This document shows positions 1-64,000 of a stretch of DNA of 64,000 nucleotides, piece by piece. Source of the DNA: Bacteroidaceae bacterium. Lineage in GTDB: Bacteria > Bacteroidota > Bacteroidia > Bacteroidales > Bacteroidaceae. Made by a program: the position numbers and the translations under genes. The stretch's first letter is position 1. Each line of letters begins with the position of its first letter. The notes below the pieces were generated by a model, which had not been told where the DNA came from, ran no database searches, and saw nothing but the letters and a program-made list of their open reading frames with translations. Location of the stretch: the NCBI GenBank assembly GCA_017429945.1, contig JAFRNY010000007.1:22542-86541 (forward strand), written 5' to 3'.

Positions 1-270
<270 letters not shown>

Positions 271-272
271 AT

Positions 273-968
273 ATGCGCAAACATCTTTCATCATACATAG
301 TTCATTGCACGTTGCTCATCGCTCTCATGGTGGGTGCAACGTCATGTGCCGACCTCTTCGATATGGACCCAGCCATCGTGCCCTACACGATGACGCTTGA
401 GACTCATGAGGTTACGCTTATGGTAGGTGATTCGTGCGTGATACAACCTTTGTTCTCGCCCGAGCAGCTGAGCAACAACTCGGTGTACTGGATGAGCAGT
501 GACCCGGAGATAGCCACTTTCGTCTCGGCCGACACGCTCCTGGCCGTCAGCCCCGGCACTACCGAGGCTATCGCCATAGCCGTGACAGACTACAATAAGA
601 TCGACACCTGCATCGTCAATGTCATCAACCGCTGGGCCCTGCCCGAGGATGACTATCCGCACGAGACCGTCGTCTATGCCAATGTCCGCATTCATGGTGA
701 GCCCTTAGCCGACGACGATGTCGTAGCCGCCTTCGTGGGTGGTGAAGTGCGCGGTATAGGTCAGATGTTTGAGATGCGCGGCCACAGCGTAATGCGCATC
801 CGCATCGCCGGCGACTTCGTCGAACCCGACGAGATGGAGCAGCAGTCCGTGGCCTTCAGAGTCTACAGCAAACGACGCCACCTCATCGAGACCTTCCCGC
901 AGTGGATCTACTTCGACGGCGAGAGCCACGGCACACCCTCCGCCCCCATGCTCCTCGAAATTCCATAG
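273..968 (+). CDS. Lipoprotein with a bacterial Ig-like (BIG2-type) domain
   Basis: The 231-aa protein starts with a hydrophobic signal ending in GATSC, a lipobox that predicts lipidation at Cys25. Residues about 38-118 resemble a BIG2 immunoglobulin-like fold (MTLETHEVTLMVGDS, then DPEIATF and VSPGTTEAIA). The C-terminal third carries VVAAFVGGEVRGIGQ, a pattern I associate with a beta domain common in Bacteroidales surface proteins. The next gene starts 15 bp downstream and also encodes a lipoprotein, so the two are probably co-transcribed. A role in surface binding or adhesion is inference; no enzyme motif is visible. Confidence 0.75.
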   Translation: MRKHLSSYIVHCTLLIALMVGATSCADLFDMDPAIVPYTMTLETHEVTLMVGDSCVIQPLFSPEQLSNNSVYWMSSDPEIATFVSADTLLAVSPGTTEAIAIAVTDYNKIDTCIVNVINRWALPEDDYPHETVVYANVRIHGEPLADDDVVAAFVGGEVRGIGQMFEMRGHSVMRIRIAGDFVEPDEMEQQSVAFRVYSKRRHLIETFPQWIYFDGESHGTPSAPMLLEIP

Positions 969-983
969 CACTCAGATAGCCCT

Positions 984-3338
984 ATGAAAAAGCTTCCTAT
1001 ATTCTCGCTCTGCTCGCTTCTGGTCCTGATGTTGTTGGCCGGCTGCACACTCATGCTCGAAGAATATGCCGTGCCCGAAGAGGAGAAAGGGTTCGACGAG
1101 CCCGTGACCGTGGAGAACGATTTCGGCACTTTCACATATCAGTACAACGAAGGCGTCCTGCCCGTCACGCAGACGATACAGGAGTATATCACCCGAGTCG
1201 AGGACGACTCCATCATCTACTTCAGCAGCGACATTCCCCACAAGTGGCTGCCGGTGCGAGGCAGTCTGCTCGCGACGGGCTGCACGCGCACGCTGCCCAA
1301 CGGCCTGAACCATCGCGTAATCTCTGTGGACAAGGTGGGCAGCGAGTATCGTGTGGTGGCAACCATGGCGAGCCGGCAGGATATCTATAAAGAGTTAGAG
1401 ATTAGCTTCGACTATGATTATCAGGCTCCTGATCTTCCTGTTTACGACAGCCTGTATCTTGATAGTATGGGCATCGATATAGAGGACCTTGAAACGACGG
1501 ATTTTTACCTTATCGACAAAGCCTATGGTAATGCTGAAAATTCGCCCAGGTACGTACGGACCCGATCTGATTCTTCCAAGGATACAGTCACCTTGGATAA
1601 AACCTTTACAATAAATATTGCCGAGACGCCCCTCAGCATTGATTTCGGTATTAAGCACACACTCAGACAGACCATACATTATGAGGAGAACCTCACCCTT
1701 AACACAAAAGAGCAATACAATATAGATTACTCAGAAACGAGTTTGGAATTGATTGCGAGCGTAAGCAAGAGTGATATTGCAGGAGCAGAGATTGTTAATT
1801 CCAAAGACCCCAACGACCCCAGGGTGTGGAAGAAACATTTGCGAGAGGTGATGGAGTACATGTATGGTAAGCCTGCAAAGAAGACACCACGGATAGCCAG
1901 GTTGGTAGCTCCTCTTCCGACTCCCGTCCCCTTGACAGCTGTATTCGAGTTCAGCGGAAACATCTCCATCGGAGGAGCTGCATTCGGAGGAGGCTCATTC
2001 AAAATAACCCATGCTAAGGTGAAGGAAGGCTATAAATATTATGGCTATCAGGACAAGAAATATCCCATCCATGAGGAATTGGAAAGCGCCAAATTCACTG
2101 TGGAGAAGCTCAATTTCGGAGGCCAACTCACTGCTTCGTTTGGTTTCAGGGTGGGAGCTGGCATAGAAGTTCCGGGCATAGGGCTAGGTGCCACTATTGG
2201 CCTCGGTTTCAATGCTGGTGCAGAATTAAAGTATGAAACGGACTTCTACAAAGACAACAACGAGGTGATCGTTGACCCTGAGAGTAATTATACCAAACTA
2301 TATGTAGATTTCAAGGCTGATTTCAGAGTTTATCTTAGCCCGTTGGGCATTACTATTGGAGATGCTACATACCCGCTTTACGACAAGCGAATAGCAGAAA
2401 AGACTTTCTATTTCACGCCCCGCATCGATACAAAGAAGACCAAGGGGTCGTTTGCTGTCGTGAAGGTGCCAGACGAAACGTTAGGCGAGAGGAGCGTGAT
2501 TAGATATAACAATACTATCAACTTTGAGAAACTCTATACGTTCGATACATATTGGAACAAAAAGAACACATACCCAAGGCTAAGAGTATATATCGGCAAC
2601 GGATATGAAGGGAAATATGTAGATTTCAAGACGAAGGGAGGAGCGTCAAGTAGCGGTGAGCAAATTGCTGCGGCCGGCACAGACTATGCGTTCACCTTCA
2701 CTCAAGATGATATTCCTAACTCTGAGATGGTGCTTACATGCGTGCCTTGCCTCTATGACGATTTGGAAAAGACGACAACCGAATTCCGCCAACATTCGAA
2801 GTCTTACGGTCTGCAGAAACCAAAGATTACGTATTACAAATACGGACAAACAAGAGGCGCTCTCGTTGACGACCTCTATGCTGAGGCGAAAGCTCAGGGC
2901 GATGAAGAATATGAGAGCTTCAAGGAAGAATTCGAGTATACTTACGGCCCCGCCTGGCAGACGACAGGCAAATACTTCTATAGCTTCTGGTTCCGGTTTA
3001 AGTTTGAGAATGCGCCATTCATGAACGAATGGGGCTATGACGTGGAGATTCTGCGCGATAACAACAAAGAACATAAACTACTGTCGAAGCGCGTCACCGT
3101 AGGCACAAATCTGGCCGGCTCGATGTATTCGGGCACGAAGAAACTTTTGTGCGAGTTCGTTACTAACTTCAAGTCTACGAATGCTGGTGGCGACTGTATG
3201 TTGGTACGCCTACGCCCATACTCCATCAACCTTCTTGGGGAGGAAACCACCCACGCATGGACGGCGTGGAAGGATGTTTACATGAATATCAATAAGGAAG
3301 ACAAAGATGATGTCGAGACCTTCTCCTCAAACTTCTGA
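984..3338 (+). CDS. Large lipoprotein of unknown function
   Basis: The 784-aa protein begins with a lipoprotein signal ending in LLAGC (Cys at about 21). I do not recognise the family. Residues about 300-420 are rich in Gly and small residues with an alternating pattern (IGGAAFGGGSF, FGFRVGAGIEV, GIGLGATIGLGF), which suggests a beta-sheet or barrel-like region. The C-terminal half is rich in Tyr, Lys and Glu. The stretch from about 1.4 to 3.1 kb looks more AT-rich than its surroundings and uses codons such as AAA, GAT and TAT more often, which could reflect transfer or fast divergence. The gene follows the BIG2 lipoprotein with a 15-bp gap and ends before a strong hairpin at 3378-3410. Confidence 0.75.
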   Translation: MKKLPIFSLCSLLVLMLLAGCTLMLEEYAVPEEEKGFDEPVTVENDFGTFTYQYNEGVLPVTQTIQEYITRVEDDSIIYFSSDIPHKWLPVRGSLLATGCTRTLPNGLNHRVISVDKVGSEYRVVATMASRQDIYKELEISFDYDYQAPDLPVYDSLYLDSMGIDIEDLETTDFYLIDKAYGNAENSPRYVRTRSDSSKDTVTLDKTFTINIAETPLSIDFGIKHTLRQTIHYEENLTLNTKEQYNIDYSETSLELIASVSKSDIAGAEIVNSKDPNDPRVWKKHLREVMEYMYGKPAKKTPRIARLVAPLPTPVPLTAVFEFSGNISIGGAAFGGGSFKITHAKVKEGYKYYGYQDKKYPIHEELESAKFTVEKLNFGGQLTASFGFRVGAGIEVPGIGLGATIGLGFNAGAELKYETDFYKDNNEVIVDPESNYTKLYVDFKADFRVYLSPLGITIGDATYPLYDKRIAEKTFYFTPRIDTKKTKGSFAVVKVPDETLGERSVIRYNNTINFEKLYTFDTYWNKKNTYPRLRVYIGNGYEGKYVDFKTKGGASSSGEQIAAAGTDYAFTFTQDDIPNSEMVLTCVPCLYDDLEKTTTEFRQHSKSYGLQKPKITYYKYGQTRGALVDDLYAEAKAQGDEEYESFKEEFEYTYGPAWQTTGKYFYSFWFRFKFENAPFMNEWGYDVEILRDNNKEHKLLSKRVTVGTNLAGSMYSGTKKLLCEFVTNFKSTNAGGDCMLVRLRPYSINLLGEETTHAWTAWKDVYMNINKEDKDDVETFSSNF

Positions 3339-3377
3339 TAACATTTGCACTGGACATAAATCCGTTATATAGAAAGC

Positions 3378-3410
3378 AAGAGGGTGTGCCCGCCGTGGGC
3401 ACACCCTCTT
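3378..3410. terminator. Bidirectional intrinsic terminator
   Basis: A perfect 14-bp stem (AAGAGGGTGTGCCC at 3378-3391 against 3397-3410) closes a 5-nt loop. It lies between the convergent ends of the large lipoprotein gene (plus) and pnp (minus) and can serve both. Confidence 0.85.
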
Positions 3411-3432
3411 ACTGTCTATATATCAATCGAAT

Positions 3433-5655
3433 TTATTCTTCGCGGCGGGGACGATGTTCGCCTCCGTGCTCACCACGCTCAGGACGCTCGCGGCGCTGGC
3501 GGGGCGGACGCTCTACGTAGCCTTCGGGCTTCGGCAGCAGGGCACGACGTGAGAGCTTGAACTTGCCCGTCTTCGGGTCGATGTCGAGGAGCTTGACGGT
3601 CATCTTGTCACCCTCCTTGATGCCAGCCTCCTCGACGGTCTCGAGGCGCTTCCAGTCAATCTCGGAGATGTGGAGCAGGCCGTCCTTGCCCGGCATGAAC
3701 TCTACGAAGCAGCCGTAAGGCATGATGCTGCGGACAGTTCCCTCGTAAACCTCGCCCACCTCGGGCACGGCAACGATGGCACGAATCTTGGCCAGTGCGG
3801 CGTTGATGCTCTCGGCATTGGGACCGCTGACCTGCACCTTGCCCACGCCATCCTCTTCGTCGATGGTGATGGTGGCGCCGGTGTCTTCCTGCATACCCTG
3901 GATGATCTTGCCGCCAGGGCCGATGACAGCACCGATGAACTCCTTCGGGATGATGATCTGCTCGATGCGGGGTACGTGGGGCTTGAGCTCGGGACGTGGC
4001 TCGGGCATGCACTCGAGGATCTTGCCGAGGATGTGCTCGCGGGCCTGCTTAGCCTGCATGAGGGCCTTCTCGAGAATCTCGTAGCTCAGGCCGTCGCACT
4101 TGATATCCATCTGTGTGGCGGTGAGGCCGTCCTTTGTACCTGTGGTCTTGAAGTCCATGTCGCCGAGGTGGTCCTCATCGCCGAGGATGTCGGAGAGCAC
4201 AGCATACTTCTCTTCACCGGGGTTCTTGATGAGACCCATTGCGATACCGCTTACGGGCTTCTTGATGGGCACACCGGCGTCCATCAGTGCGAGGGTACCA
4301 GCGCAGACGGTAGCCATAGAGCTGGAACCGTTTGACTCAAGGATATCACTTACTACACGTACGGTGTAGGGGTAGTCAGCAGGTATCTGACCCTTCAGGG
4401 CGCGCCATGCGAGGTGACCGTGACCAATCTCGCGACGGCCTACGCCGCGCTGAGCCTTGGCCTCGCCTGTGGAGAAGGGCGGGAAGTTATAGTGGAGGAG
4501 GAAGCGCATGTAGGAGCGGTCGAGCACGTCGTCGACGAGCTTCTCATCGAGCTTGGTGCCGAGGGTTACGGTCGAGAGCGACTGCGTCTCGCCACGCGTG
4601 AAGATGGAGCTTCCGTGAGGACCGGGCAGGGGGCTGACTTCGCACCAGATGGGGCGGATGTCCGTTGTGCCGCGGCCGTCGAGGCGAATGCCTTCGTCGA
4701 GGATGCAACGGCGCATGGCGTCGCGCTCCACGTCGTGGTAGTAGCGGTCGACGAGGGCGTTCTTCTCTTCGAGTTCGTCGGCGGTGAGGTCGGCGTGAGC
4801 CTCGGCGTAGCGAACCTTGAAGTCCTCGCGGATCTTCTCGAAGGCTTCGGCGCGGGCCTGCTTCTCGAGGGCCTGCTTGGTGATGTCGTAAGCGGGCTGG
4901 TAGCACTCCTTATTGACCTGCTCGCGCAGCTCTTCGTCGTTGACCTCGTGGCAGTATTCGCGCTTGACGTCCTTGCCGAGCTCCTTGCTGAGCTCCTTCT
5001 GCAGGCGGCACATGGGTTTGATAGCTTCGTGGGCGACCTTCAGGGCCTGGAGCAGATCCTGCTCGCTGACTTCCTTCATCTCGCCTTCCACCATCATGAT
5101 GTTCTCCTCGGTGGCACCGACCATGATGTCCATGTCGGCATCCTTCATCTGCTCGAAGGTAGGATCCACGATGTATTCACCGTTCAGACGGATGACGCGA
5201 ACCTCAGAGATAGGACCATCGAAGGGGATGTCGGAGCAGCTGAGGGCTGCGCTGGCAGCGAAGCCTGCGAGTGCGTCGGGCATATCAACACCGTCGGCTG
5301 AATAGAGATTGACGTTTACATAAACCTCAGCGTGATAGTTGCTGGGGAAGAGGGGACGGAGCGCACGGTCGACGAGGCGGCATGTGAGAATCTCGTCGTC
5401 GTTAGCCTTACCTTCGCGCTTCGTGAAGCCACCGGGGAAACGGCCGGCAGCGGCATATTTCTCGCGATATTCTACTTGAAGGGGCATGAAGTCTGTGCCG
5501 GGCACAGCATCTTTTGCGGCACACACGGTGGCCAGCAGCATGGTGTTGCCCATGCGCAGCATCACGGCGCCGTCGGCTTGCTTGGCAAGCTTGCCAGTCT
5601 CGATGGAGATTTCGCGGCCATCGGGCAGCTGGACTGTCTTTGTGATTACGTTCAT
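3433..5655 (-). CDS. pnp: Polyribonucleotide nucleotidyltransferase (PNPase)
   Basis: The 740-aa product is a phosphorolytic 3'-5' exoribonuclease of mRNA decay. Two RNase PH-like domains are visible: the first contains [13 protein letters not shown] near residue 75 and the second [16 protein letters not shown] and [17 protein letters not shown] domain follows ([16 protein letters not shown], with the GxxG loop near residue 580), then an S1 domain at about 630-700 ([18 protein letters not shown]). The tail is short and rich in Arg, Glu and Pro. Length is close to the family norm of about 700-750. The start [13 protein letters not shown] matches the usual N-terminus, and a TACCTTTG box lies 110 bp upstream. 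Confidence 0.97.
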
Positions 5656-5660
5656 CTTAC

Positions 5661-5811
5661 GATTTACAATTAAACAATTTACAATTTACGATTTTCTTGC
5701 GTCAAATCATGTTATTTGCTTCTATAAAAAGCTTGTTCTTACGTCATTGGTCTCAAAAAACCGCGCAAAGGTACGAATTAAAGTTGAAAGTTGAAAGTTG
5801 AAAGTTGAAAG
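5661..5811. repeat. Two 7-bp arrays in the pnp leader and promoter region
   Basis: At 5661-5691 there are AT-rich heptamers of the ATTTACA / AATTTAC type. At 5781-5811 there are four exact AAGTTGA units. The second array sits where the -33 element of the pnp promoter would be expected. Confidence 0.75.
5766..5773 (-). promoter_or_regulatory. Bacteroidales -7 box for pnp
   Basis: TACCTTTG on the minus strand matches the TAnnTTTG consensus and predicts an untranslated leader of about 100 nt. No clear TTTG is seen 20 bp upstream, where the AAGTTGA array begins. Confidence 0.55.
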
Positions 5812-6002
5812 ATTTTCCAAGAGCTGCGAAAAAGCCTTCTTTTTATGCTTTTTTAATGTTTTCAGCTTTGATTTCCCGTCAAAAGTCTTTCATAATCCTC
5901 AGCCATCTTCTCCCAATTCCAAGCCCAATCTTGCATCTCCCATAGTCCGAAACTTTTACCATGCAAAACCAGATTATTCAGCATCCTGTCACAAGCCATC
6001 TC

Positions 6003-6124
6003 CCGCCAAATCTCAAGCCGCCAACAATCCTGACCAAAGCCGCGTGCAATCCAATCCCATGCCGTCTGTAATCCTGATTCAAGTCGTCTGCAATCCAGTC
6101 CCAAACCATTTTGCCATCAAAACC
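6003..6124. repeat. 22-bp phased array A
   Basis: The hexamer CAATCC or TAATCC recurs at 6025, 6047, 6069 and 6091, exactly 22 bp apart, with surrounding bases such as CCGTCTGY partly conserved. More degenerate units appear to extend upstream to about 5960. The region between pnp and comF holds no convincing gene; the 136-aa open frame at 5798-6208 is translated repeat. Confidence 0.8.
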
Positions 6125-6198
6125 AAACCATTATCCAATCAATATCAAACTGTCCACTTTCATGCCATAAACCCACAAACATCTGGTCAAATTCTATA

Positions 6199-6280
6199 TA
6201 TCACTTAGTGATATGTATAAATCACCGAGTGGTTTATACAAATCACAATGTGAATTTTACAATCCAGGGAGTGGTTGGAA
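6199..6280. repeat. 21-bp array E of short palindromes
   Basis: ATCAC (or ATCCA) starts at 6200, 6221, 6242 and 6262, a 20-21 bp phase. The first units are imperfect palindromes of the form TATCAC-TTA-GTGATA. They could form small hairpins or be tandem operator-like sites, but no regulator is known for them. Confidence 0.75.
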
Positions 6281-6303
6281 AGAATATGCACTGAGGCTTA
6301 CGA

Positions 6304-6420
6304 CTAATCTCTTTGGAGAATAGAGATAATCCTATTGGAGAATAAGGAAAATCCATTAAGAGAATGAAAGATAATCCTTTTGGGAAATAAGAGATTATCC
6401 CTTTGGAGAATAGAGATATT
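6304..6420. repeat. 22-bp phased array F abutting the comF stop
   Basis: GGAGAATA or a close variant starts at 6315, 6337, 6359, about 6381 and 6405, with a consensus near TAATCYNNTTGGAGAATAGA. The last unit ends at the comF stop codon (6420-6422 on the plus strand). Confidence 0.85.
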
Positions 6421-7130
6421 CAGCTTTTATAGACCCAGGCCCAGCAGAAAGCTGTGAAGCGAGTGTCGGGGATCTGTTCGATGGCGGTGATGGCGCTGAG
6501 CATAGTGGCTCCGGTGGTCATCACGTCGTCAACGAGGATAAAGTGGCGGCCGGCATATTCGTCGGGGTGCACGTCGGGGTTGAGTGAGAACGCCTCACGG
6601 GCGTTCTCGAGGCGCTGAGCATAGGAGAAGTGCGTCTGCGACTCGAAAGCGCCTGTGCGGCGCAGTAATGTTGTGACAATGGGCAGCTGCAGCACCTCTG
6701 CCATGCCCTGTGCAATCAGTTCCGACTGGTTGAAACCGCGGCGGCGATGACGCTGTGGTGCGAGTGGCAGCGGCACTATGGCCTCAGCGCCGTCGAAGAG
6801 CCCAGTGGCGCGCAGCTGCTGGGCTGCCTGGCGTCCCATCCACGGCCCGAGCGCCGTGTGGCGATAATATTTAAGGTTGTGAATGATATGCGCGGCGATT
6901 CCGTCGTGGGTGTAGCGCGTGTAGGCCCCTACCCCAGCCAGTCCCTCGTGCCCGGCCCAGTCGTTGGCATGCCGGTTGTAGCGCCAATCGTGCTTGTGCT
7001 CTACGGGCATCGTGAGCATGCACTTGGTGCAAACCAACTCCTCGCCTAAAGCCAGACGGCAACCACAGCCGTTGCACATGCGCGGCAACAACAGGTCGGC
7101 GAGGCTATAATAGAGTTTCCGGAAGTCCAT
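6420..7130 (-). CDS. comF: ComF-family phosphoribosyltransferase-like protein
   Basis: The 236-aa product has an N-terminal zinc-ribbon-like cluster (Cys19, 22, 24, 34 and 37) followed by a type I phosphoribosyltransferase fold. Visible signatures are PLAPQRHRRRGFNQSELIA and the PRPP-binding loop FILVDDVMTTGATML near the C-terminus. Members are linked to DNA uptake or primosome functions in several bacteria; the substrate is unknown. I place the start at MDFRKLYYSL, which aligns with the zinc ribbon. The frame extends 27 codons further, but a TATCTTTG promoter box lies at 7139-7146, so that extension would not be transcribed from it. Confidence 0.88.
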   Translation of the reverse strand: MDFRKLYYSLADLLLPRMCNGCGCRLALGEELVCTKCMLTMPVEHKHDWRYNRHANDWAGHEGLAGVGAYTRYTHDGIAAHIIHNLKYYRHTALGPWMGRQAAQQLRATGLFDGAEAIVPLPLAPQRHRRRGFNQSELIAQGMAEVLQLPIVTTLLRRTGAFESQTHFSYAQRLENAREAFSLNPDVHPDEYAGRHFILVDDVMTTGATMLSAITAIEQIPDTRFTAFCWAWVYKS

Positions 7131-7138
7131 TTCAGCAG

Positions 7139-7146
7139 CAAAGATA
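7139..7146 (-). promoter_or_regulatory. -7 box immediately upstream of comF
   Basis: TATCTTTG on the minus strand ends 8 bp before the chosen ATG, so transcription would begin at or only a few bases before it. The message would be nearly leaderless. Confidence 0.5.
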
Positions 7147-7198
7147 GGCCTTTTTACGGAAAAGTGAGTATGTAGGCATAACTTTTTTTGCAAAAACA

Positions 7199-7229
7199 TT
7201 TGTAGGAACACAAAAAAGCATTACCTTTG
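7199..7229 (+). promoter_or_regulatory. tRNA-Met promoter
   Basis: TTTG at 7199-7202, a 19-bp spacer and TACCTTTG at 7222-7229 match the Bacteroidales housekeeping consensus. The AAAAAGCATTACCTTTGC core is also found before tRNA-Lys at 31.9 kb. Confidence 0.8.
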
Positions 7230-7259
7230 CACCCGCGTTCGGAAAACGGACAGAACGTT

Positions 7260-7333
7260 GGCGGGATAGCTCAGCTGGTTAGAGCGCATGATTCATAATC
7301 ATGAGGTCCTCGGTTCAATCCCGAGTCCCGCTA
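7260..7333 (+). tRNA. tRNA-Met (CAT anticodon)
   Basis: The 74-nt cloverleaf has acceptor GGCGGGA paired with TCCCGCT (one G-T pair), the TA at positions 8-9, a D arm GCTCAGCTGGTTAGAGC, an anticodon loop TTCATAA giving CAT, and a T arm TCGGTTCAATCCCGA. No CCA is encoded. CAT could also be tRNA-Ile2 read after lysidine modification, so the Met assignment is likely rather than certain. Confidence 0.9.
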
Positions 7334-7431
7334 CTTTGAGTTTAAGAAAAAGAGACGACGCGGAGGCGCAGAGAATTTACTCTCAGCACCTCCGCGTTGC
7401 TTTTTAGGAACAACACTTTTACCTATAAGCT

Positions 7432-9864
7432 ATGGTACGCAACTTATTCCTCTCCCTTGCCCTTGCTGTGGTCTCCTGCGCGAGTGCCCAGCCACGCACG
7501 AGCCAACTCTTTGATTTCGGTTGGCGTTTTCATGCCGGCGACGCAGCAGGAGCCGAAGCCATCGGCTATGACGATAGCGCTTGGCGACTGGTGGACCTCC
7601 CTCATGATTTCCAAATCGAGCAGCCGTGGGTGACGCCCGCAGCCGATGAACGCCCCGACACGTCGGACCCTGGCGCTAATATCAAAAGCCGCCTCTCGCC
7701 GCGTGGTTTCAAGGAGATGGGCATAGGCTGGTACCGCAAGACGTTCCGTGCCGACAGCGCTTGGCGCGGCCGCCGTGTAATCCTCGACTTCGAAGGCATT
7801 CTGTACACTGGCGATGCCTACCTCAACGGACGGTTGATAGGCAAGACCGACTATGGCTACCTCGGCTTCGAGGCCGAGGTGTCGCACCTGTTGCGCTGGG
7901 ACGGCGACAACGTGCTGGCCGTGCGCGCCGACACGCGCAACCCCGAGAACAGCCGTTGGTACACGGGGGCCGGCATCTATCGCGATGTTCACGTGGTGAC
8001 GACCTCGCCTGAGGCCTTCTTCACCCGCCACCCTCTGTATGTGACCACGAACGGGCGCGACAGCGTCTGCGTGCAGGCCCAGGCTATATGCCTGGCACGC
8101 CACATTAAACAATTACGCCTGCGCACGCGCATACGCGACCAGCGAGGGCACATAGTGGCTGAGCAGTCCACGGAGCAGCGCACCAGTGCCACACGCGAGT
8201 ACAACCTGCCGCCCATCGTTCTGACCGACGCCCACCTCTGGGACATCAACGACCCGTATCTTTACACCGCCGAGGTGGCTCTGCTCGATGCCGATGGCCG
8301 GGAACTGGATGTCGTAAGCGAGCGCTTTGGAGTGCGCCGTGTGGAATTCGGCCCTGATTTCGGCATGAAACTCAATGGGCGCAAGGTGCTGCTCAAAGGT
8401 ATTGCCAATCACCATACCCTCGGGGCCCTCGGAGCAGCCGCCTACCCCAGGGCCATAGAGAAGCGGCTGCGGCTGCTGAAGGACTTCGGGTTCAACCATA
8501 TCCGCACGAGCCACAACCCGTATAGCGAGAGCCTCCTCGACCTGTGCGACTCGCTCGGCATACTTGTCGTGGACGAACTCTACGATAAATGGCTGACGCA
8601 GTACACCGGCGGCCGCGTGGAGTGGACAGAGATGTGGCAACACGACCTGCCCGAATGGATCCGTCGCGACCGCAACCACCCGAGCATCGTCTTCTGGAGC
8701 CTCGGCAACGAACTGCAGACCTACGCCAACCTGCCCTACGGCGACTGGGGCGTGACACCCTACCGCATGATGAAACCACTGCTGCAGCGCTACGACGCTA
8801 CGCGCCCCGTGACGGTGGCCATGCACCCGCGCGGCCGCAATCCGCAGACCGACTCGCTGCCCGCACCACTCGTATTGGAGACCGACATCGCAGCCTACAA
8901 CTACAGATATATGTACTTCCCGGGCGACAGCCGCCGTTTCCCCTGGATGATGTTCTACCAGAGCGAGGCCACAACGGCTGCCATGGGACCTAACTTCTTC
9001 GAGATGAACCTCGACAAGGTGATAGGTCTGGCATACTGGGGCGCCATCGACTATCTGGGCGAGAGCCAGGGCTGGCCGGCCAAAGGCTGGGCGCAGGGCG
9101 TGTTCTATATCGACCTCACTACCAAGCCCAATGCTTATCTGGCAAAGAGCATCTTCACCGACGAGCCCGTCGTGCACCTTTGTTTCCAGGAGCAGAGCCG
9201 TGATATTGAATGGAACGGAGTGAAGCAGCGCATACGCCAACTTACCGACCACTGGACGCGGCACGAGGGCGACGAGCTGAACCTTACGGTCTACACGAAT
9301 GCCGACGAGGTGGAAGTGGTGGTGAACGGCAAGAGCCTCGGCGTGAAGAAGAACGACCGCACGAATCCCAAAGTGCGCAATCAAGTGAAATGGGACAAGG
9401 TGAAATACGAGCCTGGATATATCGAGGCCATCGCTCGCACCGGCGGACGCATCGTGGCACGCCATCGCGAGGAGACGGCCGGCCAGGCCGTGGCCCTGCG
9501 TCTGCGGGCCGACCTCGGCGGCGACAAAGCGAAAGGCAAGTCGTCAAACGGTACCACCAAGTGGAAAGCCGATGGCCTGGACCTCAGCCACATCACTGTG
9601 GAGGCAGTCGACAAGCAAGGCCGAGTGGTGCCTTCGGCCGCATGCGATGTACAGTTTGAGGTTAGCGGGCCGGCACGCCTTGTGGCCGTCTCGAGCGGCG
9701 ACCACTACAGCGACGAACTGACAGCCACAGACCACCGCCGCCTCTTCCTCGGCAGCGCGCTGGCAATAGTGCGTTCGACGTTAGAAGCCGGCGAGGTCGT
9801 AGTAACGGCCAATGCCGACGGACTGAAGGCAGCCAAACTGAAACTGCATAGCGTCGGGCAATAA
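7432..9864 (+). CDS. Glycoside hydrolase family 2 (beta-galactosidase type)
   Basis: The 810-aa exported enzyme has a signal peptide ending near VVSCASAQ; the Cys could allow lipidation, otherwise signal peptidase I would cut after ASA. An N-terminal galactose-binding-like sugar-binding domain and an Ig-like domain precede the TIM barrel. Barrel signatures are FNHIRTSHNPYSESLLDLCD, the acid/base in SLGNEL (Glu427) and the probable nucleophile in SEATT (Glu512). The C-terminus has a DUF4982-like module (EVVVNGKSLGVKKNDR) and a further beta domain. It probably removes beta-linked galactose or a related sugar from a glycan; the exact substrate is not visible. It follows tRNA-Met with no SusC/D partner nearby. 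Confidence 0.9.
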   Translation: MVRNLFLSLALAVVSCASAQPRTSQLFDFGWRFHAGDAAGAEAIGYDDSAWRLVDLPHDFQIEQPWVTPAADERPDTSDPGANIKSRLSPRGFKEMGIGWYRKTFRADSAWRGRRVILDFEGILYTGDAYLNGRLIGKTDYGYLGFEAEVSHLLRWDGDNVLAVRADTRNPENSRWYTGAGIYRDVHVVTTSPEAFFTRHPLYVTTNGRDSVCVQAQAICLARHIKQLRLRTRIRDQRGHIVAEQSTEQRTSATREYNLPPIVLTDAHLWDINDPYLYTAEVALLDADGRELDVVSERFGVRRVEFGPDFGMKLNGRKVLLKGIANHHTLGALGAAAYPRAIEKRLRLLKDFGFNHIRTSHNPYSESLLDLCDSLGILVVDELYDKWLTQYTGGRVEWTEMWQHDLPEWIRRDRNHPSIVFWSLGNELQTYANLPYGDWGVTPYRMMKPLLQRYDATRPVTVAMHPRGRNPQTDSLPAPLVLETDIAAYNYRYMYFPGDSRRFPWMMFYQSEATTAAMGPNFFEMNLDKVIGLAYWGAIDYLGESQGWPAKGWAQGVFYIDLTTKPNAYLAKSIFTDEPVVHLCFQEQSRDIEWNGVKQRIRQLTDHWTRHEGDELNLTVYTNADEVEVVVNGKSLGVKKNDRTNPKVRNQVKWDKVKYEPGYIEAIARTGGRIVARHREETAGQAVALRLRADLGGDKAKGKSSNGTTKWKADGLDLSHITVEAVDKQGRVVPSAACDVQFEVSGPARLVAVSSGDHYSDELTATDHRRLFLGSALAIVRSTLEAGEVVVTANADGLKAAKLKLHSVGQ

Positions 9865-9895
9865 AACGCACCGTCTTTACGTTATTTATGCATAG

Positions 9896-10603
9896 ATGAA
9901 ACGCGGCATCACGATACTGATTATCCTCGTGGCTGCAGTCGCAGGGCTGCAGGCACAGGAACTTCGTATCCAGAATCGCCCTTACCTCGACCAACGGTTC
10001 CTGCACTATGGTTTCTTCGTAGGCGTGAACATGATGGACCTGGAACTGAAGAACAACGGGTACGTCGACCCCGAATCGGGCGAGCAATGGTATGCCGACG
10101 TCGATAACTACCAGCCTGGCTTCACCGTAGGTGTGCTGGGCGAACTGCGCCTCTCGAAATATCTGGGCGTGCGCCTGCAGCCTACTATATATTTCGGACA
10201 GAAACATATAGCGATGCACGAACAGGTGAGCGGGCGCGACACTACGCAAAACCTCAAGTCGACATATATCTCGGTGCCGGTGCTGCTGAAAGTGGCAGCC
10301 CCGCGCTACAACAACTTCAGACCTTACGTAGTGGCAGGCGTGGCGCCGTCGGTAGACCTGACGACGAAGAAGCACAACGCCATCCTCACCGACCGCTTCG
10401 ACTGCTTCGTAGAGATAGGCATGGGATGCGACATCTACCTGCCGTTCTTCAAGCTTATCCCTGAGTTGCGCTTCTCTTTCGGCCTGCGCGACATAATCGT
10501 GCACGACCGCAAGGACCTGATTGATGCTTCGCTGCTGAAATTCACTAAGGGCATCGACCGCGGACGGGCGAACATGGTCTCGCTGGCATTCTATTTTGAA
10601 TAG
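9896..10603 (+). CDS. porT: PorT-like outer membrane beta-barrel (type IX secretion)
   Basis: The 235-aa protein has a cleavable signal (residues 1-20, ending LQAQ) followed by RIQNRPYLDQRFLHYGFFVG and a run of amphipathic beta strands ending in the aromatic VSLAFYFE. Size, N-terminal motif and strand pattern fit PorT/SprT, an outer membrane protein required for type IX secretion and gliding in Bacteroidota. It lies 31 bp after the GH2 gene and ends before a bidirectional terminator. Other PorT-like eight-strand barrels exist, so the specific T9SS role is likely but not proven here. Confidence 0.75.
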   Translation: MKRGITILIILVAAVAGLQAQELRIQNRPYLDQRFLHYGFFVGVNMMDLELKNNGYVDPESGEQWYADVDNYQPGFTVGVLGELRLSKYLGVRLQPTIYFGQKHIAMHEQVSGRDTTQNLKSTYISVPVLLKVAAPRYNNFRPYVVAGVAPSVDLTTKKHNAILTDRFDCFVEIGMGCDIYLPFFKLIPELRFSFGLRDIIVHDRKDLIDASLLKFTKGIDRGRANMVSLAFYFE

Positions 10604-10676
10604 TCAAGCATGAGTTCATTTGAGAAAGTCCTGTAGGGGCTGTTGCATCAAATATATTTCGGACTAATAACAAAGA

Positions 10677-10705
10677 AGTCGCCGACTCAATGCGAGTCGG
10701 CGACT
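10677..10705. terminator. Bidirectional terminator between porT and trpS
   Basis: A 12-bp perfect stem, AGTCGCCGACTC against GAGTCGGCGACT, closes an AATGC loop and is followed by TTCTTTT on the plus strand. Confidence 0.88.
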
Positions 10706-10730
10706 TTCTTTTAACTTGAGCCTTAAAAGC

Positions 10731-11849
<1,119 letters not shown>

Positions 11850-11873
11850 TCAAATTGTTCTTATGTCATCAGC

Positions 11874-13739
11874 CTATGCCTTGAACAGGCGTTCGATGGC
11901 GTCGTGCTGGAGGATAGCTGTAATAGGATGCCCGTCGGGAGTGTAGTTAGGGTTGGTAGAGGCGAAGAGCTGCGAGGCCAGGTCGCTCATCTCCAGGTCT
12001 GAGAGCACTTGGCCATGAGGTATTGCAGCCGCCCGCGCCAACGTGGTAGCCAGCTGGCTTAGCAAGGCGGTGGCCGGTAAGTCGCCGTGGTCGGCCACGG
12101 TGGCCAGCAGTTCCGTCACGAGGCTCTGCGGATCAAGCCCTTCGAACCCTGTTGGAAAGCCATTGACCGAGATGTTTCCGCCGCCGAGGTCGCCGATGTC
12201 AAAGCCCAGGCGTGCAAAGTCGTCGCGCACGCTGGCGAAGGTGGCAGCCTGAACGGCCGAGAGCTGCACCACCTCTGGAAAGAGGAATCGCTGCGAGGGT
12301 AGCGACGAACTGCTCAGCTGGGCCATAAAGCGGTCGAAGAGCACACGCATATGGGCCCGATGCTGGTCGATGAGCAACAGGCCGTTGTCCACCGTCGTCA
12401 GCACATACTGCCCTCGATATTGAAAGAAGGTGGCAGAAGAGAAGTCCGTCGCGGACTGTGCCGTGACTTCGAGCGAAGATGCTTGAACGCTGTCTGGCAA
12501 AGTCATTCCGTCGTAGAGGCTCTCCCACCCTTTGGGGGCCGCATTTGTCCGACGCTCGAAGGCTGGAGCAGCCATGGCTGATGATGCCGCAGACCGGCCC
12601 ACGGGCTGTTGGCTGTCGAAAGGCGAATCGAAGGGGTTGAAGTTCTTGTTGATAGACACCTTCGGTGCCTCGGCATGGCTGGCAACGTTAGGGTTGTAGA
12701 CGGGCATGTCGGCAGGGCGCCCTTCGGTGTTGAATTCTATCGTAGGAATGGCATTGAAACGGCCTATTGACTCGCGCACAGCGGCGAGAAGGATCTGCCA
12801 GATTGCTTGCTCGTTCTCGAACTTAATCTCGGTCTTCGTCGGGTGGATGTTCACGTCGATGTCAGCCGGAGGTACGTCGAAATAGATGAAGTAAGGCACC
12901 TGCTCGTCGGCAGGGATGAGGCGCGTGAAGGCCTCTTGCACGGCGCGGTGGAAATATGGATGGCGCATGAAGCGCTTGTTGACGAAGAAGAACTGCTGTG
13001 CACCGCGCTTACGTGCGGCCTCGGGCTTGCCAACGAAACCATGGATGCTTACCATGGGCGTCTCAACCTCTACGGGCAGCAGGCGTTCGGCTATGCGCGA
13101 ACCAAAGATCGCGGCAATGCGTCCCTTGGCACTCGCGGGCGGGAGGTTGAGCAGGGGTGTGTCGTTGTGCGTGAGCGAGAAAGCTATGTCGGGGTGTACG
13201 AGCACGATACGCTCGAGCTCAGAGGTGATATTGTTCAGCTCGGTTGCTGTTGTCTTGAGGAATTTTCGCCGTGCCGGAACGTTGAAGAAGAGGTTCTTGA
13301 CTATGATGTTTGTGCCCACGGCACAGGCCACGGGTTCCTGTGTCAGCACGCGCGACGCTTCAATCTGCAGTCGTGTGCCCAGGTCGGCATCGGCTGTGCG
13401 TGTGGTCAGTTCCACCTGTGCCACGGCTACTATGGAAGGCAGCGCTTCGCCGCGGAAGCCCATCGTGGTGAGCGTGAAGAGGTCGGCTGCCTCGCGAATC
13501 TTGCTCGTGGCATGGCGCTCGAAGGCCAGGCGGGCGTCGGTCTCGCTCATGCCGCACCCGTCGTCGACCACCTGAAGGCTTGTGCGTCCTGCGTCAACGG
13601 CAATGACGTCGATGCGGTGGGCTCCGGCATCAACGGCATTCTCCACCAGTTCCTTGACGACGGAGGCCGGCCGTTGAATGACTTCGCCGGCAGCTATCTG
13701 ATTAGCTACAGAGTCGGGAAGAAGCTGAATAATGTCCAT
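11874..13739 (-). CDS. mutL: DNA mismatch repair protein MutL
   Basis: The 621-aa protein has the GHKL ATPase motifs ELVENAVDAG, VVDDGCGMS and TMGFRGEALPSI in the first 110 residues, a transducer domain, a low-complexity linker (about 320-420) and a C-terminal dimerisation domain. The position of the endonuclease motif DQHA(X)2E(X)4E reads DQHRAHMRVLFD, so both Glu residues are missing. This suggests a MutL without the metal-dependent nicking activity. It is followed by trpS and preceded by a 98-aa membrane protein gene. Confidence 0.95.
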   Translation of the reverse strand: MDIIQLLPDSVANQIAAGEVIQRPASVVKELVENAVDAGAHRIDVIAVDAGRTSLQVVDDGCGMSETDARLAFERHATSKIREAADLFTLTTMGFRGEALPSIVAVAQVELTTRTADADLGTRLQIEASRVLTQEPVACAVGTNIIVKNLFFNVPARRKFLKTTATELNNITSELERIVLVHPDIAFSLTHNDTPLLNLPPASAKGRIAAIFGSRIAERLLPVEVETPMVSIHGFVGKPEAARKRGAQQFFFVNKRFMRHPYFHRAVQEAFTRLIPADEQVPYFIYFDVPPADIDVNIHPTKTEIKFENEQAIWQILLAAVRESIGRFNAIPTIEFNTEGRPADMPVYNPNVASHAEAPKVSINKNFNPFDSPFDSQQPVGRSAASSAMAAPAFERRTNAAPKGWESLYDGMTLPDSVQASSLEVTAQSATDFSSATFFQYRGQYVLTTVDNGLLLIDQHRAHMRVLFDRFMAQLSSSSLPSQRFLFPEVVQLSAVQAATFASVRDDFARLGFDIGDLGGGNISVNGFPTGFEGLDPQSLVTELLATVADHGDLPATALLSQLATTLARAAAIPHGQVLSDLEMSDLASQLFASTNPNYTPDGHPITAILQHDAIERLFKA

Positions 13740-13780
13740 GAGAGCACGCGCCTTGAGCGTTGTTTAGTATTAATATTTAA

Positions 13781-13852
13781 TGTGTTAATCAGTTAACCTG
13801 TTAGCGTGTTAACCTGTTAACGTGTCAATGCGTTATCCTGTTAGCGTGTCAG
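13781..13852. repeat. Nine-unit 8-bp tandem array
   Basis: Nine consecutive octamers of the form CNTGTTAN fill the gap between mutL and the 98-aa gene (TGTGTTAA, TCAGTTAA, CCTGTTAG, CGTGTTAA, CCTGTTAA, CGTGTCAA, TGCGTTAT, CCTGTTAG, CGTGTCAG). The last unit contains the stop codon of the upstream gene. Confidence 0.9.
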
Positions 13853-14145
13853 AAGCCGAAGCTTCCAGTCATAAGGTAGTGCCACAGGATGATGAGCACT
13901 ACTATTATGGCAATGGCTATGCCTGGGTGCAGGCGCCGGCGTTCGGGGTCTGCTCGCTTGAGGTTCTTAGCGAACTTGCCGCGATACGATTCGATGTCGG
14001 GCTTGTATTCGGGCGTTTCGCCACGCTCGATTTGTTCTTCGCGCTTGGCTTCTGCCACAAGCTTGTCGAGTTTGTCCTTACGCTCTGATGTGTAGATGTG
14101 GACGCCGCTGTAGCGACGTGGACTGCGTGTAGAGAAGAGAGCCAT
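13849..14145 (-). CDS. Small single-pass membrane protein next to mutL
   Basis: The 98-aa protein has a basic N-terminal half (SPRRYSGVHIYTSERKDKLD), a charged middle segment, and one transmembrane helix near the C-terminus (GIAIAIIVVLIILWHYLM). The soluble part is probably cytoplasmic. I recall similar small proteins beside mutL in other Bacteroidales but know no function. It is in the same strand and order as ostA-like, surA and guaB. Confidence 0.75.
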   Translation of the reverse strand: MALFSTRSPRRYSGVHIYTSERKDKLDKLVAEAKREEQIERGETPEYKPDIESYRGKFAKNLKRADPERRRLHPGIAIAIIVVLIILWHYLMTGSFGF

Positions 14146-14149
14146 AGTT

Positions 14150-14232
14150 AGAATGAAGAATAAAAAATGAACAATTAAGAATGAAGGATGTACGGCCTGC
14201 GGCCGTAGTTGAGAGTTTAGAGTTGAAAGCTA
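14150..14232. repeat. Composite repeat: 7-bp units around an ACGGCC palindrome
   Basis: AT-rich heptamers (AATGAAG, AATAAAA, AATGAAC types) lead into the hairpin TACGGCC-TGC-GGCCGTA at 14191-14207, then GTTGAGAGTTTAGAGTTGAA. A similar arrangement recurs at 63942-64000. Confidence 0.7.
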
Positions 14233-14258
14233 GAGGCTGCTAGAGGGCGTCTGCCTCA

Positions 14259-15989
14259 TCATTTGACTTTAGCCCCGCTTAGCTTCATATCTATTGCACC
14301 AGCCTTGCTCTTTGGCTTGTTGTCGAGCGTAGCTTTGGGCTTAGTGTGCTGCACGGATTCTTTCAACTCGAAACCGGCTTTCTTAGATCGCCATACGAAG
14401 ATGTCGTCTTTGTTCAATGGGCGGACGTAGTCGAACCACCCGAAGTTGTCGAGGAATCGTTCTTTTTTTGTCGCAAGGGCAAGTGGGTGCAACTTTCCCT
14501 CGGCTTGCGGCATCCATATTTTGTCGAGCTGTTTCTCGCCCATGAAGAGCTTCAGTTCAGCGGACTCCGATTCGAGAAGCCCGATCATCAGGCTGTCGGA
14601 GTCTAGGGGATAGTAGCGTACGACAACGTTTCCTTCGGCCCATGTCATTTGCATCTGTCCTTTGTTGAAATAGCTCCGCATGATGTTGCCTGTGACCTGA
14701 TTGTAGCACATTGTGTCGAGTCGTTCTACGGAGAGGGCCTGCCGTATGACGTAGGTTGAGTCGATTGTGCTGTCGTTGACCCATGCTTTTATTTCTTCGC
14801 CCAGGAGCTGTTGCCCTTGTTGCCAAAGTATTGGGTCGCGGTAGAGTGTGAGGCACGAGTCGCGGGTGATGAAAACCATTGAATCGCATACGGCCTGCAT
14901 GTCGATTCGGAAAGCGCGTACGTGGTTGTATGCCCGCAACTCTCGCCATACGGTGTCGGTGTTGATGTCGTAGGTGTAGAGTTTGAAGGTGTCAGCGTGG
15001 ACGTAGAGTGTGTCGCGCTGCGAATAGTCTATGGCCACAGCGCTGTCTGCTGCTTCGGCATAGCCTGTGGAGTCGGCATAAAGGACATAGTTTCCGGTGA
15101 ACATATTGCGCGAGTCCTTGTCGACATAGACGACGTTGCCGAAAGCTTTTGAGATGGCTCCTGCGCCTGTGTAGTCGAGTGAGTCGCCAGTTATGGTTAT
15201 GCCTTTGTTGCTTACGATTGACCTGTCGAGGAGGTAGGCACGGTCGGCCCGAGTGTCGTAGGTGCCTCGTTCGGAGTAAATGTGGTTGTCGCCGTTGTCG
15301 ATATTGGACGGTCCAACGATACGTGCGAATCCACTGCCCGTGTTGTAGTGGAGAGTATCGGAGAGTAGTGTGAACTTCGGATTCTTGAGGTCGACGTTGT
15401 AGTTGAATATGGCTTCGCGCGTGGCGGGGCTGTACTGCCCCCATTCGCTGGTGAGCACGTTGTCCTTATCGACGAGTTTTCCGCCTTGGAAGAAGTATCC
15501 GAGTTCGTAGAGGCGGTCGTAGTCGAGCGAGTCGGTGAAGAGTTTGCTCTTGTAGTGTGTGAGCACTACGTCATGGCGCGCCTGTGCCATCTGGTCGTTG
15601 CCATCGTAGAAGAGCGTTCTTGATGCCAGCGTGAGCGTGTCGTGCTGGTTCATCTTCACATGCCCGAAAGCATCGAATGAATTGTCCTGCTCATAGTAGT
15701 AAGCGCTGTCGCAGGTGAGTATGACACCGTCGTGGCTAAAACGCACGTGTCCTCTCAGGATTTGTGCGTCGGGATTACGTCGTTGATCGTAGAAGAGTTC
15801 ATCGGAGTGAAGCAGATGAATACGTTTGTCGCTCTGTCGGCGTGCTCCTTTAGCCCTCCGTGCCGGCGGAGCTGCCAGGATGTTGAGAGAAAGTATGAAT
15901 GTCAGCGCGCCCACGATTATCCACAGCGCATTAGTGCGCCGCGTGCCGTAGCGAGTGTGTGAAGCCTTATGTTGTGTGTGGCTCTTCAT
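14259..15989 (-). CDS. OstA-like LPS export-associated protein
   Basis: The 576-aa protein has an N-terminal membrane anchor or signal (residues about 23-41) and then repeated beta-strand units typical of the OstA/LptA beta-jellyroll family (LRGHVRFSHDGVILTCDSA, FGHVKMNQHDTLTLASRTL). Such proteins carry or bridge lipopolysaccharide in the periplasm. Bacteroidota often have this longer form. The C-terminal tail is Lys-rich and may be disordered. It lies after the two SurA-type genes on the same strand, consistent with an outer-membrane biogenesis operon. Assignment to a specific Lpt component is inference. Confidence 0.82.
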   Translation of the reverse strand: MKSHTQHKASHTRYGTRRTNALWIIVGALTFILSLNILAAPPARRAKGARRQSDKRIHLLHSDELFYDQRRNPDAQILRGHVRFSHDGVILTCDSAYYYEQDNSFDAFGHVKMNQHDTLTLASRTLFYDGNDQMAQARHDVVLTHYKSKLFTDSLDYDRLYELGYFFQGGKLVDKDNVLTSEWGQYSPATREAIFNYNVDLKNPKFTLLSDTLHYNTGSGFARIVGPSNIDNGDNHIYSERGTYDTRADRAYLLDRSIVSNKGITITGDSLDYTGAGAISKAFGNVVYVDKDSRNMFTGNYVLYADSTGYAEAADSAVAIDYSQRDTLYVHADTFKLYTYDINTDTVWRELRAYNHVRAFRIDMQAVCDSMVFITRDSCLTLYRDPILWQQGQQLLGEEIKAWVNDSTIDSTYVIRQALSVERLDTMCYNQVTGNIMRSYFNKGQMQMTWAEGNVVVRYYPLDSDSLMIGLLESESAELKLFMGEKQLDKIWMPQAEGKLHPLALATKKERFLDNFGWFDYVRPLNKDDIFVWRSKKAGFELKESVQHTKPKATLDNKPKSKAGAIDMKLSGAKVK

Positions 15990-16017
15990 CAGAATCTTCT
16001 AATTATTAGGTGCCAAG

Positions 16018-16079
16018 CCCTAATCTCTAATCTCTATTCCCTAATCCCTATTCCTTAATCCTTCTTATCCTTAATCCAT
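16018..16079. repeat. 7-bp array running into the 3' end of surA
   Basis: Heptamers TAATCTC, TAATCTC, TATTCCC, TAATCCC and TATTCCT lie in tandem from 16021. The array continues past the surA stop (16055-16057) into its last codons, so the end of the protein (WIKDKKD) is partly repeat-derived. Confidence 0.8.
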
Positions 16080-17434
16080 CCCGGGTATTGGAATTCGCAG
16101 TCGGACCATTCGGGATTGATTCGCACATAGGTAGTGCGCTGCTTTTCCTTAATCCATTCGTTGAGGAATTCCTCGCTTCGTTGAGCTTTGACGATATTGC
16201 TCAGTATCTGGAAATCCTCAGCGATGTTTGCAGTGTGAGCTTTGAGTCGGCTTTTCAGCTTAATGATGCAGCACTGCTGTTTACCAGCCTTGTCGAGCAT
16301 GGTGAATGGTTTTGATATCTCGCCTACGTCGAGTCCTTCAACGATGCGAGCTATCTCTGTCGGCAGTTCTGCCATTTTAAATCTTGAGGTTCGTGTCCGC
16401 TCTCCAGTCATCTCGTCGCGCACGACATTGAACAAGAGTCCGTTGTTAGCTCTCGAGTCTTTATCGTCGGAGAGCGTTACGGCCGCAACCTCAAAGGTAA
16501 ACTTGCCGTTGCGTATGTCATCCGAGATAGAGTCGAGACGTGCCAAGGCTGCATCGACGTCCTTTTGATCGACTCGCGGTTTGAGCAGTATGTGGCGCAG
16601 CTTGAGTTTGTCGCCTCGCTTGTCAACGAGCTGTATGATGTGGTAGCCGTACTGCGACTCCACGATTTTCGACACCTTCTTAGGGTCTGTGAGGCTCCAT
16701 GCCACGTTGGCGAATGCGGGGTCGAGCTCCATCTTGCTCATGTAGTCCATCTCGCCGCCCTGTCGTGCTGAGCCGTCTTCGCTATAGAGACGTGCGAGTG
16801 TTCCGAAAGTGGATGAACCTGAGTTGATGCGCTCGGTGTAGTCGCGCAGTTCGCCCTTGACGCGGTCGATCTCTTCTTGCTGAATACGCGGGTGCTCTGC
16901 CAGGAGCTCCACCTCGACCTGCGTAGGAATCACGGGCAGCGAGTCCTCGGGCATATCCTTGAAGAAATGTCGCACCTCGGCCGGCGTCACCTTTATGTCC
17001 TTCGTGAGGTTCTCCTTGACGAGATCCATGAGTTGGTTAGCCTTGACGAGATCGTAGGTCTCCTCGCGGATCTGCGCGAAGGTCATGCCGCGATATTCTT
17101 CGAGCTTCTCTTTCGAGCCGGCCTTCTGCACCCAGTCGTTGATTTGAGCGTCGACGTAGCGGTTGATATTCTCCTCCGATGCTTCGAGGCTGTCGATCTC
17201 TGCCTGATGTATGAATAGCTTCTGAATGGCGAGGTTCTCGGGTATGACGCAGTATGGGTTTCCGCTTATGGGGCCCATTTGTGTCCGCACCTTTTCGACG
17301 TCGCTGCGGAGTATGGCCTCATCGCCGACGACCCAAATCACCTCGTCGACGACATTGCTGTTGCCCTGTGCCACAGCTGTCTGCAGTGCTGTGCAGAGCA
17401 TTGCGGCAGCGGCAAAAAGTTGTCTTACGTTCAT
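16055..17434 (-). CDS. surA: Periplasmic peptidyl-prolyl isomerase, SurA type
   Basis: The 459-aa protein has a signal peptide (ending TAVAQ), an N-terminal chaperone domain beginning VDEVIWVVGDEAILRSDVE, and two parvulin-like domains: one around residues 175-270 (VEVELLAEHP, then YGYHIIQLVDKRG) and one from about residue 275 (LKLRHILLKP). It chaperones outer membrane proteins. Its ATG overlaps the stop of the upstream gene by one base (TAATG), which indicates translational coupling. Confidence 0.88.
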   Translation of the reverse strand: MNVRQLFAAAAMLCTALQTAVAQGNSNVVDEVIWVVGDEAILRSDVEKVRTQMGPISGNPYCVIPENLAIQKLFIHQAEIDSLEASEENINRYVDAQINDWVQKAGSKEKLEEYRGMTFAQIREETYDLVKANQLMDLVKENLTKDIKVTPAEVRHFFKDMPEDSLPVIPTQVEVELLAEHPRIQQEEIDRVKGELRDYTERINSGSSTFGTLARLYSEDGSARQGGEMDYMSKMELDPAFANVAWSLTDPKKVSKIVESQYGYHIIQLVDKRGDKLKLRHILLKPRVDQKDVDAALARLDSISDDIRNGKFTFEVAAVTLSDDKDSRANNGLLFNVVRDEMTGERTRTSRFKMAELPTEIARIVEGLDVGEISKPFTMLDKAGKQQCCIIKLKSRLKAHTANIAEDFQILSNIVKAQRSEEFLNEWIKEKQRTTYVRINPEWSDCEFQYPGWIKDKKD

Positions 17435-18897
17435 TAGTGCTTGTTAACCGTATTGAGTACTTGCTTATAGACTTCGAACTTGTAGCGGCGGCGCAGCTGT
17501 TCTACGAATTCCTGCTCCTTGAGAGCCTGGTAGTCGGTGACCACTTGCGGACCTACATCTGTCCAGCGCTGCGGACCTTTCTTTAGTTTACGTCCGAGCA
17601 CGGCTGCAGCGGGATATTTCGATGACGGGCGTGTCTTGCCTTTCTTTACGCCGAAGGCCAGGGAATCAACGAGCGCATTGTCGCCTTGCTCGAAGATGCG
17701 GCGTTCGAAGCGCACCTGTACGCTGTCCTTGTTGAACTGCTGCTTGATGATGGTGGCCCATCGGTCTTCGTCGATGCCTTTGAGCGCTTTCTTGGCTTTC
17801 TTCAGCACATCGGGGTTTATGGCTTGCAGCAGCGCTCCTGCGAAGTGTGGCTTGTCGAAGGCATAGTTCTTCTTATTGGCTTTGAAGTAGCGCTCGAGGG
17901 CAAGCGTGTCCTTGGCAGCGGGTTCCCACACTTGGCGCTGACAGATCTCGAAGAGCAACAGACCATCGTGGTACTCCTGGAAGAGGTAGCGCAGCTCGAG
18001 GTCCTCGGCAGCAAGGATCTCAGCCTGCTCGTCCATGACCTGCTCAACGGTCTTACCCGTTGCGGTGCTTATGCTGTCGGCAGCTTTCGTTGCCAGGCGC
18101 TCGCGCATGCCTCGTGCCTCAAGGAACTGACGTATGCGCGGTGCAAGCGTGTCGTAGGGTTCGAGCGGTTTCTTGTCCATGAGCTTGAGGATGTGCCAGC
18201 CCACGGTTGAGAGCATAGGTTCTGCTACGTCGCCGATGTTCATCGTGTAGGCTTTGTCCTCAATCTCCTTGAGCAACTGGTGGGGGCCGATCCATCCGAT
18301 AGTGCCTCCGCGCACGGCTGTGCCACGGTCGTCAGATGTCTCTGCGGCAAGTTTGGCAAAATCCTTGCCGCCCCGGAGCACAGAGTAGATGCTGTCGATA
18401 CGCGCCTTGGCTGCAGCTTGCGCCTCGGGCGTCGACTGCTGTGGCGTGTGCACGAATATGTGTGCCAGCTCAAGCAGTTGCTTACCTTCGAGCTGTGCGA
18501 GCATCTGGTCGTAGTAGTTACGCACTTCTTGCTCCTCTGCCTCGGGGGCTACGAGCAAGGGGCGTATCTGTTGGTCGCGATAGGTGCGGTATTCTTTCTG
18601 ATAGCTCGTGAGGGTGTCGAGCTTGGCATCGAGGGCAGCTTCCACCTTCAGCTTGTAGTTGATGAAGAGGTCGGCATATTCCTCAACGCTTTTCTTGTCG
18701 ATGACGCCGTCGGTATTGTTCTTATTGTAGTTGTATTCGAACTCCGAGCGAGGCACAGCCTTGCCGTTGATGCGCATGACGATGGGGTCCGTGTCGGTCC
18801 CCTGTCCTCCCTGCGGGCTGAACGAAGCAGCGTTTGCAGCAAGCTGGGCTACTGAAAGCAACGCGCAGGCCGAGGCTAAAATAAGTGTCTTTTTCAT
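17434..18897 (-). CDS. Second SurA-like peptidyl-prolyl isomerase
   Basis: The 487-aa protein has a signal peptide (MKKTLILASACALLSVAQ) and a SurA-type N-terminal helical region. A well-formed parvulin domain follows at about 140-245 (LLELAHIFVHTPQQS, GGTIGWIGPHQLLKEIE, VGWHILKLMDKK). The C-terminal part resembles a second, degenerate parvulin-like or chaperone region with no clear rotamase motif. The gene is translationally coupled to surA, and the pair probably shares work on outer membrane protein folding. It lies downstream of guaB, separated by a 22-bp array. Confidence 0.85.
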   Translation of the reverse strand: MKKTLILASACALLSVAQLAANAASFSPQGGQGTDTDPIVMRINGKAVPRSEFEYNYNKNNTDGVIDKKSVEEYADLFINYKLKVEAALDAKLDTLTSYQKEYRTYRDQQIRPLLVAPEAEEQEVRNYYDQMLAQLEGKQLLELAHIFVHTPQQSTPEAQAAAKARIDSIYSVLRGGKDFAKLAAETSDDRGTAVRGGTIGWIGPHQLLKEIEDKAYTMNIGDVAEPMLSTVGWHILKLMDKKPLEPYDTLAPRIRQFLEARGMRERLATKAADSISTATGKTVEQVMDEQAEILAAEDLELRYLFQEYHDGLLLFEICQRQVWEPAAKDTLALERYFKANKKNYAFDKPHFAGALLQAINPDVLKKAKKALKGIDEDRWATIIKQQFNKDSVQVRFERRIFEQGDNALVDSLAFGVKKGKTRPSSKYPAAAVLGRKLKKGPQRWTDVGPQVVTDYQALKEQEFVEQLRRRYKFEVYKQVLNTVNKH

Positions 18898-18925
18898 CTT
18901 ATCGTCTTAAGTTAAAAACAAGCCC

Positions 18926-19017
18926 AAGGGTTATGCCCAAAATCCTTAAGGGTTATCCGCAAAAGTGTTAAGGGTTATGGCCGTAACCCCTAAGAACATT
19001 TTGAGCAGAGCTTAACC
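18926..19017. repeat. 22-bp phased array C between guaB and the PPIase gene
   Basis: AAGGGTTAT begins at 18926, 18948 and 18970, exactly 22 bp apart. A diverged unit (AAGAACATT) is at 18992 and a partial one at 19014. The array occupies nearly the whole intergenic gap within a same-strand gene series. Confidence 0.9.
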
Positions 19018-19023
19018 GTAGGT

Positions 19024-20782
<1,759 letters not shown>

Positions 20783-20808
20783 AAGCTTATGCGACCGTTT
20801 GTGTGGGC

Positions 20809-20940
20809 CGATTCAACCAGATGTACAGGGCGATTCAACCGGATGCATTGGCCGATTCAACCGGATGTACAGGGCGATTCAACCGGACGTATTGGCTGAT
20901 TCAACCGGATGTACAGGGCGATTCAACCGGTCGTGTCGCG
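20809..20940. repeat. Six-unit 22-bp array B with alternating subtypes
   Basis: GATTCAACC starts at 20810, 20832, 20854, 20876, 20898 and 20920, exactly 22 bp apart. Units alternate between an ATGTACAGGGC tail and an ATGCATTGGCC / ACGTATTGGCT tail, giving a 44-bp higher-order repeat. It ends 8 bp from the kduI stop. Confidence 0.95.
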
Positions 20941-20948
20941 ACGATGGT

Positions 20949-21923
20949 TTATTTCAAGTCGATAACGGGGATATTGTCCTTGTCGTTGTAGTAGAGGTTC
21001 TCGCCCGCCATACCCCAGATGAAGGTGTAGTAGTAGGTGCCGGCAGCGGCGTGGATACTCCATTCCGGCGACATGATGGCCTGCTCGTTGTGCAACCATA
21101 CTACACGGCTCTCCTGGGGCTCACCCATGATGTGTGCGATGGTCTGATCCTGCGGGAGATTGAAATAATAGTAGGCCTCGATGCGACGACCGTGGGTGTG
21201 AGGGGGCATCGTGTTCCAGGCGGCACCGGGGTTGAGCTGCGTCAGTCCAAGCTGCAGCTGGCAGGGACCTTCCTCGAGCACGTCGTTGACGATGAGCTTA
21301 TAGACAGTGCGGTTGTTGCACTCCTCGAGCGAGCCTACGGGTCCCCAGACAGCGGCCTTCAGCGAGCCCTTACGGCCGTCGAGGGTGATCCACTGCGTCT
21401 TGTAGTGCTGGTGGGCGGTGGCGCTGTTGAGGTAGAACTTAGCGGGCTTCGAGGCGTCCTTTGAGCGGAAGAGCACTTCCTTGTTCACGTCCTTGCCCTT
21501 GCCGATATGTCCGCGGCCGATATAGAGGGCCTCTTTGGGCGACAGGGCATACTCCTTGCCGTCGACGATGACCCAGCCATCGCCCTCGCCGCAGTTGACC
21601 ACGCCGAGCTCGCGGTTGTAGAGGAAATACTTCTCCTTGATGCCTGGATCAACGTCGAGGCCGAGCTCTGGGAAGTTCTCAAGCTTCAGGTCCTTCGTCA
21701 CAGGCATGGCACCGCCGAAGATGAAGCGGTCGTACCAGGAATAGGTCAGATTGATCTCATCAGCCACCATCACCTTCTCCATCACGAAGCGGTCGCGGAG
21801 GGTCGGAGTGTCGTAGTGCTTTACATCGTCGGGATGACAGGCGGCACGGAAGTTGACGTGCTGCTGGCCGAAAGAAATGCCGGCGCAGCAGAGGAACGAA
21901 AGAATACAAATAATTTTTTTCAT
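20949..21923 (-). CDS. kduI: Secreted 5-dehydro-4-deoxy-D-glucuronate isomerase (KduI)
   Basis: KduI isomerises 5-keto-4-deoxyuronate, released from pectin or other uronate polymers by lyases, to 2,5-diketo-3-deoxygluconate. The cupin fold and metal site are conserved: His242, His244 and Glu249 in [13 protein letters not shown] and His291 in [17 protein letters not shown]. The protein is 324 aa against about 280 for E. coli KduI. The extra length is mainly an N-terminal signal peptide ([20 protein letters not shown]) plus short insertions. Periplasmic location is therefore predicted, which is unusual for this enzyme. A galactitol-type EIIC gene lies upstream on the same strand. Confidence 0.92.
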
Positions 21924-21993
21924 AGAATGAATGAGTTATGATGATTAACGGTAATACAATAAAATTAGAGCTAATATTGACAAAGAAGTTTAA

Positions 21994-22561
21994 CACTAAT
22001 TTGCACAAATAATATTTTAACACAAATGCGCACAAATATTATCATGCAAACAGGCGCAACTACATTATGGATCGGAGACGTAATTCATATAGTTTTCGTG
22101 AGTGAGGAGGATAAAATCATCTATTTCGGGGAGATAAAGGTAACGTTCGGTGTGGAGGTTTGGCTCTCCAAAGTTAAAGAGGATACCGCGGTGCTGATGC
22201 GTGATGCGCATATAGTTAAAGAGTTGGGCACGATGATCAGCCGTAATTTCGGAGAGAGCCTTGAATTCAAGGATTATGCCGTGGTAAAAGTAATCGGCAT
22301 AATAGGCTTTCTCCATTACCATTCCTTTATAGGTGAGCGTCAGTTTCTTCTCACGCTCAATCTCCATCTGCCTCAGGCGCGCTTCCATGAGAAAAGCTTC
22401 CTGATATATCTGCTCTGCCAAGCCTCGGCCCAAAGTGTTATACACCTCCATGGCCACGCCCACGACCTCATACATATCAAGATATTCTCTCCGCGTCATT
22501 TTATTCTATCCTTTTCAATAATTAGTGCCTATTTGCGAAATAATATTTGTGCGTATTAGTG
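21994..22561. repeat. Inverted repeats bounding the GxxExxY gene
   Basis: Left arm 21994-22018 (CACTAATTTGCACAAATAAT...) and right arm 22538-22561, read as reverse complement CACTAATACGCACAAATATT..., match at about 20 of 24 positions. A second, related GCACAAATATTAT lies just inside the left arm. The segment contains only the GxxExxY gene. Confidence 0.65.
22065..22499 (-). CDS. GxxExxY-family protein
   Basis: The 144-aa protein carries the family signature as GLAEQIYQEAF near residue 26 and a likely PD-(D/E)XK-like core (YYADYFYHGIILEFKA, then a long helix ALSEITADHRAQLFNYMR). The family is common in Bacteroidota and other phyla, and its function is unknown. The fold resembles nucleases, but catalysis is unproven. 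The gene sits alone between inverted repeats, interrupting the kduI and EIIC genes, which could mark it as a mobile or selfish cassette. Confidence 0.88.
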   Translation of the reverse strand: MTRREYLDMYEVVGVAMEVYNTLGRGLAEQIYQEAFLMEARLRQMEIEREKKLTLTYKGMVMEKAYYADYFYHGIILEFKALSEITADHRAQLFNYMRITHQHRGILFNFGEPNLHTERYLYLPEIDDFILLTHENYMNYVSDP

Positions 22562-22579
22562 AAAAAAAATAATTGTGTT

Positions 22580-23968
22580 TTATGCCTCCTGCACATTTGT
22601 GTTCGAGCTCATCTTCTCGTCCTCAACAATTCGCTTCCGGTTGATGTACATCATGACAAGAGTTATGAGGGTGAGGATGCCCATACCTATCCATTTCAGA
22701 TACTTCACGCAAGCATAGATGACGTAGCCGAAGAGCGACGAAGCGAAGTCGAGGGCACCGCCGTCGAAGCCCTCGGGGATCTTGGCTGCGGAGGCCGTCG
22801 GGTCTGTCTTATACACCTCATTGGCTGCCAGCGTGAAGGCGGGAGCCATATCGGTTACGAAATAAAGTCCGATGATGAGGGCTACGAGGCCTACGAGCAA
22901 GCTCTTCACCACATTGCCTTTCGTATATGGCAGGATGAGGGGGAAGAGGTAGAACATTCCGGCGAGCGAGGCCAGGGGCAGGAACTGATTGCCGGGGATG
23001 AACACGGCTATTGCCAGGATGACGGGGATGAGGATGACGGAACAGACGAGCGTCGTGGGGTGTCCGATAACCAGGGCAGGCGACATTCCGATGTATATCT
23101 TCTTGCCGCTGAATTTCTTCTTCGCCACTTCCTGTGTCTTTTCTGCAATAGGTTTCAGGCCGTCGATGAAGAGACTGGTGATGCGGGGAATGAGCTCCAT
23201 GACAGCGCCCATCGTGACGCCAAGGAACAACACCTTTTTGATGTCAAGCTGTGCAGCCCAGCCTATCAAGGCACCCACGATGACGCCAAGCACCAGGGGT
23301 TCGCCAAGCACACCGAACTTGCGCTTAAGGCCCTCGGCATCAATATCGAGCTTCGAGAAACCGGGAATCTTGTCCAAGAGCCAGTTGATGCCGACGGCAA
23401 AGACGGTGAAGCTCTGGCAGAAAGGCTGAGGAATCGAGATGCCCTGCAGGTCGTAGTGTTTCTGGAAACGATCGGCGGTGAGGTCGGCCATCACCATCGT
23501 GATGATGTAGCACACGATGGCGGCAAAATATCCCCAGAGCAGGCTTTGGCCCATGACGAAATAGGCAACGGCACCAATGAAGGCGAAATGCCAGTAGTTC
23601 CAAAGGTCGATGTTCACCGTGCGCGTAGTCTTTGTCAAGAGCATCAGCAGGTTGACGCCCAGGCAGATGGGGATTATAAGCGCACCGACGGCTGTGCCAT
23701 AGGCCACAGCAGCTGCTGCAGGCCAGCCCATATCGAAGACCTTAAGCTGCAAGTCATAGAGCTCAGAGATGCCTTTCAAGGGCGAGTCGAAGTTGTTGGT
23801 CAGCAGGGCCGTGACGATGCCGAGGCCCACGAAACCTACGCCCACATATAGACCGCTCTTAAGCGACTTACCGAAGGTCATGCCGATGCACAGGCCGATG
23901 ATGGTGAACAGAATGGGCATCATGACCGATGCGCCGAGCGAGATGATGTAGGAGAATACTGCTTCCAT
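22580..23968 (-). CDS. Orphan galactitol-type PTS EIIC permease
   Basis: The 462-aa protein has about 10-12 hydrophobic segments and matches the GatC family along its length. Matching stretches are SYIISLGASVMMPILFTIIG, YVGVGFVGLGIVTALL, TRTVNIDLWNYWHFAFIGA, FGVLGEPLVLGVIVG and FIPGNQFLPLASLAG. GatC normally works with EIIA and EIIB, and with EI/HPr, to import galactitol while phosphorylating it. None of these partners is in the window, and PTS systems are rare in Bacteroidota. It may act as a non-phosphorylating permease, and the nearby secreted kduI suggests a keto-deoxyuronate substrate. I start at MEAVFSYIISLG, because the six residues before it are encoded next to a GC-rich palindromic repeat. 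Confidence 0.85.
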   Translation of the reverse strand: MEAVFSYIISLGASVMMPILFTIIGLCIGMTFGKSLKSGLYVGVGFVGLGIVTALLTNNFDSPLKGISELYDLQLKVFDMGWPAAAAVAYGTAVGALIIPICLGVNLLMLLTKTTRTVNIDLWNYWHFAFIGAVAYFVMGQSLLWGYFAAIVCYIITMVMADLTADRFQKHYDLQGISIPQPFCQSFTVFAVGINWLLDKIPGFSKLDIDAEGLKRKFGVLGEPLVLGVIVGALIGWAAQLDIKKVLFLGVTMGAVMELIPRITSLFIDGLKPIAEKTQEVAKKKFSGKKIYIGMSPALVIGHPTTLVCSVILIPVILAIAVFIPGNQFLPLASLAGMFYLFPLILPYTKGNVVKSLLVGLVALIIGLYFVTDMAPAFTLAANEVYKTDPTASAAKIPEGFDGGALDFASSLFGYVIYACVKYLKWIGMGILTLITLVMMYINRKRIVEDEKMSSNTNVQEA

Positions 23969-23985
23969 AAGAGACCCACCCCTCA

Positions 23986-24003
23986 CCCTCCCCTTGGGGA
24001 GGG
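23986..24003. repeat. GC-rich palindrome CCCTCCCC-TT-GGGGAGGG
   Basis: An 8-bp perfect stem with a 2-nt loop lies 18 bp upstream of the EIIC start. A partial copy (CATCCCTTGGGAGGG) is near 24106-24120. It resembles a short palindromic intergenic repeat; I cannot say whether it controls expression. Confidence 0.6.
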
Positions 24004-24142
24004 AGTAGATACCTTGGTGGGTGAAGGGTTATTGGTGAGACATTAAATTAATTATTCGTGGGTAAATGATTCTGGCAGGGGGAAAAACAGTCTTGACAGA
24101 TGACACATCCCTTGGGAGGGTAAAGGGAGGAGCTTCTTCTTT

Positions 24143-25021
24143 TTATTTTTCAAAGTTTATGCTTCCGCCACCGATATTCTTCCCGTCGGCGAAGATTTGT
24201 ACGCGGTACTGTCCGGCCACGAGCATCTCGGTGACGTTCCAATACATGGTCACGGGCGTTTCCTCTCCATTGTATTCGATGTCCTTACGCATCGAATATT
24301 CGAGGTTTCGATTCTCAAAATGGAAGGTGCCGCCGCCGTCAAGCACCTCGCCCGTGGGCTTGATGATCCGAACGTAGACGGTACGCGCTCCGGCTGCAGC
24401 CGTGACATTACGTGCGATATTGAACGACACCTGGAAGGTCTTGACGTCTGCTATCTTCTTGGCGCGCTTCTGTCGTTTGTCTAAGGCACTGATGCTCACG
24501 GCGGTGGCATCCAGCTGGCTGGCAATCTCCACTTTGTCGGTCAGCGAGGCCTTCTCTGAGGAGAGGCTCGAGATTTGCTGTTTCTGCACGGCCTGCTGCT
24601 GCCTAAGGTCCTCGTTCTCGGCGTTGAGCTTGGTGTTCAAGCGGTTGAGCGAATCTATCTCGGCCACGAAGCTCTTAAGCACTTCGCGCATCGTTGCCAG
24701 CTCTTTCTTCAGGCGGGTTATCTCGGCCGCATCATTGGCTTTGGTGCGCTGTAGCTCTTCAAGGAGCTCCTGCGTGCGCTGCTGTTCCTGCTCGAGCTGG
24801 GCCATGAGCGAGTCGTTGTTGATCTGCGTCTTCATCTCGCTGTACTGTCTAGCAAAACTCTCATATTCGTTTTGCATCTCCAGCTTGTCCATCTCGGCAA
24901 GTTCGAGCATTTGCTTATTCTGCTCGTTACTCTTGTTGAGCGAGTAGAGCAGATAGGCCATGGCCGCAAGCAGTATTGCTACGACGACGGCAATAATGGC
25001 ATAAATGGTATTCCTTCTCAT
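24143..25021 (-). CDS. Membrane-anchored coiled-coil protein of unknown function
   Basis: The 292-aa protein has an N-terminal transmembrane helix (IIAVVVAILLAAMAYLLYSL). A long coiled coil follows at about residues 30-175, with heptads rich in Glu, Leu, Gln and Lys. The C-terminal beta domain (FQVSFNIARNVTAAAGARTV, TMYWNVTEMLVAGQYRVQIF) runs to the end. The soluble part is probably periplasmic. Such proteins are common in Bacteroidales and often mislabelled SMC-like because of the coiled coil. Its -7 box (25045-25052) is 24 bp upstream of the ATG. Confidence 0.7.
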   Translation of the reverse strand: MRRNTIYAIIAVVVAILLAAMAYLLYSLNKSNEQNKQMLELAEMDKLEMQNEYESFARQYSEMKTQINNDSLMAQLEQEQQRTQELLEELQRTKANDAAEITRLKKELATMREVLKSFVAEIDSLNRLNTKLNAENEDLRQQQAVQKQQISSLSSEKASLTDKVEIASQLDATAVSISALDKRQKRAKKIADVKTFQVSFNIARNVTAAAGARTVYVRIIKPTGEVLDGGGTFHFENRNLEYSMRKDIEYNGEETPVTMYWNVTEMLVAGQYRVQIFADGKNIGGGSINFEK

Positions 25022-25044
25022 AGTATGGATTGAAATTTCAGCCG

Positions 25045-25052
25045 CAAAGATA
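25045..25052 (-). promoter_or_regulatory. -7 box of the coiled-coil protein gene
   Basis: TATCTTTG on the minus strand fits TAnnTTTG. No good TTTG is seen at the usual upstream distance. Confidence 0.5.
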
Positions 25053-25111
25053 CAAAAGAAATGATGAATGACACACTAAAAAAAGAAAAATAATAGGCAG
25101 ACACACTAAAA

Positions 25112-25140
25112 AAGGCCTGCGACGGAGTGCCGCAGGCCTT
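25112..25140 (-). terminator. Fumarase terminator
   Basis: AAGGCCTGCG (25112-25121) pairs perfectly with CGCAGGCCTT (25131-25140). On the minus strand it is followed by TTTTTAGTGT, consistent with termination after the fumarase gene. Confidence 0.8.
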
Positions 25141-25179
25141 ATAATTAAGCAAATAAGTATGATTATATGAGTTCTGTCA

Positions 25180-26826
25180 TCAGTTCTTGCAGCAGAGTGG
25201 TTTCAACTGCTTGAAGAAGTCGTTGCCCTTATCGTCGACGAGGATGAAGGCGGGGAAGTCCTCGACCTCAATCTTCCAGATGGCTTCCATGCCGAGTTCG
25301 GGGTATTCGACACATTCGATGGACTTGATGCTCGACTGCGAGAGCACGGCAGCCACACCGCCGATGGTGCCGAGATAGAAACCGCCATGTTTCTGGCAGG
25401 CATCGGTGACAGCCTGCGAGCGGTTGCCCTTGGCAATCATGACGAGCGAAGCACCATGGTCTTGGAATTCATCGACATAGGGATCCATGCGATTGGCCGT
25501 CGTCGGGCCCATGGAGCCGCAGGGATAGCCTTCGGGCGTCTTAGCAGGGCCGGCATAGAGCACGGGGTAGTCCTTGAAGTACTGAGGCATCTCCTCGCCG
25601 GCATCGAGGCGCGCTTTCAGCTTGGCATGAGCGATATCGCGTGCCACGATGATGGTACCCTTCAGGTTTACGCGGGTCGAGACGGGATATTTGGTCAGTT
25701 CGGCGCGCACGGCATCGATGCCCTTCGAGAGGTCGATCTCGATGCCCTTGGTGCCCTCGCCTGGACGACGCAGAGCCTCGGGAATGAGTTCTGTGGGGTT
25801 AGAGTCCATGACTTCGAGCCATACGCCGTCGCGATTAATCTTGGCTTTGATATTGCGATCAGCCGAGCAGGAGACGCCCATGCCAATGGGGCACGATGCT
25901 CCATGGCGCGGCAGGCGAACGACGCGGATGTCGTGAGCCATATATTTGCCGCCGAACTGAGCGCCGAGACCGATATTGTGGGCCTCGCGCAAGAGCTTCT
26001 GCTCGAGGTCGACGTCGCGGAAGGCGCGACCAGTCTCGTCGCCCGTGGTAGGCAGGCTGTCATAGTACTTGATAGAGGCGAGTTTGACGGTCAACAGGTT
26101 CTTCTCAGCAGATGTACCACCGATGACGAAGGCGATATGGTAAGGCGGACAAGCAGCCGTGCCGAGGCTCTTCATCTTCTCTACGAGGAAGGGAATGAGC
26201 GTGCCTTCGTTCTGGATCGTGGCTTTGGTCATCGGATAGAAATACGTCTTGTTGGCCGAACCGCCGCCCTTGGCCACCATGACGAAGCGATATTCAGCAC
26301 CTTCGGTGGCCTCGATGTCGATTTGTGCGGGTAGGTTGCAGCGCGTGTTCACCTCGTCGTACATCGTGAGAGGAGCGTTCTGCGAGTAGCGCAGATTATC
26401 CTCGGTGAATGTGTTGTAGACGCCGCGAGAGAGAGCTTCTTCATCCTCGAAGCCTGTCCACACTTGCTGTCCTTTCTCGCCGTGGATGATGGCCGTGCCA
26501 GTGTCCTGGCAGAAAGGCAGTATGCCCTTGGCTGCCACCTCGGCATTGCGCAGGAACTGCAGGGCAACGTACTTGTCGTTCTCTGTAGCTTCGGGGTCGT
26601 AGAGGATGGCTGCCACCTGCTCGTTGTGCTCGCGGCGCAGCATGAATTCCACGTCGTGGAAAGCCTGCTGGGCAAGCAGCGTGAGTGCTTCCTTGGAGAC
26701 TTTGACAATCTCTTTGCCCTCGAAAGTGGTAGTGGTTACGCCCTCCTTCGTCAGGAGGCGGTACTCGGTCTTGTCTTCGCCCAATTGGAACATTGGAGCG
26801 TACTTGAAATCAGGTTTATTGGCCAT
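25180..26826 (-). CDS. fum: Fumarate hydratase, class I (iron-sulphur)
   Basis: The 548-aa enzyme interconverts fumarate and malate. Cys106 (PFCQDTGT), Cys226 (TAACPPYH) and Cys312 (ASCPIGMG) are positioned to bind the [4Fe-4S] cluster. The N-terminal alpha-type domain and C-terminal beta-type domain are fused, as in E. coli FumA/FumB. In anaerobic Bacteroidales it serves the reductive branch to succinate. Length and start ([16 protein letters not shown]) fit the family. It has its own terminator. Confidence 0.95.
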
Positions 26827-26900
26827 TATTATTTATTTAATATATGTGAGATTTGTGAAACATTTCGATGATTCATAGCCATAAGGAGTAGCGGCAGTCA

Positions 26901-28166
26901 CTATAATGCCCCACCCTCTTCTTCGTAGTGCTGAAAGAGAAAGTCGTTATAGGGATATTTCTGCACATGCAACTCGCGCACGCGGCTGTAGAGCCGATGC
27001 TTGAGTTCATCGATATTCTCGCGCTCGCGGGCACTGATGAAGAGGCAGTCGTCGCCGAGTTTGGCCATCCACGTGCGCATGAGGTCGGGCAAGGGGGTGT
27101 TCTCACGCGTTGCCGGTGTGAGGTCGTCGGCATCCTTTGGGGTGAAGGTGTAGGCGTCAATCTTATTGAAAAGGATCATCGAGGGTTTGTCGGCACAGCC
27201 GAGGTCGCTGAGCGTCTTTTCTACAACACGTATCTGCTCTTCGAAGTCGGGGTGTGATATATCAACCACATGCACGAGCAGGTCAGCCTCGCGGACCTCG
27301 TCGAGAGTACTTTTGAAGCTGTCAATGAGGTCTGTGGGCAACTTTCGTATGAATCCTACGGTGTCTGAAAGCAAGAAGGGCAGATTATCGATTATGACTT
27401 TGCGCACTGTGGTGTCGAGCGTGGCGAAGAGTTTGTTCTCTGCGAATACCTCACTCTTTGCAAGCAGATTCATGAGCGTGCTCTTGCCTACATTGGTGTA
27501 GCCCACGAGAGCCACGCGAATCATACGGCCCCGGTTGCTACGTTGGGTGCTTTTCTGGCGGTCGATGTCGGCCAGGCGCTGTTTCAAGAGGCTCATGCGG
27601 TTGAGGATGATGCGGCGGTCCATCTCGAGCTGTGTCTCGCCCGGTCCGCGTAGTCCCACACTGCCTTTGCCGCCGCCCGAACCTGAGCCGCCGCCTTGGC
27701 GCTCGAGGTGTGTCCAGAGTCGTTGCAGGCGTGGCAGCATGTAGCGGTACTGGGCCAACTCCACTTGTGTCTTGGCGTTGGCCGTCTGTGCGCGCATGGC
27801 AAAGATGTCGAGGATTAGGCTTGTGCGATCAAGGATCTTCACCTTCAGCACGCTTTCTATGTTGCGCAGTTGCTTGGCACTGAGCTCATCGTCGAAAATC
27901 ACCATACCCACTTCGCGCTCGGCGTCTTCCTCGGCTACGATGAAGGCACGTATCTCATCAAGCTTGCCTTTGCCTACATAGCTCACCTGGCTGGGGCCGT
28001 TGGCGCGTTGCGTGAAACGCTTAATGGTGACAGCCCCCGCCGTGGTGGCCAGGAATTCCAGCTCGTCGAGGTATTCAGCAGTGCGGCGCTCATCCTGCTG
28101 TGGTGTGATGAGTGCTACGAGTATCGCTGTCTCGGCTTTCGCCTCAGTGATGACAAATTCTTTCAT
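26901..28166 (-). CDS. hflX: Ribosome-associated GTPase HflX
   Basis: The 421-aa protein has the HflX N-terminal domain (with FDDELSAKQLRNIE), a Gly-rich linker (QGGGSGSGGGKGSVGLRGPGE) and the GTPase domain. Visible G motifs are G1 ALVGYTNVGKST, G3 DTVGFIRKLPTDLI and G4 FNKIDAYT. HflX splits or rescues stalled ribosomes in other bacteria. The C-terminal end is 421-aa family-like and complete. Confidence 0.95.
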   Translation of the reverse strand: MKEFVITEAKAETAILVALITPQQDERRTAEYLDELEFLATTAGAVTIKRFTQRANGPSQVSYVGKGKLDEIRAFIVAEEDAEREVGMVIFDDELSAKQLRNIESVLKVKILDRTSLILDIFAMRAQTANAKTQVELAQYRYMLPRLQRLWTHLERQGGGSGSGGGKGSVGLRGPGETQLEMDRRIILNRMSLLKQRLADIDRQKSTQRSNRGRMIRVALVGYTNVGKSTLMNLLAKSEVFAENKLFATLDTTVRKVIIDNLPFLLSDTVGFIRKLPTDLIDSFKSTLDEVREADLLVHVVDISHPDFEEQIRVVEKTLSDLGCADKPSMILFNKIDAYTFTPKDADDLTPATRENTPLPDLMRTWMAKLGDDCLFISARERENIDELKHRLYSRVRELHVQKYPYNDFLFQHYEEEGGAL

Positions 28167-28218
28167 TCTTGCAGTTTACTGTCCAATGGCGTCTCGCTTT
28201 AAAATTGTACCATTAAAC

Positions 28219-28250
28219 ATCCAATCCCTAATCTCTAATCTCTAATCCTC
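28219..28250. repeat. 7-bp TAATCTC array
   Basis: CAATCCC, TAATCTC, TAATCTC and TAATCCT lie in tandem between hflX and the downstream end of the next gene. The array abuts that gene's stop at 28249. Confidence 0.8.
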
Positions 28251-29100
28251 ATTTAACCTGAATAACCAGATACTTGCTGGCGCTCCAGAATTTCTGCGGG
28301 TCGGTGATGCGCAGAATGTACTGTCCCTTGGCATCTTTAGCCAGCACATAGCTGTTGGCGGGGTGGTTGGTCAGCAGTTCGGCACTCTTGCTGTACAGCT
28401 TTATTTCCTTGTCGATACGAGTGTCTATCTTTGTGAAGTAGTCGCGGTTGAAGTTGCTGGCTTTCAGCACATCGCCTTTCTGCAGAATTTTCTGTTCCTT
28501 GAGCTCGGCCTTAGTACCGAAGACGAACCATGCTGTGTGCAGGTCCTTGTCCTGCGCCTGGATTGTCTCCTGTTTCTGTTGGTTGTCGGCCTCGAGGTTG
28601 CTTACGCTCTCGCTGAGGGAGTTGATCTGATCGCCCTGCTCGGCAATTTGTATGTCCTTCTCGGCGAGCTGAGCCTGCAGTTCCTGGATGTGGGTATTCT
28701 GCTCTTCGAGCTGTGCTGACAGGTTCTCGATGGTCTTCGTCAGTTTCTCTACGTTGACGGTTGTCGTCTTCAGCCGAGCCTTCAGCTGTTCCACTTTCTC
28801 GCGGTTCTGCTTGAGCGTCTCTTGTATGAATTGCATGTTCTCGCGGATGACGTCGCGCGACGAAGCACTTTCGGGATTGCCGTTGGCAACGGTGATGCGT
28901 CCTTCGGCCTCGTTGATGAGTCGGAAGCCTTCCTGGATCTCATTGACAGAGCCCATTATCTCATTGAGCTCCATGTCTTTCTCGTCAATAAGCTGCATGA
29001 GGGAGTCGCGCTCCATCTGAGCTTTGTCGTTTGTTTTGCCTAATTCGTTGCAAGACACCATTGCCAGCAGGCAAAGGGGCATAAGAAAATACTTTTTCAT
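28249..29100 (-). CDS. Coiled-coil lipoprotein of unknown function
   Basis: The 283-aa protein has a lipobox (LAMVSC, Cys17), a long coiled coil at about 25-195 (LSAQLEEQNTHIQELQAQLA) and a C-terminal beta-rich domain from about residue 200 (TAWFVFGTKAELKEQKIL). That domain ends in DPQKFWSASKYLVIQVK. The layout parallels the 292-aa coiled-coil protein at 24.1 kb. It probably sits on a periplasm-facing membrane leaflet. Function unknown; I recall similar lipoproteins across Bacteroidales. Confidence 0.75.
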   Translation of the reverse strand: MKKYFLMPLCLLAMVSCNELGKTNDKAQMERDSLMQLIDEKDMELNEIMGSVNEIQEGFRLINEAEGRITVANGNPESASSRDVIRENMQFIQETLKQNREKVEQLKARLKTTTVNVEKLTKTIENLSAQLEEQNTHIQELQAQLAEKDIQIAEQGDQINSLSESVSNLEADNQQKQETIQAQDKDLHTAWFVFGTKAELKEQKILQKGDVLKASNFNRDYFTKIDTRIDKEIKLYSKSAELLTNHPANSYVLAKDAKGQYILRITDPQKFWSASKYLVIQVK

Positions 29101-29160
29101 TTTGCTATTGAATTAATGTTGGTTCTTACTTTATACGTAATTATTTAATTAATGTGTTAG

Positions 29161-29841
29161 TCAATCTTCATCTTTCTTGCCGGCGCCACCAACCACGATG
29201 ACGAACTCGCCGCGCGGTTCGTGCTCTTGGAAATGGGCCAGCACGTCGGCCAACGAGCCCCGTACTATATCCTCATGCACTTTCGAGATCTCTCGACAGA
29301 CGGCTACGGGTCGGTCCGGTCCGAAAGTCTCGACGAATTGCTGCAGAGCTTTCACAACACGGTGGGGCGACTCGTAGAACACCATCGTGCGTGTTTCCTC
29401 GGCTAATGCTGCGATGCGAGTCTGACGCCCTTTCTTCTGGGGCAGAAAGCCTTCGAAGCAAAAGCGATCGCAGGGCAGGCCAGATGCCACCAGTGCCGGC
29501 ACCACAGCTGTAGGTCCGGGCAGACAACTCACTTCGACGCCTGCACGGATAGCCTCACGCGCCACCAGGAAGCCCGGATCGGAGATTCCCGGCGTGCCTG
29601 CATCACTGACTACTGCTATCGTCTCGCCCGCAAGCAGCCGCTCCACAATGCGTTCCACGGTCTGATGTTCGTTGAACTTATGGTAGGACAGCATAGGCTT
29701 CCTGATATCGAAGTGTTTCAGCAGCAGTCCGCTCGTGCGAGTGTCCTCAGCGAGGATTAAATCGGCCTCGCGCAGCACTCTAAGTGCGCGCATAGTGATG
29801 TCCTCGAGATTGCCTACAGGCGTTGGTACGAGATATAGCAT
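29161..29841 (-). CDS. rsmI: 16S rRNA (cytidine-1402 2'-O)-methyltransferase
   Basis: The 226-aa tetrapyrrole-methylase-fold enzyme methylates C1402 of 16S rRNA. Signatures are LVPTPVGNLEDITMRALRVL at the N-terminus, AEDTRTSGLLL, VSDAGTPGISDPG and FYESPHRV. I start at MLYLVPTPVGNLED. The frame continues 26 codons upstream, but a TACCTTTG box lies 5 bp before this ATG, which implies a leaderless or nearly leaderless message. The product is slightly shorter than E. coli RsmI (286) because the C-terminal domain is reduced. Confidence 0.94.
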   Translation of the reverse strand: MLYLVPTPVGNLEDITMRALRVLREADLILAEDTRTSGLLLKHFDIRKPMLSYHKFNEHQTVERIVERLLAGETIAVVSDAGTPGISDPGFLVAREAIRAGVEVSCLPGPTAVVPALVASGLPCDRFCFEGFLPQKKGRQTRIAALAEETRTMVFYESPHRVVKALQQFVETFGPDRPVAVCREISKVHEDIVRGSLADVLAHFQEHEPRGEFVIVVGGAGKKDED

Positions 29842-29845
29842 AGGG

Positions 29846-29853
29846 CAAAGGTA
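29846..29853 (-). promoter_or_regulatory. -7 box abutting the rsmI start
   Basis: TACCTTTG on the minus strand is 4 bp before the ATG, so the transcript would start at or just inside the start codon. Confidence 0.6.
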
Positions 29854-29944
29854 CACATTATTCATAATTAACAATCGACAAATCGCAAATAAAATGAATG
29901 TTTTACGTTTTATTTGCATTTTTCATTCATTTTATCGGCTTTTC

Positions 29945-29976
29945 TTTGGTCGGAAAGCAAGAAAGCTGTAATTTTG
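29945..29976 (+). promoter_or_regulatory. tdk promoter
   Basis: TTTG (29945-29948), a 20-bp spacer and TAATTTTG (29969-29976) form a consensus promoter. It predicts a start near 29983 and rules out the longer tdk frame that begins at 29898. Confidence 0.75.
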
Positions 29977-29999
29977 ACGCAAAAATATTTCAACAACAG

Positions 30000-30581
30000 A
30001 TGAGGAGCGAACGTGACTATTCGGGCGAGGTGATGCGCCGTGGGCGTGTCGAGGTGGTCTGCGGATCAATGTTCTCGGGTAAGACGGAAGAGCTTATCCG
30101 CCGTATCAAGCGCGCCGTCTTCGCCAAGCAGAAAGTAGAGATCTTCAAGCCTGCCATCGACGTACGCTATAGCGAAGAGGACGTGGTGAGCCACGAGGGC
30201 AAGGCTATTCCCTCGACGCCTGTCGAGAGCGCTGCCAGCATCCTGCTTATGGGTTCAGACTGCGACGTGCTGGGCATCGACGAGGCTCAGTTCTTCGACG
30301 ATCAGATTGTGGACGTCTGCAACGAGTTGGCCTCCCGCGGCATACGCGTCATAGTGGCTGGGCTCGATCTCGACTTCCGCGGCCAGCCCTTTGGCCCCAT
30401 GCCCAAGCTCTGTGCTATAGCCGACGAAGTGACTAAGGTTCACGCCATCTGCGTACGATGTGGAGCCCTCGCCTACGTAAGCCATCGCATAGTGGCTGGA
30501 GAGAAGCAGGTGATGCTGGGCGAAACCCACGAGTACGAACCCCTCTGCCGGCAGTGCTATGCCGAGGCTGTTGGGAGTTGA
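30000..30581 (+). CDS. tdk: Thymidine kinase (type II)
   Basis: The 193-aa enzyme phosphorylates thymidine in the salvage pathway. The P-loop is [14 protein letters not shown], the Asp-Glu switch is [10 protein letters not shown], the lasso-domain zinc ligands are CVRCG and LCRQC, and [14 protein letters not shown] matches the family. I start at [15 protein letters not shown] because the promoter lies inside the longer frame. It is transcribed divergently from rsmI. Confidence 0.96.
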
Positions 30582-30629
30582 TATATTGAGATATTGAATC
30601 ATTGAAATATTGAGGCGCTGAATTATTCA
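30582..30629. repeat. Six-unit 8-bp array after tdk
   Basis: TATATTGA, GATATTGA, ATCATTGA, AATATTGA, GGCGCTGA and ATTATTCA follow the tdk stop directly. Confidence 0.8.
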
Positions 30630-30665
30630 GATACTACTCCACTTTAAATTATATACAGCGACAGC

Positions 30666-31832
30666 ATGTTCAAGACACCTATAACTTTCGACAGCTTTAT
30701 CCGCGGCGTACTCGTAGTCCTCATCATCGTAGGCATAGGACTGCTTATCAATCGCCTGAGCGGCGTGCTGCTGCCATTCTTCATCGCTTGGCTCCTGGCC
30801 TATCTCATCAATCCGCTTGTGAATTTCCTGCAAAAGCGTTGCCATCTGCGATTCCGGACGCTCAGCATCGTCGTGGCCCTCGTGCTGGTGCTGGCCGCGG
30901 TGACGGGCGTACTGCTGCTCGTGATTCCGCCCATAGTGTCGGAGTTCTCCAAAGCCAGCGGTCTCTTCGCCAAATACTCCGAGCGACTCTTCGGCGACGC
31001 CGGCATCGTACCCTACGTGCAAGAATACCTCAACCAATATAGCGGCAAGAACCAAGAAAGCCTCATTGACCTCGTCAAGCAGAGTGGATTCCTCAACGGC
31101 GTGCAATCGCTGCTAGTACAGGTGTGGGGACTGGTATCACAGACGGTGGACTTCGCCTTCGGCATCGTTGGCTCGCTGATAGTGTTGCTCTACGTGTTCT
31201 TCATTCTCCAAGACTACGAGAAGCTCTGCAACGGATGGTATGAACTCCTGCCCGAGAGCACCCGCCCATTTGCCTCCCAACTCATGACCGATGTCGAACA
31301 TGGCATGAACAGCTATTTCCGCGGGCAGGGCCTAGTGGCCTTTTGCGTAGGCGTGCTCTTCTCCATTGGCTTCCTCATCGTGGGATTCCCCATGGCCGTA
31401 GGCCTTGGACTATTCATGGGGTTCCTCAACCTCGTGCCTTATCTTCAGACCCTGGGTTTCGTGCCCATGGTACTGCTGGCTCTGCTCAAGTCGGCCGACA
31501 CTGGCGAAAACTTCTGGATGATATTCCTGCCCGCAGTCATCGTAGTGGGCGTCGTACAGACGATTCAGGACCTCGTGCTCGTGCCTAAGATCATGGGCTC
31601 CGCCATGGGTCTGAAGCCAGCCGTAATTCTGCTCTCGCTCTCCATCTGGGGCTCGTTGCTCGGCTTCATAGGTCTGATTATAGCGCTGCCGCTCACCACC
31701 CTGCTCATCTCATACTACCGCCGTTTCATCATCGGCGAAGCACCATCGCCGGCTCCGGCCCACGTAGGCACAGAAGACCGCACCGTGGTCGATATCCTTC
31801 CGCTCCCGACCGACGAGCCAACGGCAGAATAA
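30666..31832 (+). CDS. AI-2E family (PerM/YdiK-like) transporter
   Basis: The 388-aa inner-membrane protein has about eight hydrophobic helices. Among them are VLIIVGIGLLINRLSGVLLP and AWLLAYLINPLVNFLQKR near the N-terminus, and a conserved C-terminal core (VGLGLFMGFLNLVPYLQTLG, QDLVLVPKIMGSAMGLKPAV, GFIGLIIALPLTTL). The loop about 90-150 is probably extracytoplasmic. Family members export small molecules, including autoinducer 2 in E. coli TqsA, but the substrate here is not visible. Confidence 0.9.
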   Translation: MFKTPITFDSFIRGVLVVLIIVGIGLLINRLSGVLLPFFIAWLLAYLINPLVNFLQKRCHLRFRTLSIVVALVLVLAAVTGVLLLVIPPIVSEFSKASGLFAKYSERLFGDAGIVPYVQEYLNQYSGKNQESLIDLVKQSGFLNGVQSLLVQVWGLVSQTVDFAFGIVGSLIVLLYVFFILQDYEKLCNGWYELLPESTRPFASQLMTDVEHGMNSYFRGQGLVAFCVGVLFSIGFLIVGFPMAVGLGLFMGFLNLVPYLQTLGFVPMVLLALLKSADTGENFWMIFLPAVIVVGVVQTIQDLVLVPKIMGSAMGLKPAVILLSLSIWGSLLGFIGLIIALPLTTLLISYYRRFIIGEAPSPAPAHVGTEDRTVVDILPLPTDEPTAE

Positions 31833-31894
31833 TCCCTGAGAGCTGCTTACAAGATGTAAAAAGCTGGCGTCTGTGAAGAAAAAATGCGGAAAAG

Positions 31895-31926
31895 TTTGCG
31901 CATTCACTCAAAAAGCATTACCTTTG
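31895..31926 (+). promoter_or_regulatory. tRNA-Lys promoter
   Basis: TTTG (31895-31898), 20 bp and TACCTTTG (31919-31926). The AAAAAGCATTACCTTTGC core matches the tRNA-Met promoter at 7.2 kb. Confidence 0.8.
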
Positions 31927-31968
31927 CCGCCGCAAAATGAGGGCCAACCTCATTTAGTGCTCAAGGGA

Positions 31969-32044
31969 GATCCGTTAGCTCAGCTGGTAGAGCACAACAC
32001 TTTTAATGTTGGGGTCTTGGGTTCGAGCCCCAAACGGATCACCA
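31969..32044 (+). tRNA. tRNA-Lys (TTT anticodon)
   Basis: The acceptor GATCCGT pairs with ACGGATC, followed by A73 and an encoded CCA. The D arm is GCTCAGCTGGTAGAGC, the anticodon loop CTTTTAA gives TTT, and the T arm is TTGGGTTCGAGCCCCAA. A terminator follows at once. The encoded CCA contrasts with tRNA-Met in this window. Confidence 0.95.
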
Positions 32045-32045
32045 A

Positions 32046-32072
32046 AAAAAGGAGGCCAATAGCCTCCTTTTT
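32046..32072 (+). terminator. tRNA-Lys terminator
   Basis: AAAAAGGAGGC pairs with GCCTCCTTTTT around a CAATA loop and ends in a T run. Confidence 0.92.
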
Positions 32073-32252
32073 CGTTTCCCGAATACGGCTCTCACCCAAG
32101 GGTTCTTTCAACCGCTACACCATGAAAACTTCTCTTCGAGCCCGCATCACTCCTGTCAATATTCTTTCGTACCTGGAATGTAAAATAAGACTTTTTTAAA
32201 AAACCTTTTGTTTTTTGCATAGAATTTGCTGTATTTACTTATAGATAGAAGC

Positions 32253-32260
32253 TAACTTTG
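32253..32260 (+). promoter_or_regulatory. -7 box of the GH43 gene
   Basis: TAACTTTG lies 36 bp before the ATG. The nearest upstream TTTG (32225) is 24 bp away, longer than usual, which could mean regulated transcription. Confidence 0.5.
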
Positions 32261-32296
32261 CAGCAGAGTTTTAATGTAAAATAGCTGTAAAGGATT

Positions 32297-34879
32297 ATGA
32301 AACAAATCGGAAAGAGATTTCTTCTTAAAGTAGCCACGTTAGCATCGTTGCTGTGGGCTACAGGGATTGCTACATCGGCTTATGCCGGAGGCTGGACGAA
32401 CCCTATGACGTTGCCAGGGCTTCAGAACAGGAGTCTGGGCGACCCGTACATCATGAAATATCGCGGCTACTACTATCTCTATGTCAGTGCCGACGACCGC
32501 AACATATACTGCTGGCGCACGAAGGACCTGATGGAATGGTCAAAGGTCTATGTCTGTTGCACTGACGCAACAACAGCGGTAGCTTATGCCCCGGAAGTAA
32601 TATACTGGAACGGCACGTTCTATATGTGCACCTCGCCACGCGGCGGGGGACATTACCTGCTGACAAGCGACAGCCCCACAGGGCCATTCATACACAAGAC
32701 GGACAACCTCGGTCGCGACATCGACGGTTCGATGTTCGTTGACGACGACGGAAAACTGTATTTCTATCACGCCAACAACGGTGGCATACGCGGCTGCACG
32801 ATGTCCACCGCCCTTACCTTAGGCAACGACGTGGATCTGGGATGCTGCATCTCAGGGCAATGGACCGAAGGTCCCTGCGTGTTCAAGCGCAACAATTTGT
32901 ACTACCTGCTTTACACAGGCAACCACGTATGGACCAATGGCTATCGCATCGACTATGCAATCAGCAACAGCGGGCCTCTCTCCGGTTTTCGTCCACAAAG
33001 CGAACAGAACCCGATCCTCGTCGACACCGAAACTCCACTGCATAAGGCCCTCGGGCACGGCACAGCCTTCGTGGGACCGGACCTCGACTCATACTACTTC
33101 TGCTACCACAACCTTCAGGACAACAAGGCTAGGCGTTTGCTGAACTTCGAGCGTATTGCCTGGAACGGTGATAAATTGATGATGACGGGCCCGACAGACT
33201 GGGAGCAAGACCGCCCTGCCTTAGCCACGACCGACTATTTCGAACGCACAGAGCCGGGCGAGCAATGGACGATGTCTGACGGGCAGTGGACCGTAGCCGA
33301 CGGTCAACTGAGCCAGTCGGAGCACGAAGGTCGTCACCAAGCCATCTTCGAGGCTGCAGCCTACGACGACTATACCGCAGAGGCCACCGTGCGAGCAGCC
33401 GCCGGCACCGAGACAGGTCGCTATGGCGCCATGTTCTCGTACCGCGATGCTGGCAATTATGTCCAGGCTTTAGTCAACGTAGGCGAACGCAAGCTCGAGG
33501 TAAGCTGCTATGTCGATGGCGATGAGAAGACGTTGCGGACGTTTGCTTTACCGGGCGATTTCGATGCCTCAGTATGGCATGCTATCCGAGTGGAAAAGAG
33601 CGGGCGCCGTATGCGCGTGTATATAGATGGTATGCGTAAGGTACAACTTGCATTGCCCGGCTCCTCCGGAGGAAAGGTGGCTTACGTCAGCCAGGACTGC
33701 GCAGCAGACTTCGGCTACGTGGCTATCAGCCCATACGTCGATGGTAACGGTGTGCTCGATGCCAGCCTGCCGCTGCCAGGGATGCTCGCGGCTAACCTAT
33801 GTGTGGAGATGAACGAGCAGGTTCGGCTCACCCCCTACTCGATGACTGTGGGTTCTTCCAACTATATGCGTTGCTCAGCCGGAGCCGTCATGAAGTATCG
33901 CGTCAACATCCAGCGCGACAACGTATATAACATAGGAATACGCTACCACTCCACAGCGGTCTCCCGCCTACGCCTGTTGCTCGACGACGAAGTGGTGGCA
34001 GACAACGTAGAACTCCCTGCGTCGCGCAACAACTCGGTGGTAACGATTCAAGACGTGGCACTTGCAGGCGGACACCACACGCTGACCGTAGAGGTCGTCG
34101 ATGGCAGTCCGTACATAATGGAATACAATATAAAGCGCGGTGTGCGGGAACCTCATACCATGGCCGACGACTTTGAAAACGGATTCTGCCAAGAGTGGGG
34201 TTATCGCGAAGGCAATTGGAACATTGTCAATGGCTGGTTGGAGTCGACAGGTGGCTATGGTAAGATGCTCATGGGTGGTTTTGAGGACATCCACCTCACG
34301 GACTACACAGTAGAGTGCGACGTCAACTACGCCACAGGCGCCACGAATGCAGGCCTGCTCTTCCGCACTACTAACGCCTCTACTGGCGGTGCCGACGACA
34401 ATCCCGTCCTGGGCACCGATTTCCTGCAGGGCTATATTTTCATCGCCAGTGCCACGTCGGCTACGCTGGGCAAGCACAATTTCGGGTGGCAGGCGCTGGT
34501 AACCAAGAACCATACTATCTCGCTCAGCGAACCACACCACATGAAGGTTGAGGTCGAAGGGGCCACCATACGTTGCTATATCGACGACATGGAGCAACCG
34601 GTGATTGAATACACCGATGCCGTGCCGTTCATCACAGGGCGTGCCGGTTTCCGCGCCCACGACTCGCGCGTACTTTTCGATAATTTCAAGGTGACACCAA
34701 AGGCCAAAACGACTGACGCCATCACCGTACCTAAGGCAGGCGTAGGCCAGCCATCAGAAGAACCCGCACGCCTCTACAACCTTCAAGGGCAAGCGCTGTC
34801 AATCAACAGCGCTCACCCACGAGGCATCTACATCCTCTGCGAGAATGGCATCAGCCGAAAAGTGGCGACGCTGCAATAA
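32297..34879 (+). CDS. Secreted GH43-family glycosidase with two C-terminal LamG-like domains
   Basis: The 860-aa protein has a signal peptide (cut near SAYA-GG) and a five-bladed GH43 propeller at about 31-315. Candidate catalytic residues are Asp49 (SLGDPYIMKY, base), Asp143 (DIDGSMF) and Glu191 (WTEGPCVF, acid). Two concanavalin/LamG-like beta-sandwiches follow (about 325-500 and 630-800), with a carbohydrate-binding-like domain between them (RVNIQRDNVYNIGIRYH). The C-terminus ARLYNLQGQALSI plus RGIYILCENG resembles a type IX sorting-type tail. GH43 enzymes usually remove arabinose or xylose, but this subtype cannot be fixed by eye. Confidence 0.82.
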   Translation: MKQIGKRFLLKVATLASLLWATGIATSAYAGGWTNPMTLPGLQNRSLGDPYIMKYRGYYYLYVSADDRNIYCWRTKDLMEWSKVYVCCTDATTAVAYAPEVIYWNGTFYMCTSPRGGGHYLLTSDSPTGPFIHKTDNLGRDIDGSMFVDDDGKLYFYHANNGGIRGCTMSTALTLGNDVDLGCCISGQWTEGPCVFKRNNLYYLLYTGNHVWTNGYRIDYAISNSGPLSGFRPQSEQNPILVDTETPLHKALGHGTAFVGPDLDSYYFCYHNLQDNKARRLLNFERIAWNGDKLMMTGPTDWEQDRPALATTDYFERTEPGEQWTMSDGQWTVADGQLSQSEHEGRHQAIFEAAAYDDYTAEATVRAAAGTETGRYGAMFSYRDAGNYVQALVNVGERKLEVSCYVDGDEKTLRTFALPGDFDASVWHAIRVEKSGRRMRVYIDGMRKVQLALPGSSGGKVAYVSQDCAADFGYVAISPYVDGNGVLDASLPLPGMLAANLCVEMNEQVRLTPYSMTVGSSNYMRCSAGAVMKYRVNIQRDNVYNIGIRYHSTAVSRLRLLLDDEVVADNVELPASRNNSVVTIQDVALAGGHHTLTVEVVDGSPYIMEYNIKRGVREPHTMADDFENGFCQEWGYREGNWNIVNGWLESTGGYGKMLMGGFEDIHLTDYTVECDVNYATGATNAGLLFRTTNASTGGADDNPVLGTDFLQGYIFIASATSATLGKHNFGWQALVTKNHTISLSEPHHMKVEVEGATIRCYIDDMEQPVIEYTDAVPFITGRAGFRAHDSRVLFDNFKVTPKAKTTDAITVPKAGVGQPSEEPARLYNLQGQALSINSAHPRGIYILCENGISRKVATLQ

Positions 34880-34923
34880 AGTCCGCAGGGGAAAATACAC
34901 TTTTCTAGGTACGTCTAAGAGCC

Positions 34924-35346
34924 CTATAGCCTGCTGAGATCCTCTTCGCTGATAGCTTTAAGACGGCTCTCCTTGATGATGTCGCTAGCACGCTCGGCAT
35001 TGTCGGTTCGGAAGATAAGTATGCCTTTACCTCCGAGCAAGAAACTATAGAGATATACTATTCCTACGCCTTCCTGAGCAAAGGCAGCTATGGCATCAGC
35101 TGCGCTGCCAGGATGGTTGTCGAGTTCTATGGCGAACACCTCATTGAGGTTGGCACTCATGCCGGCCTCCTGGAGTATAGTGCATGCCAGTCGAGGGTTG
35201 GTGGCTATGATGCGGCAGATGCCGTAGTCCATGGTGTCGACGATGTTGGTGGCCACAAGCTGTATGCCGGCCTCTTTCAGGAGTGAGAGAATCTGGAGCA
35301 GTGCTCCTGATTTGTTCTCGATGAAAACAGATAGTTGGTGTATCAT
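34924..35346 (-). CDS. Tandem ACT-domain protein
   Basis: The 140-aa protein consists of two ACT domains (IHQLSVFIENKSGALLQILS and, from about residue 70, VFAIELDNHPGSAADAIAAF). ACT domains bind amino acids. It is the last gene of the paaK-aminotransferase-ior series, so it may sense an aromatic amino acid and tune the pathway, by inference. No catalytic domain is present. Confidence 0.88.
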   Translation of the reverse strand: MIHQLSVFIENKSGALLQILSLLKEAGIQLVATNIVDTMDYGICRIIATNPRLACTILQEAGMSANLNEVFAIELDNHPGSAADAIAAFAQEGVGIVYLYSFLLGGKGILIFRTDNAERASDIIKESRLKAISEEDLSRL

Positions 35347-35350
35347 AGGG

Positions 35351-35401
35351 AAGATTGAAGATTGATAATTGAATATGATGATTGAAGATTGAAGGTTGAT
35401 G
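35351..35401. repeat. 7-bp ATTGAAG array
   Basis: ATTGAAG, ATTGATA, ATTGAAT, ATTGAAG and GTTGATG-type units fill the gap upstream of the ACT gene. TAATCTC-type units follow near 35444-35475. Confidence 0.75.
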
Positions 35402-35474
35402 CATGGATTAGGAGGAATCGAGACGCCCGAGTTGTAACAGTCCTAATCTCTAATCCTTACTTCCTAAACCTTAA

Positions 35475-36773
35475 TCACAACTTACGGTTATCGATTACGC
35501 GCTTACTCTTACCTTGGCTGCGCTCGAGGGTGCCTTGGGGCAGCAGCTGCACTTTGGCTCGGATGCTGAGCACGCTCTTGAGTTTCTCAGAGAGTTTGTG
35601 CTCGAGAGCTGCCAAGTCGGGCAGGAGGTCTGTCATGAACTCATTGCGCAGCTCCACGCGCACAGTGAGGCGGTCGAGGTTGTCGATGCGGTCGATGACG
35701 AGCTGATAATGAGGTTCGAACTCTTCCGTAGAGAGTATAACGCTCTCAACCTGCGATGGGAACACGTTGATACCGCGGATGATGAGCATATCATCGGAGC
35801 GCCCGAGGATGCGGCCCATGCGCACAGCCGTACGTCCACATTCACATTCACCGGGAATGAGCGAACAGAGGTCGCGCGTGCGGTAGCGCAGCAGCGGCAT
35901 GCCTTCTTTCGTAAGCGTAGTGAACACCAGCTCACCCGTGCTGCCCAACGGCAGCGGCTCCAACGTCTCGGGGTCGATAATCTCGGGGAAGAAATGGTCC
36001 TCGCAGATGTGTGAACCGTTCTTGCACTCGCACTCATGGCTGACGCACGGCCCCATGATCTCGCTCAGGCCGTAGAGGTTGTAGCCCTGAAGGCCGAGTC
36101 GGTTCTCTATCTCACGGCGCATATCTTCTGTCCAAGGTTCGGCGCCAAAAGCACCTACGCGCAAGTGGAGGTCTTCTTTGCTGATGCCCATCTTCGTCAT
36201 TGTCTCAGCCAGATGCAAGGCGTAAGACGGCGTGCAGGCAATGCCCGTGATGCCGAGGTCGCGAATGAGGCGGAGGTGCTTCTCTGTATTGCCGGTAGAA
36301 GCCGGCACGACGGTGGCGCCCAGGTTTTCTACACCATAGTGTGCGCCCAAGCCACCCGTGAACAAGCCATAACCATAAGCCACGGAGAAGGTGTCGTCGC
36401 GCGAGACGCCGTAGGCTGTCAGACAGCGTGCCATGCATTCGCTCCAAACGCCTATGTCTTTGCGTGTGTAACCGACGATGGTGGGGTTGCCGGTGGTGCC
36501 GCTGGAGGCGTGCACGCGCACAATCTCGCTCTGCGGTGCTGCCTGCAGACCGTAGGGATAGTTGTCGCGCAGGTCCTGCTTGGTGGTGAAGGGCAGTCGC
36601 ACGATGTCGTCGATAGTCTTTATGTCGTCGGGCTCGATGTCCATCTCCTGCAGCTTGTTGCGGTAGAAGGGTACGTTGTGGTAGACGTAGTCCACAATCT
36701 TGTGGAGCCGACGACCTTGGAGCTCGCGCATCTCATCGCGGCTCATGCATTCTTTGTTAGGATTCCAAATCAT
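35475..36773 (-). CDS. paaK: Phenylacetate--CoA ligase
   Basis: The 432-aa AMP-forming ligase activates phenylacetate or related arylacetates to CoA thioesters. Motifs visible are the P-loop HASSGTTGNPTIVGYT, YNLYGLSEIMGP, and the C-terminal hinge YRTRDLCSLIPGEC and GRSDDMLIIRGINVFPSQVE. Length fits PaaK. The gene lies 18 bp downstream of the aminotransferase gene in the ior cluster, which points to a role in arylacetate metabolism. Confidence 0.94.
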   Translation of the reverse strand: MIWNPNKECMSRDEMRELQGRRLHKIVDYVYHNVPFYRNKLQEMDIEPDDIKTIDDIVRLPFTTKQDLRDNYPYGLQAAPQSEIVRVHASSGTTGNPTIVGYTRKDIGVWSECMARCLTAYGVSRDDTFSVAYGYGLFTGGLGAHYGVENLGATVVPASTGNTEKHLRLIRDLGITGIACTPSYALHLAETMTKMGISKEDLHLRVGAFGAEPWTEDMRREIENRLGLQGYNLYGLSEIMGPCVSHECECKNGSHICEDHFFPEIIDPETLEPLPLGSTGELVFTTLTKEGMPLLRYRTRDLCSLIPGECECGRTAVRMGRILGRSDDMLIIRGINVFPSQVESVILSTEEFEPHYQLVIDRIDNLDRLTVRVELRNEFMTDLLPDLAALEHKLSEKLKSVLSIRAKVQLLPQGTLERSQGKSKRVIDNRKL

Positions 36774-36791
36774 AATGAAGTCTGATTGCTG

Positions 36792-38111
36792 CTATTTTAT
36801 TTTGTGATTGTGTTCGAATATCGTCATGCGCTCCTCGAGCTGGGCATACTGGTGGTCCTCTATGAACGAGGTGCAGATACGTAGGCCTTCTTGCTGCGAG
36901 CCGGTAGTGATGAGGCAGATGGCCGACACGCCGTAGTACATAAGCTCACGCGCCAACTCACCGCTCGTGAGGCCTTGGTAGCCAATGGTGAAATAGAAGC
37001 CGTCGGCCACCGGGCGGTCGAGGTCGCTGTCATAGACGATGTGGAAACCGTGGCTGAGGAATATCTCCTTGAGGCGCCGTGCCCGCTCGCCATAGACGCG
37101 AACCTCGTCACGGAAGCGGTAGCTGCCGTCGGCTGCTGCGCGGAAGAGGGCCGCCAGCGCATACTGTGCGGAGTGGCTCGTGCCGGCCGTCATGGCATAA
37201 AGCATGCGTGTGGAGAACACGGGACCGAAGGGGAGACCTTCATAGCGGGCACTGAGGTCGGGGTAGTGCCGATGAAACACTTTCTGACTTATGCAAGCCA
37301 TTGCTATGCGCTCGCCGGCATAAGAGAACGCCTTGGATCCGCTGATGAGGAGGATGTAGTTATCAGTGTAGCGGGCCACCGTAGGCTGGTAAGGCGGTTG
37401 AAATGGCACGCTGAGGTCATCGCGGAAGTCCATTGCAAAATATGCAAGGTCCTCAACCACGATACAGTCGTACAGCGAAGCGAGCTCGCCCACATCCTTC
37501 AGTTCCTGCTCGGTAAGGCATATCCACGACGGGTTGTTGGGATTCGAATAGACGATGGCACAAATACGACCACTTCGCAGGTAGCTCTCCACCTTCTCGC
37601 GCAGGCGCGCGCCGCGATAGTCATATATGTCGAAAGCCTCGTAGCGCACGCCCATCACCTGCAGCTGCATCTTCTGTACGGGGAAGCCGGGGTCGATGAA
37701 GAGCACCGTATCGCGGCGATGGTCGGTCTGCGAGCAGGTGAGCAGCGCAGCAAACGACCCTTGCATACTGCCGCTGACGGGCACACAGCCTTCGGCATCG
37801 ACATCTATGCCTACGAAAGCCTTGACAAAGCGCGATGTCTGCGCCTTAAGCTCGGGCAGTCCCTGCATATCGGGATAGCTGTGAGCCACCCCCTGACGCA
37901 GCGCTTCTATCTGCGCATCTACGCCTATCTGTGCGGCCGGCAGACCTGGTATGCCCATCTCCATTTTTATGAATTCCACGCCGCTGCGCTGTTCTGCCAA
38001 GGCTGCCACCTGCTTCACCTCACGAATAGTGGCTTTGGCAAAATCATCGATGCCCAACTGAGCAATCAACTCGTCGACCGTGGCTCGCGGAATAGGTGTT
38101 GGCATCAGCAT
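36792..38111 (-). CDS. PLP-dependent class I/II aminotransferase
   Basis: The 439-aa enzyme has the fold type I signatures SNPNNPSWICL and the PLP-binding Lys in LISGSKAFSYAGERIAM, plus VVEDLAYFAMD. Its start overlaps the end of iorB by 7 bp, so the two are coupled. The context makes an aromatic amino acid/arylpyruvate transaminase the best guess. Confidence 0.9.
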   Translation of the reverse strand: MLMPTPIPRATVDELIAQLGIDDFAKATIREVKQVAALAEQRSGVEFIKMEMGIPGLPAAQIGVDAQIEALRQGVAHSYPDMQGLPELKAQTSRFVKAFVGIDVDAEGCVPVSGSMQGSFAALLTCSQTDHRRDTVLFIDPGFPVQKMQLQVMGVRYEAFDIYDYRGARLREKVESYLRSGRICAIVYSNPNNPSWICLTEQELKDVGELASLYDCIVVEDLAYFAMDFRDDLSVPFQPPYQPTVARYTDNYILLISGSKAFSYAGERIAMACISQKVFHRHYPDLSARYEGLPFGPVFSTRMLYAMTAGTSHSAQYALAALFRAAADGSYRFRDEVRVYGERARRLKEIFLSHGFHIVYDSDLDRPVADGFYFTIGYQGLTSGELARELMYYGVSAICLITTGSQQEGLRICTSFIEDHQYAQLEERMTIFEHNHKIK

Positions 38112-38680
38112 ACGGCAGCCTCCTTTCCTACAGTGAGCGCCTTCACGTTGGCCTCGACTACGGCGTCGCCCTTACGCTCAAACACTCGGCGCACGGCCGC
38201 TTCAAGTTTGTCGAGCCCTAAGCCTAAGGCATGCGCAGCAGCGCCCAAGAGTATAACATTGGACGAGCGCGGCACCGCATTCTCCTTGGCCAACCGCTCG
38301 ATATCGAGGGCTATGACGTGAGGCTGCCGCGACAGTTCGGCGCTGAGAGCCTCGGCATCAGGGTAATTGGGAATGTTCACCAAAGGAGCACTCGACGTAA
38401 TTACCCAGCCGTCGGGCTTGAGATAACGCACATAGCGCAGAGCCTCCATGGGCTCCATTGAGATGATGACATCGGCAGAGCCCGTAGGCACGAGGTCGCT
38501 GAAGATGGGGTCGCTAGAGAGGCGCAACATCGACTGTACGTCGCCGCCGCGCTGGCTCATGCCGTGCACCTCAGCCTGTTTGATATATAGATCGTCGGCC
38601 AAGGCTGCTTCTCCGATGATGGTGGCTATGGTCAGTATGCCCTGACCGCCTACGCCACAAAGAATTATATCTGTCTTCAT
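38105..38680 (-). CDS. iorB: Indolepyruvate oxidoreductase beta subunit
   Basis: The 191-aa protein has the characteristic Gly-rich MKTDIILCGVGGQGILTIAT at the N-terminus, EVHGMSQRGGDVQSMLRLS and an Ala-rich C-terminus. With IorA it converts arylpyruvates to arylacetyl-CoA with ferredoxin reduction. The open frame extends 36 codons upstream, but that part is the translated 7-bp repeat (RHLSFVIRHLSFV), so I start at MKTDIIL. Confidence 0.93.
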   Translation of the reverse strand: MKTDIILCGVGGQGILTIATIIGEAALADDLYIKQAEVHGMSQRGGDVQSMLRLSSDPIFSDLVPTGSADVIISMEPMEALRYVRYLKPDGWVITSSAPLVNIPNYPDAEALSAELSRQPHVIALDIERLAKENAVPRSSNVILLGAAAHALGLGLDKLEAAVRRVFERKGDAVVEANVKALTVGKEAAVC

Positions 38681-38683
38681 ATA

Positions 38684-38742
38684 AAATGACAAATGACGAA
38701 TGACGAATGACAAATGACGAATGACGAATGACAAATGACGAA
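38684..38742. repeat. Eight-unit 7-bp array forming the whole iorA-iorB spacer
   Basis: Units AAATGAC, AAATGAC, GAATGAC, GAATGAC, AAATGAC, GAATGAC, GAATGAC and AAATGAC run from 38684 to 38739 and stop at the iorA stop codon. The same unit occurs inside the GH31 gene at 44748-44780. Confidence 0.95.
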
Positions 38743-40365
38743 TCAGGCCTTCTTCTCCTTCGAATGACGCTTGAACGTCTGAATGCACTCTCTGCGCGGG
38801 ATGATTACGCTAACGCCGTGATAGTTGATTTCCTCACGGATGATACGAGTAATCTCCGGTATATTCTTTGGCAGGGGCACCACGACGTGAAGGTGCTCTT
38901 CATCCACCCCCAGTCCCCGACAGATGGCTTCGTACTTGCTCGTGCCGGCAGAATCCTGACCGCCCGTCATAGCCGTAGTGAGATTGTCGGAGATGATGAC
39001 GGTGATGTCGGCGCCTTCGTTCACGGCATCGAGTAGACCTGTCATGCCCGAGTGTGTGAACGTGCTGTCGCCTATGACAGCCACGGCAGGCCACTGGCCG
39101 GCATCGGCAGCGCCCTTGGCCATAGTGATTGATGCGCCCATGTCGACGCATGAGTGAATGGCACGGAAGGGGGGCAGGAAGCCGAGCGTATAGCAACCGA
39201 TATCGCCGAAGACGCGAGGGTGGTCGAACTCGCGCAGCACCTCGTTCAAGGCAGCATAGACATCGCGATGGCCGCAGCCCTGGCAAAGCTGTGGCGGGCG
39301 CGCAGCCACCACATCGGGCGTAGCGGCCTGTCTGACGTCAATGCCCAATGCCTGCGCCACGATGTCGGGCGTCAGTTCGCCCGTACGAGGCAACTCGCCC
39401 GTGAGGCGCCCGAGGATGGCGGTGATATCGCTGACGCCGCGCACCTGCTCTTCGATAAACGGCTGCCCCTCTTCCACTATGAGCACGCGCTCACATTGGT
39501 TCATAAGCCTGCGTACCAGTTCTTTTGGGAGTGGATACTGCGAAATCTTAAGCAGCGGACAGGCCGTGCCAGGATGAGCCGCAAAGACCTCGCGGACGTA
39601 GTTATAAGCTATACCGCTCGCTATGATGCCAAGCGCCGACTTCGTGCCTGCGTCTTGAAACGTAGCTTCAAGGCTATTGTAGTCCGAGACGGCAGCATCG
39701 GCCTCGAGCTGCGGTTGCTGCGCAGTCACCTTATCGTTGCGCCGCCGAGCATTGGCTGGCAGAAGCACCCAGTTAGCAGCCTCAGCATCGTAGTTGATGG
39801 GATTCTCGCCACGGGCTTCATCAACCACTCTGACAACGGCACGGGAATGAGCCATACGCGTGGTAACACGCAGTAGCACTGGCAACTGCTGACGCTCGCT
39901 GTAGTCGAAGGCGGCGGCCATCATATCGTAAGCCTCTTGCTGCGACGACGGTTCGAGCGTAGGAATCATGGCAAACTTGGCATAGAAGCGCGAGTCTTGC
40001 TCATCCTGCGACGAATGCATCGACGGATCATCGGCAACCACTACTACGAGGCCGCCACCCACACCCGTCATGGCGCTGTTGACAAACGGATCGGCGCAGA
40101 CGTTAAGCCCCACATGCTTCATGCACACCATTGCGCGCTTACCCATAAACGACATGCCGAGGGCGGCCTCCATGGCCGTCTTCTCGTTGGTGCACCACTG
40201 CGAATGCAGCCCGCGCTCGCGAGCCACGGCATTCTTCTGGATATATTCAGTAATCTCAGTCGAGGGCGTGCCGGGGTAGGCATAGACGCCCGAGAGGCCT
40301 GCATCTATAGCTCCCTGCGCTATAGCCTCGTCGCCGAGAAGCAAAAGACGTTTTTCATTTACCAT
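38743..40365 (-). CDS. iorA: Indolepyruvate ferredoxin oxidoreductase alpha subunit
   Basis: The 540-aa subunit has a pyrimidine-binding domain (YAYPGTPSTEITEYI) and a TPP-binding domain (GDIGCYTLGFLPPFRAIHSC, VGDSTFTHSGM-like VIGDSTFTHSGMTG, and QLCQGCGHRDVY, which holds conserved Cys). The enzyme oxidatively decarboxylates indolepyruvate, phenylpyruvate or hydroxyphenylpyruvate. The C-terminal two-[4Fe-4S] ferredoxin domain found in archaeal IorA is absent: the protein ends soon after VSVIIPRRECIQ. Electrons would need to pass straight to a separate ferredoxin. Confidence 0.93.
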   Translation of the reverse strand: MVNEKRLLLLGDEAIAQGAIDAGLSGVYAYPGTPSTEITEYIQKNAVARERGLHSQWCTNEKTAMEAALGMSFMGKRAMVCMKHVGLNVCADPFVNSAMTGVGGGLVVVVADDPSMHSSQDEQDSRFYAKFAMIPTLEPSSQQEAYDMMAAAFDYSERQQLPVLLRVTTRMAHSRAVVRVVDEARGENPINYDAEAANWVLLPANARRRNDKVTAQQPQLEADAAVSDYNSLEATFQDAGTKSALGIIASGIAYNYVREVFAAHPGTACPLLKISQYPLPKELVRRLMNQCERVLIVEEGQPFIEEQVRGVSDITAILGRLTGELPRTGELTPDIVAQALGIDVRQAATPDVVAARPPQLCQGCGHRDVYAALNEVLREFDHPRVFGDIGCYTLGFLPPFRAIHSCVDMGASITMAKGAADAGQWPAVAVIGDSTFTHSGMTGLLDAVNEGADITVIISDNLTTAMTGGQDSAGTSKYEAICRGLGVDEEHLHVVVPLPKNIPEITRIIREEINYHGVSVIIPRRECIQTFKRHSKEKKA

Positions 40366-40410
40366 TTAGCTATCTAATATTTACCATTTAACTATTTAAC
40401 CATTTGCCAT
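40356..40410. repeat. 7-8 bp CATTTAC array at the iorA start
   Basis: CATTTAC, CATTTAG, CTATCTAA, TATTTAC, CATTTAA and CTATTTAA lie in tandem. The iorA start codon is inside the array, and the array continues to the end of the next gene. Confidence 0.75.
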
Positions 40411-41170
40411 CGCGATCTTCCAGTACCGGAAATTTCTGTCGGAAGGCACGCAGGATGTCCAGATCTATCTCGGCCACTATTGCAGCAGCCTCTGCGTCGG
40501 GGCACGCAGCCACGACTCGCCCATAGGCATCTATGACGGCCGACTCTCCGCTATAGGAGCAATGAGGGTCGCGCCCCACGCGGTTCACGCCTACGACATA
40601 GCACTGGTTCTCAATGGCACGGGCGCGCAAGAGCGTCTGCCAGGCCTCGATGCGGGCGACGGGCCAGTTGGCCACATACAGAGCGCAGTCGTAGTCAGCG
40701 TGATTGCGGCTCCAGCAGGGGAAACGCAAATCATAGCACACCATGAGCAGAAACCTTACGCCCTGCCATTCCACCACCACGCGCTCGTCGCCGGCAGTGT
40801 AGCAGCGGTCCTCACCGCCGTAGCTGAAGAGGTGGTGCTTGTCGTAGTGCCGGGCGATGCCGTCGGGCTTGACAAAATAGAAGCGGTTGCGATACGTCAC
40901 GCCACCGCCGCTCCCCTTGAGAGCCAGCGCCACACTGCCGGCAATGGCACAGTTGCGCAGAGCTGCCTGCGCACGCATCCAGTCGAGCGTGGCGCACGGT
41001 TCGTCCTCGGCTATGCCCTCAGGTTGCGTGGCAAATCCCGTAGAAAACATCTCGGGCAGGACTATGAGTTCCACATCCGACGGCAACGTCGCAAAGGCCG
41101 CCTCAGCCCGGGCCCTGTTGGTCGGTGGGTCGGCCCAGGCTATGTCCATCTGTATGGCTGCTATCTTCAT
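40388..41170 (-). CDS. Omega-amidase (nitrilase superfamily)
   Basis: The 260-aa enzyme has the nitrilase triad: Glu in VLPEMFSTGF (near residue 40), Lys in YDKHHLFSYGGE (near 110) and Cys in MVCYDLRFPCWSRN (near 145). The YafV-like subgroup hydrolyses alpha-ketoglutaramate and alpha-ketosuccinamate, which arise when amide amino acids are used by aminotransferases. Its position upstream of iorA and the aminotransferase in the same strand is consistent with clearing such by-products. Start MKIAAIQMDIAWAD fits the family. Confidence 0.85.
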   Translation of the reverse strand: MKIAAIQMDIAWADPPTNRARAEAAFATLPSDVELIVLPEMFSTGFATQPEGIAEDEPCATLDWMRAQAALRNCAIAGSVALALKGSGGGVTYRNRFYFVKPDGIARHYDKHHLFSYGGEDRCYTAGDERVVVEWQGVRFLLMVCYDLRFPCWSRNHADYDCALYVANWPVARIEAWQTLLRARAIENQCYVVGVNRVGRDPHCSYSGESAVIDAYGRVVAACPDAEAAAIVAEIDLDILRAFRQKFPVLEDRDGKWLNS

Positions 41171-41198
41171 ACTTACGCGTGCGCGATAATTTATTGTA

Positions 41199-42809
41199 TC
41201 ACTGCTTGACTATCTTTCTGCCATCTACAACGTAGATGCCCGAAGCCAGGTTCACTACACGCCGACCGGCCAGATCGACGACGATGCCTGCTTTCGGGCC
41301 GGCACTGTGCAGACGACTGATGGCGGTCAGGCCTTCAGCATCTTCGAGTTGCCAGACATAAGCCGCTTCGGTGGCGTACTCTGCTTTCGGGCCCGCGACA
41401 GCGGGCGTCGCAGTCCAGAAGGTTTGTGCATTCACGGCCCAACCGCTGGTGCCGCCGGCTGCATTCGTGGCTCGCACGGCATATTTTCCGTCGGCATTGA
41501 GGAAGAATACTTGCGCTTCCCACGTCTTGCGCTTCTGCGTGTTAGTATCGATATGACCGTTATCGAGCCTGGGATTGCCACTCTCTGGAGGATTCGTGAA
41601 ATAGGCATCTTTGAGGTTGAAACCGTAGGCATAAGCCTCGCCAGCCACACGCGCAAAGGTGAATTGTCCGCCCAACGCTACATCGGCCGTGAGATAGCCG
41701 TCGGCCGTGAGGTAGTATTTCACGCCATCGACCTCGGTAAAGATACAATATTTATGACCCGTCTCGATGGCCGCCAGCGCACGGAAATAATCGGCAAGCG
41801 GACCTTCGGTAGTGTTCCGAGCTATGAGAGCATCGGTAAGCGCCTGACTTCTTACGTCATAGCTGCCCGAGCGATCTACGCCTGCATAGTCCATAATCAC
41901 TATTCCGGCCGAACCGCTATGGCTGCCGAGGTAGTCGAGCACGGCGGCATTCTGCGTAGCTGCGTTGTCGCGGTAGCCGTCGCGCGTGGCAATACCGAAA
42001 AATGTCTTGGTGTAGCCCGAAGTGTGGTTGACGACCCATACCGCCGGGTTGGTATTCTCTGTGCTTGAGAACTGCAACATACGCTGCACGCTCTGCTGCT
42101 TAGTGGCTGCTGCACCGCTGGCCGAGACATCATAGAAATCCTGAACGTAGAGCGTGCCCGTAGTGCCCACGCCACGGATAGTGCCTCCTTTCTGACTGCC
42201 GAAATCCGAGCTGTGGCCCCAGCCTGTGATGAAGCCGCCGATGGGGCGGGTGGCATAGGCGTCGCGAGAGAGTATGAGCAACTTACCGCGCACGCTGCCC
42301 AGCGTAGCCCACGGGTCGAAGTTGACAGCATGAGAGCTCACGGGCTCACTCTTGAGCAATGTCGTAACCATACCTTTCCAACTGGTGTTGCCGTCATCTG
42401 AGTCGTCCTCATGGCGCATGACCACTATGCAGAACTCCGTCGGATGCTCATCAAGCAGCGAGCAGAGCGTCGAAAGCGCATCGTCGAAATACAGTTCTGT
42501 AGAGAGTATGCCGTGATATATGTGGAGGCGGTTGCCATCGACACTCGGACGAAGGTCGAATACGCGCACGCCGCTATTCCACATCGCCGTGAGAGTGAGA
42601 TCCTGGGTCCGGCCAAAATCGTCGGCCGATGTGCCATGCCCCGTCCCGGCGTCGTGAGCACCGGGGATTGAGAGTTGGCTTACGTACATATTGTCAGGGA
42701 CGGAACTCATCCACGATGAGTTGTCATCAGCCATAGCCGGTGCAGAGAAGAGGCCCAGCACGGCTATCATCAGTGTCAGAATATGTCTGAAGCAGTAACG
42801 CAGCGTCAT
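41199..42809 (-). CDS. Secreted PI-PLC X-domain protein
   Basis: The 536-aa protein has a signal peptide (ending APAMA) and a phosphatidylinositol-specific phospholipase C X domain at about 40-330. Expected catalytic groups are His in SIPGAHDAGT and in IYHGILST, with RVFDLRP between them. A C-terminal lectin-like or unknown beta region (about 350-500) leads into a short tail, VVDLAGRRVVNLASGIYVVD-type, that resembles a type IX sorting end. Substrate may be inositol phospholipid or a glycosyl-phosphatidylinositol anchor. It is divergent from the GH31 gene. Confidence 0.82.
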   Translation of the reverse strand: MTLRYCFRHILTLMIAVLGLFSAPAMADDNSSWMSSVPDNMYVSQLSIPGAHDAGTGHGTSADDFGRTQDLTLTAMWNSGVRVFDLRPSVDGNRLHIYHGILSTELYFDDALSTLCSLLDEHPTEFCIVVMRHEDDSDDGNTSWKGMVTTLLKSEPVSSHAVNFDPWATLGSVRGKLLILSRDAYATRPIGGFITGWGHSSDFGSQKGGTIRGVGTTGTLYVQDFYDVSASGAAATKQQSVQRMLQFSSTENTNPAVWVVNHTSGYTKTFFGIATRDGYRDNAATQNAAVLDYLGSHSGSAGIVIMDYAGVDRSGSYDVRSQALTDALIARNTTEGPLADYFRALAAIETGHKYCIFTEVDGVKYYLTADGYLTADVALGGQFTFARVAGEAYAYGFNLKDAYFTNPPESGNPRLDNGHIDTNTQKRKTWEAQVFFLNADGKYAVRATNAAGGTSGWAVNAQTFWTATPAVAGPKAEYATEAAYVWQLEDAEGLTAISRLHSAGPKAGIVVDLAGRRVVNLASGIYVVDGRKIVKQ

Positions 42810-42836
42810 AACTTTGACAATTTTTTAAAACTTTGG

Positions 42837-42844
42837 CAAAGGTA
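42837..42844 (-). promoter_or_regulatory. -7 box of the PI-PLC gene
   Basis: TACCTTTG on the minus strand, 28 bp from the ATG. In the same divergent gap, TATCTTCG at 42941-42948 is a weaker plus-strand candidate for the GH31 gene. Confidence 0.55.
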
Positions 42845-42976
42845 CTAACAATTTCTTATCGGGCACACCCTTTTGGTTATAAATGTGTATATTTTTGAAA
42901 AAATTACCTTTCAAAGGCGATGAATTTGAGAATTTGTAGCTATCTTCGCAGCACATAACCACGAAAACCAAAGACT

Positions 42977-45900
42977 ATGATACGACGTTCGCTATCTCTA
43001 TTGCTACTTATCGGCTGCTTAAGCATAAATAATGCGAATGCTGCGGTTACAACGGCCAAACGGCTGAACCCCACGACCGTAGAAGTTAGGACTGACGACG
43101 GGCACACCCTTGCGCTCGACTTCTACGGACCTAATATTGTGCGCCTGTTCCTCGACCCTCAGGGCGGCATCATACGCAATCCCGAAGCCACGCCGCCGGC
43201 CCAGATCCTCACGGATCAGCCGAGGCGCGCCGTAGGCGAGCTCACCGTGGACGAGCAGACAGAAGCCTTCGTCGTGCAGACGCCACAGCTCGCCGTGGGC
43301 ATAGACCGCGCCTCGGGACGCCTCACGTTCACAGACCGACGCACCGGTCGCACCGTGGCATCGCTCCTCTCCACGGCAGACACGCCTTCAGGCATAGCTT
43401 TCTCAGACAAAGCCACTACGCTGAGCCTCACGGCCCAACCCTCAGAGTTTTTCTACGGCGGCGGTGTGCAGAACGGACGCTACAGCCATCGTGGCACCGT
43501 AATCGCTATCGAGAACACCAACAATTGGGTCGACGGCGGAGTGTCGTCTCCCACACCTTTCTACTGGAGCACGGCGGGCTACGGCATTCTCTGGCACACG
43601 TTCCGCCCAGGCAAGTATGATTTCGGTGCTACCGAACCTGGCGTAGTGACGCTGCGCCACGAGGAGCCATACCTCGACATCTTCCTGATGGTGGACGATG
43701 GCTGCGTGCCACTGCTCAACGACTTCTACCAACTCACGGGCCACCCCGTACTGCTGCCCAAATTCGGCTTCTACGAGGGCCACCTCAACGCCTACAACCG
43801 CGACTACTGGAGCCTTGCCGACGGCACGGCGGCAGCAGACGGGGGCATGGCAGGTGCCGGCGGAACGGTGCTCTTCGAGGACGGCAAATACTACAAGGAA
43901 AGCCAGAAGCCTATAGACGGAGGCATTCGCGAGACGCTCAACGGAGAGGCCGAAGGCAGCTATCAGTTCTCAGCACGTGCCGTCATCGACCGCTACGAGC
44001 AAGCTAACATGCCGCTCGGATGGCTACTGCCCAACGACGGCTATGCAACAGGCTATGGCCATACCTCAACGCTCGAAGGCAACGTCGAGAACCTGAAGAA
44101 GTTCGGCGACTACGCCCGCTCAAAAGGAGTGGAGATAGGCCTATGGACGCAGAGCGACCTTCACCCCAAGGCCGACGTAGAGCCCCTGCTGCAGCGCGAC
44201 ATCGTGCGTGAGGTTCGCGATGCCGGCGTGCGAGCGCTGAAGACCGACGTGGCATGGGTGGGCGCAGGCTACTCATTCGGCCTCAACGGCGTGGCCGACG
44301 TGGGGCACATCATGCCCTACTACGGCGACGACGCCCGACCATTCATCATATCCGTTGACGGATGGGCCGGCACACAGCGCTACGCCGGCATTTGGACAGG
44401 CGACCAATCCGGAGGCGACTGGGAGTACATCCGATTCCACATTCCCACCTACATCGGAGCGGGGCTCTCCGGACAGCCCAACATAGGCTCCGACATGGAC
44501 GGCATCTTCGGAGGCCGCAACGTGCCCGTCAACGTGCGCGACTTCCAGTGGAAAACGTTCACACCCATGCAACTCAACATGGACGGTTGGGGCAGCAACC
44601 CCAAATATCCCCAAGCGCTCGGCGAGCCTGCCACAAGCATCAACCGCTGGTATCTCAAGCTCAAATCGATGCTCATGCCCTACACCTACACCATCGCCCA
44701 CGAAGCCATCGACGGGCTGCCGATGATAAGAACAGTGTGGACGGCTGATTCGTCGCTCGTCATTCGTCATTCGTCATTCGAAACCTCCCCTGCCGCACGC
44801 TACGAATTCCTCTACGGACCTTCGATTCTCGTTGCGCCCATCTACCAAAACACCGCCGCCGATGCTAAAGGCAACGACATACGCAACAACATCTATCTGC
44901 CCGAAGGACAGTGGGTGGACTTCTTCAGCGGCAAATGCTACGAGGGCGGACGCATAATCAACAACTTTGCCGCTCCGCTATGGAAGCTGCCCGTGTTCGT
45001 AAAGCGCGGAGCCATACTACCGGCCATCCACGCCCACAGCAACCCCAACCAAATCGACTCGCACACGCGCGGGTACTTTATTTATCCTAGCGGACATACA
45101 GAATTCACGGCCTACGACGACGACGGGCGCACACTAGCCTACCAACGCGGAGAGAACACCACGACGCACATCACATCCGACCTCGACGACAAAGGCCTGC
45201 TCACCATCACCGTAGAACCCACGCAAGGCGACTTCCAGGGTTTCGAGCGCATGAAGAGCACCGAGTTCATCATCAACCTCAGCCAGCGTCCCAAGCGCAT
45301 CACCCTTCTGATAAACAACAAGAAAGTGCGCCTCGACGAGGCACAGTCGCTGCAGGACTTCATGGAGAACACCAACGTATTCTTCTACGACGCCGAGCCC
45401 GAGCTCAACCTATGGTCGACGCCCAATACATCCATGAGCCAACTGCGCGTGGGCCACACACCGCGTCTCTACGTCTGCGCTGCCGATGTCGACATCACCT
45501 CGACGCTCATTCAGCTGCAAATCGAAGACTACCAGTTCGACACCTCCGACCCACTCCTGCGCCACACCAACGCGCTCGCAGCACCCGAGCTGCTTACCGA
45601 CGACTTTGAGGATGGAGTCATCTCGCCCTCGGCCTACATCCTGCCTCTAAGCTGGACTGCCGTAGAAGGCGCCGACTACTACGAGATTGAGCACGACGGC
45701 CACATCTTCTCAACCATCACCGACACTCACTTCACACTCGAGGCGCTGCAGCCCGAGACCAACTACGAGGTGCGCCTGCGAGCCGTGAACCGCGGAGGCG
45801 CCGGGCCATGGGCACGAGAGAAATTCCGCACCTCGCCCGACCCGCTGCGCCTCGCCATGCATGGCCTCACTGCCGAGAACAGCTGCGACGACCAGCCCGG

Positions 45901-46861
45901 ACAAGGCATCAAGCATCTCTTCGATTTCGACGAAGGCACAACATGGCACACCGCATGGAGCCAGAAGGCAGTGCCCTTCGACATGGTCATAGACCTCCAC
46001 GCCATTGCGCAGCTCGACAAAGTCCATTACCTGCCACGCACCGACGCCGGCAACGGCACCATCACCCGCGGCACGCTCGCCTACAGCACCGACCGCCTGA
46101 ACTGGAGCACGCCTACGCCTTTCACATGGGCCACCGACGCCACGACAAAGGTCATCGATATTGCCGAGAAGCCCACAGCGCGCTACCTGCGCCTCCACAT
46201 CGACGAGGCACGCGGTGGCTTCGGCAGCGGGCAACAGCTCTACGTCTTCCGCACCGAAGGCTCAGAGTTCTTCATTCCCGGCGACATCAACCACGACGGC
46301 CGTATCGATGAGAACGACCTCACATCCTACATGAACTACACCGGACTCCGACAAGGCGACGGCGACTTCGAAGGCTACGTCTCGCGAGGCGACATAAACC
46401 AGAACGGACTCATCGATGCCTACGACATCAGCAACGTGACCACACAGCTCGAGGGTGGAGCCGGCAGCCAGACGAAACCGCTGGCCGGCACCATAAGCGT
46501 GAAAGCCGACCGCACGCAAGCTGCCGCAGGCGACATCATCACGCTCACCGTCACGGGCAAGGGGCTCGCCGGCGTCAACGCACTCAGCTTCGCTCTGCCC
46601 TACGACGCCACACGTCTGGAATACCTCGGCCTCGAACCCACAGGCATGCTCGAGATGCGCAACCTCACCAACGACCGCCTACACACCTCCGGCCAGAAGG
46701 CCCTCTACCCCACTTTCGTAAACTGCGGCGACCGTCCCTGCCTCGAAGGCGATGCCGCCCTCATGACTATTCGCTTCCGTGCCAAGCAAAAAACGTCTGT
46801 ATCCCTGAAGCCACAGAATGGAATGCTTGTCGACAAACAGCTGAAAACATCGAACTTTTGA
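42977..46861 (+). CDS. GH31 glycosidase with FN3, discoidin, dockerin-like and cohesin-like domains
   Basis: The 1294-aa protein has a signal (a LLIGC lipobox or cleavage at NANA). The N-terminal beta domain is followed by a GH31 barrel (about 240-620) with nucleophile Asp424 in KTDVAWVGAGYSFG and acid/base Asp476 in WTGDQSGGDW. A DUF5110-like domain, an FN3 (about 885-955) and a discoidin-like module (about 960-1095) follow. A dockerin-like calcium repeat pair comes next (GDINHDGRIDENDL, GDINQNGLIDAYDI), then a cohesin-like end (about 1170-1290). The GYSFG-type nucleophile region recalls GH31 alpha-N-acetylgalactosaminidases, but alpha-glucosidase or galactosidase activity remains possible. 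Residues 592-602 derive from a 7-bp repeat. Confidence 0.85.
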   Translation: MIRRSLSLLLLIGCLSINNANAAVTTAKRLNPTTVEVRTDDGHTLALDFYGPNIVRLFLDPQGGIIRNPEATPPAQILTDQPRRAVGELTVDEQTEAFVVQTPQLAVGIDRASGRLTFTDRRTGRTVASLLSTADTPSGIAFSDKATTLSLTAQPSEFFYGGGVQNGRYSHRGTVIAIENTNNWVDGGVSSPTPFYWSTAGYGILWHTFRPGKYDFGATEPGVVTLRHEEPYLDIFLMVDDGCVPLLNDFYQLTGHPVLLPKFGFYEGHLNAYNRDYWSLADGTAAADGGMAGAGGTVLFEDGKYYKESQKPIDGGIRETLNGEAEGSYQFSARAVIDRYEQANMPLGWLLPNDGYATGYGHTSTLEGNVENLKKFGDYARSKGVEIGLWTQSDLHPKADVEPLLQRDIVREVRDAGVRALKTDVAWVGAGYSFGLNGVADVGHIMPYYGDDARPFIISVDGWAGTQRYAGIWTGDQSGGDWEYIRFHIPTYIGAGLSGQPNIGSDMDGIFGGRNVPVNVRDFQWKTFTPMQLNMDGWGSNPKYPQALGEPATSINRWYLKLKSMLMPYTYTIAHEAIDGLPMIRTVWTADSSLVIRHSSFETSPAARYEFLYGPSILVAPIYQNTAADAKGNDIRNNIYLPEGQWVDFFSGKCYEGGRIINNFAAPLWKLPVFVKRGAILPAIHAHSNPNQIDSHTRGYFIYPSGHTEFTAYDDDGRTLAYQRGENTTTHITSDLDDKGLLTITVEPTQGDFQGFERMKSTEFIINLSQRPKRITLLINNKKVRLDEAQSLQDFMENTNVFFYDAEPELNLWSTPNTSMSQLRVGHTPRLYVCAADVDITSTLIQLQIEDYQFDTSDPLLRHTNALAAPELLTDDFEDGVISPSAYILPLSWTAVEGADYYEIEHDGHIFSTITDTHFTLEALQPETNYEVRLRAVNRGGAGPWAREKFRTSPDPLRLAMHGLTAENSCDDQPGQGIKHLFDFDEGTTWHTAWSQKAVPFDMVIDLHAIAQLDKVHYLPRTDAGNGTITRGTLAYSTDRLNWSTPTPFTWATDATTKVIDIAEKPTARYLRLHIDEARGGFGSGQQLYVFRTEGSEFFIPGDINHDGRIDENDLTSYMNYTGLRQGDGDFEGYVSRGDINQNGLIDAYDISNVTTQLEGGAGSQTKPLAGTISVKADRTQAAAGDIITLTVTGKGLAGVNALSFALPYDATRLEYLGLEPTGMLEMRNLTNDRLHTSGQKALYPTFVNCGDRPCLEGDAALMTIRFRAKQKTSVSLKPQNGMLVDKQLKTSNF
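44748..44780. repeat. 7-bp ATTCGTC array inside the GH31 coding sequence
   Basis: ATTCGTC, GCTCGTC, ATTCGTC, ATTCGTC and ATTCG run in tandem. This is the reverse complement of the GAATGAC unit at 38.7 kb. It adds the in-frame residues SSLVIRHSSF between MIRTVW and the conserved YEFLYGPSILVAP. Confidence 0.9.
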
Positions 46862-46960
46862 CTTTTGGAGCAGCAAGAGCAATCAAGCTTGCTTGAACTG
46901 CCGAGTCGTGAGAAAAGTCACCGTCAAGAAGTGAAAATCATCCCAGCCCTGGGTTGAGTG

Positions 46961-46981
46961 GCCGGCGGTCCGTCCGCCGGC
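46961..46981. repeat. GC-rich hairpin GCCGGCGG-TCCGT-CCGCCGGC
   Basis: An 8-bp perfect stem with a 5-nt loop lies between the GH31 and radA genes. Related CCGGCG/CGCCGG hairpins occur at 60928 and 60976. There is no T run, so it is not a classical terminator. Confidence 0.6.
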
Positions 46982-47042
46982 ACCCTTTCCTCAAAAGAAC
47001 TCTCATCTTTCAATCTACGGGCCCAGCCCGTGTCCTCAAAAT

Positions 47043-48467
47043 ATGGCAAAGAACACACTTATGTACGTCTGCGACAATTGCGGACAGGAGAGCCAGAAAT
47101 GGCTCGGCAAATGCCCCTCGTGCGGACAATGGAACACCTTCAAGGAGTTTCGCGTACCGGCTAAGGCTCCTGCCGGAGCAGCAGCGAGAGTGAGCCCCGA
47201 AGCAACAGGCAACGCCACCGCTTCGCACCCCACGCCCCTGCGCGACATCCGTGCCGACGAAGAGCCACGCATGGACATGGGCGACAGCGAGCTCAACCGT
47301 GTGCTTGGCGGAGGACTCGTGCCCGGCAGCCTACTCCTGCTCGGCGGCGAACCCGGAATAGGCAAATCCACGCTCGTGCTCCAGACAATACTACGCCTGA
47401 AAGACAGAAAAGTGCTATACGTCAGCGGCGAAGAGAGCGCACGCCAGCTCAAGCTGCGGGCCGACCGCCTCTGCCCCACGGCCAGTGCCTCTCCCTCTGC
47501 CGCAGAGCCCTCTTCGTCAGAGGCGGGCTCACTCCTCGTCATCTGCGACACATCGCTCGAGAGCATCTTCGACCATATCGCAGCAGAGCGCCCCGACCTT
47601 GTCGTCATCGACTCCATTCAGACCATTGCCACCTCTGCAGTAGAATCCTCACCCGGCAGCCTCGCACAGATTCGCGAATGCGCACAGCAACTGCTCAAGT
47701 ACACCAAGAGCGGAGGACCGAGCATCATTCTCATCGGCCACATCAACAAAGAAGGCACCATCGCCGGACCCAAAGTGCTCGAACACATCGTCGACACCGT
47801 GCTGCAGTTCGAGGGCGACCAGCACTACCTCTACCGAATCCTGCGCTCGCAGAAAAACCGCTTCGGCTCAACCGCCGAACTCGGCATCTACGAGATGCGC
47901 TCCGACGGCCTCCGACCCGTAAGCAACCCCTCCGAGCTGCTCCTCACCGACAACCAGGACGGCCTCAGCGGCATAGCTATTGCTGCAGCCATAGAAGGCG
48001 TGCGCCCCTTCCTTATCGAGACACAAGCGCTCGTCTCCACTGCAGCCTACGGCACAGCTCAGCGCTCGGCCAACGGCTTCGACTACCGCCGCCTCAACAT
48101 GCTGCTGGCCGTGCTTGAGAAGCGCGTAGGTTTCAAGCTTGCGCAAAAGGACGTCTTCCTTAACATCGCAGGCGGCCTGCGCGTAACCGACCCCGCCATC
48201 GACCTCGCCGTAATCGCGGCCATACTCTCGTCAAACGTCGACACGGCAATCGAGGGCGACACATGCCTCACTGGCGAGGTGGGACTCTCGGGCGAGATTC
48301 GTCCCGTGAGCCGCATAGACCAGCGCATAGCCGAAGCGCAGCGCCTCGGATTCCGACGTATCATCATCCCTGCCGCAAGCCTCAAGGCCATCAACCCCCA
48401 CGACTACACGATCGAGCTCACCCCCTGCCGCCGCGTCGAAGATGCCTTCCGCGCGCTCTTCGGCTAA
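47043..48467 (+). CDS. radA: DNA repair protein RadA (Sms)
   Basis: The 474-aa ATPase processes recombination intermediates. An N-terminal zinc finger (CDNCGQESQKWLGKCPSCG), the Walker A GGEPGIGKSTLVLQ, the RadA-specific SQKNRFGST motif and a C-terminal Lon-protease-like domain (EGDTCLTGEVGLSGEIRPVS) are all visible. There is a Ser/Ala/Glu-rich insertion near residues 145-165. Length is normal for the family. Confidence 0.96.
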   Translation: MAKNTLMYVCDNCGQESQKWLGKCPSCGQWNTFKEFRVPAKAPAGAAARVSPEATGNATASHPTPLRDIRADEEPRMDMGDSELNRVLGGGLVPGSLLLLGGEPGIGKSTLVLQTILRLKDRKVLYVSGEESARQLKLRADRLCPTASASPSAAEPSSSEAGSLLVICDTSLESIFDHIAAERPDLVVIDSIQTIATSAVESSPGSLAQIRECAQQLLKYTKSGGPSIILIGHINKEGTIAGPKVLEHIVDTVLQFEGDQHYLYRILRSQKNRFGSTAELGIYEMRSDGLRPVSNPSELLLTDNQDGLSGIAIAAAIEGVRPFLIETQALVSTAAYGTAQRSANGFDYRRLNMLLAVLEKRVGFKLAQKDVFLNIAGGLRVTDPAIDLAVIAAILSSNVDTAIEGDTCLTGEVGLSGEIRPVSRIDQRIAEAQRLGFRRIIIPAASLKAINPHDYTIELTPCRRVEDAFRALFG

Positions 48468-48517
48468 GGCTTCACAAGCCCGACTATTTTTTCTCTCCGA
48501 AAAAGTTAAAATTCACC

Positions 48518-48747
48518 TTCACCTACACTTTTCCTTGCAACGCGCAGAGCTTCAATGTATTAGATGCAGTGTAGGTGAATTTTCACCTACACTCACTTTC
48601 ACCCTGGCCGATATGGGGTAAAACAAGTTGTTTTACTCTCACACAACTGGGTCTTTACGCTAACACGACCGGTCGAATCAAGGTAAAACAACTTGTTTTA
48701 CTTTCACACGACTGGGCCTTTCCGCTGACACGGCCATATCATTACCC
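48518..48747. repeat. 22-bp phased array D, arranged as a 65-bp super-repeat
   Basis: GGTAAAACAA starts at 48617 and 48682, TCACACRACTGGG at 48639 and 48704, and TAACACG or TGACACG at 48661 and 48726, giving steps of 22, 22, 21, 22 and 22 bp. The GGTAAAACAA units are themselves palindromic (GTAAAACAA-G-TTGTTTTAC). Upstream, TTCACCTACACT at 48518 and 48582 and its inverse at 48568 form a perfect 12-bp hairpin. The 410-bp gap between radA and GH97 contains no gene that I can support. Confidence 0.88.
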
Positions 48748-48761
48748 ACGGAAACAAGAAA

Positions 48762-48797
48762 GCCCTGCCGCTAGCACTCTAGTGCTGACGGCAGGGC
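48762..48797. terminator. Probable bidirectional terminator between radA and GH97
   Basis: GCCCTGCCG...AGCACT (48762-48778) pairs with the sequence at 48781-48797 at 15 of 17 positions. The sequence CCATTCCTTTTTCT follows on the plus strand. Confidence 0.7.
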
Positions 48798-48880
48798 CAT
48801 TCCTTTTTCTATATCTCTGTGTCCTCTGTCTTCTCAGTGTCCTCTGTGACTGCAAAGCAGTTATTCAATATTCTATCTCC

Positions 48881-51037
<2,157 letters not shown>

Positions 51038-51119
51038 TTATTGTTTAAGAACGGTAATGCAAAAGTACATAATTACTCTGAACTGCCCGTACGAAAAGCG
51101 TGAAAAAAATTCAGAGAGT

Positions 51120-52901
51120 TCATTTTTCCACTACTATCATAGTCCAATACTTAAGCGATGGAAGGGTGAAGGCGATGTACTGCCCTTCCTGCGTAAAGGC
51201 CAATTGCTGAGGAGCTCCTGCCAGAGCATCGGGCGTAGCCGCCCATAGGCGCTTCACGCCCGTAGCCTTTAGTTTCAAGGGGATATTGGTCTGCAGACGT
51301 GGCTCGGGTTGCTCGCTGTCCATGTCGCGCCAGCTGAGACTCTTAGCCTGCAGGAAGTTGAAGAGGTGCACCACCTGGCGGTTGGCAATGGCAGTGGAGT
51401 AAGAGGTGACGCCCTTGAGCTTGGGCGGCCACGCGTTGATTGTGAGGCCGCTCTTCGACGAGGTGACGTCGGCCGCAGCCTCAGTGATGTCGGTGCCGCG
51501 AAGCAACTGCTCGTAGGCTACGAGGAAGTCGTAGTAGCGGACGATAGCCTGGCGCAGGGTCTCGCTCATGCGGAGGTCGGTGTTAGGGAAGTATTCATGA
51601 CAAAGCATGTGGTCGCCCAGCTCAAGGTGCGAGGCGCCTATACCGAACATAACGGCGTCGGCCATCAGCACACCTGGTGTATTGAACTGCGACCCTTTGC
51701 GGTTGTAGTTCATGTAGGCGGCATAGACCTGATTGAGGCGCTGGCCGCTATAGCCACGGTTGGCCTTGAGGATGGAGAGGAGGTCGGCATACTGCGCCTC
51801 GCCGTCCCAAAGCTCAGAGTACATGAAGTCTACGTTGCCGGTCGACACGATGTTCTGCGAGCCGAAGTTGGCCACTGCGTTCATGACGAGGCTCTTGTCG
51901 GGGTGCGCAGCCTTCATGGCATTAATGAACGAGGTGAAGCCTTCGGTGAGCTTGACGCGCTGCCCCGAACGGTTGTAGCGCTCGCCCCGGTCGCCCAGCT
52001 GGTCGATGTGGAAACCGTCGAAGTCGAGCGCGGCATAGACATCGTCGTTGCGCTGAGCGAGATAGTGCTGCCACGAGGTGTTGGAGGGATCCATCAGGTA
52101 GATGTCGCTCTTCCAGCCCGCAGGCATCGAAAGTATGTCGCGCGTGCGGCCGTCGGCCTGGCTGTAGAGGCCCCAGTCGTCGCTGACGCCATCCTCGGGC
52201 CCATCCTTGTATGCTCCGTAGCAGAGGTTATAGAACATACACTTCATGCCGCGCTGGTGCAGTTGGGAGATGTAGTCGCGCACGACGTCGGTGACAATCG
52301 TGCGGTTGGCGATGTCGGTGTAGGTGGCCAGCAGGTTGCCGGGCGTACCGCCGAGGGGCCAGTGGTGCTTCATCTGCCAGTCGTAGAACTGGATGCCGTT
52401 GATGTGGCAGCGGTTGAGGAAAGCCACCTCTGAGGCTATGACATCAGAGGTCTTGGAGCGGTCGTAGGTCCCTACGAAGCCGTAGCGTGGGTAGCGGCCC
52501 CAATCGCTGGAGACATCGACGCCGATGGTGGCATAAACAGTCTCGGCGTTGTCGGCCGTAGGCACGTAGATGTCGGCGAGGTAGCCGGCAAAGTCTGTTG
52601 TCGGGGGTGTCCAGGTCCAGGTGCTACCGCTGAGAGCCTGCTCACCCACGATGTCGAAGCCGTTGCGATAACGCACTCTGGCGCCGGAGGGCACTTCGCC
52701 CTCGACGGTGAACGTCACAGCTTGGCCAGGGCGGTAGAGAGCGCGGTCGGTGGTGAGCTCGAGCGAGAGGTCGGCACGCACAGTGGTCACCTCGCTCTGA
52801 GGCGTTTCGGGGGTGTTGCCGCCGCTGGGCGTGGGGGTGTCGTCTCCCCCACAGCCGGCGAACAGCAGCGCAATGGCTATTGTCAGTATGTTCATTTTCA
52901 T
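51120..52901 (-). CDS. GH66 endo-dextranase, lipoprotein
   Basis: The product, about 593 aa, has a lipoprotein signal (MKMNILTIAIALLFAGC), an N-terminal Ig-like domain (about 35-120) and the GH66 barrel. The nucleophile is Asp at about 300 in FDGFHIDQLGDRG and the acid/base is Glu at about 363 in FMYSELWDGE; YDWQMKHHWPLGG is also characteristic. GH66 enzymes cut alpha-1,6-glucan (dextran), and some are cycloisomaltooligosaccharide glucanotransferases. Lipidation suggests a surface position. Start 52901 is chosen for the signal; the frame reaches 52946 and would overlap the upstream gene. Confidence 0.9.
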   Translation of the reverse strand: MKMNILTIAIALLFAGCGGDDTPTPSGGNTPETPQSEVTTVRADLSLELTTDRALYRPGQAVTFTVEGEVPSGARVRYRNGFDIVGEQALSGSTWTWTPPTTDFAGYLADIYVPTADNAETVYATIGVDVSSDWGRYPRYGFVGTYDRSKTSDVIASEVAFLNRCHINGIQFYDWQMKHHWPLGGTPGNLLATYTDIANRTIVTDVVRDYISQLHQRGMKCMFYNLCYGAYKDGPEDGVSDDWGLYSQADGRTRDILSMPAGWKSDIYLMDPSNTSWQHYLAQRNDDVYAALDFDGFHIDQLGDRGERYNRSGQRVKLTEGFTSFINAMKAAHPDKSLVMNAVANFGSQNIVSTGNVDFMYSELWDGEAQYADLLSILKANRGYSGQRLNQVYAAYMNYNRKGSQFNTPGVLMADAVMFGIGASHLELGDHMLCHEYFPNTDLRMSETLRQAIVRYYDFLVAYEQLLRGTDITEAAADVTSSKSGLTINAWPPKLKGVTSYSTAIANRQVVHLFNFLQAKSLSWRDMDSEQPEPRLQTNIPLKLKATGVKRLWAATPDALAGAPQQLAFTQEGQYIAFTLPSLKYWTMIVVEK

Positions 52902-52932
52902 AGGTTTTGCTGAATTCATTTGCGCTTTTGAA

Positions 52933-54426
52933 CTATTGTTTTGCAATGGTGATGGTCTCCTCGAGCTGGTTGAGCGTGATAACGTAGTTGCCGTCGGAGG
53001 CTATCTGCCACTTCTGGTCGATGTCGCCGATGGCGGTGTCGACATACTGAGCCTTGCAGGCATCGCTACTCTTGTCGAGGAAGAGCATGCGCTCCTGAGA
53101 GCCCGTGGGGGCTACGTTGCTGCCTGCGGCACACATGAACCAGGCTCCGTTCCAGTCGCTCTGCTTGTCGCAGGTGAACTTGAGCTCACCGCTAGTGAGT
53201 CGGCCTTCCCAAGTGAATACGTATGGACTGTCAGTAGCTGTCATCGCCAGAGCGTTGCCAATGTCCCATCCGGCAGAGCAGGCGCTGCCGATGAGATAGA
53301 TCATTTCGTATGGCTTGAACTCGCTCATGAGCATACGCTCGCGACCTTGACGCGTGTCGACGCAAATCTTATAGGCACGGTCGCACTCGCTGGCATTCAG
53401 GAACCATTTGTTGTCGGGGTCGTAGCCTGAGATGAATTCCATGGCGGTGTCGGTGTAGGGAGCATTGGGCTGTGTGGCTTTGAGCATATTCTCCCAACCC
53501 TGTGCGGTGCCGAACTTGAATTCGCCCTGATCGTCGGTAGTGAAATGACGGCCATAGCGGAAGAGATAGGGGTCGAGAGCGTCGCGCGTCATCTCCACGA
53601 AGCTCCAGCCCGTAGAACTGCCTACGAAGAAAAGCTGATCCCAGCGAGGCATCTCGCCCGAGGTCTGTGCGATGGCGAGCTCGCCCGTAAGCAGGTTGGC
53701 CGTAATGCGGTAGGCATGGGCCTCGCTGATGTGCCACTGCTCGTCGGGCTCATCGAAGGTGTTGCGGATAATCATGCGACCGTCTGTGCCACGATTGTAG
53801 GAGGGCACGAACTGTCCGAGCGTAGTGATAAACTTGAGCGACCCCTCACGAAGGTTGCCTTCCCAGGTGAAGACGCCGTTGTCGGTGCGACGCATCTCAG
53901 TGGCGTTGTCGGCACTCCAACCGTTGGGCGTGGCATCGCCTATGAGGTAGAGTGTACGCGTCACGGGCTCATAAGGGGTAGCCTTGAACGTGAGTTCCGA
54001 CACCTGCGGCTCGTCGGAGCCGGCAACGGTGGCCGTCAGGCGTGCTGCCAGCTCCACCTCCTCGCCGGCCGGGCAATCCCACTCGCGCAGCAAGTCGTTG
54101 AGTTGCTCTACACTCGCTGTCCAAGAGTAGACCTGCGTGGCTGCCGAGACGGGGATGGCGGCGGTGATGTAATCGGTGCCGGCCGGAGCTATCTCCAGCG
54201 TGTAGCTGATGCGGTTGCCCGTGCCGTAGTTGTTACCTGTCGTCCAGTTGAGGGCGATGGCTTCGCTGCCGTGGTTGATTTCCTCAAGGATTTCGAAACT
54301 CTGACTGGCGGTCAGTTCCAAAGCCGTACGTCCTTTGTCGAGCTCGGCATAGTCGTTGTCCGAGCATGAGGTGGCAGCGAGAGCCAACAAGGCTGCTGCC
54401 ATGATATATGATAATCTGTGTGTCAT
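52933..54426 (-). CDS. SusE/SusF-like surface glycan-binding lipoprotein
   Basis: The 497-aa lipoprotein has a lipobox ending in ATSC (Cys21), an N-terminal SusE-type Ig-like domain (about 35-150) and three tandem beta-sandwich units introduced by LYLIGDATPNGW, LFFVGSSTGWSF and IYLIGSACSAGWDI. Each unit has the Trp-rich pattern of starch-binding modules in SusE/SusF. It would hold alpha-glucan at the cell surface. It lies 17 bp after susD and directly before the GH66 gene. Confidence 0.9.
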   Translation of the reverse strand: MTHRLSYIMAAALLALAATSCSDNDYAELDKGRTALELTASQSFEILEEINHGSEAIALNWTTGNNYGTGNRISYTLEIAPAGTDYITAAIPVSAATQVYSWTASVEQLNDLLREWDCPAGEEVELAARLTATVAGSDEPQVSELTFKATPYEPVTRTLYLIGDATPNGWSADNATEMRRTDNGVFTWEGNLREGSLKFITTLGQFVPSYNRGTDGRMIIRNTFDEPDEQWHISEAHAYRITANLLTGELAIAQTSGEMPRWDQLFFVGSSTGWSFVEMTRDALDPYLFRYGRHFTTDDQGEFKFGTAQGWENMLKATQPNAPYTDTAMEFISGYDPDNKWFLNASECDRAYKICVDTRQGRERMLMSEFKPYEMIYLIGSACSAGWDIGNALAMTATDSPYVFTWEGRLTSGELKFTCDKQSDWNGAWFMCAAGSNVAPTGSQERMLFLDKSSDACKAQYVDTAIGDIDQKWQIASDGNYVITLNQLEETITIAKQ

Positions 54427-54443
54427 ATCTTAGAAAAATGATT

Positions 54444-55946
54444 TTAGTAACCGGGATTCTGTGTCATCAGACTGTTGGCATCGATCTCTGTCTGTGGAAT
54501 AGGCAGCAGCAGGCGCTCTTTCGTCACATGGGTCTTGCCGATGCTACGCAAGAAGCGCAGAGCGTAGTCGCCGCCTTCGAGACGGATGAGGTCGAACCAA
54601 CGATGCCCCTCGAAGGCGAGCTCGATACGGCTCTCGTGGATAATCTTCTCGCGCATGTCGGCCTGCGAGAGCGAGCCGCTCACAGCGGGGAGTCCGGCGC
54701 GCTGACGCACAATATTCAGAGGTCGGGCTGCCTGAGAGGTCTGCCCCATCTCGTTCAGCGCCTCAGCCTTCATCAGCAACACCTGCGCATAGCGGTAGAC
54801 GACGAAATTGGCAGGGTTGGTGTTATACTCCGGCGAGATACTCTTCGAAACGAGGAACTTGCGCACGTTGTAGCCCGTGTAGGAGTAGCTGCTCTTGTAA
54901 GGCTTGCCTTCGAAGTCGGGGCAGCCCTCGTAGAAGACGGTGACATCCTTGCGGCGGTCGCCATCCTCATATTGGCTCATAAATTCCTCGGTGGGCTGGT
55001 TCCAGCCGTAGCAGCCGGCCACGAAGTCGCTGTTGCGCGGGCCCATGAATGTCGAGAGCCAGCTGCACTGCGGGTTGTTGCCCCAGAAGTCATACTCCGT
55101 ATTGCCCGAGAACTGCACCTCAAAAATGCTCTCAGGACCGTTGTTCACGCGGGCGTCGAAGTTGCTTGCGTAGGAGGCATCGCCAAGATCGTAGCCGAGG
55201 TCGGTAACTTGGTCGCAGAGATCGTTGACGCGCTGGTAGTATTCAGTGTGCGATGGAGCCAACGTAAGATAGACGTTGGCCAACATCGTCAGCGCGGCAT
55301 CCTTGGTGGCACGACCGACGTTGGCATCGTCGAGCTCGCTCTTAGCGGGCAAGCGGTCGATGGCACGCTCACAGTCGGCTATGATGAGGTCGTAAGTCTC
55401 TTCGAGCGAAGCCCGGGCTATGGCCGACGATTCGCTGGGGTTGAAAGGTTTCAGGCGCAGGGGCAGTCCGCCGTAGAGGCGTGCCAGCACGTAATAGTAG
55501 TGTGCACGCAGGAAGTAAGCCTCGCCCAGGCTGCGCTCGGAGTCGGAGCCGGCAAGCAGGTCTTTGCCCTCGAGGGCATCGATGAGGATATTGCACTGTC
55601 CGATGCCCACCCACGGCGAGCGCCACATGTATAGGGCCATTCCATTGTCGCTCTGTGCCACGAAATTGGCTGCCTGAACGGTCTCAAGCCCATCGGTGCC
55701 TCCGCCGGCGCCCACCTCGCTGTTGCCGGCAAGGATGTCGAGCGTCCAGATACGCATATTGTACATATTGGATGACTGCAGTGTGCGGTAGCAGGCGTTC
55801 GCCATTGCCACGGCTACATCATCTGTAACGTTAGTGTTTGGGTCCACAGTGTTCTTGGGCGTCTTGTCGAGGAAGTCGTCGCAAGAAGTGGTCAGCACAA
55901 GTGCAGCCACCAGCTGCAGCACGAATATATATAGATTCTTTTTCAT
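54444..55946 (-). CDS. susD-like: SusD-like glycan-binding lipoprotein
   Basis: The 500-aa lipoprotein has its lipid Cys at about 22 (LTTSCDDFLDK), the TPR-rich SusD fold with LGEAYFLRAHYYYVLARLYG, and a C-terminal RxFDLIRLEGG-type segment (HRWFDLIRLEGGDYALRFL). SusD lids the SusC channel and binds the incoming oligosaccharide. It follows susC by 12 bp. Confidence 0.95.
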   Translation of the reverse strand: MKKNLYIFVLQLVAALVLTTSCDDFLDKTPKNTVDPNTNVTDDVAVAMANACYRTLQSSNMYNMRIWTLDILAGNSEVGAGGGTDGLETVQAANFVAQSDNGMALYMWRSPWVGIGQCNILIDALEGKDLLAGSDSERSLGEAYFLRAHYYYVLARLYGGLPLRLKPFNPSESSAIARASLEETYDLIIADCERAIDRLPAKSELDDANVGRATKDAALTMLANVYLTLAPSHTEYYQRVNDLCDQVTDLGYDLGDASYASNFDARVNNGPESIFEVQFSGNTEYDFWGNNPQCSWLSTFMGPRNSDFVAGCYGWNQPTEEFMSQYEDGDRRKDVTVFYEGCPDFEGKPYKSSYSYTGYNVRKFLVSKSISPEYNTNPANFVVYRYAQVLLMKAEALNEMGQTSQAARPLNIVRQRAGLPAVSGSLSQADMREKIIHESRIELAFEGHRWFDLIRLEGGDYALRFLRSIGKTHVTKERLLLPIPQTEIDANSLMTQNPGY

Positions 55947-55958
55947 GACGGTGCGGTT

Positions 55959-58900
55959 TTAGAAGTTGAAGTTGATGCCGAGGTTGAAGGTTCGCGAGAT
56001 GGGATAGTTAGCGTTGTCGATGCCATTGATGCCCACCTCAGGGTCGAAGCCTGAATAGTTGGTAATCGTTGCAACGTTCTCGCAGGAGAGAGCTATGCGC
56101 GCATGCTCTATGGTCAGCTTGCGAAGCCAGTGCTCGGGAAGGTTGTAAGCCAGCGAGAGGGTCTTCAGGCGCAGATAGTTACCGTTCTCCACAAAGCGGT
56201 CGCTGACGCGGTTGTTCTGGTTGGGGTCGGCATAGACAGCGCGCGGCATGGTCGTGCTGCTGCCCGCGCCCGTCCACCGCGAGAGCACGTCGGTGGTCTG
56301 GTTGTAAGCGGCCGACATTCCGGTGAGGTCGATCTTATTGGCGTTGAAGATCTTGTTGCCTGCAACGCCCTGCAAGTAGATTCCGAGTTCGAGGCCCTTC
56401 CACGTCAGAGTGTTGTTCATCGAGAAGAGGTGCGTAGGATTAGGATTGCCGATTACGGTGCGGTCGTCGTCGTTGATGACACCGTCGTTGTTGAGGTCGC
56501 GGAAACGGATGTCGCCAGGCTCGGCACCAGCCTGAATGGCGTGTGTGTCCACCTCATCCCACGTCTGGAAGATGCCGTCGGTCACGTAGCCATAGAAGAC
56601 GTTGATGGGGTAGTTGCGGTCGAGCATCGTAACATACGAATTGTTGATCTGGTTGGCATAGTAAGGCACGTTGCTGTTGAGCGAGCGTATCTTATTTTTA
56701 TTATAGGTATACACAAGATTGGTTTCCCAGCCCAAGGCACCACCCTTGAGGTTTATAGTGTTGACAGACACCTCAAATCCTTTGTTGCGCACCTTGCCGG
56801 CGTTAGTGTAGGTCGTGCTGGTATCTTCGAAGCCCGAGGTGATAGGTATGGCGGCTTTCACGAGCATGTCGCGCGTGTTTTTGATGTAGGCATCGAAGCT
56901 GACGGCCACACGACCGTTCCACAGCTGTGCATCGAAGCCAACATTGGTCTGTTCAACCTCCTCCCAGTGGATATTGGGGTTGGCAAGCGTCACGCTGACA
57001 AGGGCCGACTGCTCTGCGCCGTCGTAACCTAAGGGGTAGACACTGGTGTTGTACGACGGCAGATAGCCGTAGTTGCTCACGCTGGCCTGACTACCTGTCA
57101 CGCCGTAGCCCACGCGCAACTTCAGGTCGGTCAGCACCTCGTTCTCCGGGAACCACTCTTCCTCGGTCATGCGCCAGGCGACGGCGGCCGAGGGGAATGT
57201 GCCCCACCGCTGGTTCTGCCCGAAGCGGCTGCTGCCATCGCGGCGCAAAGTGGCCGTCAGGAGGTAACGGTTGGCATAGTCGTAGTTCACGCGAGCCATA
57301 TATGAGAAGAGCGACCACTCCGTCTCGTTGCCTCCAATGGCATACATCTTCTCGCCATTGTCCATCTCGTGGACACCATCGAAGGCGAAAATATTTTTCT
57401 GAGCGTTAAGGTAGTCGTTCTTGTTCCACTGCGCCGACGTACCGGCCATGAGGCTTAGGTGGTGCTTCTGCCCGAAGGTGTGGTCGACGAGGAAATAGTT
57501 ATCCCAAAGATAGGTGAACGATTTGTTGTCGCTCTTGTAGCGCGAACTTTCCTCTACGGGAATAGGCTTCCAGGCATACTTGGGCGTGAACGAGTCGTTG
57601 TACCAGAACTTGGCGTCGGCGCCAAGCGTGCTGCGGAACTTGAGCCATTTCGTAAGAGAGAGCTCTGCCGTGAGGTTAGCCAGCAGGTTGTAGCCGTTGG
57701 TCTTCGATTTGTTGAGCTGCGTCGTGCCTATAGGGTTGCGGATGCTGCCGTACCAGAGTGAGTTGCCCTCAGGACCACTCCAATCGCCACTCTCGTCACG
57801 CACGGCGAAGGTGGGCAGCGCACGGTAGGTGTCGCCCATGCTGTAGGCTCCCTGCGCCTTTCGATCGGCACTGAAAGTAATGTTGTTGCTGAACTTCAAC
57901 CATTTCAGCACCTGAGCATCGGAGTTCACCTGGAACGTGACACGGTGGTAGTCCACAGAACTCACCGTGCCGTCTTGCTTAAGGAAACCGCCCGAGACGT
58001 AGTAGTGTGCCTTGTCGGTTCCGCCGGCATAGCTCAGCGTATAGTTCTGCATGAAGCCTGTCTGCATAAGCTCATCCAACCAGTCGGTGCCAACACCCAG
58101 AGAGGACGGGTCGCTCCACGCGGGGTTTTGCGAACGGCCGGCAGCGGCCATCATATCATTGTTGAGAGCTGCATACTGCGAGGCATTCAGAAGCTCGGGC
58201 AGACGAGTAGCCTGCTGAACGGCCCAATTGGCGGCAACAGAGAGGGTGCCCTTGCCCTCCTTGCCTTTCTTTGTCGTTATCATCACTACGCCATTAGCAC
58301 CGCGAGAGCCATAGATGGCGGTGGCCGAAGCATCCTTCAGGACGTCGACGCGATCTACGTCCATCATGTTTATTGCGTTAATGCCCAGGTCGGTCGGAAC
58401 GCCGTCAATAACCACCAGCGGGTCGCAGTTATTGATACTGCCCAAACCACGAATCTTGATATTCACGTTGTCGCCGGGCTTGCCCGCATCCACCACCTGA
58501 AGGCCCGAAATCTTGCCTTGAAGAGCCTGACCGATGTTGGCCACGGGGGTACTCTCGATGCTCTTTGAGCTCAGCGAACCTACGGCGCCCGTAAGGTCGC
58601 TCTTGCGCATCGTGCCATAACCTACGACAACGAGTTCGTTCATCGTCTCGACGCCCTCGCCCATCGTGACGTCGATCTGCGACCGACCGTCCACTGCGCG
58701 CTCTACGGCATCAAAACCCATACACGTAATAACTAATGTAGCCTGAGGACTCACGCTGAGCGTGTAATGGCCATCGATATCGGTGACGGTGCCATTCATT
58801 CCTCCTTTCTCTTTCACGGTAGCGCCTATGACGCTCTCACCTTTCTCGTCGGTAACAGTACCTTTCACGGTTACCGTCTGGGCCGCAAGCCCGACGCAGA

Positions 58901-58961
58901 GCATCAGCAGTAAGCCCAATGCCATTAAGCGGCTGGAAAACAAAGACATGCAATGTTTCAT
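55959..58961 (-). CDS. susC-like: SusC-like TonB-dependent transporter
   Basis: The 1000-aa outer membrane transporter has a signal peptide (ending VGLAAQ), an N-terminal carboxypeptidase-like domain (VTVKGTVTDEKGESVIGATV), a TonB box region near VVVGYGTMRKSDLTGAVG, a plug (KISGLQVVDAGKPGDNVNIK, RGANGVVMITTKKGKEGKG) and a 22-strand barrel ending in FNLGINFNF. It imports glycan fragments with SusD. I start at MKHCMSLFSSRLM: the frame runs 17 codons further, but the promoter box overlaps that part. Confidence 0.96.
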   Translation of the reverse strand: MKHCMSLFSSRLMALGLLLMLCVGLAAQTVTVKGTVTDEKGESVIGATVKEKGGMNGTVTDIDGHYTLSVSPQATLVITCMGFDAVERAVDGRSQIDVTMGEGVETMNELVVVGYGTMRKSDLTGAVGSLSSKSIESTPVANIGQALQGKISGLQVVDAGKPGDNVNIKIRGLGSINNCDPLVVIDGVPTDLGINAINMMDVDRVDVLKDASATAIYGSRGANGVVMITTKKGKEGKGTLSVAANWAVQQATRLPELLNASQYAALNNDMMAAAGRSQNPAWSDPSSLGVGTDWLDELMQTGFMQNYTLSYAGGTDKAHYYVSGGFLKQDGTVSSVDYHRVTFQVNSDAQVLKWLKFSNNITFSADRKAQGAYSMGDTYRALPTFAVRDESGDWSGPEGNSLWYGSIRNPIGTTQLNKSKTNGYNLLANLTAELSLTKWLKFRSTLGADAKFWYNDSFTPKYAWKPIPVEESSRYKSDNKSFTYLWDNYFLVDHTFGQKHHLSLMAGTSAQWNKNDYLNAQKNIFAFDGVHEMDNGEKMYAIGGNETEWSLFSYMARVNYDYANRYLLTATLRRDGSSRFGQNQRWGTFPSAAVAWRMTEEEWFPENEVLTDLKLRVGYGVTGSQASVSNYGYLPSYNTSVYPLGYDGAEQSALVSVTLANPNIHWEEVEQTNVGFDAQLWNGRVAVSFDAYIKNTRDMLVKAAIPITSGFEDTSTTYTNAGKVRNKGFEVSVNTINLKGGALGWETNLVYTYNKNKIRSLNSNVPYYANQINNSYVTMLDRNYPINVFYGYVTDGIFQTWDEVDTHAIQAGAEPGDIRFRDLNNDGVINDDDRTVIGNPNPTHLFSMNNTLTWKGLELGIYLQGVAGNKIFNANKIDLTGMSAAYNQTTDVLSRWTGAGSSTTMPRAVYADPNQNNRVSDRFVENGNYLRLKTLSLAYNLPEHWLRKLTIEHARIALSCENVATITNYSGFDPEVGINGIDNANYPISRTFNLGINFNF

Positions 58962-59009
58962 ACTTGTTGATTTAGTAGTTAATAAATAGTTTTTTCGATT
59001 TCTCTGCCA

Positions 59010-59062
59010 CAAAGTTAGGAGCTAACGCACTAAGAATAATGGGCAAGTACAAATTAAGTACA
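59010..59062 (-). promoter_or_regulatory. susC promoter with direct-repeat operator candidate
   Basis: The -7 box TAACTTTG is at 59010-59017 on the minus strand. No TTTG lies 20 bp upstream. Instead AAGTACA (plus-strand reading) occurs at 59045-59051 and 59056-59062, 11 bp apart, where an activator would sit. Confidence 0.55.
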
Positions 59063-59134
59063 TTTTATCTCTGCAAACACACCACATATCACTCTGATAA
59101 TCTTAAATTTGCATCAAACAATAAAAAAAGCCCT

Positions 59135-59171
59135 AAGTACATGTGTGATTTCAAATAAATGACTATCTTTG
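59135..59171 (+). promoter_or_regulatory. Promoter of the SusR-like gene with a third AAGTACA site
   Basis: AAGTACA at 59135-59141 is 22 bp before a TATCTTTG box (59164-59171). The regulator may therefore bind its own promoter. Confidence 0.5.
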
Positions 59172-59211
59172 CAGCAGAATCTCATTAACAACGACCTTAT
59201 CCACGCATTTT

Positions 59212-60867
59212 ATGCCAGCAAGAAGACTATTCTGGGCTGCTCTGTTAACCTTAGCAGCCGCAATGCCAGCAGAGGCGCAAAACGAAGCCTTGCTCGACAG
59301 CCTCGACCGCGTCATCGAGCAGCGCGAAACATATTGGCAGAGAAAGATGGACTACATCGCGCAACGGCGAAAGCAGATGGCACAAACCAATAATGCGCGA
59401 ACACGGCTTGACTGCTGCATCGACATAAGCAAAGCTTACTATGTCACCAATTTCGATTCGGCACTTTATTATATAGATTTGGCGGAAGAGCAGGCCAAAG
59501 TACTACGCGACGAGCAAGATGCCTGGCAGTGCATAATCAACAAGGCCGAGCTTCTGGCGTTCAGAGGCATGTACTCCGAGGCCGATGAACTGCTTCGGGG
59601 AATCGACGTTCAACAGCTCGACAGCACATCACTCTTTCAATTCCTCATAACCGACTTCCGCGTCAACCAGTATCGGGCCGACTACCTCGGCGATGAGCTA
59701 TACGCCCCTCGCTTCCGACAACAAGGTTTCGAGCGCCTACGGCAAGCTATGCCGCTCGTGTCCGAGCAGAACGAGGCTTTTGACTATTATGCTGGAGAGT
59801 ACAATATTTTTATAAGTAATGACGAACAGCAGGCTATGAGGCACTACCACCGTGCGGCCGACAAACTGTCGCCCGACTCGCGATTCTACGCTATGGCATG
59901 CTACGCCCTGGCAAGCAACTACCACGCCAACAACGATATCGAGCACAGCATAGAATATCTTGCACGGGCGTCAATCTCAGACCTCATCAACAGTTCGAAA
60001 GAAAGCATGGCATTGCAAGACCTCGCACAGGTGCTCTTTGCAGGACCCAAGCCGCAGATTGAGCGCGCTCAGCGCTACGTCAACGTCGCTCTGGCCGATG
60101 CCCAGCAGTCGAACAACCGCTTGCGCACGCTCGACATTGCCAAGAAGTCGCCCGAGATTATTCTCACTTATCAGGCACTGCTCTCGCAACAGAACCAGAC
60201 GCTGCGCCGTGCCCTGTGGGCGCTGTCGCTCCTGGCCGTGCTGATGGTGGCCCTGATTGTATTCATCGTGCGGCAAAACTCGCTGCTCACCCAGCGCCGC
60301 CGCGCCCTCGCCGAAAGCAACAGCCAACTGTCGCTCCTCAACGAACAACTGGGAACGCTCAACGAGCAGCTGGCCGACACCAACGGCCGACTCATCGCCA
60401 CGAACAAGCGACGTGAGAGCCTCGCTAAGGTCTACATCGACCTCTGCGCAACTTACATACATCGCCTCGAACGCTTCCAACTGCTCGTACAGCGAAAGAT
60501 TAAAGCCAAACAAACAACCGACCTCTTGAGCGCCATATCGTCGCAACGTCTGTCGGCAGAAGAAAATGCAGCCTTCATGCACCGCTTCGACAAAACGTTT
60601 CTCGAACTCTACCCCACGTTTGTCAACGAGTTCAACGCCCTACTCCTTGAGGGCGAGCAGATCACACTCCCCCACTCCTCCACGCTCACCACTGAGCTGC
60701 GCATCTTCGCGCTCATACGCCTCGGCGTGAAGGAGAGCTCAGAGATTGCCGCCCTCCTACAGTTCGCCCCGCGAACCGTATACAACTATCGCTCTGCCTT
60801 CAAGACCCGTGTCCGCGACCGCGAACACTTCGAGGAGCAAGTATGCAAGCTCTGTACCGAAAACTAA
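59212..60867 (+). CDS. susR-like: SusR-like membrane-anchored transcription activator
   Basis: The 551-aa protein has a signal/anchor (ending AEAQ), a periplasmic TPR-like region (about 50-320), one transmembrane helix (about 334-353, WALSLLAVLMVALIVFIVRQ), a coiled-coil segment (LSLLNEQLGTLNEQLADTNG) and a C-terminal DUF6377/LuxR-like region with a helix-turn-helix (SEIAALLQFAPRTVYNYRSAF). The layout matches SusR, which senses maltose or isomaltose in the periplasm. It is divergent from susC and should activate the dextran locus when its inducer, perhaps isomaltose or panose, is present. Confidence 0.9.
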   Translation: MPARRLFWAALLTLAAAMPAEAQNEALLDSLDRVIEQRETYWQRKMDYIAQRRKQMAQTNNARTRLDCCIDISKAYYVTNFDSALYYIDLAEEQAKVLRDEQDAWQCIINKAELLAFRGMYSEADELLRGIDVQQLDSTSLFQFLITDFRVNQYRADYLGDELYAPRFRQQGFERLRQAMPLVSEQNEAFDYYAGEYNIFISNDEQQAMRHYHRAADKLSPDSRFYAMACYALASNYHANNDIEHSIEYLARASISDLINSSKESMALQDLAQVLFAGPKPQIERAQRYVNVALADAQQSNNRLRTLDIAKKSPEIILTYQALLSQQNQTLRRALWALSLLAVLMVALIVFIVRQNSLLTQRRRALAESNSQLSLLNEQLGTLNEQLADTNGRLIATNKRRESLAKVYIDLCATYIHRLERFQLLVQRKIKAKQTTDLLSAISSQRLSAEENAAFMHRFDKTFLELYPTFVNEFNALLLEGEQITLPHSSTLTTELRIFALIRLGVKESSEIAALLQFAPRTVYNYRSAFKTRVRDREHFEEQVCKLCTEN

Positions 60868-60870
60868 AAA

Positions 60871-60903
60871 AATCGCATAGCGACAGTCTGTAGCTATGCG
60901 ATT
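60871..60903 (+). terminator. Terminator after the SusR-like gene
   Basis: AATCGCATAGC pairs with GCTATGCGATT around an 11-nt loop. The A run before and TTCTTAATT after suit a bidirectional terminator. Confidence 0.75.
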
Positions 60904-60925
60904 CTTAATTGATTAGTTTTTACCG

Positions 60926-60995
60926 TGCCCGGCGTTCCTCCGCCGGGTCATATTGCGCCAGCCTTGGCCGCAGTGCCCGGCGTTCCTCCGCCGGG
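60926..60995. repeat. Two copies of a 22-nt GC hairpin
   Basis: TGCCCGGCGTTCCTCCGCCGGG occurs at 60926-60947 and again at 60974-60995, 48 bp apart. Each folds as CCCGGCG-TTCCTC-CGCCGGG. They lie directly downstream of the clpB stop and the SusR-like gene. Confidence 0.85.
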
Positions 60996-61008
60996 TCTTC
61001 AGTCGTCA

Positions 61009-63642
<2,634 letters not shown>

Positions 63643-64000
63643 GATTCTGATTTTATATTTAATGATTTACTATTTACTATCTTTCCACGTCCCGCAAACT
63701 TCAGGACTATTGGTTTCACCACCATCGCCGCAAAAGGTATGCAAAGAGCTTCGCCGCAGCCAAAAAGTCTGATTATCTGCCTTTTTGACCGCCGCCCCAC
63801 CCCATCTCTGCCACCTCTGCCGCCCAAGAATCATCAAAAGAGAAGAAAAAGAGAAGAAAAAGAGACATAAACATAACTCCCATCTCATAAAAACCATTAA
63901 CTTTGTCGCAGAAATAAACCCTAAGCCCCTAAATAATCCTCATTTTTCATTTTTCACTTTTCACTTTTCATTACGGCCCCGGCCGTTCAACCCTAAACGA
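63643..64000. other. Intergenic region upstream of clpB with a promoter and a composite repeat
   Basis: No supported gene is present. A plus-strand TAACTTTG box at 63898-63905 suggests that a gene beginning beyond the window is transcribed rightward. AT-rich 7-bp units occur near 63652-63680. At 63942-63972 ATTTTTC, ATTTTTC, ACTTTTC and ACTTTTC units lead into ACGGCC-CC-GGCCGT (63973-63986) and then TTCAACCCTAAACG. This is the same composite arrangement as at 14150-14232. I see no clear clpB promoter or CIRCE-type element. Confidence 0.65.

Follow-up and report, generated by a model that had tools for sequence, protein, structure and literature searches.

The window, the whole 64,000-nucleotide stretch of Bacteroidaceae DNA analyzed here, codes on its minus strand for an orphan GatC-type EIIC permease, a GxxExxY (PDDEXK_3) protein, and KduI, transcribed in that order. 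The EIIC gene (22580-23968) specifies 462 residues from an ATG at 23968; the reading frame opens at a GTG at 23986, but the ATG is the likely start because relatives begin there (MEAVFSYI...). The permease scores 251 bits against Pfam EIIC-GAT (cutoff, 24) and has the domain and fold of this group, but reaches 379 bits with the NCBIfam GatC (galactitol IIC) model, under its cutoff of 542, and thus represents a divergent branch. The GxxExxY gene (22065-22499) matches NCBIfam TIGR04256 with 108 bits (cutoff, 35). A first-pass annotation of this DNA placed EIIC and KduI correctly, with an end coordinate of 23968 that is also the likelier EIIC start, and its description of a GatC-type permease on the same strand as KduI agrees with the EIIC-GAT match and with the position of EIIC upstream of KduI; the intervening GxxExxY gene was absent from it.

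KduI is ordinarily a cytoplasmic enzyme in the breakdown of pectin and cartilage sugars. The window gene (20949-21923) is an intact reading frame of 324 codons whose product matches the NCBIfam KduI equivalog PRK00924 with 339 bits (cutoff, 250) over profile positions 2 to 277 of 277, the Pfam KduI/IolB profile (E, 2e-16), and the KduI in PDB 9kd0 (402 bits). The metal pattern, HxHx4E plus a distal His, is present as H242, H244, E249, and H291 (within 21051-21200), which we take to be zinc ligands by correspondence to Escherichia coli KduI. All four are invariant across 30 aligned EIIC-linked KduI proteins, and the HxHx4E part is kept in 49 of 50 family KduI; in the linked protein of L058, the second His is replaced by Arg. 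By profile and metal pattern the window protein is KduI, with isomerase activity predicted. Its N terminus reads by eye as a 19-residue Sec type I leader (predicted signal peptide, 21867-21923), with cleavage before Q20 and QQ following. This is the Bacteroidota pattern, since signal peptides of this phylum have Q directly after the cleavage site, as described in the accessible part of PMC5837995. A lipoprotein was considered and set aside, as a lipobox was not seen in the leader by eye. The signal peptide and the intact metal site had both been called earlier, and both calls hold.

The open reading frames at 14-32 kb were read by eye and four of them were profile scanned. No PTS genes were seen among them, in keeping with the earlier claim that none lies nearby, and the pair is outside any polysaccharide locus, with neighbors resembling housekeeping genes (by eye). 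The Bacteroidota promoter consensus is TTTG, 17-23, TAnnTTTG, and a scan with it found no promoter of this type in front of EIIC or KduI. The window holds four matches to the consensus versus 0.37 expected, and a match at 20547-20578 on the minus strand is near the start of an IMP dehydrogenase gene. Between that gene and KduI, at 20806-20930, a 22-bp unit is repeated in tandem (CGATTCAACCGGATGTACAGGG, 5.5 copies).

Conservation of the EIIC-KduI pair

A profile search of 151 genomes of the window's family recovered 54 EIIC genes in 53 genomes (nine split matches were merged by hand), and KduI is present in 89 of the 151. Of the 54 EIIC genes, 53 are followed immediately by KduI on the same strand, across distances of -2 to 659 bp; the largest value belongs to the window, where the GxxExxY gene intervenes. 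The match to the unlinked EIIC, in genome G006, stops 3 bp from a contig end. We also collected 80 organism-named loci, the best 80 of at least 588 confirmed matches. These are assigned to Prevotella, Prevotellaceae, Bacteroidaceae, or Bacteroidales, with one Xylanibacter and one labeled Bacteroides, and ruminant sample names are common; isolates carrying the pair include Xylanibacter ruminicola D31d (L213) and Prevotella aff. ruminicola Tc2-24 (L146). KduI is downstream in 77 of these best 80, and for the other three the contig ends after 618, 2, and 76 bp. Among 345 genomes drawn from the phylum, EIIC is present only in the window genome and in G002, of the same family; among 247 drawn from the order it is present in seven, of which five belong to four other families, and KduI is downstream of EIIC in all five. 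EIIC and KduI distances correlate (r = 0.72 over 101 loci; best shuffle, 0.22), in a comparison that ignores the species tree.

The first-pass annotation had named a lack of association between the two genes in other species as an outcome that would count against its model. The association recurs in the family, the named loci, and the other families, with the exceptions at contig ends, and this recurrence rules out a chance neighborhood of EIIC and KduI. The GxxExxY gene is probably outside the pathway. Its membership is disfavored by its presence in the EIIC-KduI gap in only 10 of the 77 named pairs from the best 80 of at least 588 (L147, L162, L164, L174, L181, L190, L191, L198, L206, and L208) and in none of the 39 family loci checked; L179 has a gap of similar size without it.

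Exported and cytosolic KduI

Sec-type leaders were seen by eye in all 50 of the linked family KduI proteins that were read, out of 53 (those of G062, G118, and G146 were left out), with start codons picked by script. A simple leader rule is passed by 76 of the 77 linked KduI from the named loci (best 80 of at least 588), and the KduI of L195 has no leader on reading. A loose pattern for Q after the cleavage site matches 48 of the 50, 46 at the expected site and two (L036 and L100) at a later AQ, and this pattern also matches 70 of 73 named rows (loci from the best 80 of at least 588). As a control set, 20 of the 47 KduI proteins unlinked to EIIC were read by eye. Eighteen have no leader and start MKTN where the start is visible; of the other two, one is the KduI of G006, where EIIC sits at the end of a contig, and one is a second copy in G009, whose start codon is lost. 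This second copy (L123:9695-10585) is of the exported type, has no EIIC, and is part of a decayed duplicate.

The two kinds of KduI are separated in a tree by one branch (57 exported versus 18 cytosolic; support, 100/100) with one label change, and they occur together in nine genomes. A wrong start codon giving a false leader was rejected, because relatives sharing 48% to 93% identity keep the leader. A cytoplasmic KduI had also been listed as evidence that would tell against the earlier model; every linked protein read has a leader, and no further KduI match turned up in the window genome.

The cytosolic KduI of Bacteroidaceae kduI-dhuD clusters (PMC12838403) is of the same enzyme family as the window protein, in contrast to which the exported proteins have a leader and an EIIC neighbor and form the fully supported branch. 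The accessible part of that paper reports that Bacteroidaceae harbored only the kduI-dhuD cluster type and names the reductase DhuD; in the paper's text the terms PTS and signal do not occur, and it refers to the phosphotransferase system in connection with streptococci. By reading, the PDB 9kd0 protein begins much as the exported KduI proteins of G002 and G091 do after their leaders. We found no paper with this code in the open-access literature, and neither a report of an exported KduI nor one of a PTS-free EIIC paired with KduI.

Linked pathway genes and the transported compound

G009 has the gene order KdgK-KduD-KdgA-EIIC-KduI once, preceded by SusC and SusD genes, and G037 has this order twice. 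Ahead of one of the two G037 clusters are a protein that matches heparinase-II/III weakly, a GH43-like frame (by reading), a lipoprotein with a GH88-profile match, and a DUF4861 protein. KduD-EIIC-KduI is the order in G010, G060, G569, and G672; G569 and G672, together with G517, are genomes of other families with KduD near the pair, and G517 also has KdgK and KdgA. KduD is near the pair at 7 of 39 family loci and at 1 of the 77 named loci (best 80 of at least 588), none of which has KdgA or KdgK of >45% identity nearby. By adding KduD, KdgK, KdgA, GH88, and lyase-like genes to the pair, these operons favor the pathway of 5-keto-4-deoxyuronate (DHU).

KduD-type reductases, which we define as full-length matches (profile positions 1 to 247) below the curated cutoff among the matches listed (to approximately E 9e-56), are found in 42 of 44 genomes with exported KduI only, 44 of 45 with cytosolic KduI, and 3 of 62 in which both EIIC-linked and cytosolic KduI are missing, in counts that take in one partial match (G041) and ignore phylogeny. 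The cytosolic class here comprises unlinked proteins of <57% identity, leaving out the second G009 copy. The curated kduD cutoff is passed in none of the 151 family genomes, and the two KduD-type proteins that were profile scanned, one each from G009 and the window genome, are above the NCBIfam gluconate 5-dehydrogenase cutoff and below that for kduD. The reductases that were read start without a leader, except for a fused frame in G517, and with KduI exported, its product would thus have to cross the inner membrane. On the supply side, a leader or lipobox is recognizable by eye in four of the window genome's five GH88-profile matches, the marginal fifth looking alike, so unsaturated uronate should be freed in the periplasm. 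GH88 BT3348 of Bacteroides thetaiotaomicron is described as periplasmic in the accessible text of PMC6994673.

Two side observations concern these genes. In the fused frame of G517 (L220:6050-7675), a GH28-like exported protein (by eye) continues without a frame break as the C-terminal ∼200 residues of KduD, which reflects either a deletion or an assembly error. In the other case, L110 (G000:C48) is a 1,043-residue frame with a leader and a DUF4861-like part (by eye) before a GH88-profile match.

The first-pass annotation placed the enzymes acting after import elsewhere in the genome. This is borne out for the reductase, as the window genome has a KduD-type gene on another contig with no recognized sugar genes around it, but not for KdgK and KdgA, for which no match of the G009 type was found in this 82%-complete genome.

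Exported KduI could instead convert galacturonate and glucuronate to tagaturonate and fructuronate, with EIIC or a transporter of the MFS class importing these products. E. coli KduI reportedly aids the conversion of both hexuronates (accessible part of PMC3578941), and an MFS gene directly follows KduI in 60 of the 77 named loci (best 80 of at least 588; e.g., L198:8923-10380); the one relative scanned, from G025, has a D-galactonate transporter as its closest model (165 bits, below the cutoff of 395). We nonetheless consider hexuronates unlikely substrates, since the sugar genes linked at some loci are those of the DHU pathway type (the dehydrogenase KduD, the kinase KdgK, and the aldolase KdgA) and KduD-type genes track exported KduI (42 of 44, among the matches listed). 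At Prevotella locus L198, from the same named set, the genes run EIIC, GxxExxY, KduI, and MFS, followed by a kinase that shares 40% identity with the KdgK of G009.

The frequency of this MFS gene at the named loci also raises the prospect that the MFS protein imports the KduI product and that EIIC carries another compound from the same breakdown. This is similarly doubtful: no MFS gene of this type was called in the fuller clusters (G009, G037, G010, G060, G569, G672, and G517), none was seen after KduI or elsewhere beside the window pair, and it is EIIC that is the invariant partner.

PTS partners and a candidate uptake route

HPr is present in 5 of the 151 family genomes, with EI-type matches in the same five, and EIIB is present in 6. 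Of the 53 genomes with EIIC, 51 have neither HPr nor EI; the other two, G006 and G034, have EI, HPr, and EIIB-type matches. The window genome (82% complete) has a single EIIC match and no match to HPr or EIIB, and its one EI-profile match is within a 742-residue frame read as pyruvate phosphate dikinase; the partners with which GatC works, EIIB, HPr, and EI, were thus not recovered there. A full galactitol PTS elsewhere in the genome, which the first-pass annotation saw as contrary to its model, was not detected, and a PTS elsewhere is rejected for nearly all of the genomes with respect to HPr, EI, and EIIB. That EIIC acts in a phosphorylating PTS with partners located elsewhere or too divergent for detection, as G006, G034, and the incompleteness of the window genome might allow, is highly improbable given that HPr is missing in 146 of 151 genomes by a profile that detects it in 7 of 14 control genomes, that EIIB in the five HPr-positive genomes is in ∼600-residue frames on the HPr contig that read as a different PTS, and that G009 and G150, each a single contig and 99% complete, have EIIC with no HPr found.

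These properties set the permease apart from known relatives. GatC, the EIIC of the galactitol PTS (PDB 9u82, Leminorella grimontii), differs from the proteins here in that 51 of 53 genomes do not have EI and HPr, the window EIIC falls below the NCBIfam GatC cutoff, and 53 of the 54 EIIC genes adjoin the gene for an exported isomerase. UlaA, the EIIC of the L-ascorbate PTS (PDB 4rp8 and 4rp9), has 13% identity and acts within a phosphorylating PTS, according to the accessible part of PMC6048161.

The export signal and the orphan EIIC neighbor suggest that a sugar acid is rearranged outside the inner membrane before uptake. We propose, with a probability of roughly two in three, that EIIC and KduI together form a module that takes up unsaturated uronates independently of a PTS, as judged from sequence features: the leader, the metal site, the EIIC fold, the missing HPr, EI, and EIIB, the linkage, and the co-occurrence of KduD-type genes. 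Unsaturated uronate would be released into the periplasm by exported or lipid-anchored GH88/GH105 enzymes and would open to DHU there, and exported KduI would isomerize DHU to the 2,5-diketo acid DK-II in the same compartment. EIIC, presumably an elevator-type carrier of the ascorbate-galactitol group, would import DK-II unphosphorylated, and a cytosolic KduD/DhuD would reduce it to KDG. EIIC is the candidate carrier because it is the invariant membrane partner of exported KduI; the substrate, the direction of transport, the energy source, and the periplasmic activity of the enzyme are features that we infer. A GatC-family EIIC is deduced to carry xylose unphosphorylated in E. coli without EI, as stated in the accessible part of PMC10989795.

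Against the proposed uptake route stand the position of the window pair outside a polysaccharide locus, the missing G009-type KdgK and KdgA in that genome, the scarcity of KduD, KdgA, and KdgK near the pair at other loci, the KduD-type matches that all score below the curated kduD cutoff, the EI and HPr of two EIIC genomes, and the MFS gene that follows KduI at many loci and might encode the importer. The earlier model, in which lyase products are isomerized in the periplasm and imported by EIIC without phosphorylation, is partly supported by the exported KduI, the linkage, and the DHU-type operons; in it, the transported compound is a candidate and transport free of phosphorylation is putative. 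It seems on balance probable that in Bacteroidales an EIIC belonging to the ascorbate-galactitol group has permanently parted from the PTS and serves as a stand-alone importer of an acidic diketo sugar, which the KduI encoded with it would produce in the periplasm, in an isomerize-before-import scheme.

We found no description in the open-access literature of how unsaturated uronates from pectin and glycosaminoglycans pass the inner membrane in Bacteroidales, and a conserved importer would fill this gap in uronate uptake for rumen and gut species. Annotation of these genes as a galactitol PTS or as cytosolic KduI should be avoided. If the proposed route is true, only the rearranged product would be carried across the inner membrane, and EIIC would be a natural example of a PTS permease serving as a secondary carrier.
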